In this document: positions 1-64,000 of the stretch, piece by piece
Position numbering within the stretch: position 1 is the first letter of the stretch
Layout: each line of letters opens with the position of its first letter
NCBI GenBank assembly: GCA_041530395.1
Contig: CP136945.1
Coordinates: 1,116,001-1,180,000 of the forward strand
Length of the DNA: 64,000 nucleotides
Source of the DNA: Thermosynechococcaceae cyanobacterium Okahandja
Lineage (GTDB): Bacteria; Cyanobacteriota; Cyanobacteriia; Thermosynechococcales; Thermosynechococcaceae
Reading direction: 5' to 3'
The notes under the pieces: model-generated
Told to the model about the DNA's origin: nothing
Databases searched by the model: none
Seen by the model: only the letters and a program-made list of their open reading frames with translations
Program-made: the position numbers and the translations under genes

Positions 1-517
1 CCTTGTGAGCCGCCGCCTTATACTCTTCCGAGTCTAGGTAAATATCCAGTTGCCCCCCCATGCCATGCCACATCATGGCTCGCGCCAAATCTTCGGAAAA
101 CTCCATGTTGATGCGGTCGTGCCAGAGGTGATGCAGCAATCGGGGCAGTTTAGCGGTTTCACCCTTTTCAATAAATTCCATTAACTCCGGATGGGCATGG
201 GCCGGTCCGCGCCAGATGCGCAGATCCGCCGTATCCCCGGCGTAGTGATTGGGCAGATCAAAGTACTCCTTGGTGGGAAAGTACTTAAAAAAGGGAAACG
301 GATCAATAAACACCCGCTCGCCAAGGTAAAGTAAATCCCGCCAGTAGAAGTCCATCGGGATGGAATAGGCCTTGTACATGCCGATGATTTTCATCAGGTT
401 TTCCGGCGTATCCGGGATCATTGCCCCTCCCGCTTCTAGGCGGTGGATAATGTCGGCAAGGGGATGATCTACCGGCGGCAGCTTGGCACTGCTCGGACGC
501 TCAACAGCCTGAACCAT
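1..517 (-). CDS. CO2 hydration protein of the CupA/CupB (ChpY/ChpX) family, partial
   Basis: The gene starts at ATG 517 (GGAGAA ribosome site just upstream) and runs off the left edge, so only the first 172 residues are seen. The visible part has the family's conserved stretches: HRLEAGGAMIPDTPENLMKI, then PMDFYWRDLLYLGERVF, NHYAGDTADLRIWRG and HDRINMEF. In cyanobacteria these proteins bind the NdhD3/F3 or NdhD4/F4 forms of NDH-1 and hydrate CO2 to bicarbonate at the thylakoid surface. It lies 31 bp after the ndhD stop, in the same operon. The visible part does not tell me whether it is CupA (low-CO2 induced) or CupB (constitutive). Confidence 0.9.
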   Translation of the reverse strand, partial: MVQAVERPSSAKLPPVDHPLADIIHRLEAGGAMIPDTPENLMKIIGMYKAYSIPMDFYWRDLLYLGERVFIDPFPFFKYFPTKEYFDLPNHYAGDTADLRIWRGPAHAHPELMEFIEKGETAKLPRLLHHLWHDRINMEFSEDLARAMMWHGMGGQLDIYLDSEEYKAAAHK

Positions 518-548
518 AGGGCTTCTCCATAAACGATTGCAATGGGGA

Positions 549-2036
549 CTAAGGTAAGTGGGCAGCAACGCTCGCCACAACCTCGGTGGTGCCGGGGATG
601 GCCGCTATAAGCTGTTCACTGATGGTTTCGCTCCAGCGCACCAGCCAAGTGGGTTGCACCCCTAAGACCAAAATCAAGAGGGTTAACACCAGAGCAGGGA
701 CTTTTTCGGGCCAGAGTACCCGCGGATAGTAGGCAGTGGCGTTATCCAGACGGCCAAAGCAGGTGCGGTTGAGCAGAATCACAAAATATACGGCCGTTAA
801 GCCGGTGCCGACCACCGCAATCAGCGTGGGGATGGGAAAGACGGCATAGCTTCCTTGGAAGACCAAAAATTCGGCCACAAAGCCCACCAGCCCCGGAATC
901 CCCGCACTGGCCATGCCGCCGAGGATCAGCAAGGCACTCGTTGTCGGTAAGCCCCGCAGGGGATTGAGCAGACCGTTGAGCACATCTAGCTCGCGGGTGC
1001 CCACTTTTGTTTCAATGACCCCCACCAAGTAAAACAGGAGTGCCAAAATTAACCCGTGGCTAATCATCTGGGCGATCGCCCCCACCATACTCAGATGGGT
1101 ATGGGCCGCTAAGGCCAGCAAAACATAGCCCATGTGGCCAATGGAACTGTAGGCCACCATCCGCTTAATATCCTTCTGGGCAATGGCCGCTAGGGCACCG
1201 TAGAGAATACTGGCGGCAGCAACAATGGCCAGTAACTCCGAAAGTTGCCCCCATGCTTGCGGAAATAGACCCACCGCAAACCGCACCAGACCATAGGTAC
1301 CCAGTTTGGCCAGAATTCCCCCCAACAGGATTGCCGTCGGGGTAGAGGCTTCGACGTAGGCATCCGGTAGCCAACTGTGGAGCGGCACAAGGGGAATTTT
1401 AATGCCAAAGCCCAGTACCAGTAGCACCAACAAAATGAGTTGGGTGGTGGGAGCAAGATTAGCCAGTTGCAAATCGGCGTAGTCAAAGCTGGGGGCACCC
1501 GTTAGCCAGCCCATGGCCAAGAAGGCCGCTAAGATCAAAATGCCTGAGATGGCAGTGTAGATTAGGAATTTGACGGCAGCCTGCTCGCGGCGCTGCCCCC
1601 CCCACACCAAGATGAGCAAATAAAAGGGAACCAACTCCAGCTCATAAAAAAGAATAAACAGAAGCAGGTTTTGGGCACTCAACGCTCCCGTAATGCCCGC
1701 ATTGGCCACCAAGACAAGCACGTAGAATAAGCGTGGTGAACTTTTCTCGCCATTAAAAATCACCACCAAGGTTAAGAAGGCGCCCAGCACAATCAGCGGC
1801 AGGGATAACCCATCGACCCCAAGGGAGTAGTTCAGCCCGAGCGGCGGCAGCCATGGAGCAAATTCGCTAAATTGCAGCCCCACCGCCTGCAAGTCCAATT
1901 GACTCAGGAGCCACACCGACAACCCAAAGGTTGCGGCAGCGCCACCTAGGGCAACGGGGCGCAGCAGTCGCTCCGGCAACACTGACATCAGCAGAGCCGC
2001 TGCGATAGGAATCAGGATCAACAGTGTCAAGACCAT
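549..2036 (-). CDS. ndhD: NAD(P)H-quinone oxidoreductase subunit 4, NdhD3/NdhD4 type
   Basis: A 495-residue, very hydrophobic protein of the NuoM/NdhD antiporter-like family, with about 14 predicted membrane segments. Family stretches are visible: FYELELVPFYLLILVWGG, KIPLVPLHSWLPDAYVEAST and KRMVAYSSIGHMGYVLLA. Proton-pumping Lys and Glu residues lie in these. It sits between ndhF (30 bp upstream) and a cup gene (31 bp downstream). That order marks it as a subunit of the CO2-uptake NDH-1MS complex rather than the respiratory NDH-1L form, whose ndhD1 is at 54694-56280. The choice between D3 and D4 is open. Confidence 0.9.
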   Translation of the reverse strand: MVLTLLILIPIAAALLMSVLPERLLRPVALGGAAATFGLSVWLLSQLDLQAVGLQFSEFAPWLPPLGLNYSLGVDGLSLPLIVLGAFLTLVVIFNGEKSSPRLFYVLVLVANAGITGALSAQNLLLFILFYELELVPFYLLILVWGGQRREQAAVKFLIYTAISGILILAAFLAMGWLTGAPSFDYADLQLANLAPTTQLILLVLLVLGFGIKIPLVPLHSWLPDAYVEASTPTAILLGGILAKLGTYGLVRFAVGLFPQAWGQLSELLAIVAAASILYGALAAIAQKDIKRMVAYSSIGHMGYVLLALAAHTHLSMVGAIAQMISHGLILALLFYLVGVIETKVGTRELDVLNGLLNPLRGLPTTSALLILGGMASAGIPGLVGFVAEFLVFQGSYAVFPIPTLIAVVGTGLTAVYFVILLNRTCFGRLDNATAYYPRVLWPEKVPALVLTLLILVLGVQPTWLVRWSETISEQLIAAIPGTTEVVASVAAHLP

Positions 2037-2066
2037 AGCAAGAACCTCACTGGATGGGGATTAGGA

Positions 2067-3902
2067 CTAGCGCAGCAGCGGCCAGCAAATGGCAATACCA
2101 AGAATGGCCGTGCCCAAAAGAATGGTGAGGATGTAGGCTTGGGATTGACCCGTAGTGCTGTACTTGAGGCGATCGCCCCCCAGCAGCGTCACGAGGCCAA
2201 ACGTATTGCCGGTGCCATCCACCAACGTGCGGTCAACCCACGCCGTTAGGCGCGAGATCAAATCCACTGCCCCAACAACGGTCGCCCGGTAGAGTTTTGG
2301 GGTGTAAAAGTCGTAGGCCAGCAGGTCTTGCAACGAGGGCAGCGGCAAGCGCACAGGCTTGGGAATCGCGCGCCCCAAATAGACCCACGCCGCTAAACCC
2401 CACCCCACAAGAGCACTCACCGTGAGGAGGGCAGCCGTTTGCAGCGACGGGTGTGTCCAGATTACCCAGTTAAAGGAGCGCATCATAATGGGCAGGTGTA
2501 GCACAACCCCCACATCCACCACCATGGGCAGGGTCATCGGCCAAAACACCTCGGGCGATCGCGCCGTCATGGGTTTGACATCGCCCCCCCAAATCATGCA
2601 GAAGGTACGTCCCAAACTAAAGGCAGCAAAGGTATTCACCAGTAACAAAACCACCCCCACCCACGGCAACTGGGCAAACGCAGTATCCAGTAGCTCCGCT
2701 TGGGGGAAAAAGCCCGCTAGGGGGGGGACCGCCAATAACCCTGCCGTACCGATCAAGAAGGCCAGACCAGAAATGGGACGGCGCGACCACAGGCCACCCA
2801 GCAGGCGCAAATCTTGGGTAATGCTGTTCCAGATAATGCTGCCAATACTCATCATCAGCAGCGCCATGGCCACAGCGTAGGTGAGCACAAAAACAAAGGC
2901 TAGCCCCGGCTCCTTCAGGCCGACGGCAATAAAAACCAGACCCATATCGGCACTCACAATGTAAGAGAGTGCCCGCTTAATATCCACCTGAGCCGTGGCA
3001 ATCAGCGTGCCCCCCAGAGCCGTCACACTACCAATCACCAACAGGGCCGTCAAAGCGGTTGGCGACAAACTCAATACAGGGGTGAGCTTCACTAAAACCC
3101 AAGCACCGGTGGCCACCACAATGGCATTCCGGAGGATAGAGGCGGGAATTGGCCCCTCCATGGCTTCATCGAGCCAGAGGTGCAGCGGAAACTGGGCGCA
3201 TTTCCCCATCGGCCCAGCAATTAAAGCGAGACAAATCAGGGTAATCAGGGTGGGATCCACATGGGCAGTGGCGGCCCAGGCCGCTAAATCATCGTAGTTC
3301 CAAGACCCGGCCAAGGGATAAATGGCCAGAACCCCCATCAGCAGAATTAAATCCCCAACCCGCTTGGTGAGAAAGGCATCGCGGGCACCCGTTACCACTA
3401 AGGGCTGGTTAAACCACAGGCCAATGAGCAAGTAGGTGGCCAGCGTTAGAATTTCCAGTACCACGTAGTTAAAAAAGAGCGAGTCCAGCAGGACAAGGGC
3501 ACCCATCCCCCCTTCAAAGAGGGCAAGCAGGGCAAAAAAACGCGCCCAGCCCCAGTCCATCTCCATATAGCCGACGGCAAACACCTGTGCCATCAGGTTC
3601 AGCCCCGTAATTAGCATCAGCGCGGTAGTGGTCAAGATTGAAATTTCTACCGGCACATTAAGGTGCAGTCCGGCCACGTCTAGCCAAGTCCAGTGCAAGT
3701 ACTGCGGTGGTTTGTTGGCGATCGCCACCGTGGCCAAGAGTGCGTGGCAAAAGGAAAGGAACGTCAACAGAATATTCACATACCCCGCCGGACGCGGGCC
3801 GGTCTTGCGGGTGATCCCCGGTGACCAAATCAGGGACAGCCCCATCCCCAGTAGTGCGTAGAAGGGAATGAGCCAAACTGTGTCCGCAAATGATTGCAAC
3901 AT
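2067..3902 (-). CDS. ndhF: NAD(P)H-quinone oxidoreductase subunit 5, NdhF3/NdhF4 type
   Basis: A 611-residue membrane protein of the NuoL/NdhF family and the first gene of the ndhF-ndhD-cup operon. Visible motifs include NYVVLEILTLATYLLIGLWF, the QFPLHLWLDEAMEGPIPASI segment, and the C-terminal amphipathic and trans-membrane part. It is shorter than NdhF1 (657 residues, 56351-58324), as expected for CO2-uptake forms. The start at ATG 3902 is preceded by AGGG and a TATAAG -10-like box. A short inverted repeat upstream (3935-3952) could be an operator. F3 or F4 cannot be decided from the sequence alone. Confidence 0.9.
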   Translation of the reverse strand: MLQSFADTVWLIPFYALLGMGLSLIWSPGITRKTGPRPAGYVNILLTFLSFCHALLATVAIANKPPQYLHWTWLDVAGLHLNVPVEISILTTTALMLITGLNLMAQVFAVGYMEMDWGWARFFALLALFEGGMGALVLLDSLFFNYVVLEILTLATYLLIGLWFNQPLVVTGARDAFLTKRVGDLILLMGVLAIYPLAGSWNYDDLAAWAATAHVDPTLITLICLALIAGPMGKCAQFPLHLWLDEAMEGPIPASILRNAIVVATGAWVLVKLTPVLSLSPTALTALLVIGSVTALGGTLIATAQVDIKRALSYIVSADMGLVFIAVGLKEPGLAFVFVLTYAVAMALLMMSIGSIIWNSITQDLRLLGGLWSRRPISGLAFLIGTAGLLAVPPLAGFFPQAELLDTAFAQLPWVGVVLLLVNTFAAFSLGRTFCMIWGGDVKPMTARSPEVFWPMTLPMVVDVGVVLHLPIMMRSFNWVIWTHPSLQTAALLTVSALVGWGLAAWVYLGRAIPKPVRLPLPSLQDLLAYDFYTPKLYRATVVGAVDLISRLTAWVDRTLVDGTGNTFGLVTLLGGDRLKYSTTGQSQAYILTILLGTAILGIAICWPLLR

Positions 3903-3934
3903 AAACCCTGCTTATACCTATGGACAAGACTAAT

Positions 3935-3952
3935 TAGATTTAATCTTATCTA
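3935..3952. promoter_or_regulatory. Inverted repeat upstream of the CO2-uptake ndhF operon, possible LysR-type operator
   Basis: TAGAT-N8-ATCTA, with an overlapping AGATT-T-AATCT, lies 33 bp before the ndhF start in an A+T-rich stretch. LysR regulators such as NdhR/CcmR and CmpR control CO2-uptake NDH-1 operons in cyanobacteria and bind imperfect dyads of this size. The match to a specific regulator is inference. Confidence 0.3.
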
Positions 3953-4097
3953 TGAAGAGGACACTCTGAACAAGGCGGAGGATAAACTTCTATCAATATC
4001 TCTTATTGCGCCAATAACAGAGGCTCAAATTCCCGCTCATCTAGCCCTGCCAAGACCTAGGGGTGGGATATGGCTTGGGGGAGGGGGCGGTTGTATT
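3953..4097. other. Rest of the 302-bp gap between ndhF and the anti-sigma gene
   Basis: Non-coding as far as I can see. It holds the divergent upstream sequences of two transcription units. The right part is rich in G (a run near 4064-4090). No conserved reading frame, tRNA or clear terminator was found here. Confidence 0.4.
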
Positions 4098-4120
4098 TTG
4101 GCCGGCCAACTTGCTAAGCT
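4091..4120 (+). promoter_or_regulatory. Candidate promoter of the anti-sigma gene, with a 12-bp palindrome between its -35 and -10
   Basis: TTGTAT (4091-4096) and TAAGCT (4115-4120) are 18 bp apart. The perfect palindrome TTGGCCGGCCAA (4098-4109) fills the spacer, a usual place for a repressor site. An AAGGAGAG sequence follows at 4126-4133. Promoter assignment is by eye only. Confidence 0.35.
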
Positions 4121-4207
4121 GAAGAAAGGAGAGTTCGGTTATCCGACCATGGCGTTCGCTTATACCGTTCAAGCTCCTGCAGCTTTAATTCCTGTAACTC
4201 CTGGGTG

Positions 4208-4636
4208 ATGCCGTCTATGACGCTAACGTACGTTGCACCCCAATGGCAAACCCTAACGTTCTCTTCCACCCTTTTTTTACAACCCATCCTTGAGATTTTA
4301 CTCACGAATATCCCCTTGGCATTGCGGGACGAACTACGCCTTGGGCTACAGGAAGCCCTAGTCAATGCGGCTCGCCATGGCAACCGCCTCAACCCCGAAA
4401 AGGTCGTGCTGGTACGCTACACCTACACCCCAAAACAGTGCTGGTGGGTGATTACGGATCAAGGGGAGGGGTTTTTACCCCCCCGCTGTGTCCTCTCCCC
4501 CGTGGATGAGTTGTTGCCTCCGGAGGACTGTGAGTGTGGGCGGGGTCTCTTTTTGATCTACGCCATTTTTGACGAAGTGTATTGGAATGCCCAAGGCACA
4601 GAAGTCAGTTTGTGTAAATACTTAGCCGGTGTCTAG
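4208..4636 (+). CDS. Anti-sigma regulatory factor, RsbW-like GHKL ATPase
   Basis: About 142 residues with a histidine-kinase-type ATPase fold. The N box is LGLQEALVNAARHGN (Glu and Asn for Mg-ATP), the G1 box DQGEGF, and the G2 box GRGLFLIYAIFDEV. There is no phosphoacceptor or sensor domain, so it should act as a serine kinase or anti-sigma factor in a partner-switching pathway. Its target cannot be told; no anti-anti-sigma gene is beside it. The start is uncertain: GTG 4205, ATG 4208 and ATG 4217 are all in frame. ATG 4208 overlaps the stop of a 19-codon frame (TGATG). The gene converges on ilvE with a 4-bp overlap. Confidence 0.8.
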   Translation: MPSMTLTYVAPQWQTLTFSSTLFLQPILEILLTNIPLALRDELRLGLQEALVNAARHGNRLNPEKVVLVRYTYTPKQCWWVITDQGEGFLPPRCVLSPVDELLPPEDCECGRGLFLIYAIFDEVYWNAQGTEVSLCKYLAGV

Positions 4637-5547
4637 GGCAAAGGAATAACATCAACCCAGTGACGATAGTTGGGGTCACGACCAAGGACAATGGCGTGGA
4701 GGCGCGCTTGCAGGTCACTGGTGAGGGGGTGCGCTTCCGGTAGCGTGTAGGTTTCAATGCGGCGCACCGGCACAATCCGAGCCGCCGTACCCGTTAAAAA
4801 CACCTCATCGGCAATCAGCAACTCGGTGCGATCTACCGCCCGCTCAATCACGGGAATCCCTGCCGCTTGCGCCAGTTCAATGACACTGCGTCGGGTAATA
4901 CCCTCTAGAATGTCTTGATCCACACTCGGTGTAATCAGGTGGCCATCCCGCACAAGGAAAAGATTCATGCCGGAGGCTTCGCACACCTTACCCTGTTCGT
5001 TAAGGAGAATGGCTTCGTCAAACCCTGAGGCCACCGCTTCAGTTTTGGCTAAGGCGGAAACAATGTAGGAGGTGGTGAGCTTCCCCCGCAACGGAAAGGA
5101 GCGATCGCACTGTCGCTGCCATGAACTAATCCGGCAGGTCACGCCCGCCGCCGAGAGGTACTCCCCCAAGGGCATCCCGTAGATGAGAAAGTCCTTTTCC
5201 ACATCGTGCAGGCGCGGTGCAATGCCAAGACCGGATGTATAAACCAAGGGACGGATATAGAAGGGGACGGTGGGGCGATTTTTTTGCACCCACTCAATGA
5301 TCGTGGCTTTGATCTGAGCCGTTGATAGCTCGTAGCCAAGGTAGTGGGCACTCCGACTCAGGCGCTGACAGTGATCGGCAAGGCGAAATAGGAGAATTTC
5401 GTTAGGGGTCTCAGGGTTGGGGAGGCCCCGCAGACCGCCAAGAGCGGCGGTGCCGTAGTGAAGCGCATGGGTGGCAACGGAAATTTTGGCATCGGCAAAA
5501 GGGACAAACTGACCGTTGAGGTAAGCGTAAGGTAAAAAATCACTCAT
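4633..5547 (-). CDS. ilvE: Branched-chain amino acid aminotransferase
   Basis: A 304-residue fold-type IV PLP aminotransferase. It transfers the amino group between glutamate and the 2-oxo acids of Ile, Leu and Val. Visible are AYLNGQFVPF at the start, ALHYGTAALGGLRG, the RGKLTTSYIVSALAKTEA segment holding the PLP lysine, and the EASGMNLFLV and LEGITRRSVIELA stretches typical of IlvE. It is the last gene of the minus-strand group FHA-ABC, pheA, ald, ilvE, 82 bp after ald. The whole family length is present. A D-amino acid or aminodeoxychorismate enzyme of the same fold is less likely. Confidence 0.88.
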   Translation of the reverse strand: MSDFLPYAYLNGQFVPFADAKISVATHALHYGTAALGGLRGLPNPETPNEILLFRLADHCQRLSRSAHYLGYELSTAQIKATIIEWVQKNRPTVPFYIRPLVYTSGLGIAPRLHDVEKDFLIYGMPLGEYLSAAGVTCRISSWQRQCDRSFPLRGKLTTSYIVSALAKTEAVASGFDEAILLNEQGKVCEASGMNLFLVRDGHLITPSVDQDILEGITRRSVIELAQAAGIPVIERAVDRTELLIADEVFLTGTAARIVPVRRIETYTLPEAHPLTSDLQARLHAIVLGRDPNYRHWVDVIPLP

Positions 5548-5629
5548 GCATCACTCGACTTCGCTTGAACACCACGGGCATAGGTATTCCAGTTTACCAA
5601 GTCTGAGGGCAATGGGAAAAGTGGGAGAT

Positions 5630-6721
5630 TCAAAGGTCGGGAAAAACCTGCTGCACGTCAGGATGCACGAGGCGGTGCTTGTGAATGGTTAGCCCCTTGG
5701 CCAGCGCTGGCGATAACTCAAAGGCGCGATCGCCATGATCGGCAAGGCGGAGGATGTAGGGCAAGGTACTATTCATCAGGGCTTGGGTAGCCGTCCAAGG
5801 GACTGCCCCCGGCATATTGGGCACGCCGTAGTGCACCACGCCAAACGTGGTATAGGTGGGCTGGGAGTGGGTGGTGGGGCGGAGGGTTTCGACGCAGCCT
5901 CCCTGATCAACCGCCACATCAACAATGACCGCCCCCGGACGCATCGTTTGCACCAACGCCTGCGGCACTAAACAGGGGGGACGCTGACCGGGCACCAGCA
6001 CTGCGCCAATCACTAGGTCAGCGTGGGGCAGGAGGGCAGCAATTTGGTGGGAGGTGCTGTAGAGGTATTCCACCCGTGCCCCAAACAGGGATTCTAGGTA
6101 CTTGAGCCGCTCGAGGTTAATATCTAGAATGCTCACCTGTGCCCCTAAACCGACGGCAATCCGCGCCGCTTCGGTACCCACGACCCCCCCGCCTAAAATG
6201 ACCACCCGCCCGGGCGCAACCCCCGGAATCCCGCTCAGGAGTACCCCCCGGCCACCTTGGGGACGCTCCAGAAACCGTGCCCCAAACTGTACCGCCAAAC
6301 GACCCGCAATCATACTCATGGGGGTCAGCAGCGGGAAGTTGCGCTGATGGTGATGGTTTTCTTCCACGCTTTCGTAGGCAATGGCGGTGATCCCCGATTG
6401 CAGGAGCGCAACGGTTAACTCACGACTGGCGGCCAAGTGCAAGTAAGTAAAGAGGTATTGGCCGGAGCGTAGGTAGCCGTACTCAGGGGGCAGTGGTTCT
6501 TTGACCTTGACGACTAGCTCGGCATCCCAAGCCTGTTGGGGGGTGGCCACAACGGTAGCGCCAGCAACGCGGTAGGTTTGATCGCTAAACCCAGACCCCA
6601 CCCCAGCCCCGGTCTCAATGACCACCTCATGCCCCCGCTCCCGTAAACTTTGCACTCCGGCGGGGGTGAGGCCAACGCGAAATTCTTGATCTTTGGTTTC
6701 TTTCGGTACGCCAATGCGCAT
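5630..6721 (-). CDS. ald: Alanine dehydrogenase
   Basis: A 363-residue enzyme that interconverts L-alanine and pyruvate plus ammonia with NAD(H). The start MRIGVPKETK holds the substrate-binding Arg and Lys. FTYLHLAASRELT carries the catalytic His. The Rossmann loop is GGGVVGTEAARIAVGLGA. A C-terminal VPNMPGAVPWTATQAL stretch is typical of the AlaDH/PNT family. It starts 4 bp after the pheA stop, so the two are surely cotranscribed. It could aid nitrogen assimilation or alanine breakdown; direction in vivo cannot be read here. Confidence 0.93.
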   Translation of the reverse strand: MRIGVPKETKDQEFRVGLTPAGVQSLRERGHEVVIETGAGVGSGFSDQTYRVAGATVVATPQQAWDAELVVKVKEPLPPEYGYLRSGQYLFTYLHLAASRELTVALLQSGITAIAYESVEENHHHQRNFPLLTPMSMIAGRLAVQFGARFLERPQGGRGVLLSGIPGVAPGRVVILGGGVVGTEAARIAVGLGAQVSILDINLERLKYLESLFGARVEYLYSTSHQIAALLPHADLVIGAVLVPGQRPPCLVPQALVQTMRPGAVIVDVAVDQGGCVETLRPTTHSQPTYTTFGVVHYGVPNMPGAVPWTATQALMNSTLPYILRLADHGDRAFELSPALAKGLTIHKHRLVHPDVQQVFPDL

Positions 6722-6725
6722 GGGA

Positions 6726-7586
6726 TCACAGGTCTCCTAGGTCTAAAAACGGGTAACTGCCAAATACTTTTAGGACATCGGTGACGGTGGCAACCGCCTG
6801 CAGGCAGTCGGCGACAACGGCAGGTTGGCCATTGACCTCCAAATCCACAAAAAACAGATAGTCCCCAAGGGCGCGTTTGCTGGGGCGGGATTCAATACGG
6901 CTGAGGTTGATGTGGCGATCGCTAAAAAACTGGAGCACCTTCAGGAGTGCCCCGGGCTGGTTGGCCTTGAGGCTAAAGGCAATGGAGGTGTGGGTGTCGG
7001 CCTCGCTGGGCCAGCCATTCCCCTGCTGGCGACTGACCACCCAAAAGCGGGTGCAATTATCCGGCACATCTTGAATATCGGTAGCCACAATGGGCAGGTG
7101 GTGCAACTGAGCCGCCCGTACCGAGGCGATCGCCCCCACGTTGGCGGCTTCAGCAACGTACCGCAAACCATCGGCAGTGGAGGCCACCGGACACTGGCGG
7201 GCGTGGGGCAGCATTTGTTGGAGCCAGCGCTGACACTGGCCAAGGGCTTGGGGGTGAGAATACACGGTCTCGATGGCCGGAAGACAGTCGGTCTGCGCCA
7301 CAAAGGCATGGACAATAGGACGGATGAAGGCGTGCTGGATGTGCAGCGTATCCAAGCGCCAGAGGGAGTCTAGGGTGGTATTGACGCTGCCTTCAACGGA
7401 GTTTTCGCTCGGCACCAGCGCCAGATCCAACTCTGCCATGGCTAGGGCTTCTAGACAGCCAGCGATCGTTGTCAGCGGTACCAATTCCAGCGAGCAGCCC
7501 TGTTGCTGTTGCCACTGGGCATAACTTTGGGCGGCTTCTTCGCTGTAGGTGCCCACCGGCCCTAAGTAGCCGAGTCGTTGCCTCAC
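6726..7586 (-). CDS. pheA: Prephenate dehydratase with ACT domain
   Basis: Converts prephenate to phenylpyruvate in phenylalanine synthesis. The catalytic domain (about residues 1-180) begins RLGYLGPVGTYSEEAA and holds DNCTRFWVVSR with the essential Thr-Arg-Phe. The C-terminal ACT domain contains ESRP, the phenylalanine feedback site. There is no chorismate mutase part, as is usual for monofunctional cyanobacterial enzymes. I chose GTG 7586: AAGGAT lies 5 bp upstream and the codon overlaps the stop of the upstream gene as GTGA, pointing to translational coupling. A longer frame from GTG 7613 is possible. Confidence 0.92.
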   Translation of the reverse strand: MRQRLGYLGPVGTYSEEAAQSYAQWQQQQGCSLELVPLTTIAGCLEALAMAELDLALVPSENSVEGSVNTTLDSLWRLDTLHIQHAFIRPIVHAFVAQTDCLPAIETVYSHPQALGQCQRWLQQMLPHARQCPVASTADGLRYVAEAANVGAIASVRAAQLHHLPIVATDIQDVPDNCTRFWVVSRQQGNGWPSEADTHTSIAFSLKANQPGALLKVLQFFSDRHINLSRIESRPSKRALGDYLFFVDLEVNGQPAVVADCLQAVATVTDVLKVFGSYPFLDLGDL

Positions 7587-10564
7587 AGAATATCCTTGCG
7601 TTTTTGAAACCACCCCACTAACCCCAACATTACGGCAATAATACCGCCAAGCCGCAGGTTATTGGCCATGACATTGGTGTTAAATGTATGCCCCTGTAAG
7701 CTCCAAAAGCGATCGATGAGGGCTTCACCACTGGCGATCGCCCGTCCCCGCTGTTCTTTCCACTCGGCAAACTGCTCCTGCCAGCGATCCATGGCGGCTT
7801 GGTAATCTTTTACTTTTTGGTTATAGGCATCAACCCGATCGCGGTAGGCTTGGTCAAAGCCAAAAACAGAGTCGGGTAAACGGGGGGCATCCCCCGGCTC
7901 TGGCGGCTGCGGCGGCTCCGGTTCATCCACCGCCGGGTGGTACTCTTTGCGCACCCCCGGAAAGCGACAGCGGCTAAAGAGGTTATCGTCAAAGCAGGGG
8001 CACGTCTCTAACATTGCAGCGCTGAGTTTTTCCCGTGCCGTCTTGGATTCTTGCCAACACCGATCCGCTGCCACCTCGCGCGCAAAACCCATAAGGGTGA
8101 CCACGTTGGCGTAACTCCAGCGGGTAAGGGTAACATCACTGAGCAGATTCCCCACCCCCCCCAAATCCTTGAGGGGAATAATGGCACCGGCAAAGGTAAT
8201 CTGGGGCACTAAAAATAAAATCGTGAGTAGGGGGGCAACCGTTTGGGTGGGCGACAGGGCAGAGACCAGTAAGCCCATCACCATCCCGCCAAACGTGGCC
8301 AAGAATAGGGCAAAATAAAGCCCTGCCATTTCATGCCAACTCAGGGACATGGACACCGCCAGTACCTTCATCCCCAAGAATACTGCCGCTTGATAGAGGG
8401 CCAAGACAAAGGCCGGTCCGAGTTTAGAGAGGATATAGGGCCAAAGGCCTAGACCCACCATCCGCTCACGACGGTAGATTTCCAGTTCCTTGACAATTTC
8501 GCGCATCGTGGCCAAACTGCCCACCATGACGGCAATGAGGACGGCCACAAAGGCCATGGTGAAGGCTTGGCCGGCATCCCCCTGCTCTGGATCCAGTAGG
8601 GTGGGTTTCCAAAGGACAAAATCCAAGGCACCGAGGATGGGAGCCAACGAGAGCATTAACATCAGCGCCGCCTTATCCTGCCGCAAAATGGCAAGGTTAC
8701 GCTGGGTGAGGATCCACCACTGCCGCCACGGAGCCACCTGAGGTACGGTTGGGGCCTGCCGTTGCGGTTGAATCTGACGGGTTGCTCCTGTGTCAATGTT
8801 GAGGGGACGCTGGCGATCGGCCACGTGGGTTTGGTAGAGGTGGGACTGGCGGTAACGCTGCTGCCACAGTTCGGGGTTGGGTTCGCTGTCAATTTTCAGG
8901 TAAATTTCGTCAAAGTCCTGAACATCAAAGTAACTCAGGGCTTGATCGGGTGGGCCAAAGTAGGCGAGATGGCCGCCCCGTGCCAAAAACACCACCAGAT
9001 CGCAGAGCATTACGTTTTTGGTGGCATGGGTAATGAGCAAAATGGTGCGCCCTTGATCCGCCAATTGCCGCAGCAGGCGCATCATTTGCGTTTCTGTGCC
9101 CGGATCGAGGCCGGAAGTGGCTTCATCTAGGAAAAATAGGCTGGGTCGCGTGAGCAGTTCCACCCCAATGGAGACGCGCTTGCGTTGGCCGCCACTCAAC
9201 TGTTTCACAAGGACGTGCCGCCGGGCGGTTAGCTCTAATTCCGCCAATACTCGGCTCACCTGCTGCTGCCGCTCTTTTTCCGTAAAATCGGCGGGGAGGC
9301 GCAATCTCGCGGCATAGTCTAGGGCTTGGGTTACCGTCAGTTCGCCGTGAATAATATCGTCCTGGGGAACATAGCCAATTTGGGTGCGGTAGGTGCCAAA
9401 GTAGCGGTAAAGATCGTAGCCGTTCACCAGTACGGTGCCGCCGGTGGCCGGACGAAAGCCATTGAGGGCATCGAGCAGCGTGGATTTGCCCGCACCACTG
9501 CCCCCCACAATGGCCACAAACTCCCGCGGCAAAATCGACAGGGAAATATCTTGGAGCAATTTTGCCCCTTTACGGGTAGTTTTGCTCAGGTGAACGGCAT
9601 CAAGGCGAAGGTTGCCACTGTCGTTGTGGGGAACAATGGTTTCATCGGGGGTAAAGACGGAGCTATAGGGGCCAATACGGATCAGGGCACCGGTGGGTAA
9701 GGGGTAGGGTTTGCGTGGCTCAAGGCGACGATTGTTGATGTAGGTGCCATTGGCGGACTCGAGATCAATAATGCGCCACTGCCCTTCTTCGAGGTAAAGG
9801 CGGGCATGGAAGCGGGAGACCACTGGGTGATCCAGAACCATATCGTTAGCGGGATCGCGACCCATACGAATCTGTTGGCGATCGCGCAGGTGCAGGGGGC
9901 GTGTATGCTCGACCACTTGGGTGGCGGGCATGAGCAAATAGGTCAGCCGCAGCGATTCGCCAATATGGAGTACGTCCCCCGGACTGAGGCAGTGTTCGCT
10001 GACGGTCGCGCCGCGCCAACGCAGGCCATTTTTACTGCCCAAGTCAATAATTTTGTAGTGTTCGCCGTTGCGCACCAGCTTGGCATGGTGGAAGGAGACA
10101 AAGTGGTAGTCCAAGGCAATATCGGCTTGGGGATCCCGCCCTAACACCAGTTCGTCCTTCAGCAGTGGAAATTCCTGTAGCCACTGGGGGGTCGCCACCT
10201 GCAGAATTGGCGTACTGGCGGCTCCCATCACCACCGTGCCGGGTAACGCTGTAGTGGCTACCGCCGCGGGCAAAACCGTGATCTGAAAGTTACCAATCTG
10301 GATGCGATCGCCCTCCTGCAGGCGCAGGGGCGTGCGGGGGCGCAACTTTACCCCATTGACAGCGGTGCCACTGACACTGCCTAGGTCGGCAATGGTGTAT
10401 CCCCCGTCGCTCGGGAGGATGACGGCATGGTGGCGCGAAATCTCCTCCCCAACAAGAATGACCTGATTATGGGGGTCGGTGCCAATAACGAGGCGATCGC
10501 CACCCAGTTGAATCTGTTGCGTACTACCATCAGCGGCCTGAAGTTCAAGGATTGGTGCGGCCAT
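7583..10564 (-). CDS. ABC transporter: three FHA domains, ATPase and ABC-2 membrane domain in one chain
   Basis: About 993 residues from ATG 10564. Three forkhead-associated domains come first, near residues 15-75, 135-200 and 225-290, each with a GxDP...SxxHA...D.GSxNG pattern. An ABCG-type ATPase follows: Walker A GGSGAGKST, signature LSGGQRKRVSIG and Walker B LFFLDEATSG. A half-transporter membrane domain of about six segments ends the chain, with a long Pro/Glu-rich extramembrane loop that carries the CPCFDDN cysteines. FHA domains bind phosphothreonine, so the transporter may be controlled by Ser/Thr kinases. Substrate unknown. It heads an operon with pheA and ald. An in-frame upstream start at 10600 lacks support. 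Confidence 0.88.
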   Translation of the reverse strand: MAAPILELQAADGSTQQIQLGGDRLVIGTDPHNQVILVGEEISRHHAVILPSDGGYTIADLGSVSGTAVNGVKLRPRTPLRLQEGDRIQIGNFQITVLPAAVATTALPGTVVMGAASTPILQVATPQWLQEFPLLKDELVLGRDPQADIALDYHFVSFHHAKLVRNGEHYKIIDLGSKNGLRWRGATVSEHCLSPGDVLHIGESLRLTYLLMPATQVVEHTRPLHLRDRQQIRMGRDPANDMVLDHPVVSRFHARLYLEEGQWRIIDLESANGTYINNRRLEPRKPYPLPTGALIRIGPYSSVFTPDETIVPHNDSGNLRLDAVHLSKTTRKGAKLLQDISLSILPREFVAIVGGSGAGKSTLLDALNGFRPATGGTVLVNGYDLYRYFGTYRTQIGYVPQDDIIHGELTVTQALDYAARLRLPADFTEKERQQQVSRVLAELELTARRHVLVKQLSGGQRKRVSIGVELLTRPSLFFLDEATSGLDPGTETQMMRLLRQLADQGRTILLITHATKNVMLCDLVVFLARGGHLAYFGPPDQALSYFDVQDFDEIYLKIDSEPNPELWQQRYRQSHLYQTHVADRQRPLNIDTGATRQIQPQRQAPTVPQVAPWRQWWILTQRNLAILRQDKAALMLMLSLAPILGALDFVLWKPTLLDPEQGDAGQAFTMAFVAVLIAVMVGSLATMREIVKELEIYRRERMVGLGLWPYILSKLGPAFVLALYQAAVFLGMKVLAVSMSLSWHEMAGLYFALFLATFGGMVMGLLVSALSPTQTVAPLLTILFLVPQITFAGAIIPLKDLGGVGNLLSDVTLTRWSYANVVTLMGFAREVAADRCWQESKTAREKLSAAMLETCPCFDDNLFSRCRFPGVRKEYHPAVDEPEPPQPPEPGDAPRLPDSVFGFDQAYRDRVDAYNQKVKDYQAAMDRWQEQFAEWKEQRGRAIASGEALIDRFWSLQGHTFNTNVMANNLRLGGIIAVMLGLVGWFQKRKDIL

Positions 10565-10713
10565 ACAAGAGGTTCCTGAGAACTTCCTATATTTTGGCAC
10601 CCAGCGCTAACGAACATTGAGGGTCATTCCACCCCGCCAAAAACTACGGCTGGAGCAGGGCACTGAAATTGTGGTGGTGAGGGATGCGGCTCATTTTGTG
10701 GTTAGGTTAGATT

Positions 10714-10730
10714 TACACTTAAAGAGTGTA
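10714..10730. promoter_or_regulatory. Perfect inverted repeat in the gap between the FHA-ABC gene and cdsA
   Basis: TACACT-N5-AGTGTA lies 73 bp before cdsA, in the 238-bp divergent spacer (10565-10802). It has no T-run, so it looks more like an operator than a terminator. The regulator is unknown. Confidence 0.3.
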
Positions 10731-10802
10731 GCGCTCATTACCTTCAGTTTTCGTTAAGCTAGCTAAAGTGAACACTCTATCTCATCAACTTCAATAATTG
10801 CC

Positions 10803-11672
10803 ATGCCGTGGGTACGCATTTCTAGTGGACTCGTTGCGATCGCCGTGGCATTGACGATGACCCTGTTGGGGGGCTGGTACTTTTGCTTAGGTATTGGCGC
10901 CCTCATTTACTTGGGGCAATTGGAATACTTTGAATTAGCGCGAGCCAAGGGCAGTGCCCCGGCGGCTAAAACCACCCTCGTTGTCAGCCAAGTATTGCTG
11001 ATTACTGCGCTTGTGCGGCCTGAGTTGGCGGATGCGGTCTTTCCTGTGGCGGGCACACTGATCTGCTTTTATTTGCTGTTTCAACCCAAACTGGCCTCGA
11101 TTGCCGACATTTCCACCTCGATCATGGGCTTATTTTACGGGGGGTACCTCCCCAGCTATTGGGTGCGGCTGCGGGGTCTAGAGCATACGGCCACCCTATC
11201 CTTGGGCGGCTTTTGGCCGCAGCGGTGGGCTTGGGGGGAGTTCCCCTTCGGCTTGCAGGCCACGCTACTGGCGTTTTTCTGTATTTGGGCTGCGGATATT
11301 GGTGCTTACACCGTGGGTAAACTGTTTGGCCGCACCCGCTTGTCCCACATCAGCCCCAAGAAAACGGTGGAAGGGGCTGTCTTTGGTGTGTTGGGCAGCT
11401 TAGCCGTGGCGGTGGCGGGTGCCTATTCGCTCCACTGGCCGTGGCCATGGCTCGCCGGTGCGGCGCTTGGGCTGCTGATTGGCGTGGCTAGCCTCTTGGG
11501 AGACCTGACCGAGTCAATGATGAAGCGGGATGCCGGGGTCAAAGATTCCGGCCAACTGATTCCCGGCCATGGCGGTATCTTAGATCGCGCCGATAGCTAT
11601 GTGTTTACGGCTCCCCTTGTATTTTACTTTGTAACGTTACTGTTGCCCGCATTAGGGCAGTGGCCGCCTTAA
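10803..11672 (+). CDS. cdsA: Phosphatidate cytidylyltransferase (CDP-diacylglycerol synthase)
   Basis: A 289-residue membrane enzyme that makes CDP-diacylglycerol from phosphatidic acid and CTP, the step before phosphatidylglycerol, the only phospholipid of thylakoids. The C-terminal family signature is clear: DLTESMMKRDAGVKDSG followed by PGHGGILDRADS, with the Asp residues that bind metal. About eight hydrophobic segments precede it. It is transcribed divergently from the FHA-ABC gene and converges on the DUF2227 gene with a 2-bp gap. Confidence 0.92.
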   Translation: MPWVRISSGLVAIAVALTMTLLGGWYFCLGIGALIYLGQLEYFELARAKGSAPAAKTTLVVSQVLLITALVRPELADAVFPVAGTLICFYLLFQPKLASIADISTSIMGLFYGGYLPSYWVRLRGLEHTATLSLGGFWPQRWAWGEFPFGLQATLLAFFCIWAADIGAYTVGKLFGRTRLSHISPKKTVEGAVFGVLGSLAVAVAGAYSLHWPWPWLAGAALGLLIGVASLLGDLTESMMKRDAGVKDSGQLIPGHGGILDRADSYVFTAPLVFYFVTLLLPALGQWPP

Positions 11673-11674
11673 CC

Positions 11675-12178
11675 TTACCGCCGCCAGCGTCGCCACCCCG
11701 ACACGAGGGTATCACTGCTCACGTGCAGCAGGGCAGAGAGTTCTAGGCCGAGGGCGATCGCCCCCAAAGGTCGCCAGTCTTGGGCAATGGTTTTGGTTAA
11801 CAGCGATTGCACCAAGGGCAAGACCGTGGCCCAGTGACCTGTCGCGTAAATTCCCAACCCTAGGAGGCTAACCCCCAATCCTAGCCACAGTCCTAGATAA
11901 CCCAAACGGATGAGGGTTCCCAGAATGGGGCCGTGAGTCCAAAACGAACGGTGGTGAAAGAGTTTTTGATAGGGATGCCAGATGCCCCGCAGCATTCCCC
12001 AGCGATAGTAGGGCAGCGACGGGGTATCCAAGTCTGGGCTAAGCAAAAAGCCCCCCACGCCAAAACTACTGCTGACAATTGCCCCCCACCCCCAGTCGGC
12101 GGTGAGTGCCCCCACCCCAAAACCAACCATTGGCATGGCAATCCACGTGAGGCGATCGTGGGTACGGCCACTGGGCAT
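11675..12178 (-). CDS. DUF2227-type metal-binding membrane protein
   Basis: A 167-residue protein beginning MPSGRTHDRLTWI, with PDLDTPS, YYRWG and HHRSFWTHGPILGT. These His/Asp motifs (HD, DLD, HHR, TH) are the likely metal ligands of a membrane hydrolase-like fold, the arrangement known as DUF2227 in cyanobacteria. Four hydrophobic segments are visible. The role is unknown. It has no operon partner; downstream it meets cdsA tail to tail, and upstream lies a 267-bp gap before the amidase. Confidence 0.75.
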   Translation of the reverse strand: MPSGRTHDRLTWIAMPMVGFGVGALTADWGWGAIVSSSFGVGGFLLSPDLDTPSLPYYRWGMLRGIWHPYQKLFHHRSFWTHGPILGTLIRLGYLGLWLGLGVSLLGLGIYATGHWATVLPLVQSLLTKTIAQDWRPLGAIALGLELSALLHVSSDTLVSGWRRWRR

Positions 12179-12445
12179 AGTGTCTCCTATCGCATCCAGC
12201 GTCAGTCATTACGAGCCAGCAGCACCATTGATGCAGTTCACGGAGAACCCATTGCCAGATCGGTACGTCTAAGGATGGCTGAAGGAACTGCGCTGAAATT
12301 TGAATCTGCCAAAGGTCAGTTGCGCAAATCCTATCGCAGGGTGTGCCAGTTTACACACCTGTCCTTGATCGAGTACGCTGAGCACGTTTAATCGAGCCGA
12401 TCGGTCAGTCGCCTATTGTTGTGCCTTTTCGGTGGAGTGACGTGA

Positions 12446-14227
12446 ATGGATCAACAGTGGCCTTTATGGCAGTCTCGAACCGTTTGGAGCGCGTTGTGCG
12501 GTGCCACAGCCGCCGCCGTGATCTGCCAACCTGCCATGGCCAGTCGTTTACAGCTGTGGCGGCTCAACCCCAGTACGAACCAGTTGGAAATTCGCACGGA
12601 ACGGGGGGTGCAGCCGCGGGCAGAGTTGGTCTATAACCCCACCCGTCTGGTGATTGACTTACCCGGTGTGGTGCTGGGCAGCCCCCAAGTGAACCAAAAC
12701 TACAGCGGTCCTATCCGCCAAGTTCGCGTGGCCCAGTTCGACCCCCAAACCACCCGCATTGTGGTGGAGTATGCCGCAGGTTACACGATTGACCCGCAGC
12801 AGGTGCGCTTTCGTGGTGTCACTGCCAACAACTGGCTGGTGCAACTACCGCCACCACAACAACAAACCACCACTCCGACCCCGACTCCAGCAGCCCCACC
12901 TCCAGCAACGAGAACCACCGGCCCGCTCCAAGTGCGCAACTGGCAAACCGATGCCACCGGCTTTATGGTGATGACCGATCGCCCCCTACCGGAGGGTGGC
13001 TATACCCTGCGTCGTCCCCGCCGCAATCGCATTGAAATTTTGCTCAGCAATAGTGAACTCATCCGTAACTTTAATCCCCGCCGCCTTGAACTTCGCCGCT
13101 TTGGTCGCGATCGGGTCCGGGCAGAAATTCGCCCCCAAGGTCGCCAAGTCCTGATTAGCCTAGACGTGAATCCTCAGGATGGGGACTGGCAAGTGACCCC
13201 TCGCAATGATGGCTTTGTCATTACCCCCACCACCACCGCCATTAGCCCCCCCTCTCAGCCAACCCCTACTCGTGGCCTGCCCCTCGCCACGGCGCAAACA
13301 CCCCTAACCACCATTCAACGAGTTGATTTAGGGGGGCGCGAGTTACTCATTCAGGGCGATCGCACCGTTTTTTATAGCGTGGGTTGGGAGGGCAACACCT
13401 ACCGGATTCGCCTGCGCCAAGCCCGACTCGGGAGTATCCGTGAACCCCGTATCGTTACAGGTAGCCCCCTCAGCAACATTGAAATTCGCCAGGACGACAA
13501 CCAAACCGTTTCCATTTTGCTCACCCCCGCTCCCAATTTCCGCATCCTCGGCCCACGAGCACTCTCTGCCGAGTCTTTTGTGGTCCAACTACAGGGGGCA
13601 GGCGAACCACCGCCGGGTGCCACCACACCGATTCAGGTGCCCCCCACACCGACCACCGAAATCCCTAGCCAGCCTGTCCCGCGTGGTCGCTACGTGGTTG
13701 TCATTGATCCCGGTCATGGTGGACGCGACCCGGGGGCGATCGGTATTGGTGGCATTCGCGAAAAAGATATTGTCATGGATATTAGTCATCAGGTGGCTCA
13801 GTTCTTACAACAGAACGGCGTACAGGTCATCCTGACCCGCACCAGTGACATCGATCTTGAACTGGCCCCCCGCGTCAGCATCGCCGAGCGCGCCCGCGCC
13901 AATGCCTTTGTGAGTATTCATGCCAATGCTATCAGCATGGCACGTCCCGATGTCAATGGATTAGAAACCTATTATGCGCCCGGGAAATCAAGCCGCCTAG
14001 CAGCAGCTATTCACAACAGTGTCCTCAGTTCTCTCAATATCCGCGATCGCGGGGTTAGGGCAGCACGCTTCTACGTGATTCGCAATACCTCCATGGATGC
14101 AGCACTGGTGGAAACGGGCTTTGTCACGGGAGCAGAAGATGCGGCTAACTTCCAGAATCCGGCATGGCGCAGCCAAATGGCGCAGGCGATCGCCCGCGGG
14201 ATTCTGAACTTCCTCCAAGGGCGATAG
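12446..14227 (+). CDS. amiC: N-acetylmuramoyl-L-alanine amidase with AMIN domains (AmiC type)
   Basis: A 593-residue exported enzyme that cleaves the amide bond between peptidoglycan sugar and peptide, needed for daughter-cell separation. An N-terminal hydrophobic signal ends near MASRLQLW. At least one AMIN domain (about residues 30-125) and probably two more (about 165-250 and 290-380) follow, joined by Pro/Thr-rich linkers. The amidase_3 domain (about 415-590) shows the zinc ligands in VIDPGHGG, IREKDI and FVSIHANA and the catalytic Glu in ALVETGF. GGAGTGA sits 6 bp before ATG 12446. Confidence 0.92.
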   Translation: MDQQWPLWQSRTVWSALCGATAAAVICQPAMASRLQLWRLNPSTNQLEIRTERGVQPRAELVYNPTRLVIDLPGVVLGSPQVNQNYSGPIRQVRVAQFDPQTTRIVVEYAAGYTIDPQQVRFRGVTANNWLVQLPPPQQQTTTPTPTPAAPPPATRTTGPLQVRNWQTDATGFMVMTDRPLPEGGYTLRRPRRNRIEILLSNSELIRNFNPRRLELRRFGRDRVRAEIRPQGRQVLISLDVNPQDGDWQVTPRNDGFVITPTTTAISPPSQPTPTRGLPLATAQTPLTTIQRVDLGGRELLIQGDRTVFYSVGWEGNTYRIRLRQARLGSIREPRIVTGSPLSNIEIRQDDNQTVSILLTPAPNFRILGPRALSAESFVVQLQGAGEPPPGATTPIQVPPTPTTEIPSQPVPRGRYVVVIDPGHGGRDPGAIGIGGIREKDIVMDISHQVAQFLQQNGVQVILTRTSDIDLELAPRVSIAERARANAFVSIHANAISMARPDVNGLETYYAPGKSSRLAAAIHNSVLSSLNIRDRGVRAARFYVIRNTSMDAALVETGFVTGAEDAANFQNPAWRSQMAQAIARGILNFLQGR

Positions 14228-14237
14228 CTATACCTTC

Positions 14238-14258
14238 TTTGTATTTACACAATACAAA
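14238..14258. promoter_or_regulatory. Perfect 8-5-8 inverted repeat upstream of nirA, candidate NtcB (LysR) site
   Basis: TTTGTATT-N5-AATACAAA. It contains a T-N11-A core, the usual LysR-family motif. It lies about 40 bp upstream of the NtcA site of the nir operon. In cyanobacteria the LysR protein NtcB boosts nirA transcription from sites just upstream of NtcA. No ntcB gene is in this window, so the assignment is inference. It could instead act as a weak terminator for the amidase gene, but no T-run follows. Confidence 0.45.
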
Positions 14259-14281
14259 AACTGCATAATATCAGCAAAAAT

Positions 14282-14323
14282 GTAGCCAAATTTACAAAAA
14301 TTCATGGTTTAGCTGCCTAAATT
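14282..14323 (+). promoter_or_regulatory. NtcA-activated promoter of the nir operon
   Basis: A canonical NtcA box GTA-N8-TAC (14282-14295) is followed after 22 bp by TAAATT (14318-14323), which fits the TAN3T -10 box. This is exactly the class II layout of NtcA-dependent promoters. Transcription should start near 14330, giving a leader of about 30 nt before GTG 14362. NtcA with 2-oxoglutarate would turn the operon on when ammonium is scarce. Confidence 0.85.
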
Positions 14324-14361
14324 GGGGTTCACATCACCCATTGGACGCAGGGGCTACAACC

Positions 14362-15921
14362 GTGAGCAACAAAATTGAAACCATCAAGCGCGAGAAAGAC
14401 GGTTTAGCTGTCAAAGACGAGTTAGACCACTTTGCTGCCCTTGGCTGGGAAAACATTCCCGAAGCAGATCGCGACGTGCGCCTCAAGTGGTTGGGGGTAT
14501 TCTTTCGCCCCGTCACCCCCGGCAAGTTCATGATGCGGCTGCGGGTGCCCAACGGCATTCTCACGACTGCGCAACTACGCATCCTCGGGCAAATTGTCGA
14601 TCGCTACGGTGAAGAGGGCAACGGCGACATTACCACCCGCCAAAACCTGCAAATTCGCGGCCTACCCATTAGGGACATTCCTGACGTACTGCGGCAGTTG
14701 CACCAGTGCGGCCTCACCTCGGTGCAATCGGGGATGGACAACGTCCGCAACCTAACCGGCTCCCCCGTGGCGGGCATTGATGCAGCCGAACTCATTGATA
14801 CCCGCCCCTTGATTATGAAATTGCAGGCCATGATTACCAACAACGGCCAAGGCAACCCCGAGTTCAGTAATCTGCCGCGCAAATTTAACATTGCCATCGA
14901 GGGTGGGCGCGACAACTCGGTTCATGCCGAAATTAACGACGTGGCCTTTGTGCCCGCCTATCGAGAGGGGCGGCTGGGGTTTAACGTCCTTGTGGGCGGC
15001 TTTTTCTCAGCGCGGCGTTGCGCTGCGGCCATTCCCCTCAATGCGTGGGTGCCGCCGGATGACGCGGTGGTTCACCTCTGCCGTGCCATTCTGGAAATTT
15101 TCCGCGACCATGGGCTGCGGGGTAACCGTCAAAAAGCCCGCCTGATGTGGCTCATTGACGAGTGGGGCATGGAAAAATTCCGCGCCGCCGTGGCCGCCAA
15201 ACTGCCCTTTGAGCTACTGAGTGCTGCCGCCAAAGATGAAATTGACTGGGACAAACGGGATCACCTTGGGGTGCACCGCCAAAAGCAGCGGGGGCTGAAC
15301 TATGTGGGGCTGCACGTGCCGGTGGGTCGCCTCTATGCACCGGACTTTTTTGAATTGGCACGGCTTGCCCAAACCTACGGCCAAAGCGAAGTTCGCCTGA
15401 CGGTGGAACAAAACCTCCTCATCCCCCATATTCCCGACGCGGTGTTGCCGAGCCTGCTAAAAGAACCGCTGCTGCAAAAGTTTCGGCTAGAGCCGCCCCC
15501 CCTGGAGCGATCGCTAGTGTCCTGTACGGGTGCCCAGTTCTGTAACTTTGCCCTGATTGAAACCAAAAACCGTGCCCTTGCCTTGGCTCGCTGGCTAGAT
15601 CAACACCTCGTGCTACCGCAACCGGTGCGCATCCACTGGACGGGGTGCCCCAACTCCTGTGGTCAGCCCCAAGTGGCCGATATTGGCCTGATGGGCACCA
15701 AAACCCGCCGCAATGGCGAAACCGTCGATGCGGTGGATCTGTACATGGGGGGCAAGGTGGGCAAAGACGCGCAGTTGGGCACCTGTGTGCGCAAAGCCAT
15801 TCCCTGTGATGAGCTACCCGAAGTGCTACGGCAACTGCTCATTGAACACTTTGGGGCGCAGCCCCTTGAGCCGGATCGCCCCGCTGCTGCCACTTCTGCT
15901 GTGGCCATGATCGTGCACTGA
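14362..15921 (+). CDS. nirA: Ferredoxin-nitrite reductase
   Basis: About 519 residues. Reduces nitrite to ammonium with six electrons from ferredoxin, using siroheme and a 4Fe-4S cluster. The cluster cysteines are seen in CTGAQFC and TGCPNSC near residues 405-450. The two sulfite/nitrite reductase half-domains are complete, with TRQNLQIRG and RQKARLMWLIDEWG. No ferredoxin domain is fused to the C-terminus. First gene of the nir operon. I prefer GTG 14362 (GCAGGGG 8 bp upstream); TTG 14341 would add 7 residues. Confidence 0.95.
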   Translation: MSNKIETIKREKDGLAVKDELDHFAALGWENIPEADRDVRLKWLGVFFRPVTPGKFMMRLRVPNGILTTAQLRILGQIVDRYGEEGNGDITTRQNLQIRGLPIRDIPDVLRQLHQCGLTSVQSGMDNVRNLTGSPVAGIDAAELIDTRPLIMKLQAMITNNGQGNPEFSNLPRKFNIAIEGGRDNSVHAEINDVAFVPAYREGRLGFNVLVGGFFSARRCAAAIPLNAWVPPDDAVVHLCRAILEIFRDHGLRGNRQKARLMWLIDEWGMEKFRAAVAAKLPFELLSAAAKDEIDWDKRDHLGVHRQKQRGLNYVGLHVPVGRLYAPDFFELARLAQTYGQSEVRLTVEQNLLIPHIPDAVLPSLLKEPLLQKFRLEPPPLERSLVSCTGAQFCNFALIETKNRALALARWLDQHLVLPQPVRIHWTGCPNSCGQPQVADIGLMGTKTRRNGETVDAVDLYMGGKVGKDAQLGTCVRKAIPCDELPEVLRQLLIEHFGAQPLEPDRPAAATSAVAMIVH

Positions 15922-15966
15922 TCACCTTTAGCTATTCCCCTCTAGAACAAAAGGACTGACTACCCT

Positions 15967-17286
15967 ATGGCTCATTTCTCCCGTCGCCGTTTCTTAGTTA
16001 CTACGGCTGCCACCACTGCCGTGACGCTCCTCTCCCATGGCTGTAGCAGCAACCAGCCAACAACAGAGGTTGCCCAACCCACCACCTTGGCAGAAACCCC
16101 CGAAGTCACCACGGCCAAACTGGGGTTCATTGCCCTGACGGATGCAGCACCCCTGATCATTGCCAAAGAGAAAGGCTATTTTGCTAAGTATGGGATGCCG
16201 GATGTGGAGGTGATTAAACAAGCCTCTTGGGGAGTCACCCGGGACAACTTGGTCCTTGGCTCAGCGGGGGGTGGCATTGATGGGGCGCATATCCTCACGC
16301 CCATGCCCTACCTGATGACTGCTGGCACCATTACCGGTGGCAAAAAGGTGCCCATGTACATCGTGGCGCGCCTTAACACGAACGGGCAAGGTATTTTGTT
16401 GGCCAATACCTACAGAGACCTCAACGTCAGTGCCGATAGCAGCCCCCTCAAAGAGCCGTTTGCAAAACTGCGCGCAGAACTACGTGCCCGTAACCCACAA
16501 GATGACATCAAAGTAGCCATGACCTTTCCGGGAGGCACCCACGACCTGTGGATTCGGTACTGGTTAGCAGCAGGAGGCATTGATCCGGACAAGGACCTTT
16601 CCTTAATTGTGGTGCCACCGCCCCAGATGGTGGCCAATATGAAAACCGGCACGATGGAGGCCTTCTGTGTGGGGGAACCATGGCCGTTGCAGACGGTGAA
16701 CCAGCAGGTGGGGGTGGGTGCCCTCACCACGGGCGAACTCTGGCAAGATCATCCCGAAAAATCCTTTGCCCTGCGCGCCGACTGGGTTGATCAACACCCT
16801 AAAGCCACCAAGGCGCTGTTAATGGCTGTCATGGAGGCGCAGCAGTGGTGTGATCAGGATGCCAATAAGCCGGAAATGGCGCAGATTTTGTCGAAGCGAG
16901 AGTGGTTTAAGGTGCCGGTGGAAGACATTTTAGATCGCTCGCTGGGCAAGTTTAAATTTGGCAATGGCCGCACGCTTGAGGATACCAACCTGATGCAAAA
17001 GTACTGGCGGGATTCTGCCTCTTACCCCTACCAAAGTCACGATCTGTGGTTCCTCACTGAGGATATGCGCTGGGGGTACCTGAGTGCCGATACCGATACC
17101 AAAGCACTGATTCAGGCGGTGAATCGCGAAGACCTGTGGCGTGAGGCGGCAAAGGGTATTGGCGTGCCGGAGGCGGACATTCCCACAACCACCTCGCGGG
17201 GAGTCGAGACCTTTTTTGATGGGGTGGCGTTTGATCCCCAAAATCCGCAGGCGTATCTCAGCAGTTTGGACATTAAGAAGGTCTAG
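15967..17286 (+). CDS. nrtA: Nitrate/nitrite ABC transporter substrate-binding lipoprotein
   Basis: A 439-residue periplasmic binding protein. The N-terminus has a twin-arginine motif (SRRRFLVTT) followed by a hydrophobic stretch and a lipobox-like SHGC, so it is probably exported folded and anchored by lipid. The mature part has the NrtA/CmpA signatures KLGFIALTDAAPLIIAKEKG, FPGGTHDLWIRYWLAAGGI and FCVGEPW. Placement after nirA in an NtcA-driven operon favours nitrate over bicarbonate (CmpA) as ligand. It starts 45 bp after nirA. Confidence 0.93.
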   Translation: MAHFSRRRFLVTTAATTAVTLLSHGCSSNQPTTEVAQPTTLAETPEVTTAKLGFIALTDAAPLIIAKEKGYFAKYGMPDVEVIKQASWGVTRDNLVLGSAGGGIDGAHILTPMPYLMTAGTITGGKKVPMYIVARLNTNGQGILLANTYRDLNVSADSSPLKEPFAKLRAELRARNPQDDIKVAMTFPGGTHDLWIRYWLAAGGIDPDKDLSLIVVPPPQMVANMKTGTMEAFCVGEPWPLQTVNQQVGVGALTTGELWQDHPEKSFALRADWVDQHPKATKALLMAVMEAQQWCDQDANKPEMAQILSKREWFKVPVEDILDRSLGKFKFGNGRTLEDTNLMQKYWRDSASYPYQSHDLWFLTEDMRWGYLSADTDTKALIQAVNREDLWREAAKGIGVPEADIPTTTSRGVETFFDGVAFDPQNPQAYLSSLDIKKV

Positions 17287-17343
17287 CAACGGGCCCGAGC
17301 GCCGTTCACAATTCATTCAGCATTAACAACAGGGGTACAGATA

Positions 17344-18183
17344 ATGGCAAGTAGTTCTTTGAGGGGTTCGCGGCGACAGCGGTGGGTCAAGCGCCTGCAA
17401 GGGTCGCCCCTATGGCGCAAGATCATACTCGGGAGTGTGGGGGTCTTGTGTTTCTTGGCTCTCTGGCAGTTGATTTCTATGGTGGGGTTACTCCGGTTAC
17501 CAACCCCCCTGCAGGTGATTGCCGATACTTGGGATTTAATTATTGACCCCTTTTACGAGGGCAGCGGCAACGATGTTGGCTTGGGCTGGCAAATTCTTTC
17601 CAGTCTGCGACGGGTGGCCATTGGTTTCTCTTTGGCCGCAGTGACGGGCGTGGGGCTGGGAATGCTGATTGGCTCTAGCCGCGTGCTGTACGATGCGGTT
17701 GATCCCATTTTGCAGGTGCTGCGACCGGTGCCCCCTCTGGCGTGGCTGCCGATTTCTTTGGCGGCGCTGCGGGACAATGAGCCTGCGGCTATCTTTGTAA
17801 TTTTTATTACAGCCATCTGGCCGATCATTATCAATACCATTGTGGGTGTGCAGCAAATTCCCAAGGACTACAAAAATGTGGCGCGGGTGCTGCGGCTCTC
17901 CCGTAAGGATTACTTCCTGAACATTCTAGTGCCGGCAACGGTGCCCTACGTGTTTACGGGGTTGCGGATTGGGATTGGCCTCTCATGGTTGGCCATTGTG
18001 GCGGCGGAGATGCTGATTGGCGGTGTGGGTATTGGCTTCTTTATCTGGGATGCCTGGAATAGTTCCCTGATTAGCGAAATTATTGTGGCCGTGATTTATG
18101 TGGGCATTGTGGGGCTGGTGCTGGATCGCTCCGTTGCGTTTGTGGGGCGGCTGCTCAGCCACGGTGATGAGGCTCACTCGTAA
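17344..18183 (+). CDS. nrtB: Nitrate/nitrite ABC transporter permease
   Basis: A 279-residue inner-membrane protein with about six hydrophobic segments and a BPD_transp_1 domain. The EAA-type loop that contacts the ATPases is visible near residues 165-190 (GVQQIPKDYKNVARVLRLSR). It is one of the transport proteins NrtABCD, 57 bp after nrtA and 29 bp before nrtC. Two copies would form the channel. Confidence 0.92.
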   Translation: MASSSLRGSRRQRWVKRLQGSPLWRKIILGSVGVLCFLALWQLISMVGLLRLPTPLQVIADTWDLIIDPFYEGSGNDVGLGWQILSSLRRVAIGFSLAAVTGVGLGMLIGSSRVLYDAVDPILQVLRPVPPLAWLPISLAALRDNEPAAIFVIFITAIWPIIINTIVGVQQIPKDYKNVARVLRLSRKDYFLNILVPATVPYVFTGLRIGIGLSWLAIVAAEMLIGGVGIGFFIWDAWNSSLISEIIVAVIYVGIVGLVLDRSVAFVGRLLSHGDEAHS

Positions 18184-18212
18184 CAGTACTCTTTTCCCTA
18201 TTCCTTATACCT

Positions 18213-20213
18213 ATGGCTAAACCCTTACCTTTCATTGAAATTGACCATGTGGATCAGGTCTTTGATCTAGGCGGCGGCGATCGCTACATTGCCCTGAAGA
18301 ATATCCATCTCAAAATTCAAAAAGGGGAGTTTATCTCCCTTGTGGGCCACTCGGGCTGTGGCAAGTCCACGCTCCTCAACATTATTGCCGGGTTTCAGCG
18401 TGCCACCAGTGGTGGGGTGGTGATGGCGGGGCGGCAGGTGACCGAGCCGGGGCCGGATCGCATGGTGGTGTTCCAAAACTATTCACTGCTGCCGTGGAAG
18501 ACGGTGTACGAGAATGTAGCCCTAGCCGTAGAGGCTGTGCTGACAACTCTTAGCAAATCTGAGCGGCGGGAACGGGTCGAGCAGGCGATTCAGCAGGTTC
18601 ATCTTGGGGCGGCGCGGGATAAGTACCCGGCCCAACTGTCGGGGGGGATGAAACAACGGGTGGCGATCGCCCGGGCCTTGGCAATTCAACCCCAAGTGCT
18701 GCTGTTGGATGAACCCTTTGGGGCGCTGGATGCCCTCACCCGCGGCTCTCTCCAAGACGAGCTGATGCAGGTGTGTCAGGCCACGGGCACGACCTGTATT
18801 ATGGTCACCCACGATGTGGACGAGGCCCTACTGCTCTCGGATCGGGTAGTGCTGCTCACCAACGGGCCGGAGGCCCACATCGGCCAAATTTTGAAGATTC
18901 CCTTTGCCCGTCCCCGCAACCGCCACGATGTGCTCAATCATCCCGGCTACTACGGCCTGCGCAATGAGATGATTGCCTTCCTCAATCAGCAAAAACGCCG
19001 CCCCCCAGCGGCCAAAGCGGTGGTGGCACCGACGACCGCGTCCCTTACGCTGGGGTTTATTCCCCTGATGGACTGCGCCCCCCTCGTGGTGGCCAAGGAA
19101 CTGGGCTTTTTTGCCAAGTACGGCCTTGAGGCGGTAACGCTGCACCGCGAAGAAAGCTGGCAGGATTTGGCGGCGGGGGTGGTGAGTGGTCGCTTGGATG
19201 GGGCACACATGTTGGCGGCCATGCCCATGGCGTTGACCCTAGGGTTAAATGGTCAGCCGCCCCAACCCCTAATGACCTCACTGGTGCTCAGCCGCAACGG
19301 CAATGCCATTACGTTTAGTCAGCAGTTGTGGGAGCAAGGGGTCAAGAGTGCCGAGGATCTGCGCGCCTATATTGACCGCACGGGCGATCGCCCCCGCTTT
19401 GGCATTGTCCACGCCGCCTCCATGCATAACCTGCTGCTGCGCTACTGGTTAGCGGCGGCCAACATTGACCCGGATCAAGACGTAGAGTTGCTGGTGATTC
19501 CACCGCCCCAGATGGTCTATCACCTTAAAACGGGGCACATTAGTGGCTTCTGCGTGGGTCAGCCTTGGAACTCCCATGCGGTTCGCGAAGGCATCGGGGT
19601 GGTCGTGGCGACGGATCTGGATATTTGGCCGGGGCACCCGGAAAAGGTACTGGGGGTGCGGCAGGATTGGGCACAGGCACGACCGGCGCAGCATTTAGCC
19701 CTAGTTAAGGCACTCATTGAAGCCTGTGAGTACTGCGACACCATTAAACAGCGTGCGGAGATTGCCCAGTTGCTGTGTCGGCCCGAGTACGTGGGCTGCA
19801 CTCCCGAAGATGCCTATGCCGGATTTGTCAGTCCCCTGAACTGGGGGGATGGCATTGCCACTGCCTTTCAACCCCGCTTCCACCAGTTTTATGTGGATCG
19901 CTCCCCCTGTCCGGGGCGAGTGGAGGGGCTGTGGATCATGACCCAACTGGCACGCTGGCAACTCACTCCTTTTGCCCAAAATTGGTTGGAAATTGTCGAA
20001 CAGGTGCGGCGGGTGGATCTCTTTGGAGCCGCCGCCCGCGATCTCAAGGTGGTGGATAACGAGCCAGATCGCCGTCCCTTTGCCCTCTTTGATGGGGTGG
20101 TGTTTGATCCTGACCACCCCCTTGCCTATATCGAAGCAGCCCCGATTCGGCGTGCCCTCGATATTCAAACCATTGTTACTGGGGCTGGGGAATCCTCACC
20201 CGTGACCGTTTAA
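18213..20213 (+). CDS. nrtC: Nitrate transporter ATPase fused to an NrtA-like regulatory domain
   Basis: A 666-residue two-part protein. The ATPase (about residues 1-265) has Walker A GHSGCGKST, signature LSGGMKQR and Walker [12 protein letters not shown]. After a short linker, residues about 285-655 repeat the NrtA fold (LGFIPLMDCAPLVVAKELGF, FCVGQPW). In known NrtC proteins this domain lets ammonium or nitrogen status shut down nitrate uptake. No signal peptide precedes it, so the binding domain stays in the cytoplasm. Ordinary for cyanobacteria and complete. Confidence 0.95.
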   Translation: MAKPLPFIEIDHVDQVFDLGGGDRYIALKNIHLKIQKGEFISLVGHSGCGKSTLLNIIAGFQRATSGGVVMAGRQVTEPGPDRMVVFQNYSLLPWKTVYENVALAVEAVLTTLSKSERRERVEQAIQQVHLGAARDKYPAQLSGGMKQRVAIARALAIQPQVLLLDEPFGALDALTRGSLQDELMQVCQATGTTCIMVTHDVDEALLLSDRVVLLTNGPEAHIGQILKIPFARPRNRHDVLNHPGYYGLRNEMIAFLNQQKRRPPAAKAVVAPTTASLTLGFIPLMDCAPLVVAKELGFFAKYGLEAVTLHREESWQDLAAGVVSGRLDGAHMLAAMPMALTLGLNGQPPQPLMTSLVLSRNGNAITFSQQLWEQGVKSAEDLRAYIDRTGDRPRFGIVHAASMHNLLLRYWLAAANIDPDQDVELLVIPPPQMVYHLKTGHISGFCVGQPWNSHAVREGIGVVVATDLDIWPGHPEKVLGVRQDWAQARPAQHLALVKALIEACEYCDTIKQRAEIAQLLCRPEYVGCTPEDAYAGFVSPLNWGDGIATAFQPRFHQFYVDRSPCPGRVEGLWIMTQLARWQLTPFAQNWLEIVEQVRRVDLFGAAARDLKVVDNEPDRRPFALFDGVVFDPDHPLAYIEAAPIRRALDIQTIVTGAGESSPVTV

Positions 20214-20246
20214 CCGTTGTCCTTTACGTTGAACCCACTGAGCGCT

Positions 20247-21062
20247 ATGGAAACTCTCTACCGTCTTGACCCACACCTGAGTGCCACCTGCCACCTTGTC
20301 ATTGATGGGGTGAGCAAAATCTACCCCACCCCTACGGGTTCCCATGTGGTGCTCGAGGATATTTATCTGGAGGTGAACAGGGGTGAGTTTGTCTGTCTGA
20401 TTGGCCATTCCGGCTGCGGCAAAACAACCCTGCTGAATATGGTGGCAGGCTTCACCACGCCTAGCCGTGGCCACATTTCCCTTAATGGTGCCCCTGTGCA
20501 ACAGCCCGGACCGGATCGGATGATGGTGTTTCAGAACTATGCGCTGCTACCGTGGCTGACGACCTACCAAAATATTGAACTGGCGGTGAAGTCGGTGTAT
20601 CCCCACAAGACGCGCCAACGGCGGCGGCAGATTGTGGAAGAGCACCTCGAACTCGTCGGCCTCAGTGCTGCTGCCCATAAACGCCCCGGTCAATTGTCGG
20701 GGGGCATGAAACAGCGGGTGGCGATCGCCCGTGCCCTTGCCATCCGCCCGCAAATGCTAATTTTAGACGAGCCGTTTGGTGCCCTCGATGCCATCACCAA
20801 GGAAGAGCTACAGGATGAACTCCTGAAAATTTGGCGGCTCCACAAGCTAACGGTGTTAATGATTACCCACGACATTGACGAAGCCCTCTACCTCGCGGAT
20901 CGGGTGGTGATGATGACCAATGGACCTGCCGCCCACATCGGTGACATCCTGACCATTCCTTTTCCGCGGCCGCGGCGGCGATCGCAACTCCTTGAAGACC
21001 CGCAGTACTACGATCTGCGCAACCAAGTCGTGGACTTTTTGTACACCCGTTTTGGGCACTAG
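20247..21062 (+). CDS. nrtD: Nitrate transporter ATPase
   Basis: About 271 residues. A single ABC ATPase domain partnering NrtC: Walker [11 protein letters not shown]-loop [11 protein letters not shown], signature LSGGMKQR, Walker [13 protein letters not shown], and the H-loop [10 protein letters not shown] chose ATG 20247; TTG 20217, four bases after the nrtC stop, is also in frame and would add ten residues. Seven bases separate it from narB. Confidence 0.93.
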
Positions 21063-21069
21063 GGCAGCC

Positions 21070-23514
21070 ATGAATACCTCAAGGGAGTGGCCGCAGCTTG
21101 GCTCATTGGCGGTACAGTCTAGCCGTTATCTGTGTTACTACCGCAACAGCAGCACCGACATTCAGCAGATTAGCCTCTCCAATCAGCCCTCATGGCAGCG
21201 GGTTCTGTTTCCGGGGCAGCAGCTTTTGTTTCACGGCGATGCCACCGCTCACCTTGTTGTGACCACTGCCCGGGGGGTCAACTACTATCCCTGTACCGAA
21301 CTGCAAGTCCAGGAAAAAAATCGGCGGGTGAATCCGCCAGCGGCGGCGGTTACCTCCCTTTGCCCCTACTGTGGGGTTGGCTGTGGTCTAGAGGCAGTTC
21401 CCCAGGGCAATACCTTTAAGATCCGCGGCGATCGCCAGCATCCTTCTTCCCAAGGCATGGTCTGTGTGAAGGGGGCAACGGTGTTAGAGTCCCTTGAGCG
21501 CGATCGCTTGGCCTATCCCCTGTGGCGGGAACGGCTTGATCAACCCTTTACGGTCATCTCGTGGGATGAAGCCATCACCCGCTTGGTGCAGCGACTGCAA
21601 TGGGTACGGCGCGAGCAGGGAGCCGACGCAATTTGCATGTACGGCTCCGGCCAATTCCAGACGGAAGACTACTACGTGGCCCAAAAACTGATCAAGGGCT
21701 GTCTGGGCACGAATAACTTCGATGCCAACTCCCGCCTGTGTATGTCTTCCGCCGTATCCGCCTACGTTGGCAGCTTTGGCGCGGATGGCCCCCCCTGCTG
21801 CTACGAGGATCTGGAGGCCACCGACTGCGCCTTTCTTATTGGCACCAACACCGCCGAGTGCCACCCAATTGTCTTTAACCGACTGCGGAATCACCACAAA
21901 CGCCACCGCCATGTGAAGTTAATTGTGGTGGATCCGCGTCGCACCGCCACCGCCGAAGTGGCCGACCTGCACCTTGCCATTCGCCCGGGCACCGACATTG
22001 ATTTGCTTCACGGCATCGGCCATTTACTGCTGAAGTGGGGGCACATGGATGCCGAATTTATTGAAGAGTGTACCAATGGCTTTGCCGACTACGTCAAACT
22101 CCTTGAGGGATACCCACCAGAGTGGGTAGCGCAGCGCTGTGGCATTAGCCAAACAGATCTGGAGCAGGCGGCTCGCTACTGGGGACACGCCCAAGCCGTA
22201 CTCTCCCTGTGGTCGATGGGCATTAATCAATCCTCGGAGGGCACCGCTAAAGCCCGCTGCCTCATCAACCTACACCTGTTAACGGGGCAAATTGGCCGCC
22301 CGGGGAGTGGCCCCTTTTCCCTGACCGGGCAACCCAATGCCATGGGTGGGCGGGAAGCGGGGGGACTGTCCCATCTGTTGCCAGGTTACCGTTTTGTCAC
22401 CAACCCGCAACATCGCCAAGAGGTAGAAGCGTTTTGGGGGTTACCCCATGGACATATGAGCGATCGCCCCGGTCGCACTACATGGCAGATGGTGGAAGGC
22501 TTAGAGCGAGGTGAGATTGGTGTATTCTGGATTGCCGCCACCAATCCGGTGGTGAGCCTGCCCCACCTTGAGCGGGTCAAGGCCGCCTTTCTTAAGTCGC
22601 CGTTTACGGTTTATCAGGATGCTTACTTTCCCACGGAAACCGCTGCCTACGCCCACCTGATCTTACCGGCTGCCCAGTGGAGCGAAAAAACCGGTGTCAT
22701 GACCAACTCGGAACGGCGGGTCACCCTTGCGCGCGCCTTTCGCACGCCGCCGGGACTAGCCCGTGCCGACTGGGAAATTTTTGCCGAAGTGGGGCGACGC
22801 TTGGGCTATGGCCAGCTTTTTAACTTTGCCGATGCCGCCGCTGTCTATGCCGAGTTTGTGCAGTTAACGGCGGGTCGCCCCTGCGATCAGTCGGGGCTAA
22901 GTCACGACCGCTTAACCCGCTTGGGGGCGCTGCAATGGCCATGTCCGGCTGGCTCTAGTGATGAAGAGGCTACAGCGCCTAAACGCCTTTATACCGACTG
23001 GCGATTTGCCACCCCTGATGGCCGCGCTCGCTTCTGTGTTGAGCACAGTCGCGGTGTGGCCGAAGCCACCGATGCCGTCTATAGCTTTACGTTAACCACA
23101 GGCCGCCTCTACGGCCACTGGCACACCCAAACCCGCACCGGTCGGATTGCTAAAATTCAAAAAATGCACCCAGAACCGTTCCTAGAAATGCACCCAACGG
23201 ATGCGGCTAACCTCCATCTCAAGGATGGCGATTGGGTCGAGGTGCGATCGCGCCGTGGCGTTGTTTGCCTACCCATTACCGTCACCCGCGCCATTCGACC
23301 GGGCACCCTGTTTATACCCATGCACTGGGGGTTTCTCTTTGCCGAGAGTGCCGAGGCCAATCAACTCACCCATCCCACCGTTTGTCCGATCTCGCACCAA
23401 CCGGAACTCAAAGCCTGTGCGGTGCAGGTTCTTCCCCTACGCTTACGTCATGCCCCCCTGCCCTCTGGCATCTCACAGCAAGGGCAGGAAACGGGTATCC
23501 TACTGAAGCCCTAG
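21070..23514 (+). CDS. narB: Ferredoxin-nitrate reductase with an N-terminal DUF1830-like domain
   Basis: An 814-residue molybdopterin enzyme reducing nitrate to nitrite with ferredoxin. The 4Fe-4S site is CPYCGVGCG (Cys 98, 101, 105) plus a later Cys in GMVCVKG. Mo-bisMGD binding stretches ([39 protein letters not shown]) and the C-terminal molydopterin dinucleotide domain ([19 protein letters not shown]) are complete. Usual NarB begins near the first Cys. Here about 95 residues precede it, and residues 18-80 ([33 protein letters not shown]) resemble the small cyanobacterial DUF1830 family. GTG 21328, in frame with AGGA 13 bp upstream, could start a normal-length NarB. An earlier in-frame start inside nrtD (20992) is unlikely. 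Confidence 0.93.
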
Positions 23515-23542
23515 TTGGTTGTTCGTTTTTTTGGGGATTGCG

Positions 23543-24016
23543 ATGATGTCTTACTTCTTTGATTTTGAGGCGGAGTTTACGGCCTCCTTGCGCTGCATTC
23601 CCATGGTTGTTCGCTACAAGCTCGACCGCTGCGGCATCAAGTTAAAGCTGATTCACTGGCACCAACTGTCCCACGACCAACGGCAGTGGCTGGTGATAAC
23701 CCCCTGCGATCGCCCCGAGGAGCAGGAGCACTATCGTCAGCAACTACGGGACTGGGTGACGGCCAGCCATGGTACGCCCCCCGGCGATCTGGCAGTTCCC
23801 GAAACCTTTGAGTGGGAGATCACCAACGCCATTCCGGAAACCGTGCAGCAGCAACTGCAACGGGAGAACATCCCTCCCTTTACGGTTGAACAATGGGCCG
23901 CCCTCACGCCCCTACAGCGCTTTGCCCTCGTCAAACTCAGCCAGCCCGGCCACGAAAATCGCAACTTTGCGCCCGCACTGCACGAATTTGGCCTTGTGCC
24001 TCAGCCCCACGCCTAA
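23543..24016 (+). CDS. narM: Nitrate reductase maturation protein NarM
   Basis: About 157 residues, beginning MMSYFFDFEAEFTASLRCIP. It matches the cyanobacterial nitrate-reductase-associated protein family: LRCIPMVVRYKLDRCGIKL, LITPCDRPEE-like stretch, and the C-terminal LTPLQRFALVKLSQPGHENRNF. NarM is required for active NarB in Synechococcus but is not an electron carrier. Last gene of the nir operon, 28 bp after narB. ATG 23543 or 23546 is the likely start; GGGG lies upstream. It overlaps ccmO tail to tail by 4 bp. Confidence 0.88.
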   Translation: MMSYFFDFEAEFTASLRCIPMVVRYKLDRCGIKLKLIHWHQLSHDQRQWLVITPCDRPEEQEHYRQQLRDWVTASHGTPPGDLAVPETFEWEITNAIPETVQQQLQRENIPPFTVEQWAALTPLQRFALVKLSQPGHENRNFAPALHEFGLVPQPHA

Positions 24017-24795
24017 TCCCTAGGGGGCTCCAAGGGGACTGCTTCCGGCAGTGTCTCCACGGATACGGTGTCTTGGGGAGCCGCCTGTAGCACCAGCGGC
24101 TCGGTTTCTTTTTGCTTGAGGTTGAGCGGCAGTTGCAGCGGCCGCAACTCTTTTTGTAGCGCCGGGGCAAGGGGCAGCGACTGATCCAAGTCTTCGAGGG
24201 GGCGGGGCACCAGCATCACCGCGTGCAGTTCGCCAATCCGATCCGCTTCTGCCATCCCCGCCTCAAGGGCAATGGCGGTATTCGAGGCGGTACCACGGAT
24301 AATGGCGGTACACAAACCAGCGCCAATGGTTTCGTAGGCCGTTAACATGACATCCGCCGCCTTCAACATGGCATCGGCAGCCCCCACCATAGCCGGAAAG
24401 CCGCGTGTTTCTAGCAGTCCTACTGCATGGCTACTCAGGCGATGTCCACGCGAGCCGGTGGCTAACTGAGCCAGCAGACTACCAATGGGTAAAATTTTCT
24501 CAAGGTTGGGGTCTGGCCGTGGAATCACCAAGGTACTCAGTTCTTGGCCAAACTGCTGCGCTCGCTCTGCTCCCTCTTCAACGGCAAGGCGCACATCGGC
24601 AATCCGTCCGCGCACAATGGCGGTGCAGTGGCCGCTGCCAATTTTTTCATAGCCCACCAGCAGTACATCCGATGACTTCAGCATGTGATCGGCAATGCCA
24701 ACAATTGCTGGAAAGCTCTGGGCTGAAATCAGTCCCAAGGCTAAATCGGTAAAGTTACGGCCCTGCTCCATAGGGGTGTCGGCTCTGTGCTGCAC
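24013..24795 (-). CDS. ccmO: Carboxysome shell protein CcmO, tandem BMC domains
   Basis: A 260-residue protein with two bacterial-microcompartment domains, about residues 15-100 and 120-205. Each shows ALGLIS/AVGLLETRGFPA(I/M)VGAADAMLKAADV and the pore-side G.G.CTAI.RG stretch. Pseudo-hexameric CcmO forms part of the beta-carboxysome shell that encloses Rubisco and carbonic anhydrase. A tail of about 55 residues rich in Pro, Leu and Gln follows. The gene is away from any ccmKLMN cluster in this window, 10 bp after coaX, apparently in an operon with cyAbrB. Confidence 0.92.
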   Translation of the reverse strand: MQHRADTPMEQGRNFTDLALGLISAQSFPAIVGIADHMLKSSDVLLVGYEKIGSGHCTAIVRGRIADVRLAVEEGAERAQQFGQELSTLVIPRPDPNLEKILPIGSLLAQLATGSRGHRLSSHAVGLLETRGFPAMVGAADAMLKAADVMLTAYETIGAGLCTAIIRGTASNTAIALEAGMAEADRIGELHAVMLVPRPLEDLDQSLPLAPALQKELRPLQLPLNLKQKETEPLVLQAAPQDTVSVETLPEAVPLEPPRD

Positions 24796-24805
24796 GCTGC
24801 TTTTT

Positions 24806-25528
24806 TTATCTTAGCTGTTGGTTGCGAATGGCACGAATCCCCCAAAAGGCCAGATGCTCATCTGTGTGCCAAGCATGACCAGCAAAATCGGTGGCAACCA
24901 GCGACTCAATAAAGGCGCGATCGCCCCCAGTAATCAGCACGGTGCCCCTCGGATAGGTCGCGTAAAAGGCGCCGAGGTAACTTTGCACAATAGCCGCCAT
25001 GCCAAAATACAAGCCACTTTCAATGGCACTTGGGGTAGTGACTGCCCAGCGGGGCGGTACCTGTTGCGGAATGGGCACCAAGGGCAACGCCGCCGTACCG
25101 TCTGCCAAGGCGCGCGCCATCATCCCAGCACCGGGTAGAATTGCGCCGCCCGCAAATGCACCGGCTGTGTCGGCAAGGGTAAAGGTTAGGGCCGTTCCGG
25201 CATCCACCACGCACACCGGCGCACCGTAAACTTGGAGCGCTCCCCACAGCGCGAGGGCACGATCCAACCCTAGGGTGGGGTATAGCTGCGGCATGGGAAT
25301 ATCCGCCAAGCTGAGGCGGGTGGCATTCGGGCTAAGCTGCTCTAGGGGAGTGCGGCCAACACTCACACCCCAGCACTCGCGATCGCGCACTAAACGTAAT
25401 TCTGGGGGTAGCACATCCTCAGGGGCAAGGTGCCAACACTGCACCAGTGCGGCGCCGTGAAATACCCCCCAGTGGTGACGGCTATTGCCAATAACAACCG
25501 CTGTCCATACATCACTCGTTGTTACCAT
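24806..25528 (-). CDS. coaX: Type III pantothenate kinase
   Basis: About 240 residues from ATG 25528. Phosphorylates pantothenate in the first step of coenzyme A synthesis. Motifs are VVIGNSRHHWG (phosphate-binding loop, with Ile in place of the more usual Asp-x-Gly lead), DAGTALTFTL, GGAILPGAGMMARAL and LITGGDR. The start codon overlaps the end of the cyAbrB gene by 17 bp, so the two are translated from one message. Earlier in-frame starts (to 25597) would lie well inside that gene. panB of the same pathway is at 26753-27544. Confidence 0.88.
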   Translation of the reverse strand: MVTTSDVWTAVVIGNSRHHWGVFHGAALVQCWHLAPEDVLPPELRLVRDRECWGVSVGRTPLEQLSPNATRLSLADIPMPQLYPTLGLDRALALWGALQVYGAPVCVVDAGTALTFTLADTAGAFAGGAILPGAGMMARALADGTAALPLVPIPQQVPPRWAVTTPSAIESGLYFGMAAIVQSYLGAFYATYPRGTVLITGGDRAFIESLVATDFAGHAWHTDEHLAFWGIRAIRNQQLR

Positions 25529-25919
25529 TAACGCCATCCGGCTCCCCCGCCTCAAGTTGGTAGAGGTGGATATGCTTATAACCCCGCTTAATGACAAAGG
25601 TGTCCCCCGGCTTCAGATTCATTGCCTTGGTGTAGGCTGGGCCAATCACAATTTGGCCATTTTGATGCACACTAACCCGATAGGAGGGCGATCGCCCCCG
25701 ACCCTTAGGATGATGATTAGAGTCGTTCTCAGGATCGAGCGCTACCCCCTGTGCCTCTAAAATGGCACTGTAAAATTTTGATAGATTGACCTTTACCTCA
25801 CCAGATTTGGTTACACGGTAATAACCACAGAGTTTTGCTGCCTCTTTACGGGTGGTCTGGCCAATCTCCTTGAGGCGTTGTAGCAAGGCCTTACCGGTTA
25901 AGGGGTTAGGTTTCTCCAT
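25512..25919 (-). CDS. cyAbrB-family transcriptional regulator, cyAbrB2-like
   Basis: A 135-residue protein with the cyanobacterial layout: an N-terminal LTGKALLQRLKEIGQTTRKEAAKLCGYYRVTKSG helical part and a C-terminal AbrB-type DNA-binding beta fold (SYRVSVHQNGQIVIGPAYTKAMNLKPGDTFVI). cyAbrB proteins are essential or global regulators of carbon and nitrogen genes. The opening LTGKALL and LEAQGVALDPE favour the cyAbrB2 (Sll0822-like) branch; cyAbrB1 remains possible. AAGGAT precedes the start. It is followed by coaX and ccmO, an odd but tight arrangement. Confidence 0.85.
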   Translation of the reverse strand: MEKPNPLTGKALLQRLKEIGQTTRKEAAKLCGYYRVTKSGEVKVNLSKFYSAILEAQGVALDPENDSNHHPKGRGRSPSYRVSVHQNGQIVIGPAYTKAMNLKPGDTFVIKRGYKHIHLYQLEAGEPDGVNGNNE

Positions 25920-26384
25920 TCCGTCGATGATCCTTTTAACAGAACTGATTACAAATAACGCAGTGGCAATGTGGCAATATTGTCATTAAAGAATCTATAT
26001 AGAATCTATAATGCTAAAAATTAATCAATTAAAGGAACACACGACTGACCAACAGCAACACGAGTCAATCCCCTAATTTGCTGTCTATTGATACCCTAAC
26101 ATTAGGGTTGAATCATTGAAGACGTAATTTAACAAGACGTTATAGAATTTCTAAATCAATTGCTGATGTGGCTCCGAAGAACCCGTGCTAGCCGTGTTCG
26201 TTGTTTTCCCATGTTGGCTTGACGCTGTTGGCAATAAAAAATACTAATATCATAATATCAGGATTTGTATTTGAGAACAAAATTTACTGCTTTAGCAAAT
26301 TACTCGCATCAATAACAGAAGAATTCAAGGAGCGATCGCCAATCGGTTACACTGGTAGAAACGCCCTTTGTCGCAAATTCTGCC
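25920..26384. other. 465-bp A+T-rich intergenic region between cyAbrB and ftrC
   Basis: Divergent upstream region, poorer in G+C than its surroundings. It holds a repeated GTGGCAAT near 25966-25977, two copies of GAATCTATA near 25990-26010, the repeat AAGACGT twice near 26120-26140, a 7-2-7 dyad (26093-26108), and one HIP1 octamer near 26332. TACACT at 26348-26353 could be a -10 box for ftrC. No reading frame looks real. A small RNA cannot be excluded. Confidence 0.4.
26093..26108. promoter_or_regulatory. Inverted repeat ACCCTAA-CA-TTAGGGT
   Basis: A perfect 7-2-7 dyad in the cyAbrB-ftrC spacer. The two-base centre is too short for a hairpin loop, so a dimeric DNA-binding protein is the simplest reading. 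The protein is unknown. Confidence 0.3.
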
Positions 26385-26756
26385 ATGAGTGATGCCTACA
26401 AACCCCAGCAAGCCTCTGACAAAAACCTAGAAGCCGTGCGCAAATTTGCGGAAACCTATGCGAAACGCACCGGCACCTACTTTTGTTCCGACTTGGGAAC
26501 CACCGCGGTAGTACTTGAAGGCTTAGCCAAACATAAGGACGACTACGGCTCGCCCCTGTGCCCTTGCCGCCACTACGAAGACAAAGAAGCAGAAGTTGAG
26601 GCTGCCTACTGGAATTGTCCCTGTGTGCCAATGCGGGAGCGACGCGAGTGTCACTGCCTGCTATTTTTAATGCCGGATCATCCCTTTGTGGGAACCGAGC
26701 AAACAATTACCTTCGAGCAAATTCGGGAAGAAACCAACCGCTTTACCGTGTCCTAG
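26385..26756 (+). CDS. ftrC: Ferredoxin-thioredoxin reductase catalytic chain
   Basis: A 123-residue protein that passes electrons from ferredoxin to thioredoxin through a 4Fe-4S cluster beside an active disulfide. All key cysteines are present: [22 protein letters not shown] and ECHCLLF. Length and motifs match the cyanobacterial and chloroplast FTR beta subunit. The variable chain FtrV is not in the window. It stands alone, and its stop overlaps the panB stop region on the other strand by 4 bp. Confidence 0.95.
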
Positions 26757-27544
26757 GGCGCAGGATAGCGGCGCGATCGCACATCCTCACAGTAGCGTTG
26801 CAGTGCACTGACCGCCTGGCTACCCAGATCTGCATAGACCGGCGCAAAGGGGGGAGCCTGCGGGCTAAGACCCAGCAGATCTGCGGTCACCAGCACTTGG
26901 CCGTCGCAGTGGGGGCCAGCACCAATACCAATGGTGGGAATGGCCAGTTTGGCCGTAATTTCCGCTGCAAGCTCACTGGGAATATGTTCCAGAATGAGGG
27001 CAAAAGCGCCCGCCTCGGCAAGGGCGATCGCGTCCGCCAAAATCGCTGCCGCCCCCTCTGGAGTTTTGCCCTGCTGGCGTAGCCCCCCCAACTGATGCAC
27101 CTGCTGAGGGAGCAGCCCCACATGGCCGAGTACCGGAATTCCCGCCTCCACCAGCCGACGAGTGGCCGCCCGCACCACCGGCGAAGCCCCCTCCATCTTG
27201 ACGGCCTGTACCTGCGCCTCCTTCACCAGTTGTCCCGCCGACCGCAGGGCTTGCTCTGGGCTTTCGTGATAGCTCAAAAAGGGCAGATCGCAGACCACAA
27301 GACTCGCGCTGACCCCCCGCCGTACCGCCCGCGCATGGTGCGTCATCTGCTCGAGGGTGACCGGCAACGTGGTGGGATAGCCAAGGGCCACCATGCCAAG
27401 GGAGTCCCCCACTAAAACAACATCCACCCCCGCGGCATCCAGTAAACGCGCCCACAGGTAGTCCCAAGCCGTCAGCATCGTAATCGGCTCTCGCTGCTGT
27501 TTTTTTTGCTGGAGTTGGGGTAGCGTAACGGGGCGACGCGCCAT
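26753..27544 (-). CDS. panB: 3-Methyl-2-oxobutanoate hydroxymethyltransferase
   Basis: A 263-residue TIM-barrel enzyme making ketopantoate from 2-oxoisovalerate and methylene-tetrahydrofolate, for pantothenate and CoA. Seen are [30 protein letters not shown] (Asp for Mg), [22 protein letters not shown] and the catalytic-Glu region LEHIP. It starts 32 bp after gpmI and is probably cotranscribed with it. Confidence 0.93.
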
Positions 27545-27576
27545 GGGCGATAGTAATTCTCGGAGCGGGGATAAGG

Positions 27577-29175
27577 TCAGAGCTTGACGGAGACCGGGGT
27601 GCGGTTGCGGCGGGTTTCGTAGGGGGCACCAGCAATGAGCGATCGCCCCGTCATTTCCGGTGGCTGGGGCAAGCCCAAAATCTCAAGAATTGTGGGGGCA
27701 ATATCCGCCAGACAGCCATCCTCCCGCAGCAGCACATCGCCGCCGTGGCCGGGGATCTTGCGTTTTTCCCCTTCCACTAAAATAAAGGGTACCGGATTGG
27801 TGGTGTGGGCCGTCCAAGGGTTGCCATCGGCATCCACCATACACTCGGCATTGCCGTGATCTGCCGTAATCAGGAGTGTTCCCCCCACCTTGGTGGTGGC
27901 CTCGACAAGGGTGCCAAGGCAGCGATCAACCGTTTCAATGGCAGTGATGGTGGCCGCCATTTGGCCGGTGTGTCCCACCATGTCCGGGTTGGCAAAGTTC
28001 ACCACCACAAGGGTGTACTCCTGTCTTTCAATCGCAGCTTTGACCGCCTCAGTCACCGCCATCGCCGACATGGCTGGCGCTTGATCGTAGGTGGCCACCA
28101 TCGGACTCGGAATGAGAATCCGATCTTCGCCCGCAAAGGGTTCCTCTAGGCCACCATTGAAAAAGTAGGTCACGTGGGCGTACTTTTCTGTTTCGGCGGC
28201 GCGCAGTTGCTTGAGGCCATGCTCCGCAATCACTTCCCCTAGGATGTGGTCAAGGTTCTGGGGTGGAAAAACAACGCCACAGTTAAAGCTGGCATCGTAC
28301 TGGGTAAAGGTAGCAAACGCCAAGGGGGTAATTAGGGGGCGCTCGAAACCGCTAAAGTTAGGATCAATGAAGGCTTGGGTTAACTGCCGGGCGCGATCGG
28401 GGCGGAAGTTAAAGAAAATGACCCCATCCCCCGGCTCCACCGCACCCACGGCAATGCGGGTGGGGTAAATAAATTCATCGCCTAGGTCTTGGGCATAGGA
28501 CTTGGTGGCCACTTCCTTGGCACTTAGGGGCTGAATGTTGTCGTTTTGGGTCATCACCCGATAGGCGGTCTCGGTGCGATCCCAGCGGCGATCGCGATCC
28601 ATGGCATAGTAGCGACCACTCACGGTCACAATTTGGCCACAGCCTAGTTGAGCCAAGCGTTGCTCCAGTTCAGTGAGCACCCCTGCCGCATCTCGGGGGG
28701 GTGTATCCCGACCATCGGTAATAGCATGGATGCACACCTGCTCAAGGTCGTAGCGTTTGGCCAACTCAACTAAGCCGTAAAGATGCTCAATGTGGGAGTG
28801 TACCCCCCCCGCCGAGCACAAACCCACAAGGTGTAATTTGCCGTGACGCTCCTTCAGGGTCTGACACAGATTCACCAGCGTGGGCATTTCAAATAGGCTG
28901 CCATCTTCTATGGCATCAGAAATTCGCACCAGTTCTTGGGGCACAATGCGACCCGCACCCAAATTTAAGTGGCCCACCTCCGAATTTCCCATCTGCCCCT
29001 TGGGTAGCCCCACCGCTTTCCCCGAGGTATAAAGTAACGTGTGGGGGTATGCCTGCCACAAACTGTCCATCACCGGTGTTGTTGCTTGGGCGATCGCATT
29101 CCCGTTTGGGTCTTCACGGTAACCCCAGCCATCTAAGACAATTAACACAACAGGTGCAACGGGTGATGGTGCCAT
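27577..29175 (-). CDS. gpmI: 2,3-Bisphosphoglycerate-independent phosphoglycerate mutase
   Basis: A 532-residue alkaline-phosphatase-fold enzyme that interconverts 3- and 2-phosphoglycerate in the cytosol. [18 protein letters not shown] carries the first Mn-binding Asp. [15 protein letters not shown] holds the phosphoserine. [18 protein letters not shown] and the C-terminal TADHGNAE with metal ligands are all present. Full length. It lies 130 bp after purU and 32 bp before panB on the same strand. Confidence 0.95.
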
Positions 29176-29305
29176 GGCAATGCCCTACCTTACTGCGTTT
29201 GTTTCAGTCCTCAGATCGCCCCAGCGGACGATTCAAACGAATTAAATTCATAACCTCGCAAATCATACCATTCCCGCCTGTGAGAGACAAATCCCAACCC
29301 AAACC

Positions 29306-30181
29306 CTAGGCAAATACCGCCGTGCGGTTGCCATAGACCAGAATGCGATTTTGCAGGTGCAGACGTACGGCTCGCGCTAAAACAATTCGCTCCAGATCTT
29401 TCCCTTTGCGAACCAGATCCGCCACCGTATCCCGATGACTCACCGAGACAACCGCCTGCTCAATAATGGGGCCTTCATCCAGATCGGCGGTTGCGTAGTG
29501 GGCTGTTGCGCCAATAATTTTCACACCCCGTTCGTGGGCGCGATGGTAGGGGTTTGCCCCAGCAAATGCAGGCAAAAACGAGTGGTGAATATTCATCACC
29601 TGTGAAAACTGCTCTAAAAACTGGGGACTGAGCACTTGCATATACTTGGCCAAAATCACGAGGTCAATGGCGTAATCCTTCAAAAGCTGCAATTGCTTTG
29701 CCTCCGCCTGCGCCTTTGTCGCGGGTGTTACCGGAATATAATGAAAATCAATACCAAATTGCTCGGCAATCGAGCGCTGCTGCTCATGGTTACTAATAAT
29801 TAGGGGAATCTCTGCGGGTAAATCTCCCGCCCGCTGGCGCAAGATTAAGTCCCACAGACAATGATCTTGGCGACTCACCCAAATGGCCAAGCGGTAGGGC
29901 ACATCAGATGCCCGTAATTGCCAGCGCACCCCCTGCCAACTGGCAAATAATTTTTCCTTTTGGGCATAGTTAATAAAGGCGGTGCCAATTTGCTCCCGCG
30001 GAATGCCAAAGCCTTCAAGTTCCCACTCCAAGCGGGACAGAAAAATACCGGCCACTGCATCGGTGTGGTGATCCGCGTGGATAATGTTGCCGTTGTAGCG
30101 ATAGACAAACTGTGCGAGCTTGGCCACCAAACCGCGTTGATCGGGGCAGGAGATCGAAAGAGTCATGGTGGGGGATGGCAT
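29306..30181 (-). CDS. purU: Formyltetrahydrofolate deformylase
   Basis: A 291-residue enzyme releasing formate from 10-formyl-tetrahydrofolate, which balances one-carbon pools and photorespiratory glycine use. The N-terminal ACT domain (about residues 6-85, SCPDQRGLVAKLAQFVY) is followed by a formyltransferase domain. Catalytic residues are seen in NIHHSFLPAFAG and DLDEGPIIEQ. ATG 30181 has an AGGA site upstream; ATG 30166 is also possible. Confidence 0.92.
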   Translation of the reverse strand: MPSPTMTLSISCPDQRGLVAKLAQFVYRYNGNIIHADHHTDAVAGIFLSRLEWELEGFGIPREQIGTAFINYAQKEKLFASWQGVRWQLRASDVPYRLAIWVSRQDHCLWDLILRQRAGDLPAEIPLIISNHEQQRSIAEQFGIDFHYIPVTPATKAQAEAKQLQLLKDYAIDLVILAKYMQVLSPQFLEQFSQVMNIHHSFLPAFAGANPYHRAHERGVKIIGATAHYATADLDEGPIIEQAVVSVSHRDTVADLVRKGKDLERIVLARAVRLHLQNRILVYGNRTAVFA

Positions 30182-30313
30182 GGTGTCCTCGGCGGTGCTG
30201 GCAGAGTTAGAGTCTAGAGCAAGTGTTCAATTGACTGGGCGATCGCTTGGCCAGAAGCCAAAATTTTCCCCTACAATCAGAGTACGGGTCTAAGTAATTA
30301 TACGGATTTAAGG

Positions 30314-30601
30314 ATGTCTATACCGCAGAATGATGGGTTCGAGTATTCACTGCTGTCAGAGCGCGAACTACAGGTGCTAGAGCTAGTGGCCGCTGGCTTG
30401 ACCAATCATGATATTGCTGAAAAGTTAGACATCAGTAAGCGCACAGTTGATAACCACATCAGTAATATTTTGACCAAAACCAAGTCCGAAAATCGCGTGG
30501 CCTTAGTGCGTTGGGCCTTAGCGTGGGGCAAAGTGTGCCTCGATAACGTCAACTGTTGTGTGCTGCCCACCTCAACCGAGACAACGCCCCCCAGCCGATG
30601 A
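30314..30601 (+). CDS. Small LuxR-type regulator, PedR-like
   Basis: A 95-residue protein made of little more than a GerE/LuxR helix-turn-helix (LSERELQVLELVAAGLTNHDIAEKLDISKRTVDNHISNIL, about residues 14-55). There is no receiver domain. The tail KVCLDNVNCC has Cys 75, 81 and 82. Synechocystis PedR (Ssl0564) is a stand-alone LuxR protein of this size whose activity is set by thioredoxin through a Cys near position 80. The resemblance is from memory, so the name is tentative. Its stop overlaps the next start as ATGA. Confidence 0.8.
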   Translation: MSIPQNDGFEYSLLSERELQVLELVAAGLTNHDIAEKLDISKRTVDNHISNILTKTKSENRVALVRWALAWGKVCLDNVNCCVLPTSTETTPPSR

Positions 30602-30861
30602 ACCCACAGGTGTACTACAACAGCGAGATGCCCTTAGCGGTCTATCGGGAACTGGCCGCACACTTAGGCTTAATTGCCGGACTGAAGGTACATTTACTGC
30701 CCCAAACCAGTCCCCAGTTTGACTATGCCCTTAGCCAAGTGATGGGTATTGCCCTAGAACGGCCCGAGGAGTTACCTGCTGCGGCAGTCCAGCAGTTAGA
30801 GGAAATTTTGCACCACTACGGCGATCGCTACGGTGGCTGGCAACAACCCACCCCACCTTAG
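30598..30861 (+). CDS. Conserved-looking small protein, function unknown
   Basis: About 87 residues beginning MNPQVYYNSEMPLAVYRELA. The start overlaps the stop of the PedR-like gene as ATGA, a clear sign of coupled translation. It is acidic and mostly helical by appearance, with LIAGLKVHLLPQTSPQFDYA and a C-terminal ILHHYGDRYGGW. No Cys, signal peptide or membrane segment. I do not recognise a named domain. Coupling to the regulator suggests a shared role. Confidence 0.7.
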   Translation: MNPQVYYNSEMPLAVYRELAAHLGLIAGLKVHLLPQTSPQFDYALSQVMGIALERPEELPAAAVQQLEEILHHYGDRYGGWQQPTPP

Positions 30862-30886
30862 AATAACTGAAGTCAGGCATCCCTAT

Positions 30887-30914
30887 TTGAAATTAGCTGT
30901 TGGCTGTCTATAAT
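30887..30914 (+). promoter_or_regulatory. Strong sigma70-type promoter of the haemagglutinin-CHAT gene
   Basis: TTGAAA (30887-30892) and a perfect TATAAT (30909-30914) are 16 bp apart. Transcription would start near 30921, leaving a leader of about 98 nt before ATG 31019. Confidence 0.6.
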
Positions 30915-31018
30915 GGCTTGTGCAATCCGCAAAAAATTGTGTGAAACATAATTTTGCGTAAAACATTATTGACGGCCATGGCAACTGCGCCAAACCACAG
31001 CTAAATTGAGGCTTCTGT

Positions 31019-34000
31019 ATGATCAACGGCACGTGGCGATCGCTCCCGCTGACCCTGCTATGCTGGGGCCTGTTCAGTAGCACAGCGAGGGCGCAAATCA
31101 CGCCTGCCCACAATGGCACAGGCACCACCGTTACCCAAAATGGCCAACAATTTGACATTGGCGGCGGTGCCCTTTCCGGCAATGGTCGTAACCTCTTTCA
31201 CATCTTTCGGGACTTCAATGTTGGCAACGGCCAAACCGCCAACTTCCTTTCCAACCCCCAAATTCGCAACATTTTAGCGGGTGTGAATGGCGGCAATGCC
31301 AGCTACATCAACGGCCTGCTGCAAGTTAGCGGCGGCAACAGTAACCTGTACCTACTCAACCCAGCGGGTATTGTTTTTGGCCCCAATGCCCGCCTGAATC
31401 TCCCCGCTGCCTTCCATGCCAGTACCGCCCAACGAGTGTACTTTGAGGGCGGTGTGTTTGACCTCAACGGCAACAACACCTACAGTCAACTCAACAGCAA
31501 CCCCACCGGCTTTGAATTCCTGAACAAGGGCATCATTATCAACGAAGGCCATCTGGTGGTGGGCAACGGCCAAACCCTCAGCTTAATGGCCCATCAAGTC
31601 ATCAACACCGGCACCTTGAACGCGCCCGCAGGAACCATCAACGTGGTCGCTGTACCCGAAAACCGTATGGTGCGAGTCTCTCAGGACGGGATGCTCCTCA
31701 GCCTCGAAATCCCCCAAGAGCGCCTCCCCACCGATGGCACCATTGCCGCCCTCGACTTACCCACCCTGCTCACGGGGGGTGGCAGCCAACCCGCCGTCAA
31801 TAGCGTCATTCAAAACCCTGATGGCACCATTAGCCTTGTCCACGATCCCACCAAGGTTCCGCTGACAGCCAGCACAGCAGTGATTGGGGGGCACCTTTCG
31901 GTGGCGAACCCCAACGGAATTGGCGGACAAATAACCGTCACCGGCCACAATACTGCCCTCATCAACGCTAACCTAAATGCTTCTGGCCCATTGGGGGGTG
32001 GCACCATTCTCATGGGCGGTGACTACCTCGGCGGCACCACAGGAACAAATCGCCTCCACAGTAGCTTTAATGCCCAAAACCTCTTTATTAGTAGCGGTAG
32101 CACCATTGCAGCGGATGCCCTCAATCAAGGGAATGGCGGCACCGTCATTGCCTGGGCCGACAATACCACCCAGTTTTATGGCACCATCACTGCCCGCGGT
32201 GGCCAACTGCAAGGCGACGGCGGCTTTGTCGAGACCTCAGGACGCAATATCTTAAGTTCATTTGGCAAAGTGGATGCCAGTGCCGTGAATGGCCAAGCCG
32301 GCACATGGTTACTGGATCCACAAAATATCACAATTAGTGACGACTTAACTTCAGGGGGTGCGTTTAGCGGTGGCGATCCAAATACGTTTACGCCTAATGC
32401 GGATGATGCTATTGTTAACAATGGTGCTATTCAAAGTGCCTTAAGTAGTGGCACAAGTGTTATCATCACCACCGGCTCTTCAGGCACTCAAGAAGGAAAT
32501 ATTATTGTCGCTGCCCCAATTACGGCCTATTCAGATTCTTCATCTGTATTCCTCTGGCTTCAAGCAGCTAATAATATTACAATTAATGCCCCAATCAATC
32601 TGAGTGCAAATACAACTGATGAATATACTGCCACGGTCATTTTAGAAGGGAATGGCTTTATTACACAAACGAGCGGTGGAACCATCACAGCCGACATACT
32701 GCAACTGTTTGGTAATGGAACCGTTGAACTAAAGGAAGTGAATGACATTACCACGTTGGGTGGCACAGTGGGTGGTGGTGTTTCTTTTGTGAATACGGGT
32801 AACATTATCATCAATTCTTCAACAGCAGGTAACCTCTCTGCGGGTGGCAATATTACACTTCAGTCTCAAACAGGAGGCCTCTTTGTTGAGGAATTATCAT
32901 CAATTGACTACACCGGTTCAGGCTTAGGCGCAATTACTCTAAAGGCTCGCACCTTGATTAATGTTGACACTGCCAGTATTCGAGCAACCGCAGGACGTGC
33001 GAATATCTTTCTTTCAAGTGATAGTGACGGTATTAATATCGCTGACTCACAGATTGACTCAAACGGTGGCAGTATTACTATTAATGGTACTGGAGGAGAT
33101 TCGGCTTCCGTTTTTGTTGATGATTCCAGCATTTTATCTAAAGGAGGTAACATTAACATTACCGGTATTGGTGGTAATGAAACAGGCATTTGGATTGATA
33201 ACTCAACCCTAAATGCTGGCGGTGGCAATATCATCCTTAGCGGCCAAAGTGCTGCTAACGCTCCTTTCTATGGTATTAGTGGCGTTAACATCACAGAGTC
33301 CACAATTCAAACGACTGGTACCGGAAATATTCAAATTCTTGGTGCCGGTGGTAGTCCTAACCCAGAGGGAGTTAGTACAGGTATTCGCATTTTTGATTCA
33401 TTTATCACAACGGCTTCAGGGAGTATTTTGCTATCTGGGCAGTCAGGAACTGACAGCAGCTTCTTCTTTACTCAGGGCATTAGTATTGGCAGTGGATTTG
33501 AAACTACGCAGATTAGTAGTGCCACTGGTAATATCACTATTTTGGGAACAGCAAAGCCCGACGGCGTTGGGGTTGACATTTTTTCTGGTCTGCCTGATAC
33601 AACAATTATTCAGACGGGCGGAGCCGGTAATCTTCTCATTGATGGCCGCAGTACTGATTTAGGCACCGGTATTCATATTTATTCGGTTTATGATGGTGTA
33701 GCTCGCTTTCAGGTAGAAAATGGAACCCTAACCTTTGCCACGTTAGGTGGCATTAACTTGGAAGCTGAAGATCCTACCAATGTATTCATTACCTCGAATG
33801 GCAGTGGTCGCCTAGTCTTCCAGCCGGTTTTGGCAAGCACTTCTGTTGGCGTGGGCGATGGGGCGGCAGGCAGCTTACTCATCGATCAATTATTACTGGA
33901 TCGCATTAGTGGTGGGTTTTCCCTAGTCACCATTGGCAATCCTACTGGTACCGGACTCATTGATGTGCGTCCCTTGAGTTTGAACTATAACCTTGCCCTG

Positions 34001-36301
34001 CAAACTCCCGGCACGGGTTCGGTGGGGATTCAGTTTAATGGCTCGGGCACCACAAATCTGAATGGCCGGAATTTAACCCTCAACAGTGGTGGTGGTGTTA
34101 GCCAAGGCGCTCATGGGGTTTCAGCAGGCACCCTGCAACTACTGGGGCAAGGGAATGTTAACCTCAACAACCCCAATAACCAGTTTCAAGCCCTTTCCGG
34201 CAACTTGAGCGGTGGTGTCACCCTCAGTAATCTAGGGGCGCTAACAATCACCAGCTTTAACAATGGCGTGAATGGCCTCACCACTGGCCTCAATACCAAC
34301 GGCAATCCGTTTATTGTTAGTTTGGCGAATGGTGGCCTCACCCAAACCGCACCGCTGCAAGTGGGCAGCCTAGGGGCAACCCTGCAAAATGGCAGTGTTA
34401 TCCTTACCAACCCCAACAACCAAATCGGCACTGTTGCCGCCCAGTTAAATAGTGGCAGTGACTTGCAGTTAGTGAACAATGGCACCCTTACCGTGGGCAG
34501 CGTGAACCCGACGGGTATTACGGGTCGCAATATCTTTCTGCAAACCTTGACGGGCAACATTGTGCTCAATGCACCCATCACCGCCTTTGGCTCTGGCGAT
34601 GCCATTGTCCTAGTGGCGGGGAACAATTTCATTAATAATTTTGGACCAACGGTCTTTACCAACCCCAATGGTCGCTGGTTAGTCTATTCCACGGATCCGA
34701 GTCTGGATGTGAGGGGCGGCCTCATGGGTGCTGAGCAATTTAGCACAACGTACCCCGGCTCCCCCTTGTTTAGCGGCTCAGGATTTCTCTATCGAGTGGC
34801 CGCGCCTATCCCGCCTGCCCCAGAACCGCCGCCTGCCCCGGAACCGCTACCAGTGCCACCACCACCCAATTCCGAGGTTGATGAGACTCTAGGCAGGATT
34901 CTGTTTGGCGAAGAGGTACAGGATCCTGAATTTCCGGAAACGGTTGCCCAGGTTTTCTACTCTCCGGGGGCTGAAATCCTGCGCCAGCAAATCGGTGCGG
35001 CGTTTGATCAGGGGGATTATGCCACGGCGGTTAAGCTTTTAGAGCAGCTTTATGCCTTTGAGTTCAGTGAGTACTTTGGGGAGGTGTTTAACACCCCGGG
35101 TCAAGAGGGGTTGCAGAATCTGGATATTGGCCAAATTCAAGCATTGCTGGCTCAAATGGCAACACAAACAGGGCAAACGCCTGCTCTGACGTATATTTTC
35201 TGGCGACCCAGCCAACTGGATATTTTTATTGTGACCCCAACGGGTGAACCCATTTATCAGGCGGTGCGCGTGTCTCAGGAGGAACTCCAGCGGGTGATTT
35301 CTGCCTTTAACCGCGAGGTACGGGATCCCTCTAAAACAACCACGAACTCCTACTTGCCCTTTGCCCAGCAACTGTACCAGTGGATTCTGGGTAGTGTGGA
35401 TGCGGAACTGCAAGCCCGCGGCATTACAACGCTGATGTTTGCTATGGATCAAGGGTTGCGGGGGCTACCGATCGCCGCGCTACACACTGGCTCTAATTTA
35501 GTGTCTGCACCGGTGGCGGATGTGCCCCTCGGTCGCAACGGTCAGTTTCTAGTGGAGCGGTACAATCTGGGGCTGATTCCCAGCATTAATCTTGTGGATA
35601 CCCGCTATCAGCCGCTGCAGAACGCCCAAGTGCTTGCCATGGGAGCCTCTGAATTCCAGAAGCAAAGCCCGCTGCCCGCGGTACCCGTAGAACTGCAAAC
35701 AATTACTGAACTTGTGGGGCAGGGCACCCAGTTTCTGAACCAACAGTTTACGGTGCAAAACCTTGAGGCGCAGCGCCGTCGGACTCAGTATCCCATTTTG
35801 CACCTCGCCACCCACGGCGAGTTTAGTGCGGGTAAGCCCCAAAATTCCTACATTCAGTTTTGGGATAGTCAGCTTTCGATCGCCCAGTTACGGGAATTGC
35901 GTCTGTTCCGTCCCCCCACCGAGTTAATGACCCTGAGTGCTTGTCGCACCGCCGTGGGCAGCCGCGAGGCGGAGTTAGGGTTTGCGGGGTTGGCCCTGCA
36001 AGCGGGGGTCAAAACCTCCGTAGCCAGCCTGTGGTACGTCAGTGATGAGGGTACCCTCGCCCTCATGACAGAGTTTTATAAACAGTTGGGGACAGCACCC
36101 ATTAAGGCGGAAGCGCTGCGCCAAGCCCAAATTGCCATGATCAGAGGTGATGTGGTCATTGAGGGCAATAGCCTGCGGGGTACGGGGGTGCGGGGGGGCT
36201 TAGCCATTCCTCTGCCGGAAGGGTTAGGCACCAGTGGTGAGCGCCAACTCTACCATCCCTACTTTTGGGCAGCGTTTACAACCATTGGCAGCCCGTGGTA
36301 G
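31019..36301 (+). CDS. Giant exoprotein: filamentous haemagglutinin N-domain, beta-helix repeats and C-terminal CHAT domain
   Basis: A 1760-residue protein. A signal peptide (to about STARAQ, residue 26) leads into a two-partner-secretion haemagglutinin domain (about 30-160: NGRNLFHIFRDFNVGNGQ, YLLNPAGIVFGPNARL). Then come about 1000 residues of Gly/Asn/Thr-rich beta-helix repeats, a Pro-rich linker (about 1260-1285), a helical stretch that may be TPR-like (about 1325-1400), and a CHAT caspase-like domain. The catalytic pair is His 1599 in LATHGEF and Cys 1642 in LSACRTAVG. The protein is probably exported and anchored or released at the surface. No TpsB outer-membrane partner is in the window. 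The middle (about 32330-33830) looks richer in A+T than either end. Confidence 0.88.
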   Translation: MINGTWRSLPLTLLCWGLFSSTARAQITPAHNGTGTTVTQNGQQFDIGGGALSGNGRNLFHIFRDFNVGNGQTANFLSNPQIRNILAGVNGGNASYINGLLQVSGGNSNLYLLNPAGIVFGPNARLNLPAAFHASTAQRVYFEGGVFDLNGNNTYSQLNSNPTGFEFLNKGIIINEGHLVVGNGQTLSLMAHQVINTGTLNAPAGTINVVAVPENRMVRVSQDGMLLSLEIPQERLPTDGTIAALDLPTLLTGGGSQPAVNSVIQNPDGTISLVHDPTKVPLTASTAVIGGHLSVANPNGIGGQITVTGHNTALINANLNASGPLGGGTILMGGDYLGGTTGTNRLHSSFNAQNLFISSGSTIAADALNQGNGGTVIAWADNTTQFYGTITARGGQLQGDGGFVETSGRNILSSFGKVDASAVNGQAGTWLLDPQNITISDDLTSGGAFSGGDPNTFTPNADDAIVNNGAIQSALSSGTSVIITTGSSGTQEGNIIVAAPITAYSDSSSVFLWLQAANNITINAPINLSANTTDEYTATVILEGNGFITQTSGGTITADILQLFGNGTVELKEVNDITTLGGTVGGGVSFVNTGNIIINSSTAGNLSAGGNITLQSQTGGLFVEELSSIDYTGSGLGAITLKARTLINVDTASIRATAGRANIFLSSDSDGINIADSQIDSNGGSITINGTGGDSASVFVDDSSILSKGGNINITGIGGNETGIWIDNSTLNAGGGNIILSGQSAANAPFYGISGVNITESTIQTTGTGNIQILGAGGSPNPEGVSTGIRIFDSFITTASGSILLSGQSGTDSSFFFTQGISIGSGFETTQISSATGNITILGTAKPDGVGVDIFSGLPDTTIIQTGGAGNLLIDGRSTDLGTGIHIYSVYDGVARFQVENGTLTFATLGGINLEAEDPTNVFITSNGSGRLVFQPVLASTSVGVGDGAAGSLLIDQLLLDRISGGFSLVTIGNPTGTGLIDVRPLSLNYNLALQTPGTGSVGIQFNGSGTTNLNGRNLTLNSGGGVSQGAHGVSAGTLQLLGQGNVNLNNPNNQFQALSGNLSGGVTLSNLGALTITSFNNGVNGLTTGLNTNGNPFIVSLANGGLTQTAPLQVGSLGATLQNGSVILTNPNNQIGTVAAQLNSGSDLQLVNNGTLTVGSVNPTGITGRNIFLQTLTGNIVLNAPITAFGSGDAIVLVAGNNFINNFGPTVFTNPNGRWLVYSTDPSLDVRGGLMGAEQFSTTYPGSPLFSGSGFLYRVAAPIPPAPEPPPAPEPLPVPPPPNSEVDETLGRILFGEEVQDPEFPETVAQVFYSPGAEILRQQIGAAFDQGDYATAVKLLEQLYAFEFSEYFGEVFNTPGQEGLQNLDIGQIQALLAQMATQTGQTPALTYIFWRPSQLDIFIVTPTGEPIYQAVRVSQEELQRVISAFNREVRDPSKTTTNSYLPFAQQLYQWILGSVDAELQARGITTLMFAMDQGLRGLPIAALHTGSNLVSAPVADVPLGRNGQFLVERYNLGLIPSINLVDTRYQPLQNAQVLAMGASEFQKQSPLPAVPVELQTITELVGQGTQFLNQQFTVQNLEAQRRRTQYPILHLATHGEFSAGKPQNSYIQFWDSQLSIAQLRELRLFRPPTELMTLSACRTAVGSREAELGFAGLALQAGVKTSVASLWYVSDEGTLALMTEFYKQLGTAPIKAEALRQAQIAMIRGDVVIEGNSLRGTGVRGGLAIPLPEGLGTSGERQLYHPYFWAAFTTIGSPW

Positions 36302-36352
36302 TCAGGCAGGGTAAAGTAATGTAAGGGGTACGCGGTAGCAAATCACCAACAG

Positions 36353-38609
<2,257 letters not shown>

Positions 38610-38613
<4 letters not shown>

Positions 38614-41600
38614 CCGGTATTGCGCATTCCTGCGGCCACGCCATTGATGGTGAGCAGTGCCCCCCGCAGCAGTTCGCCACGACCGTAACGGGAGCGCAAA
38701 ATAGCACCCGACGTGGTTTGACTGTTGTGCTGACGCAGCCGCTTTAGGAGGGACACCTGCAAAAAGCCCAAGGGCACAATCGTGCGGTTGCGCAACTGCA
38801 CCGAACGCTGGAGAGCGGGGTCGCCATCGAGAAGGCGCTCATGGCCGGTAATCGTCAAAATGAGTTCGCTGCTGAGCCGATACTCTTCGGCAATTTGATC
38901 GTAGAGGCGGAAAAATGCCTCGCGATTGTGGGGTGCACTCAGTTCTTGGACGTAGTAGCGGCCAATTTCCAGATCCACTTTGGCAAGGGTCATCTCCACC
39001 TTCGAGATCACCATCCGGAAAAACGGCCACTTGTAGTAGAAATAGCGCAGCAGCGAGAGGTGCTCGGCAGGCTTCTCCTCTAAAAATTCCTTGAGGGCGG
39101 TGCCCACCCCGTACCACGCAGGTAACAGAAAGCGGGTTTGGGTCCAGCTAAACACCCAGGGAATGGCCCGCAGGCTTTCAAGGGTTTTTTTGCCGCCGCG
39201 ACGGGTTGGCCGCGAGCTAATTTGCAGTTGGCTAATTTCTTGGATGGGGGTGACTTCGTTAAAAAATTCAATGAATTCGGGCTGCTCGTAGATCAGTTGG
39301 CGATAGCACTGGCGCGATCGCGTCGCCAATTCCTCCATAATCTCGTGCCAAGGCTGAATTTCATCAATGCTACTGCGGAGTAAGCTAGCTTGAATCACCG
39401 CTGTGGCCACGGTTTCCAAGTTAAACAGCGCCAATTCCGGCAGCGAGTACTTTGAGGCTAACACCTCCCCCTGCTCGGTAATTTTAATGCGGCCATTAAT
39501 GGTTTGCTCCGGCTGTGCCAGAATAGCGGCGTAAGCGGGGCCGCCCCCCCGACCCACCGAGCCACCCCGCCCGTGGAAAATTCGCAGTTGAAACCCAAAC
39601 GTTTCGGCAATTTTTTGCAGCCGCTGCTGTGCCTTATAAATTTCCCAGTTACTGCTTAAAAAACCAGAATCTTTATTGCTGTCGGAATACCCCAGCATCA
39701 CCTCCTGTAAAAAGGGCGTGCTGTGGCTGCCCAAATAGTTATGGCAAAAGGGCAAAGAAAATAGCTGACTCAGGACTGCCGGAGCGTGTTTGAGGTCTTC
39801 CACCGTTTCAAACAGGGGAATGGCTTGCAGCGTACTGGCTCCGGTGACCGGATCAAACAGCCCCGCTTCCTTGGCAAACAGCAGCACCTCGAGCAGATCA
39901 CTAACTTCGTGGCTCATGCTGATGATGTAGGTATTACACAGGTCGGTGCCAAATTCCTGTTGCAGTTGCCGCACCATCCGAAACGTTTCAATAATTTCAT
40001 TGGTGCGATCGCTAAAGGGTAGCTCCCCCGGAATCAGGGGGCGGCGGGTGGATAACTCGCTCAGGAGCCAGCGGGTGCGCTCCGTTTCCGATAGCTCATT
40101 GTAGGGGCAGGGCAAAACACCTAAATAAGCTGTAATTTCATTGAGGGCATCGGCATGGCAGGTGCTTTCTTGGCGAATATCCAAGGCGGCCAAGTTAAAG
40201 CCAAACACCTCCACTTGGCAGATGAGATCGTCAAGCTCGCGGCAGGTCAGACCCGTTTCCTTGAGGTTGCGTTGAATCAGGGTTAGCTCGGCCAAAAACT
40301 CGTGGCCATGGGCGTAGTACTGACCACTGTTCAGGGAGTCGGCATCATTGCGGCGAATGCAGTAGGTCTGCAAATCGCGGTTGCGATCGCGGGTGTTTTG
40401 CAGCCGTTTGAGGACGTAGGTGAGTTTCAGGCGGTAGGGTTCTTGGCGGTAGCGCACCGCGTACTGATCGTAAATGCCGGGCAGTTGCCGTTGATCTTGC
40501 TCGAGGGAATCCAGCAAATCTGGTAAAACATCGCACCAGTGCAGCGACAAACTGAGGAGGTTAATCAGCCGCTCAACGGATTTGAGGTACTCCTCAAGGA
40601 CAAGGTTGCGCTGGTAACAAGCGGTCTGCCACGTTACCTCTGGTTTTACCGAGGGGTTGCCGTCGCGATCGCCCCCCACCCACGAGCCAAAGCGGCAAAA
40701 ATTATAGCGAGGTGGCGTAAGGTACGGAAACGTCTCCTTCAGGGATTGTTCGAGGCGCCGGTACAACTGGGGAATGGCGGCAAAGATCACCTCCTTGAAG
40801 TAGTGGAGCGTATATTCCACCTCATCGAGAACTTCCGGCTTAAACTGGTGTAGCTCATCGGTACGCCACCAGAGGCGAATTTCCTCCATCAGTTGGGCGC
40901 GCAGCGTGTGGGCGGTCCAATCACTCAGGTGGGGGGCGGCTCCTTCAACCGTATCCAGTTGCTCGAGCAGCCGTGCTACCCGTCGCTGTTTATCGCGAAT
41001 GGTTTGGCGGACAATTTCGGTAGGGTGCGCCGTAAAAACCAGCTTAATGTCCAGTTGATCCAGTAGTTTTTGGATGTACTTCGGGGGCACATTCAGGGTG
41101 CGCAGCCGCGGAAACAACCACGAAAACGAGCCGTACTGCTGCGTGGCGGGGGTGGCTTCGTACAAACTATGCTCGAGGCGCTCACTCGGGCCGCTGCGGA
41201 CATTGGTGGCATTAGCAGCATTCTGAGCCAAGGGAAAGCCCTCGCCACTTACCCCTGAGATTGGCTCACTCATGACACTGCGCCGCCGCAGTCCCTCTTG
41301 GAGCATCCGCTCGCGGTTGTACTGCTGCTCGTAGTGCTGCTCAAGGATATTAATAATCTGAAAATAAAGGTTAAAGGCACGGGCAGCGCGGATAGACTGG
41401 TTGAGTTCTAACGACTCAATGACTTTTAGCAGTTCACCCTCCGGTGGATGCAGGGCATGGCCTTCCGGCGACGATAGCGCCCCCAACCGCCGCAGCAGAT
41501 CCACTAGCTCCTGCCCGGATTCGGCAGCAAGGACATCCACTAACACCTCTTCGACGAGCCGCAGGCGATCGCGTAGGGTTTGGGCGGCTAAACTTTCACT

Positions 41601-41645
41601 TTCAACCGAGCGATCGCGATTGGTTACATCGAGGACTGATGCCAT
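38610..41645 (-). CDS. ppc: Phosphoenolpyruvate carboxylase
   Basis: A 1011-residue enzyme that adds bicarbonate to PEP to give oxaloacetate, refilling the TCA cycle for amino acid synthesis. Active-site stretches are complete: [13 protein letters not shown] (catalytic His), [25 protein letters not shown] and [14 protein letters not shown]; the protein ends in RNTG, the conserved PEPC C-terminus. I chose ATG 41645; TTG 41663 would add six residues. A TATTAT box lies 21 bp upstream. It is 112 bp downstream of clpX but may have its own promoter. Confidence 0.96.
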
Positions 41646-41728
41646 AACTACCCCAGCCAGCAAACATAATACTCCCTACTTTACCCAATACTGGGGGCAA
41701 GGGGCTACAAGAACCGATACCACCAAAC

Positions 41729-41743
41729 TTAACGTTTCGTTAA
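41729..41743. promoter_or_regulatory. Inverted repeat TTAACG-TTT-CGTTAA between clpX and ppc
   Basis: A perfect 6-3-6 dyad 14 bp past the clpX coding end. No T-run follows on either strand, so it is either a weak terminator-like hairpin for clpX or an operator for ppc. Confidence 0.3.
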
Positions 41744-41757
41744 CCCCTGCCTGCCCC

Positions 41758-43083
41758 TCAGGCCGAAAGGGTCGGCAGCGAGGAAGGATGCAGCAATAAC
41801 TCAGCCGTAGAGCGCTTTTCCACCATCTCCGGTGTAATGGTGCACTCCCGCAAATCCTTACGGGAGGGTAGCTCGTACATCACATCCAGCATGATTTCTT
41901 CGACAATGGCTCGCAGGGCACGGGCACCGGTTTTACGGCGGTAGGCCTCCTGGGCGATCGCCTCGACGGCAGCCGGTTCAAAGCGCAGTTCCACACTGTC
42001 CATGCGCATCAGCTTTTGGTACTGCTTCAGCAGCGCATTTTGAGGCTGGGTGAGAATTTCCGCCAAAGCAGCCACATTCAGCGGCTCAAGTACCGCCAGC
42101 ACCGGAATTCGACCAATAAACTCCGGAATCATGCCGTACTTCACCAAATCCTGCGGCTCTAGGTGCTGGAGTAAGTCGGCAGCGCGCTTTTCTTTCGGTA
42201 ACAGTTCACCATCGCGGACAAAGCCCATAGCTTTCTTACCGACCCGCTGCTCAATGGTTTTTTCCAGCCCCACAAAGGCACCGCCACAAATAAACAGGAT
42301 GTTGGTGGTGTCAATTTGAATACAGTCTTGGTAAGGATGCTTGCGTCCCCCTTGGGGTGGCACGTTGGCAATGGTGCCCTCAAGCATTTTCAGCAATGCC
42401 TGCTGTACCCCTTCGCCAGACACATCCCGGGTAATCGAGGGGTTTTCACTCTTACGGGCAATTTTATCAATTTCGTCAATGTAGATGATGCCCCGCTGGG
42501 CTTCCTCCACATCGAGGTTCGCGGTTTGCAACAGCCGCAGCAGGATATTTTCGACATCTTCCCCCACGTAGCCTGCCTCGGTGAGGGTGGTGGCATCGGC
42601 AACCGCAAAGGGCACATCCAGCATTTTGGCGAGGGTTTGTGCCAACAGGGTTTTGCCAGAACCGGTGGGGCCAATCAGCAGGATATTGGACTTTTGCAGT
42701 TCAACCGCATCCTCCTCCTGCTGTTTGCTGTCGAGCAAGCTCAGCCGCTTGTAATGGTTATAGACGGCAACCGAGAGGATTTTTTTGGCCTCGTGCTGCC
42801 CCACCACATGGTTGTCAAGGTACTCCTTAATCTCTCGCGGTTTGGGTATCTGACCCAAGGGGCGAGGCCGCGGCGACGGGGTGCGGGGCGATCGCGATGA
42901 GGTGGGTTGGCGGCGAGGGCTGCTCGGGTTGGGAACCGTGGCCAACTCTTCATCAAGGATTTCGTTGCACAGTTCAACGCATTCATCGCAGATATAGACC
43001 CCAGGGCCAGCGATGAGCTTACGCACCTGTTCTTGTGACTTGCCACAAAAGGAGCACTTAAGGTGGGTATCGTATTTGGCCAT
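41758..43083 (-). CDS. clpX: ATP-dependent Clp protease ATP-binding subunit ClpX
   Basis: A 441-residue AAA+ unfoldase that feeds tagged proteins to ClpP. The N-terminal zinc-binding domain has [10 protein letters not shown] and [11 protein letters not shown] Ser/Pro/Arg-rich linker follows (about 52-75). The AAA+ core has Walker A GPTGSGKT, Walker [11 protein letters not shown] and the pore loop GYVGEDVEN. The C-terminal sensor-2 part RKTGARALR is present. It lies just after clpP, 31 bp past the clpP start-side partner's stop, the standard clpP-clpX order. Confidence 0.96.
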
Positions 43084-43124
43084 AGGGAACCTCTAGGGTT
43101 GCAGGCTTACAGCAGGTGAGGGAG

Positions 43125-43814
43125 TTAGTGGCTTGGCAAGGTTTGCCGTGTCACAACCTGATCGATCAGGCCGTAGGCTTTGGCTTCCTCCGCAGACATG
43201 AAGAAATCGCGCTCCGTATCTGCTTCAATACGCTCAATGGGCTGACCCGTGTGCAGCGCCAGCAGCTCGTTGAGCTTGCGCTTGTGGTAAAGAATTTCGC
43301 GGGCTTGAATCTCAATATCAACCGCCTGTCCTTGGGCACCCCCCAAGGGCTGGTGAATCATAATGCGGGCGTGGGGCAAGGCCATGCGCTTACCCGGGGT
43401 GCCCCCCGAGAGCAAAAAGGCACCCATACTGGCGGCCAAACCAAAGCAGAGGGTACACACATCGGGACGGACGTGCTTCATGGTGTCGTAAATGGCCATC
43501 CCTGCCGTCACTGACCCCCCGGGGGAGTTGATGTACAGGTAGATGTCTTTTTCGGGGTCTTCGGCATCCAGAAACAGAAGCTGCGCCACGATAGAGTCGG
43601 CCACAGCATCATCAATACCGCGGCGATCGCCGGCGCCACCGCCCAGAAAAATAATCCGCTCCCGCAACAGGCGCGAGTAAATATCAAATGCCCGTTCGCC
43701 GCGACCCGACTGCTCGACCACCATCGGCACAATATTGGCATGGGTGACCGGCAAGTTCAGTTCGGGAGAGCGTAAGGATGCCCAAAGGGACTGATTGTAT
43801 CGAGAATGCAGCAT
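43125..43814 (-). CDS. clpP: ATP-dependent Clp protease proteolytic subunit, partner of ClpX
   Basis: About 229 residues from ATG 43814. A serine peptidase with the catalytic Ser in [15 protein letters not shown], His in [14 protein letters not shown] and Asp in [12 protein letters not shown]. The gene order tig-clpP-clpX is shared with many bacteria, and it matches the clpP2-clpX pair of Synechococcus. The N-terminal 40 residues are variable; TTG 43847 would extend it by 11. Inactive ClpR is excluded by the intact triad. Confidence 0.94.
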
Positions 43815-43925
43815 AGTGGCGTGGATAAACCAGTGGGTTGAGGACAAGCGTCAGAGTTAACAACTTTAACTAATTAAATATTCTACTCATCACAAGATGG
43901 GCGGAGCTACCCCCATTATGGCGAA

Positions 43926-45359
43926 CTATTCCGCCGCTGGTGGCGCAGATGCTTTTTTGGGGGGGCGTTTTTTCGCCTTGGCCGCGGCAGGCGCTTCTAT
44001 TTCGGGCGCAGTGGTGGGTGCCTCTTCCGCAGTGGGACTCAGGGCTTGAAACGTATTGTGGGCGAGCAGCCAATCAAGGGTTTGGGACTTCGTTAGCTCT
44101 TTGTGGGCAATGTCGTGCAAGGCTTGTCGCTGTTTGGCGTTCACCTTGCCCCAACCGGACAGGTAGCTTTTTACCCGCTCAGCAATGGCCTCTTCGCTAG
44201 GCACAATCCCCTCCGCCTTGGCGATCGCCGCAATTAAGAGATTGGCTTTAGTGGTTTTTTCCGCCTGAGGCTTGGCATCCAGCAGCAGTTTTTCATATAG
44301 TTCGCGCGTTAACACCTTAGAAAGATCAAGCCCTTGCTCCTGCAAACGCATCAGGTTCTCGCGCACCTGCGCTTCTGCTTCCTTATCGACGTAGGTGGTT
44401 GGCACCGGAACCTCGTTTTGAGCCAGCAGAACCTCAACCAGGGCGTTTTCGCGCGCTACTTTGTCCTCCTTTTCGGCGCGCTCTTGGTGCATTTTCTCTA
44501 GGTGTGCCCGTAGCTCCGCCATGGTGCTAAATTCGCTGTGCTCTTCGGCAAAGGCATCATCGAGGGGTGGTAACTCGGGGGCTTTAATTTCCAGTAGCTC
44601 AATTTCGGCAACGGCCTCGCCAGTGACTTCTGTGCCATTCTCCTCTTTGGGGAGAGTGATGGCCACGGTTTTACTCTCGCCAATGGCCATGCCCACTACC
44701 GCCCCGGGGATTTCCGGCAGCAAAAAGGGTTGCGTCTCATCGAGGGTGAGCGGCAGTTCCGAGGCCGATAGTTCTTTGATCACCTCATCCCCCTCAAGGT
44801 TTTTAGTGACCAACTTGAGGGTAACCTCATCCCCCCACTGGGCCGGGCGATCTTCAACCGGGACAAGGGTGGCATGCTGTCGCTGGTATTGGCGCAGCAC
44901 GTCGTCCACGGTCGCCGGGTCATAGGTCACTGGCGCATACTTAACGGTTAGTCCTTGATAGGTGCTGGGGGTAATCTCGGGTTCCACATCAAAGGTGACG
45001 CTGAAGCGGAAGGGCTGCTCGGGGTCAAACTGCTCTAGTAGCTCAGCCGCATCTCCCTCTAGCTTGAGGTTGCCGAGGTAGGCAATGTGCTCTTGCTGTA
45101 CCGCTTCTTTGACGGTGTCTTCAATGAGTTTTTCCATGGCGGCGTGGCGCAGCCGCTGCGTGCCGATTTGCTTGAGGAGCAGTTGCTTGGGGGCTTTCCC
45201 TTTGCGAAACCCAGGCAGTTGGGTATGGCGAATCAGATCGTTGAGAACGTGGTTATAGACCTGCTGAGCGCGATCGGCGGTGACTTCAATGGTGGCGGCA
45301 AGCTGGCTGTTGGGACGGGCTTCGGTGGTAATCGAAATGGTTTGAGTCGCGTTAGTCAA
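43926..45359 (-). CDS. tig: Trigger factor, ribosome-associated chaperone and prolyl isomerase
   Basis: About 477 residues. The N-terminal ribosome-binding domain has the [14 protein letters not shown] signature. An FKBP-like domain (about 165-245) and a long helical C-terminal domain follow, with a Lys/Ala/Pro-rich tail ([15 protein letters not shown]). It guides folding of new chains at the ribosome exit. Start choice is inferred: TTG 45359 gives [13 protein letters not shown] with AAGGGGAA just upstream. The frame is open to 45467, but that extra part looks non-coding. First gene of the tig-clpP-clpX group and divergent from the arginine dihydrolase. Confidence 0.92.
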
Positions 45360-45580
45360 GGCAATTCCCCTTCGCAAATCTTTGAGTGTAAATGGCAGTA
45401 ACCTGTGGTGGCGATCGCACAAGTGCTGATTGTCGCCTACGCGCCGACACCTTGGACGCAATATCAACCAAATATCAAGGTTTGGTGACGCTGGCAGTGT
45501 TGCAGATAGCTTTCCATTATAGGATAAAAGATTGTGGATATCCTAATGCCATACCCGTTCCTCACCCTAACCTAACCCTT

Positions 45581-47680
45581 ATGAGTTCTACCCTGCGATT
45601 TCTCATGTGCCCCCCCACCCACTACGAGGTGGATTATGTCATTAACCCGTGGATGGAGGGCAACATCCACAAGTCCTCCCAAGCACGGGCACAGACGCAG
45701 TGGCAGCACCTTTACGAGATTATTGAATCGCGGGCAGCCGTGAGCCTCATTGAGCCACAGCCGGGGTGGCCCGACATGGTGTTTACGGCTAATGCTGGTT
45801 TGGTCTTGGGCGATCGCGTGGTTCTGAGCCGCTTTTACCATCCTGAGCGCCAAGGGGAAGAGCCGTACTTCAAGGCGTGGTTTCAAGCGCAGGGCTACCA
45901 AGTCTTTGAATTGCCGAAGGAACTGCCCTTTGAGGGGGCAGGGGATGCCCTGTTAGATCGGGAAGGTCGCTGGCTGTGGGCGGGCTACGGGTTTCGTTCG
46001 GAACTCGACTCCCATGCCTACCTCGCCAAATGGCTGGATATCGAAGTGCTGTCGCTGCGCTTAATGGATGAGCGGTTTTATCACCTCGATACCTGTTTTT
46101 GCCCCCTCACCGATGGCTACCTGCTGTACTATCCGCCCGCTTTTGATGCTTACTCTAACCGCTTAATTGAACTGCGGGTGCCCGCCGAAAAACGCATTGC
46201 CGTCCAAGAAGCAGATGCGGTGAACTTTGCCTGTAATGCCGTCAACATTGAGCGTACGGTCATTCTCAACTGCGCCAGCCAAACCTTAAAAGATGCCCTT
46301 GCTGCCGTTGGCTTTGAGGTGGTGGAAACCCCCTTGACGGAGTTTCTTAAAGCTGGCGGTGCTGCCAAGTGCTTAACGCTACGGGTGACCGAGCCAGTGC
46401 GGGTAGAACTCCATGCCCCGGCTGCCCTCCCCAGTCGCGTCATTCATCTAGAGGGGCATTTACTGGACTCTGGCCTTGTGAATCGGGTGCTCGATACGAT
46501 TGTAGAAAGCGGCGGCAGCTTCCAAGTGTTGCAATTTAACCTTGGCGAGCAGCGGCAGAGTCCCTCCCAAGCCGATGTGCGGGTAATGGCACCGGATGCG
46601 GCGGTGATGGATGCCATCATGGCGCAACTCATTGATCTGGGGGCAATGTTGCCACCCAACGAGGTGTGTAATGCCTCCCTAGAGACCGTTACTCTTGCAG
46701 GGGTGGCACCGGATGATTTTTACGTCACCACCATTTATCCCACCGAAGTGCGGGTGAACGACCAGTGGGTGCGGGTGCAAAATCAGCGTATGGACGGGGC
46801 GATCGTTGTGCGCTCTACGCCGGAGGGGGCGGTGGCCGAGTGTCGCCTCTTGCGGGATTTAGAGGTGGGCGATCGCGTCGTGGTTGGGGTCGAAGGGATT
46901 CGCACCGTTCGCAAAGCGGAACCCCAGCGCAACAGCCAAGAATTTACCTTTATGGGGTCAGGGGTCTCCAGCGAGCGGCGGGTCGAACTCGTTGTCGAGC
47001 AAATTGCCTGGGACCTGCGCCGCATTCGCGATCAGGGGGGCAAAGTGATTGTGGTAGCCGGCCCTGTGGTCATTCACACCGGTGGCGGCGAGCACCTTGC
47101 CAAGCTGATTCGTGGCGGCTACGTCCAAGGGCTACTTGGGGGCAACGCCATTGCGGTTCACGACATGGAGCAGGCCATGATGGGTACCTCCCTCGGGGTC
47201 GATATGCAGCGGGGGGTGCCGGTGCGGGGCGGCCATCGTCACCATCTGAAGGTCATTAACACCATTCGTCGCTGTGGCAGTATTGCCGAGGCAGTGCGGC
47301 AAGGCATCCTCACCAGTGGCGTGATGTACGAGTGCGTCAAGAACAACGTCCCCTTCGTCTTGGCAGGCTCCATTCGCGATGATGGCCCGCTACCCGATAC
47401 CCTCATGGATCTAATTCAAGCCCAGCGGGAGTACAGTCGGCTGGTGCAGGGCGCCAACATGATCCTGATGCTCTCTTCGATGCTGCACTCCATTGGCGTG
47501 GGCAACATGACCCCCGCGGGAGTGAAGTTAGTCTGCGTGGACATTAATCCGGCAGTGGTCACCAAACTGGCAGACCGTGGCTCGGTGGAGTCCATTGGCG
47601 TGGTGACGGATGTGGGCCTATTCCTCAGCCTAATGGTGCAGCAGTTGGAGCGCCTGAATCGCCCCTATACCTTGGCCTAG
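45581..47680 (+). CDS. argZ: Arginine dihydrolase / ornithine cyclodeaminase-type bifunctional protein (ArgZ/AgrE)
   Basis: About 699 residues from ATG 45581. The N-terminal amidinotransferase-fold domain (about 1-275: LMCPPTHYEVDYVINPWM, DMVFTANAGLV, PFEGAGDALL, AAKCLTLR with the nucleophile Cys) should hydrolyse arginine to ornithine, two ammonia and CO2. The C-terminal part (about 280-695) belongs to the LOR/SDH conserved-domain family and resembles ornithine cyclodeaminase of Anabaena AgrE (GPVVIHTGGGEHLAKLIRGGYVQGLLGGNAIAVHD). Together they open the cyanobacterial ornithine-ammonia cycle and cyanophycin use. Arrangement and length match Synechocystis Sll1336. Confidence 0.93.
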   Translation: MSSTLRFLMCPPTHYEVDYVINPWMEGNIHKSSQARAQTQWQHLYEIIESRAAVSLIEPQPGWPDMVFTANAGLVLGDRVVLSRFYHPERQGEEPYFKAWFQAQGYQVFELPKELPFEGAGDALLDREGRWLWAGYGFRSELDSHAYLAKWLDIEVLSLRLMDERFYHLDTCFCPLTDGYLLYYPPAFDAYSNRLIELRVPAEKRIAVQEADAVNFACNAVNIERTVILNCASQTLKDALAAVGFEVVETPLTEFLKAGGAAKCLTLRVTEPVRVELHAPAALPSRVIHLEGHLLDSGLVNRVLDTIVESGGSFQVLQFNLGEQRQSPSQADVRVMAPDAAVMDAIMAQLIDLGAMLPPNEVCNASLETVTLAGVAPDDFYVTTIYPTEVRVNDQWVRVQNQRMDGAIVVRSTPEGAVAECRLLRDLEVGDRVVVGVEGIRTVRKAEPQRNSQEFTFMGSGVSSERRVELVVEQIAWDLRRIRDQGGKVIVVAGPVVIHTGGGEHLAKLIRGGYVQGLLGGNAIAVHDMEQAMMGTSLGVDMQRGVPVRGGHRHHLKVINTIRRCGSIAEAVRQGILTSGVMYECVKNNVPFVLAGSIRDDGPLPDTLMDLIQAQREYSRLVQGANMILMLSSMLHSIGVGNMTPAGVKLVCVDINPAVVTKLADRGSVESIGVVTDVGLFLSLMVQQLERLNRPYTLA

Positions 47681-47777
47681 CTAGACAAGGCGATCGCCAT
47701 AAATGAGTGCATAGGCGGTGATTAACCCACATATAATGGGTCTCAAACTCCAGTCTTTGAATGATTTGGGTGGATTG

Positions 47778-48497
47778 ATGCGGCTGCACTATCTACAACA
47801 TGTCCCCTTTGAGCCACCAGCCCAGATTGCCACATGGGCTAAGGCGCGCGGCCACAGTTGGCAGGGCACGCATCTCTATGTTGGCGAGGGACTGCCAAGG
47901 ATCACGGACATTGATGCCGTAATTGTGATGGGGGGGCCAATGGGGGTAGATGATGAAGCCCACTATAGCTGGTTGGCGGCGGAAAAAGCCTTTCTCGCGG
48001 CGGCGATCGCCCGCGGCTTACCGATTCTGGGGATATGTTTAGGGGCGCAACTTTTAGCGCAGGTCCTTGGGGCAAGGGTGACCCCCGGTGCCACCAAGGA
48101 AATTGGCTGGTATCCAATTGAGTTAACCACTGCCGCCCAAGCCCATCCGTGGTTTCAGGCGTGGCCTGAGTCCCTAACGGTGTTTCACTGGCATGGCGAC
48201 ACCTTTAGCTTGCCGGATGGCGCACTGCCTTTGGCCAGTAGTGCCGCCTGTGCCCAACAGGGGTTTCTCTGGGGCGATCGCCTCTTAGGGCTACAATTTC
48301 ATCTGGAAGTCACCCCCGCCTCCATTGCAGAGTTGCTGCACCATGGTCAGGCTGAACTCGTTGCAGGAGAATACATTCAAAGCGCGGCGGACATAATGGC
48401 CAATGCCGATCAGACCCAGCGGTTGACCCCCCATCTCGAGGCACTGCTAGACCACTGGCTCAAGCACAACAGTGGCTCCTCTTCTTTGATACACTAA
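47778..48497 (+). CDS. Class I glutamine amidotransferase-like protein
   Basis: About 239 residues from ATG 47778 (MRLHYLQHVPFEPPAQIATWA). The GATase triad is whole: Cys in LGICLGAQLLAQVLGA, and His-Glu in GLQFHLEVTP. The GMP-synthase glutaminase-like group is the nearest type (VIVMGGPMGVDDE). No synthetase domain is fused, and no partner enzyme is adjacent, so the acceptor is unknown. Some members of this group hydrolyse gamma-glutamyl compounds. The gene lies 97 bp after argZ and just before tRNA-Thr. Confidence 0.82.
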   Translation: MRLHYLQHVPFEPPAQIATWAKARGHSWQGTHLYVGEGLPRITDIDAVIVMGGPMGVDDEAHYSWLAAEKAFLAAAIARGLPILGICLGAQLLAQVLGARVTPGATKEIGWYPIELTTAAQAHPWFQAWPESLTVFHWHGDTFSLPDGALPLASSAACAQQGFLWGDRLLGLQFHLEVTPASIAELLHHGQAELVAGEYIQSAADIMANADQTQRLTPHLEALLDHWLKHNSGSSSLIH

Positions 48498-48505
48498 AGA
48501 ACTGG

Positions 48506-48578
<73 letters not shown>

Positions 48579-48688
48579 TTTGTGCTTTTAGTAACATCAA
48601 AGGACATCCTAAGAGGCGATAAAATTAAGTACATCAGGCTGATTGATGACGCGCCAGCAGCGGCATTAACTCTGTTGGGAGGTCTCTC

Positions 48689-48916
48689 ATGCTGGTGATC
48701 CTCACCGAAAATCATATTCTACCGTCCCAGTCTGTGTGCCAGTCCTGCCTCCTTGCCGATCGCCAAGGTCAACCCCGCTGGCAACACGGTCAACTCCAAT
48801 GTGGCGCTCCCCTGTGCAGCACGGCTGAAGGAGCCTGTCGGCAGTTTCGCTGTCAGATGGGGTTTCACCTAGTTCAAGTGTCGGATTTGCCCGCTACCCT
48901 AGAACAAGACACCTAA
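48689..48916 (+). CDS. Small cysteine-rich protein, function unknown
   Basis: A 75-residue protein with six cysteines, in CQSCLL, LQCGAPLCS, GACRQ and FRCQMG. The spacing suggests a metal site or disulfides, but it matches no family I know. A strong GGGAGG ribosome site lies 6 bp before ATG 48689, which supports a real gene. It starts 110 bp after tRNA-Thr and ends 20 bp before the Tic20 gene, so the two may be cotranscribed. No signal peptide. Confidence 0.65.
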   Translation: MLVILTENHILPSQSVCQSCLLADRQGQPRWQHGQLQCGAPLCSTAEGACRQFRCQMGFHLVQVSDLPATLEQDT

Positions 48917-48936
48917 CGCATTTTGAGGACGGTATT

Positions 48937-49404
48937 GTGAGCGCAACAGCAACGATTCCTGACCGCATTTTTGCCTGCTTGGCCTACCTCTTACCCCTGT
49001 TTTACGTTATGCCGTTGGGGGGCTTTCTTTTTGAGATGTTTCCGCCGTTGCAGGCTTTATTTATTGTGGTGTTACCTGTAGCGCTGCTGTACTCGATTCC
49101 CTTTGCCGGGTTAATTGTGTTTATGCTGCTGTACCTGCTGGTGGTGCGCAATTCCCGCATTAGTTTGTTTATCCGCTACAACACGATGCAGGCGCTGCTG
49201 ATGGGGATTGCCCTATTGATTGTCCAACTGGTGCTGCAACTGCTGACCCGGGTGGCTAGCTTTGAGCTACTTCTGAAGGTGCTCTTTAATTTTATTTTTA
49301 TTGCCACGGTGGCAGGGGTTGTTTTTGCGGTGGTGCAGTCGATTCGCGGGATTTATGCCGAAATTCCCCCCCTCTCTGATGCCACTAAAAGTCAGGTGTT
49401 TTAG
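48937..49404 (+). CDS. Tic20-family (Ycf60-like) membrane protein
   Basis: A 155-residue protein with four predicted membrane helices and a GTG start. FACLAYLLPLFYVMPLGGFLF and ISLFIRYNTMQALLMGIALL are typical of the cyanobacterial Tic20 group, relatives of the chloroplast inner-envelope protein import channel. Its role in cyanobacteria is not settled. The last 20 bp overlap the end of the nnr gene on the other strand. Confidence 0.85.
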   Translation: MSATATIPDRIFACLAYLLPLFYVMPLGGFLFEMFPPLQALFIVVLPVALLYSIPFAGLIVFMLLYLLVVRNSRISLFIRYNTMQALLMGIALLIVQLVLQLLTRVASFELLLKVLFNFIFIATVAGVVFAVVQSIRGIYAEIPPLSDATKSQVF

Positions 49405-50899
49405 CCGCTAAGGTAGGCAGCAACGCTTCGATCAGATGTTCAGGATCAACGCCTAAGGGAGTCCACTGCTGTGCTGCGGCGATCGCCGCTTGGGCATGCC
49501 ACCACACGCCCCCCAAGGTTGCCCGCAGTCCGTCCTCTTGTGCCCATAAACCGCCAATGAGTCCGGTGAGCACATCGCCACTGCCACCACGGGCAAGGGC
49601 AGGGGTACTGGCGGGGTTAATCCACAGGTTTCCCGCAGGGTCGGCGATCGCTGTGCGGGCACCTTTGAGCACCACTAGACAATTGCTCTCGGCTGCGGCC
49701 TGCTGAACTTGTTGGAGGCGATCGCCCTCACGAGTTAACGCTGGAAACAGTCGCCGAAATTCGCCTAGGTGAGGGGTCAGCACCAAGGGAGAAGCCAGTG
49801 GCCAAGGTGCCAGCGTCGCTAAAATATTGAGGCCATCGGCATCGAGCACCATGGGTAACCCCGTCGCCAACAGTTGTTCAACAACAGCGGTGGCAGCAGT
49901 GGTCAGCCCCGGCCCACAGGCAATGGCCTGAAAGCGGCGCAGTTCTAGGTCGGCGGGTAAGTGGGCAATGGCACCGGTATCGGTTTCCGGGCAACCCACC
50001 ACAATGGCATCGGGAACCCGCGAGAGCACCAGCGGCTTTAAGGAGTGGGGAACCACCACCACCAGCATCCCTACACCGGTGCAGCGGGCTGCCAGGGCAC
50101 TGAGGATAATACTGCCACCAAAGCGACGGGAGCCGCCAATCAGCAGCAACTGGCCTTGTTGGTACTTATGGGTCACGGGCGATCGCGCCAGGGGCAGGAG
50201 CCGCCAGCACTGATCGTCTAAACAGTAGCGCTGGGGTAAGGCCGCCAGTACTTCACCAATCACGGCGGCGGGAATGTCAAATTCCAGCAGTTCTGCCTCC
50301 CCCACCCATGGCAGCGCTTCATCAATCAGCAGCCCCCGCTTCCACAAGCCCAAGCAAAGGGTGTGGGTTGCCTGAATGGCCGCCCCCAACACACCGCCGC
50401 GATCGCTACACAGCCCTGAGGGCACATCAATACTGAGCCGTGGCACGGCCCACTGATTCACTTGGGTAAAGGCTGCCGCCAGTTCATCGCTTACCGGACG
50501 CTCCAGCCCAAAGCCAAAGACCCCATCCACAATTAAATCAACATGGGCCAGATCGCTGATCGCCTCTGTGAAGGGAATGCCCAGAAAACGGGCATAGTTG
50601 GCGTGATCTGCCGTTAAGGGTTTGAGACGGCTAAAGGGCTGCCACAGGGTGACTTGGTAGCCGCGGTGCCACAGTTCCCGCGCCACAACCAAGGCATCAC
50701 CGCCATTGTGACCCGGCCCTGCCAGTACGCCCACCTTCGGATGGGTGGCCAAGGGATAGTGCTGGCACAACCGTTGGCTGATACGTTGTCCCACCTTTTC
50801 CATGAGGGCGGCAATCGGCAATCCCGCCTTAAAAAGGGTAGCCTCAATGGCCTGCATTTCCGCCGTGGTCACCACCACCGGAAAAGACTGGCTAATCAT
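49385..50899 (-). CDS. nnr: Bifunctional NAD(P)H-hydrate epimerase / ADP-dependent dehydratase
   Basis: About 504 residues from ATG 50899. Repairs hydrated NADH and NADPH. The N-terminal YjeF_N epimerase domain (about 1-215) has [31 protein letters not shown] and [11 protein letters not shown]. The C-terminal ribokinase-like dehydratase (about 225-500) has [37 protein letters not shown] and the catalytic [11 protein letters not shown]. The start overlaps the anmK stop as ATGA, so it is the last gene of that operon. Confidence 0.94.
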
Positions 50900-52044
50900 G
50901 ACACGCCCACCGATTGCCAATACTGACCTAGGGGTGCCGCCTGCTGAGCACCCGTAACCTGAGGCACATTGCCCGGAATGCCCAACTGTTGCCAGTAGGC
51001 CAACACCGCAAAGGCGATCGCCTCTTTGGCATCAATCGGCACGCCCGCGATCGCCGTGGTTTCTACGGGAATGCCCTCTAGATGCACCTGTAGGCGCTCC
51101 TGCAAAAAGCGGTTGTGGGCACCGCCGCCACACAGCAACACTCGATCCGGCAACCGCGGTAAAAAGCAGGTATAACTCAGGACAATACTGCGGGCGGTAA
51201 AGTCGGTGAGCGTGGCCAAGACATCGGCGGGGGTTAAACCAAGAGCCTCTACAGCTTGCAAACACTGCCGCCAAAACGGCTCGCCAAAGAGTTCCCGTCC
51301 TGTTGATTTGGGGGGAGGGGCGCTAAAAAAAGGATGACGCAGCCATTCTTGGACAAGGGGTTCACACACCTGCCCCTGCCGTGCCCACTGACCATCGGCA
51401 TCGTAGGTGCGTTCTCCACCGGAAAAGTGGGTCACCGCCAGATCCAGCAGGACATTCCCGGGGCCGGTATCCCACCCCAGTACCTGATACCCACCCTGAT
51501 CCTGCTGTTGCGGCAGCAGGTAGGCTACATTGCCAATGCCGCCAATATTTTGAATACAGCGATACTCTTGGGGGTGCCCCAGCAAACACCAGTCCACCCG
51601 TGGCACAAGGGGTGCCCCCTGCCCCCCAAGGGCAATATCTTGGGCGCGAAAATTCGAGACGGTGGGAATACCGGTGCGATAGGCAATGAGTTCCCCCCGA
51701 CCCAGTTGCACACTATGGCCGAGGCGATCGCCCTGGGGCGGACGGTGGAAAACGGTTTGGCCATGGGAGCCAATCAGTTGTGCTGGCGGGTAACCCTTCT
51801 GGACGGTCATGGCAGCGGCGGCAAAGGCTTCGGCAATGGCATCATCGAGATCCGACCATGCGGCGATACTCAGGGGTGCTGAGCCACAGGCGGCTAAAAT
51901 CTGCTGCCGTAACCCTGAATCGTAGGGAACGGTACAAAAGTTCAGCACCTGCACCCGCAGATCTTGCTCGCGCCCCTGCAACTCCACCAAAACGGCATCA
52001 ATGCCATCGACGGAGGTGCCACTGATCAGGCCAATCACCCGCAT
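50896..52044 (-). CDS. anmK: Anhydro-N-acetylmuramic acid kinase
   Basis: A 382-residue sugar kinase of the ASKHA fold that recycles anhydroMurNAc from cell-wall turnover into MurNAc-6-phosphate. It begins [18 protein letters not shown], the family's phosphate loop. [36 protein letters not shown] and [12 protein letters not shown] are also visible. It starts 9 bp after the permease and is coupled to nnr by ATGA. MurQ is not present nearby. Confidence 0.93.
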
Positions 52045-52053
52045 GGTCTGCTC

Positions 52054-53778
52054 CTACAACAGTTGATACTTCGTTTCCGCTAGGCGGTACAGGGGTCGCC
52101 ACACGAGGCGATTTGTCAGCACTACCAAAAGCGACATCACCACCGTTGCTGCCAACAGTAGCGGGAAATCTGCCTTCACACTGGCCTCTGAAATCATTGC
52201 CCCCAAGCCAAGGGTCTGCTCCGTTTGGTTCTGAAACTCCACGTACTCACTGACAATGCTGGAGTTCCACGCGCCCCCCACAGCGGTAATAATCCCGGTA
52301 ATTAGGTACGGAAAAATTCCCGGCAGAATGACGGTGCGCCAGCGCTGCCACCACGACAGTTGATAGACGGTTGCCGCCTCAAACAACTCCGTGGGGATGG
52401 CCTGCGCCCCAGCAATCACATTGAAGAGGATGTACCACATGGTTCCCAGCATCATTAATGCCACAGAGCCAATTTCCAGCCCGCCCCCCAAGTTTGCCAA
52501 GGCCAACAGTAGCACCGGAAACAGCGCCGTGGCAGGCACGGAGGCGGCAATTTGGACAAGGGGTTGCAACAGTTGTGCCGCTCGCGGATTACGGCCAATG
52601 GCGACCCCCACGGGCACCGTCCACAAGAGGGATAAAATCAGCGCGGCACTGACTCGCAGCGTGGTCAATACGGCACCCAAGCCAATGCGCTGCCAGTCTT
52701 GACCACTGACCGCGATCATTTGCAGCAGTGACGCAATGGTGCCCCACCCCACAGCAGCGGCAAAGAGGAGAAATAGGATTGGCAGAATGGGTATCCGGGA
52801 ACGGCGATGGGAGGCGGTGGGGTTCTGGCGGGGGGCAGTTGGCCGCAGGCGATTATCAAGCTGCTCCCATAGGGGGGTAAATAGGTTTTGGTTGAATGCC
52901 CGTAGGGTGGGCGATCGCCGCAAAAAGTCCAGCACAAACGACTTGGGGGTGCTCTCGGCTTCCACCATTTCCATCTTGAACTTTTCTCCCCAAGCAATCA
53001 GAGGCCGCCACACCAAGCTGTCAATGATAATAATCACCCCAATCAGCACCGCCAGACCGTAAACCAACGCCCCATAGTCCTGCTGGTTGGCCGCCTCCGA
53101 AAGGTACGACCCCAACCCCGGCAGCGTAAAGGTTTGGTCGCCAATCGTAAACGACTCGATCGCCATCAAAAAGAACCAGCCACCGGCCACCGACATCACA
53201 CTATTCCAGATCAAGCCAATTGCTCCGGCGGGCAGATCCAGCGTCCACACCTGCTGCCACCAGCCCAAGCGATAGATTTTGGCCACCTCCCGCAACTCCC
53301 GCGGCACGCTAATCAGCGACTGGTAAAAGCTAAAGGTCATGTTCCAGGCCATGCCAGTGTAGATAAGAATAATTGCCGCCAACTCCACCCCCAGACGACT
53401 GCCCGGAAAAATGGCAATCAGAGCCAGCACAACCCCGGGTAAAAACGACAGCACCGGAATTGACTGCAAAATATCCAGTAGTGGCAGCAGAATCTTTTCG
53501 GCGGTGCGGTTGTAAAACGCCAAGTAAGAATAAAAGATGCTAAACACAAGGGAAATGATGTAGGCAATTAACATGCGCAACAGGGTCTGCGCCGTATAAC
53601 TCGGTAAGACGCTGGGACTCAGTTCAATCGTAATCGTGGGGTCATAGCTGGCAGTGAATTTGGCCGCCGTGTTCACAATCCAAAAAATCAGCGTAATCAG
53701 CGCCAAAATAATGAAGCCATCTTGCCACGTCCATGGGCGGTTAGGGGCTTGGTTATCGGGGGTGAGGGGGCGTGCCAT
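52054..53778 (-). CDS. ABC transporter permease with two fused BPD_transp_1 domains (NitT/TauT type)
   Basis: About 574 residues from ATG 53778. Two permease halves are joined in one chain: about residues 60-265 and 345-560, each with five or six membrane segments and an EAA loop (LISVPRELREVAKIYRLGWWQQ; AQAIPTELFEAATVYQLSWWQRW). The fold matches nitrate/sulfonate/taurine-type permeases. No ATPase or binding protein is adjacent, so substrate is unknown. The open frame continues to 54045, but that part lies inside the hydrolase gene and looks non-coding. Confidence 0.87.
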   Translation of the reverse strand: MARPLTPDNQAPNRPWTWQDGFIILALITLIFWIVNTAAKFTASYDPTITIELSPSVLPSYTAQTLLRMLIAYIISLVFSIFYSYLAFYNRTAEKILLPLLDILQSIPVLSFLPGVVLALIAIFPGSRLGVELAAIILIYTGMAWNMTFSFYQSLISVPRELREVAKIYRLGWWQQVWTLDLPAGAIGLIWNSVMSVAGGWFFLMAIESFTIGDQTFTLPGLGSYLSEAANQQDYGALVYGLAVLIGVIIIIDSLVWRPLIAWGEKFKMEMVEAESTPKSFVLDFLRRSPTLRAFNQNLFTPLWEQLDNRLRPTAPRQNPTASHRRSRIPILPILFLLFAAAVGWGTIASLLQMIAVSGQDWQRIGLGAVLTTLRVSAALILSLLWTVPVGVAIGRNPRAAQLLQPLVQIAASVPATALFPVLLLALANLGGGLEIGSVALMMLGTMWYILFNVIAGAQAIPTELFEAATVYQLSWWQRWRTVILPGIFPYLITGIITAVGGAWNSSIVSEYVEFQNQTEQTLGLGAMISEASVKADFPLLLAATVVMSLLVVLTNRLVWRPLYRLAETKYQLL

Positions 53779-53848
53779 GCAGTTCCTCCATGGGGCATCT
53801 CCACGCAGCAAATTATAGCTTCCTGCTGTGGATCTATCGGCGTACCGC

Positions 53849-54694
53849 TTAAGCTGAAAATAAATCCCTCGGCGCGGCTGCCATGTTCTTAAGAAACTGG
53901 GCAAAGGCTTGCAGGGCATGGCGGTGGCGATCGCCCGCAGCGGCACTAAAGTTATTGTGACCCGCCTCTGCCACCCACAGGGAGAACTTAGGGTCGGCAG
54001 CCGTCGCAAACAGGGCTTGACCATGGTGAAAGGGAACCACATCATCCGCTTTGCCGTGCAGGATTAACACTGGCACTGCCACCTGCGACAGCTTCGCTTG
54101 GTTCGTAAATTTATCAAAAGGAAACAGGGGAAAGGGCACCACCACCCGAAACGCAGAGGTAAAGGTACTTTCTAGGATGAGTCCGGCAACAGGAACCTGA
54201 GTGGCCAGTTCTGTGGCCACCCCACCCCCCAGCGATCGCCCGTAGAGAATAATCTGTGCTGGCGGCACCTGCAGGGTTTGGGTCAGATACTCATAAGCGG
54301 CTCGTGCATCCTCATAGGCATTGGCTTCGCTGGGGGTACCCGTACTGAGGCCATAGCCGCGGTAGTCGTAGGCCAAGACGGCAAAGCCCCAATCCCGATA
54401 CTGACTCAGGAGCGGCTGAATCACTCCCAAATCTTCGGCATTACCGTGGCTGTACAAAAGGGTAAAGGATGCCTCCGGGTTCGGTAAATAGAGCAGCGCA
54501 AGGCGATCGCCCCCGGCCATGGGGATCAAACGCATCTGTGGGGACAACTCGTAGGTTGCCGGCGGCGGATGAAAGATCATCGCATCCGCCCGCAAGTAAA
54601 CGTAGGCGGCCACCATCCCATAGATGAGGATCGCCGACCGCAGCAGTCGTCCCCAACTCAACTCTCCTAGCAGGTAGCGCTGCCACCTTCCCAT
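53849..54694 (-). CDS. Alpha/beta hydrolase of the ABHD17/BEM46 group
   Basis: A 281-residue serine hydrolase with one N-terminal membrane anchor (about residues 15-35). LLYSHGNAEDLG forms the oxyanion loop, LYGRSLGGGVATELA the nucleophile Ser, LHGKADDVVPF the Asp, and AGHNNF the His. The substrate is unknown; this group acts on acyl esters or thioesters. Its start overlaps the ndhD1 stop (TAATG), so it is translated from the ndhF1-ndhD1 message. Confidence 0.88.
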   Translation of the reverse strand: MGRWQRYLLGELSWGRLLRSAILIYGMVAAYVYLRADAMIFHPPPATYELSPQMRLIPMAGGDRLALLYLPNPEASFTLLYSHGNAEDLGVIQPLLSQYRDWGFAVLAYDYRGYGLSTGTPSEANAYEDARAAYEYLTQTLQVPPAQIILYGRSLGGGVATELATQVPVAGLILESTFTSAFRVVVPFPLFPFDKFTNQAKLSQVAVPVLILHGKADDVVPFHHGQALFATAADPKFSLWVAEAGHNNFSAAAGDRHRHALQAFAQFLKNMAAAPRDLFSA

Positions 54695-56280
54695 TAGACC
54701 GAGCGTTTCAGTCCCGGAGCCACCAAGGACTGCTGTGCCACCGAGGCATCAGCGTGCTGGGCAAGGGTGGGTACCACCTCCCGCACTCGCGCAATCACCT
54801 GGCCCGTTGTCGCATCGTAAATTTGCGTCAGTAGCTTTGGATATAACCCAATGCCAATAATGGGCACCAACAGGCAGGCAATAATGAAGACCTCGCGAGG
54901 CTCCGCATCAATGAGCGCTTCGTGCTCCGTCAGTTCCTTGTTTTCCGGGCCGTAGAAAATTTCTCGCAGCATCGAGAGCAAATAAATGGGGGTCAAGATC
55001 ACACCGACGGCGGCCAGAAAGACCACAATCACCTTAAAGGTCATTGAGTAGGCATCACTGGTGGCAAAGCCAATAAACACCATTAACTCCGCCACAAAGC
55101 CACTCATCCCCGGCAGTGCCAGCGAGGCAAGGGAGCAGGCGGTAAACATGGCAAAGATTTTCTTCATCTTTTGGCCGACACCCCCCATTTCCTCCAAGAT
55201 CAGCGTATGGGTGCGATCGTAGGTAGCGCCCACCAAAAAGAACAGACTCGCGCCAATCAACCCGTGGGACACCATTTGCAGAACCGCACCGCTCATGCCC
55301 AAATTTGTAAATGAGCCAATACCAATCAGCACAAAGCCCATGTGGGAAATAGACGAGTAGGCAATTTTCCGCTTCAGGTTGCGCTGGGCGTAGGAAGTTA
55401 AGGCGGCATAGATAATGTTCACCACCCCCAAAATCACCAGTGCCGGCGCAAACGTGGCATGGGCGGCAGGCAGCATATCCACATTCATGCGAATCAGGGC
55501 GTACCCCCCCATTTTTAAGAGAATACCCGCCAAGAGCATGTGCACCGGTGCGGTGGCCTCCCCATGGGCATCGGGCAGCCAAGTGTGCAGCGGCACAATC
55601 GGTAGCTTCACGCCATAGGCCACCAAAAACCCGGCATAGACGAGCAGTTGAAAGCCCATCGCATAGTCTTTTGTGGCTAGGGTGTGCATATCAAAGCTGA
55701 TGGTGTCGCCGTAAAAGGCCATGGCCAAGCCAGCCACCAGAATAAACAGGGAACTCCCGGCCGTGTAAAGAATAAACTTGGTGGCGGCGTACTGCCGCTT
55801 GTAGCCCCCCCAAATCGCCAGCAGCAGGTAAACCGGTATTAGCTCTAGCTCCCAAGCCAAAAAGAATACCAGCATATCCTGCACCGCAAAGACGGCAATT
55901 TGGCCACCGTACATTGCCAGCATTAAAAAGTAGAACAAGCGCGGCTTGAGCGTTACCGGCCATGCCGCCAAGATGGCCAAGGTGGTAATAAACCCCGTCA
56001 ATAAAATTAAGGGCATCGAGAGGCCATCAGCCCCCACCGACCAGCGCAACCCAATGGCGGGAATCCAATCGTAGCTTTCCCACAGTTGCAGCCCCGGGGT
56101 ATTGAGGTCGTAAAAGTTGGTAAAGGCATAGACAATCGCCACGAAGTCAATCAGGCCAATGACAAGGGCATACCAGCGGATCGGTCGCCCTTTCCCCTCG
56201 GGGTCAGGAATGAGGGGAATGGCAAAGGAGGCCACGATGGGAAACAGGATAATGGCTGTCAACCAAGGAAAGTTACTCAT
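54694..56280 (-). CDS. ndhD1: NAD(P)H-quinone oxidoreductase subunit 4, NdhD1
   Basis: A 528-residue membrane subunit of NDH-1L, the form used for respiration and cyclic electron flow. About 14 hydrophobic segments. Family stretches include [41 protein letters not shown] and [19 protein letters not shown]. Location just after ndhF1 (70 bp), together with no cup gene, favours D1 over D2. It has an acidic C-terminal extension absent from the copy at 549-2036. Confidence 0.92.
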
Positions 56281-56350
56281 GGGACTATTTCGTTACTCCT
56301 CAAGGAATCGGTGATGTCCATGGTGATAAAGGGCAAGATTAGCGCTGCAC

Positions 56351-58324
56351 CTAGGCTTGGACCGAGAAGATGACAAAGCCGAGGACTGCTAGTAGGACAA
56401 TTAAGGCGTAAAATTGAGCACGACCATTTTGGAAGTACTTCAAGCCTTCCCCGGTGACCATCGTGACAAACCCAGTCAGGTTGACCACCCCATCCACAAC
56501 GTTGTAGTCCACCTCCAGAACTTGCCGGGCGAGGCGACGGCAGCCTTGGACAAACACTGCGTCGTAGAGTTCGTCAAAGTACCACTTGTGCAGAGAAAAC
56601 TGGTAAAGCGGCTGAATGGCTTTGGCAATACTCTGGGGGCTAGGCGTGCCTTTGAGGTACATCAATGAGGCCAAGGTAATCCCAATCAGGCCAATACCGA
56701 CGGAACTGCCCCCCAGTACCAAAAACTCCGTGAGGTCAACGCCATGCTCGGCAACCACCTCTCCTGGGGCATGGATAAAGGCTTCAAACAGGTTATTAAA
56801 GGGGGTGCCCAGCAGGCCAATCAGCATCGAGGGAATTGCCAAAACGGCAAGGGGAACGGTCATGGTCCATGGGGACTCGTGGGGTTCGGCAGCATGGTGC
56901 GCCTCATGGCCGTGATCGTGGTTGACCCGTAGCTCCGGCGGAACGTTGCGAAATTGGCCTTCAAAGGTCATGAAGTACATGCGGAACATGTAAAAGGCCG
57001 TGAGACCGGCGGTCAGCCATGTCAGCACCCACATGGCCGGGTTGGCATGGAACACCGCCCCAAGAATTTCATCCTTAGACCAGAAACCGGCAAAGGGAGG
57101 CACCCCAGAAATGGCTAAACAGCCGATTAAAAAGGTAATGCCGGTAACGGGCATATATTTGCGCAGCCCTCCCATGTAGCGCATATCCTGAGCAAGGTCG
57201 GGGTCATGGCCAACCACCCCCTCCATACCGTGGATGACAGAACCAGAACCTAAAAAGAGCATGGCTTTGAAGTAGGCGTGGGTCATGAGGTGAAAAAGAC
57301 CGGCACTATAAGCCCCTACCCCCATTCCCATCACCATGTACCCCAGTTGGGAAATGGTGGAGTAGGCCAAGCTTTTTTTAATGTCGTTCTGGGTAATGGC
57401 AATCGTGGCTCCCATAAAGGCGGTAAAGGCCCCTGTCCAGGCAATGAGGTTCATGACACTGGGCAGTTGCTCAAAGACCGGGAACATCCGCGCAATCAGG
57501 AACACGCCCGCTGCCACCATGGTTGCCGCGTGGATGAGGGCAGAAATTGGCGTGGGGCCTTCCATGGCATCGGGGAGCCACACGTGCAGGGGGAACTGGG
57601 CAGATTTGGCCACTGGCCCGAGAAAGACAAGGATGGCCAGAATGGCGGCCACCCCTGAGGAGAGCAGGCTGCTGTTCACTAACTCGGTGAGGCGATCGCC
57701 CATCTCGCCAAATTCAAAGGTGCCCGTCGCCCAAAAGAGACCCACCATCCCCAGCAGTAGGCCAAAGTCACCCACACGGTTGGTGACAAAGGCTTTTTGA
57801 GCCGCTTCGGCGGCGCTTTTCCGGTCGTACCAGAAGCCGATTAGCAGGTAGGAGCACATCCCCACCAGTTCCCAGAAGATATAGACCTGAACGAGGTTGG
57901 GGCTGACCACTAGCCCCAGCATCGAGGAGCCAAACAAGCTCAGGTAGGCATAGAACCGCACATAACCGGGATCGTGCGCCATGTAGCCATCGGTGTAGAG
58001 CATCACTAGGAACGCAACACTGGTGACCACGACCAGCATCATGGCCGCCAGCGGATCAACCACGTAGCCCATGGCAATGTGAAGACTGCCCGCGGCTGCC
58101 CATTCAATCATCTGAGTGTAGGGGGCGTGCCCGTGGATCTGGCTCCACAGGAGAGCAAGGGAGTGGCCAAGGGCGATCGCCATCAAGGCCATGATAAAAA
58201 TCGCACTAGGTCGCCGCAGCCGGCTGGTGGTCTCGGAAAACGAAATGAGGCCAAAACCAACAATGAGCGCACCCAGCAGCGGTAAGACGGGAATGAGCCA
58301 TGCGTATTGATACAGGGGTTCCAT
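56351..58324 (-). CDS. ndhF1: NAD(P)H-quinone oxidoreductase subunit 5, NdhF1
   Basis: A 657-residue subunit of NDH-1L with about 16 membrane segments and the long lateral amphipathic helix near the C-terminus. Seen are FWELVGMCSYLLIGFWYDRKSA, KSAQFPLHVWLPDAMEGPTPIS and KKSLAYSTISQLGYMVMGMG. A His-rich loop (HDHGHEAHHAAEPHE, about residues 465-480) is notable. First gene of a six-gene minus-strand run to nnr. Confidence 0.94.
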   Translation of the reverse strand: MEPLYQYAWLIPVLPLLGALIVGFGLISFSETTSRLRRPSAIFIMALMAIALGHSLALLWSQIHGHAPYTQMIEWAAAGSLHIAMGYVVDPLAAMMLVVVTSVAFLVMLYTDGYMAHDPGYVRFYAYLSLFGSSMLGLVVSPNLVQVYIFWELVGMCSYLLIGFWYDRKSAAEAAQKAFVTNRVGDFGLLLGMVGLFWATGTFEFGEMGDRLTELVNSSLLSSGVAAILAILVFLGPVAKSAQFPLHVWLPDAMEGPTPISALIHAATMVAAGVFLIARMFPVFEQLPSVMNLIAWTGAFTAFMGATIAITQNDIKKSLAYSTISQLGYMVMGMGVGAYSAGLFHLMTHAYFKAMLFLGSGSVIHGMEGVVGHDPDLAQDMRYMGGLRKYMPVTGITFLIGCLAISGVPPFAGFWSKDEILGAVFHANPAMWVLTWLTAGLTAFYMFRMYFMTFEGQFRNVPPELRVNHDHGHEAHHAAEPHESPWTMTVPLAVLAIPSMLIGLLGTPFNNLFEAFIHAPGEVVAEHGVDLTEFLVLGGSSVGIGLIGITLASLMYLKGTPSPQSIAKAIQPLYQFSLHKWYFDELYDAVFVQGCRRLARQVLEVDYNVVDGVVNLTGFVTMVTGEGLKYFQNGRAQFYALIVLLAVLGFVIFSVQA

Positions 58325-58510
58325 GTGTGCAACCTAACCTTGAGCCGATCTGCTTTGTCTGAGGAACATACCTAGAGCACTGAGGCTGGCAATAGGTATG
58401 AATCACTAGTCTAGGCAAAACCCTTTACATTCTGCCATATCCCCTTAAGAAGGCGGGTAGTGCTACGAGTTACAGAAAATCACAAAACAGAATTTTTTTA
58501 GATTTGTTGC

Positions 58511-58523
58511 GCCTTGCCAAGGC
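58511..58523. promoter_or_regulatory. Palindrome GCCTTG-C-CAAGGC upstream of the SYLF gene
   Basis: A perfect 6-1-6 palindrome in the 281-bp divergent spacer between ndhF1 and the SYLF gene. It is a candidate operator for either gene. The rest of the spacer (58325-58605) holds A+T-rich tracts and no credible reading frame. Confidence 0.3.
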
Positions 58524-58605
58524 AGCATAGAGAAAGAATCAAGACGGAACGCTAGGGGGCGCGACTGCCGTCATTGATGTTGTGGTTGACGCAGGTAACA
58601 AGAAC

Positions 58606-59334
58606 ATGACTGTGGAAGTACGCTTACTGTTATGGGGAACGGTGCGCCAATGGGGTTGGCTACTGCTGGGGGCGATCGCCCTCATGCTGTGCCCCAATTC
58701 CGTTAGCGCCCAAACCGAACCCGATCCCAGTATGGTACAGCGGGTGGAAAATGCCACCTTTGTCTTAGGGGAATTTAGCTTTGGCAATCAGCAGCGCATT
58801 CCGCCCCGGATTATCCAGCGCGCCCAAGGCATTGCCATTATTCCCAATGTTGTGCAAGCGGGCTTCCTGTTTGGGGGTCGCCGCGGGGCGGGCATTTTGC
58901 TGGTGCGCAACGACAATAACGACTGGAGTAAACCCGCCTTCATTACCCTCACCGGCGGCAGTTTTGGCCTGCAAATTGGTGCCCAGTCCAGTGACGTGGT
59001 TCTCGCCTTTATGGATAAGAGTGTGGTCATGCGCAGCTTAGCGCAGTCCTTTCGCTTAGGGGGCAATGTCTCGGTGGCGGCAGGACCGGTTGGCGGTGAT
59101 ATTGTGAGTCCCACGGATCCAAGCCCCCAAGTTTACTCCTATACCCGCAATGCTGGGTTGTTTGCTGGCGTCGCTCTTGAGGGAGCCACCATTAGCTTTG
59201 ATCGCAATGCCAATACCCGCTTCTATGGTCAGCGCAACCTAACGCCAACGCAGATTTTTGAGAATGCGGTGCCCCTGCCCTCGCCACCGGTGCTCAACGG
59301 TCTGTACAATGCCCTCGGGCGGGCAGCCCGCTAA
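58606..59334 (+). CDS. SYLF/Ysc84-type lipid-binding domain protein, exported
   Basis: About 242 residues from ATG 58606. An N-terminal hydrophobic signal ends near SVSAQ. The rest is one SYLF domain (about 50-240): IPPRIIQRAQGIAIIPNVVQAGFLFGGRRGAGILLVR, FITLTGGSFGLQIGAQSSDVVL, GPVGGD and YTRNAGLFAGVALEG. Eukaryotic SYLF domains bind phosphoinositides; bacterial ones are mostly uncharacterised and periplasmic. GTG 58582 would add eight residues. It stands alone, divergent from ndhF1. Confidence 0.87.
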   Translation: MTVEVRLLLWGTVRQWGWLLLGAIALMLCPNSVSAQTEPDPSMVQRVENATFVLGEFSFGNQQRIPPRIIQRAQGIAIIPNVVQAGFLFGGRRGAGILLVRNDNNDWSKPAFITLTGGSFGLQIGAQSSDVVLAFMDKSVVMRSLAQSFRLGGNVSVAAGPVGGDIVSPTDPSPQVYSYTRNAGLFAGVALEGATISFDRNANTRFYGQRNLTPTQIFENAVPLPSPPVLNGLYNALGRAAR

Positions 59335-59435
59335 AAAACCTATCTTAGGTATAAGCAGAACCTGATCCACGTCCCCCATCAAACGAAAAGGCGGGTGATA
59401 TGATATGGGGGACTTAAATCAATGCGCGAATAGCT

Positions 59436-60974
59436 ATGGATTTGGTAACACTGGCGGCACAGTTGAATGCGGGCACCATTTTGCCCGAGACAATTGTTGT
59501 TATTACACTTCTTGTTGTCCTTCTTGCAGATCTCATTCAGGGTCGCCGCGCCGATCGCTGGACTCCCTACTTGGCGATCGCTGGCTTGGCCGGTGCCGTC
59601 TTGGCTATGATTCCCCAATGGGGGCAGGCGGAAACGGTGAGCTTCTTTGGCAGTTTTGTTTCCGATAACCTCAGCCTAGTCTTTCGCGGCTTGATTGCCC
59701 TCTCCGCCTTGGGCACCGTTTTGATGTCCATTCGCTACGTTGAGCAAACCGGTAGCTCCCTAGGCGAGTTTATGACAATTTTGCTAACGGCTACCGTTGG
59801 CGGGATGTTCATTGCCGGTGCCGAAGAACTCGTCTTTATCTTTATTGCCCTTGAAACCCTCAGTATTGCCTCCTACCTCTTAACGGGCTACACCAAGCGC
59901 GACAGCCGCTCCAACGAAGCTGCCCTGAAGTACTTACTCATCGGTGCGGCCAGCTCGGCCATTTTCCTGTACGGTTCTTCGCTGCTGTACGGTCTCTCCG
60001 GTGGCCATACGCATCTACCGGAAATAGCTGCCGCCCTGTCCTCCCAATCCCTTGGCCTCGTGGTGGCCTTAGTGTTTGTGATTGCGGGCATTAGCTTCAA
60101 AATTTCGGCGGTGCCCTTTCACCAGTGGACCCCCGATGTCTATGAAGGTGCGCCGACCCCCGTTGTGGCCTTTCTTTCCGTGGGATCAAAGGCGGCGGGG
60201 TTTGCCCTAGCGATTCGCTTTTTAACTTTGGCTTTCCCCAGCGTGACGGAGCAGTGGCAGCTTATCTTTACGGTGCTGGCCATTCTGAGCATGATTTTGG
60301 GGAATATTGTTGCCCTTGCCCAAACCAGTATGAAGCGGATGCTGGCCTACTCCTCCATTGGCCAAGCGGGATTTGTGATGATTGGCTTTGTGGTGGGCAC
60401 TGAAGCAGGCTACGCCAGTATGCTGTTCTATCTGCTGGTGTATCTGTTCATGAACTTAGGTGCCTTTACCTGCGTAATTCTCTTCTCGCTGCGGACGGGC
60501 ACCGATCAAATTAGCGAGTATGCGGGGCTGTACCAAAAGGATCCGCTGCTCACCCTTGGCCTGAGCCTCTGTTTGCTCTCCCTTGGCGGTATTCCACCCC
60601 TTGCGGGCTTCTTTGGTAAAATTTATCTGTTCTGGGCGGGCTGGCAAGCGGGTGCCTACGGGTTGGTGATTCTGGGGCTGCTCACCAGTGTAGTCTCAAT
60701 TTATTACTACATCCGCGTCGTTAAAATGATGGTCGTCAAGGAACCCAAGGAAATGTCGCCTGCGGTTCAAAACTATCCACAGGTGTCGTGGTCTGAGTTT
60801 GGGTTGCGGCCGTTGCAGGTGGGTTTGGTGATGACCGTAGTGGCCACCTCCTTAGCGGGAATTTTGGCTAATCCGATCTTTAACTTGGTGAATACTGCGA
60901 TTCTGGATGTGCCCAGTGTAGCAGCTCACCCCACGACGGTTGAAGTGGCTTACCAACCCCCTCAAAACCCCTAA
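59436..60974 (+). CDS. ndhB: NAD(P)H-quinone oxidoreductase subunit 2, NdhB
   Basis: A 512-residue, 14-helix membrane subunit common to all NDH-1 forms. Visible are [42 protein letters not shown] and [19 protein letters not shown]. It is thus the shared partner for both the CO2-uptake and respiratory subunits encoded in this window. A TATGAT box lies at 59399-59404. A small stem (60975-60993) follows directly after the stop. Confidence 0.95.
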
Positions 60975-60993
60975 GCTTAACGATGATTTAAGC
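60975..60993 (+). other. Stem-loop GCTTAA-N7-TTAAGC right after the ndhB stop
   Basis: The 6-7-6 hairpin begins at the base after TAA. No T-run follows, so it is not a standard terminator; it could protect the 3' end of the message. Confidence 0.3.
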
Positions 60994-61042
60994 GGGATCG
61001 CTAGGAATATCCATCACAATCAGCGCAGGATGGAGACATGGA

Positions 61043-61384
61043 ATGACGTTGGGGCAAATTACAGTGGCGGAGTTGTCACAGCGACTCGCAAGCAGTGAGG
61101 TACAGACCCTGCAACTGATTGATGTGCGTGAGCCTGCCGAGTGGGCGATCGCTCACCTGCCCCACTTTATTTCCCTACCCCTGAGCCAGTTTCCAGCGTG
61201 GGCACCGCAAATTCGCCAGAAGCTAGATCCCACCAAGGAAACACTCGTGCTGTGCCATCATGGGGTACGTTCTGCCCAGATGGGGCACTGGTTGGTACAG
61301 CAGGGCTTTTGCAATGTCAAAAACATTGTGGGCGGCATTGATGCCTACGCTGCTGTGGTTGATCCCACCCTGCCCCGCTACTAA
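61043..61384 (+). CDS. Rhodanese-like domain protein
   Basis: A 113-residue single-domain sulfurtransferase-like protein. LQLIDVREPAEWAIAHLP and the active loop LCHHGVRS (Cys present) fit a thiosulfate or persulfide transferase of the GlpE/YgaP group. No signal peptide. GGAG lies 7 bp upstream of the start. Located between ndhB and gap2; the 27-bp gap to gap2 suggests cotranscription. Physiological sulfur acceptor unknown. Confidence 0.88.
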   Translation: MTLGQITVAELSQRLASSEVQTLQLIDVREPAEWAIAHLPHFISLPLSQFPAWAPQIRQKLDPTKETLVLCHHGVRSAQMGHWLVQQGFCNVKNIVGGIDAYAAVVDPTLPRY

Positions 61385-63066
<1,682 letters not shown>

Positions 63067-63077
63067 AGACAGACATC

Positions 63078-63962
63078 CTAAGCGGGTAACGTGGCAATCG
63101 AGGAAACCCCAGTGACGCTAATCTCTGGCGTGGTGCGTTTCACCAATCCCGCAAGGACGTTTCTAGGGCCAACTTCTAGGGCTTCGGTCACTCCTGCGGC
63201 AGCCAAGGCGTGGCAGGTATCCACCCAGCGCACAGAACCGGTCATTTGTAAACGTAAGCGCTCTTTGATCACACTGGCCTCAGTGGTCGGTTGGGGTTCT
63301 ACATTATTTAAGACCGGCATCACGGCATCGTGGAAGGGGCACTCTGCCAAGACACTGGCAAATTCAGCCGCTGCTTCGGCCATAAAAGGAGAGTGAAAGG
63401 CACCGCTAACATTCAGAGGCACCGCCCGCTTGACTTTAATTTGGTTGAGCAGTGTATCAACCGCCGCTGGCGTACCCGAGATAACGACCTGCCCCGGATG
63501 ATTATCGTTAGCGAGGACAACATCAGGGGTGGTGGCGATCGCCCCCATGAGGGCATCCCGATCAAAGCCGATGAGCGCCACCATTTTGCCACCGCCCGCT
63601 ACATTCATCAGAGCGGCGCGTTTTTGCACCAGCTTGAGGCCCGTTACAAAATCAAATACGTTCGCCGCATAAAGCGCCACGTACTCCCCTAAGCTATGGC
63701 CAGCAACAAAATCTGCGGTAGCTCCTCGCTCTTTCAGGGCATCCACCAGTAGGCTCTCCACCACAAACAGGCTGGGCTGCGTGTAAAGAGTTTGGTCGAG
63801 GTCTCCTGTCGTGCCTGCACAGCACTCAATGACCGACCAGCCTAGGATAGATGCAGCCAGAGCGCATCGTTCCTGAGTGGGGGGATAAGCGTCTAATAGA
63901 TCCGCCATCATGCCGCTACGTTGCGAGCCTTGGCCGGGAAACAACCATGCTGTTTTTGTCAT
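63078..63962 (-). CDS. fabD: Malonyl-CoA:acyl carrier protein transacylase
   Basis: About 294 residues from ATG 63962. Moves malonyl from CoA to ACP for fatty-acid synthesis. LFPGQGSQRSGM opens the domain. The nucleophile is in GHSLGEYVAL, and NVSGAFHSPFM carries the catalytic His. Complete. TTG 63974 would add four residues. Only 38 bp remain to the right edge, so any fabH upstream lies outside. Confidence 0.94.
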   Translation of the reverse strand: MTKTAWLFPGQGSQRSGMMADLLDAYPPTQERCALAASILGWSVIECCAGTTGDLDQTLYTQPSLFVVESLLVDALKERGATADFVAGHSLGEYVALYAANVFDFVTGLKLVQKRAALMNVAGGGKMVALIGFDRDALMGAIATTPDVVLANDNHPGQVVISGTPAAVDTLLNQIKVKRAVPLNVSGAFHSPFMAEAAAEFASVLAECPFHDAVMPVLNNVEPQPTTEASVIKERLRLQMTGSVRWVDTCHALAAAGVTEALEVGPRNVLAGLVKRTTPEISVTGVSSIATLPA

Positions 63963-64000
63963 TATGCTGCTCAATCGAAAACAGTTTTGCGGGCAGACAA

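Follow-up and report, generated by a model that had tools for sequence, protein, structure and literature searches.

The window analysed here, the whole stretch of 64,000 nt, contains a nitrate operon whose genes lie on one strand in the order nirA, nrtA, nrtB, nrtC, nrtD, narB and narM, and in which the narB reading frame begins with a DUF1830 domain. The features of the operon are the following:

14282-14295, forward strand: NtcA-type site GTAN8TAC, 45 nt before the listed nirA start
14341-15921, forward strand: nirA, ferredoxin-nitrite reductase, an ORF with a TTG start as listed
15967-17286, forward strand: nrtA, nitrate-binding protein, an ORF named from its sequence and operon position
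17344-18183, forward strand: nrtB, nitrate ABC permease (TIGR01183, 346 bits, cut-off 209)
18213-20213, forward strand: nrtC, nitrate ABC ATPase whose C-terminal half is long (TIGR01184, 394 bits, cut-off 292)
20217-21062, forward strand: nrtD, nitrate ABC ATPase (TIGR01184, 396 bits)
21070-21123, forward strand: residues 1-18 of NarB, an N-terminal tail containing LAVQ (dN/dS, motif count)
21133-21306, forward strand: DUF1830 (PirN-type) domain, residues 22-79 (PF08865, six-strand all-beta model)
21307-21360, forward strand: residues 80-97, the linker and fastest-evolving part
21361-23514, forward strand: NarB catalytic core from C98 of the 4Fe-4S motif, including the molybdopterin domains and the stop codon (PF04879, PF00384, PF01568)
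23543-24016, forward strand: narM, nitrate reductase maturation protein (TIGR02664, 204 bits, cut-off 110)

The name nirA was given presumptively from the sequence of the gene. The nrtA product gave a weak NCBIfam match to the SsuA family (43.6 bits), which is under the cut-off of 163.5, and the narM product, with its frame read from 23519, also matched PF09655. Because GTAN8TAC occurs 9 times in the window compared to 5.4 expected by chance, with 9 of 100 shuffles reaching as many, the NtcA-type site before nirA is identified by its position and not by the match. Facing the operon on the reverse strand, a 260-aa ORF (24013-24795) has two similar halves and by eye resembles a tandem carboxysome-shell protein of the CcmO type.

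The narB frame (21070-23514, forward strand, 814 aa) is open from an ATG at 21070, 7 nt downstream of the nrtD stop, to the stop codon at 23514, and places 97 residues ahead of CPYCGVGCG, the first Cys of which is encoded from 21361. An earlier note on this DNA had counted 97 residues before the first Cys in one frame; this holds for C98 as the first Fe-S Cys, but the extension itself contains C22 and C75. Following the DUF1830 domain, Pfam detected Molybdop_Fe4S4 (residues 93-142), Molybdopterin (146-576) and Molydop_binding (673-784). Over 691 residues, the core was aligned to the solved periplasmic nitrate reductase NapA (2jio), and the Fe-S cysteines as well as the Cys of RLCMSSAV (C224) were in register; we take C224 to be at the position of the NapA Mo ligand. 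The 4Fe-4S cysteines, the Mo-ligand Cys and the molybdopterin domains that mark a NarB are, thus, all present, and from its operon and family the protein would catalyse ferredoxin-dependent nitrate reduction. With ordinary cyanobacterial ferredoxin-nitrate reductase NarB it shares the intact 4Fe-4S and molybdopterin domains and the adjoining narM; by contrast, the ordinary protein, found at most of 114 narB loci described below, has a start codon a few to a few tens of residues before CPYC and lacks DUF1830. As read from the DNA, the predicted product is one polypeptide consisting of a tail, a PirN-type beta domain, a short linker and a complete nitrate reductase.

The earlier note had proposed that the N terminus of NarB is a DUF1830-like domain and made this depend on a profile match. 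Such a match is present: PF08865 covered residues 22-79 when residues 1-94 were searched alone (E 4.3e-10, 39.8 bits, cut-off 25), and it was also detected in whole NarB (E 1.5e-8, 34.9 bits). All of 34 related domains matched PF08865, and C22, Y24, N26, Q32, F47, P48, C75 and L78 are invariant in 34 of 34 aligned domains, which include PirC-type as well as narB-linked ones. In the window's own genome, PF08865 at E up to 1 detected two DUF1830 places, one PirC-type and one fused in NarB, and no free PirN. "PirC-type" is our own label for the best-scoring DUF1830 of each genome. The stretch H[TSC]GMMAS, which is our reading of these rows and not a published definition, occurs in all 31 PirC-type rows of the domain tree and is missing from its 46 other rows, the fused domains among them. 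A PirC-type origin of the fused domain is not favoured; both the grouping in the tree and the missing H[TSC]GMMAS are against it.

Modelled together with 33 relatives, the domain is predicted to form six strands in an all-beta fold with a short helix, with pLDDT 92-97 in blocks from residue 21 to 80, while the tail and linker have pLDDT 57-66. A model of whole NarB from a ten-row alignment had pLDDT 35 and pTM 0.25. Foldseek with the modelled domain gave no match at E 0.001 or better; a designed protein ranked at the top, and the next ranks were VHL beta-domains (TM 0.41-0.49). In VIA-align, Z was at most 7.0 and no family stood out; VHL beta-domains had Z 5.5-5.9 with 12-14% identity in the listed rows and were mixed with other beta-sandwiches. 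Similarly, no PDB sequence matched the domain at E up to 0.1.

Defining the fused state as a PF08865 match in an open frame of more than 800 aa, we detected it in seven of 58 genomes, the window's own being counted among them. Five of the seven are from one genus, namely G000 (which carries the window), G001, G003, G005 and G008; the other two, G012 and G019, are from the same family. The fusion is spread over three genera of the family; at the level of the order, 7 of 29 genomes are fused. A NarB search of the same 58 genomes (E 1e-100) found narB in 50 and agreed on the fused state. In a class-wide sample, a profile of the seven fused N-termini matched 338 of 388 genomes, and, among the matches listed, which comprise the best rows of the 338, the same seven were unbroken. 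In G258, G061, G073 and G199, the match spans both parts with one or two stop codons inside. A sequencing error or frameshift joining two genes, which the earlier note had named as a way in which its reading could fail, is ruled out by seven genomes with the same fusion. Two or more DUF1830 places were found in 32 of the 50 genomes with narB vs none of the 8 without it (Fisher p 0.0008); leaving out the seven fused genomes, because narB itself is one DUF1830 place there, the counts were 25 of 43 vs 0 of 8 (p 0.004), both tests ignoring kinship and genome size.

What the earlier note had overlooked is that in other cyanobacteria DUF1830 genes lie directly upstream of narB. We read 1.1-2.9 kb upstream of the CPYC codon at 114 narB loci, one per genome, which were chosen across genera from listed rows and are not a random sample. 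As the earlier note had expected of other NarB proteins, there is no DUF1830 in the narB frame at 107 of these loci. DUF1830 is fused at seven loci and free directly upstream at 19, G012 having both forms, so that 25 of the 114 loci have one or the other, while at 89 neither form is present within the stretch read. All 26 matches (19 free, 7 fused) are on the narB strand and on the 5' side of narB. The distance from the stop of the free gene to the CPYC codon is 16-139 nt; the exception is G012 with 369 nt, its free copy being followed by the fused one. By coordinates, 14 of 26 picked genomes have a DUF1830 match immediately 5' of narB; 18 of the 26 were picked with two or more DUF1830 places already known. 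In G022, G258, G073 and G199, the free gene and narB are in the same frame with one stop codon between them; in G022 the free frame ends at this stop and the narB ATG follows 13 codons later.

In a tree of 77 domains, the seven fused ones share a group (support 97/90) with the copies upstream of narB in G012 and G228, and one step further out (92/89) are the narB-upstream copies of G073, G061, G244, G258 and G199 together with two paralogues not beside narB; the tree is rough, being based on 71 columns with a bootstrap that had not settled and a long-branch warning. The remaining 12 of the 19 narB-upstream copies are outside the fused clade in an unresolved comb with PirC-type rows. In locus L042 of G012, free pirN (1132-1428) directly precedes fused pirN-narB (1477-3942); their domains form a sister pair (97/80), which would fit a tandem duplication.

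Two DUF1830 proteins have been characterised. PirC, also called CfrA (Sll0944), binds PII and inhibits phosphoglycerate mutase (PMC7760959, PMC6603209, as far as the accessible text of these sources goes). The second, PirN (Ssl2814), is from Synechocystis sp. PCC 6803. In that strain, we take sll1453 to be nrtD and sll1454 to be narB. According to the accessible parts of PMC13205821, the gene for Ssl2814 is located between sll1453 and sll1454 in an NtcA-controlled operon and its product is needed post-transcriptionally for NarB protein: without PirN, the level of NarB protein is much lower while that of narB mRNA is not. The same source reports accumulation of PirN on nitrate and its co-precipitation with both PII and PsbO. 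It favours translational control of narB, with no difference in NarB degradation seen in an in vitro assay, and proposes a second pool of PirN in the thylakoid lumen (PMC13205821, in part). The earlier note had described the function of DUF1830 as unknown and a fusion to nitrate reductase as the first functional hint for the family; on both points the work on PirC/CfrA and PirN came earlier (PMC7760959, PMC6603209, PMC13205821, each in part).

The N-terminal part of NarB has the DUF1830 domain in common with PirN, as well as a position between nrtD and narB, an NtcA-type operon and a tie to NarB, the likeness being judged from family and position. nrtD ends 7 nt before the frame that runs into narB. 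However, PirN is a free small protein, whereas here the domain is the N terminus of NarB. Since it shares its frame with NarB and the genome search gave no free copy, we class it as a PirN-type domain and not as PirN. The likeness to PirC/CfrA consists of the same DUF1830 domain and, on the PirC side, of the PII network; by contrast, PirC is free and inhibits phosphoglycerate mutase (PMC7760959, PMC6603209, in part), the fused domain lacks H[TSC]GMMAS, and this genome has a separate PirC-type gene. Because a free DUF1830 gene lies directly upstream of narB elsewhere and the fused domains group with some of these copies, we conclude with high confidence that the locus is a fusion of two operon neighbours, pirN and narB. 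The positional evidence that pirN was joined to narB is strong, and the tree agrees with moderate support. DUF1830 and PirN are already known; what is new is the physical fusion to NarB, i.e. a known pair of regulator and enzyme in a new architecture. In the literature searched, mostly at the level of titles, we found no report of a DUF1830-NarB fusion, and the accessible parts of PMC13205821 do not mention it.

Among the five fused members of the genus, pairwise dN/dS (10 pairs) was 0.08-0.34 for the domain, 0-0.11 for the tail and 0.03-0.06 for the core, the ratios being rough with many dS values near or above 1. For linker residues 84-97, the ratio was 0.17-0.66 in nine pairs and undefined in the tenth. 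The domain changes faster than the core, with dN of 0.08-0.30 vs 0.02-0.09. Judged from these rates, the N-terminal segment evolves as coding sequence, and translation from the first ATG is supported because the tail is constrained like a coding N-terminus. A spurious upstream extension is ruled out by the ratios for the tail and the domain.

An internal start before CPYC could also, or even mainly, give an ordinary NarB. In-frame candidates can be pointed out: G000, G003, G001 and G005 have a GTG at codon -11 relative to CPYC, and the AGGA before it starts at a distance of 17 nt; G008 has a GTG 28 codons before CPYC, inside the domain, with AGGA beginning 8 nt upstream; and in G012 two GTG codons stand at -5 and -4 relative to CPYC, preceded by AGGA at 5 to 8 nt. 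However, no start position is common to all: the one at -11 is present in four of seven, and in G019 the 55 codons before CPYC are free of ATG, GTG and TTG, which leaves six of the seven fused genes with a candidate of some kind. Moreover, in the four genes with the GTG at -11, the spacing of AGGA is long for a ribosome site and its bases encode conserved EEK or QEK. We therefore regard two products as very unlikely.

The domain has been lost in relatives. narB lacks it in G002, G004 and G006 of the same genus and in G332 and G088 of the same NarB clade. In G004 and G002, narB starts 11 and 8 residues before CPYC, respectively, and G006 keeps MGTPQISALAVQSGPYLHHNHNTSERMQ before the core, a remnant from which most of the domain was deleted in frame. 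Because relatives with narB have lost it, the DUF1830 domain is dispensable for a working narB. In a NarB core tree (32 rows), a single clade (100/100) holds the fused proteins, the unfused ones of G332, G088, G002, G004 and G006, and those of G228 and G250, two genomes with a separate upstream copy. On this tree, the fused label has to change four times, and the starred branches force at least three changes. On this topology, the fused state may have arisen by one gain followed by several losses or by two gains.

LA[VLI][QK] before CPYC was found in 9 of the 114 narB frames, i.e. in the seven fused ones, G006 and G332. In G332, which belongs to another family and lacks the domain, the tail is similar and reads PGSLALQ. 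The motif LA[VL]Q thus persists in G006 (locus L038, from 1426) and G332 despite a deleted or absent domain, so that the tail may have a function independent of the domain.

These changes of state also bear on whether the fusion is nearly neutral, i.e. whether the pirN stop codon was lost, the enzyme was tolerant, and the domain was kept or lost by drift. That pirN and narB share a frame with a single stop between them in four genomes, that at least three changes are forced on the NarB tree and that G006 retains only a deleted remnant would all fit drift. The low dN/dS of domain and tail, the eight residues invariant in 34 of 34 domains and the occurrence of the fusion in three genera argue against it, and we consider neutrality improbable.

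We propose that the separate pirN gene directly upstream of narB was joined in frame to narB and that the fused domain would do in cis what PirN does in trans. The domain would contact the NarB protein next to its Fe-S domain; it could support NarB folding, maturation (with NarM) or stability, and could expose a surface for a PII-type signal, with possible gating by PII. We lean towards such direct action of the domain on the NarB protein, if only by a little, and the same slight lean applies to the explanation as a whole, i.e. the pirN-narB fusion together with action in cis on the NarB protein. A regulatory or docking role, which the earlier note had suggested, is in our judgement the most likely one. 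On a link to NarM or ferredoxin, which the same note had raised, the analysis covered the position of narM, the gene that follows narB. Direct action on NarB is favoured over the published models of translation or lumen function because no other PirN was detected in the genome and a cytoplasmic molybdoenzyme cannot be a free lumen protein. Accordingly, a freely diffusing PirN, a function in the lumen or a separate protein that controls narB translation would be unlikely in this lineage.

The domain might instead be a docking site for PII, which would bind it at low 2-oxoglutarate and turn down the activity of the enzyme, just as it acts on the nitrate transporter, making the domain a switch and not a stabiliser. 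Both of the studied DUF1830 proteins, PirC (PMC7760959, in part) and PirN (PMC13205821, in part), bind PII; however, H[TSC]GMMAS of the PirC-type rows is missing from the fused domain, and the domain has been lost in close relatives. We hold this reading to be doubtful, and equally tentative is its extension that NarB is a direct PII target with a built-in PirN domain as its PII/2-oxoglutarate switch and that free PirN does the same in trans elsewhere. If this were true, the nitrate transporter, through NrtC and NrtD, and the reductase would answer to the same PII signal.

Alternatively, the tail and domain could place NarB at a membrane or in a complex (photosystem II, ferredoxin), as PirN binds PsbO. 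PsbO was pulled down by PirN (PMC13205821, in part), and the tail motif survives in G006 and G332 without the domain; however, the same source places PsbO in the lumen and NarB in a separate compartment outside it, and a short tail motif is weak evidence. Targeting is, in our view, a highly improbable explanation.

Coming back to direct action in cis, the single paper found on how PirN controls NarB proposes translation (PMC13205821, in its accessible parts). A natural PirN-NarB fusion is independent evidence of joint function, most simply with PirN acting on the NarB protein. Moreover, it offers a ready experiment in which regulator and enzyme are in a single chain and close relatives without the regulator part are natural controls.

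Finally, three observations concern other loci in the genomes searched. The narB match in G035 (G035:C4:37621-39753, 53% identity) contains six TGA and one TAG, its opening frame being 289 aa, and is perhaps a pseudogene or affected by assembly errors. In locus L214 (G061:C38), a frame of 424 aa (51-1322) has a PirC-type DUF1830 at its end and a first part that by eye is CHAT-type protease-like; by the same visual reading, it would be a second kind of DUF1830 fusion. G027, G015 and G025 have frames of 177-216 aa in which, by eye, a zinc-ribbon-like CxxC...CxxC segment precedes DUF1830.
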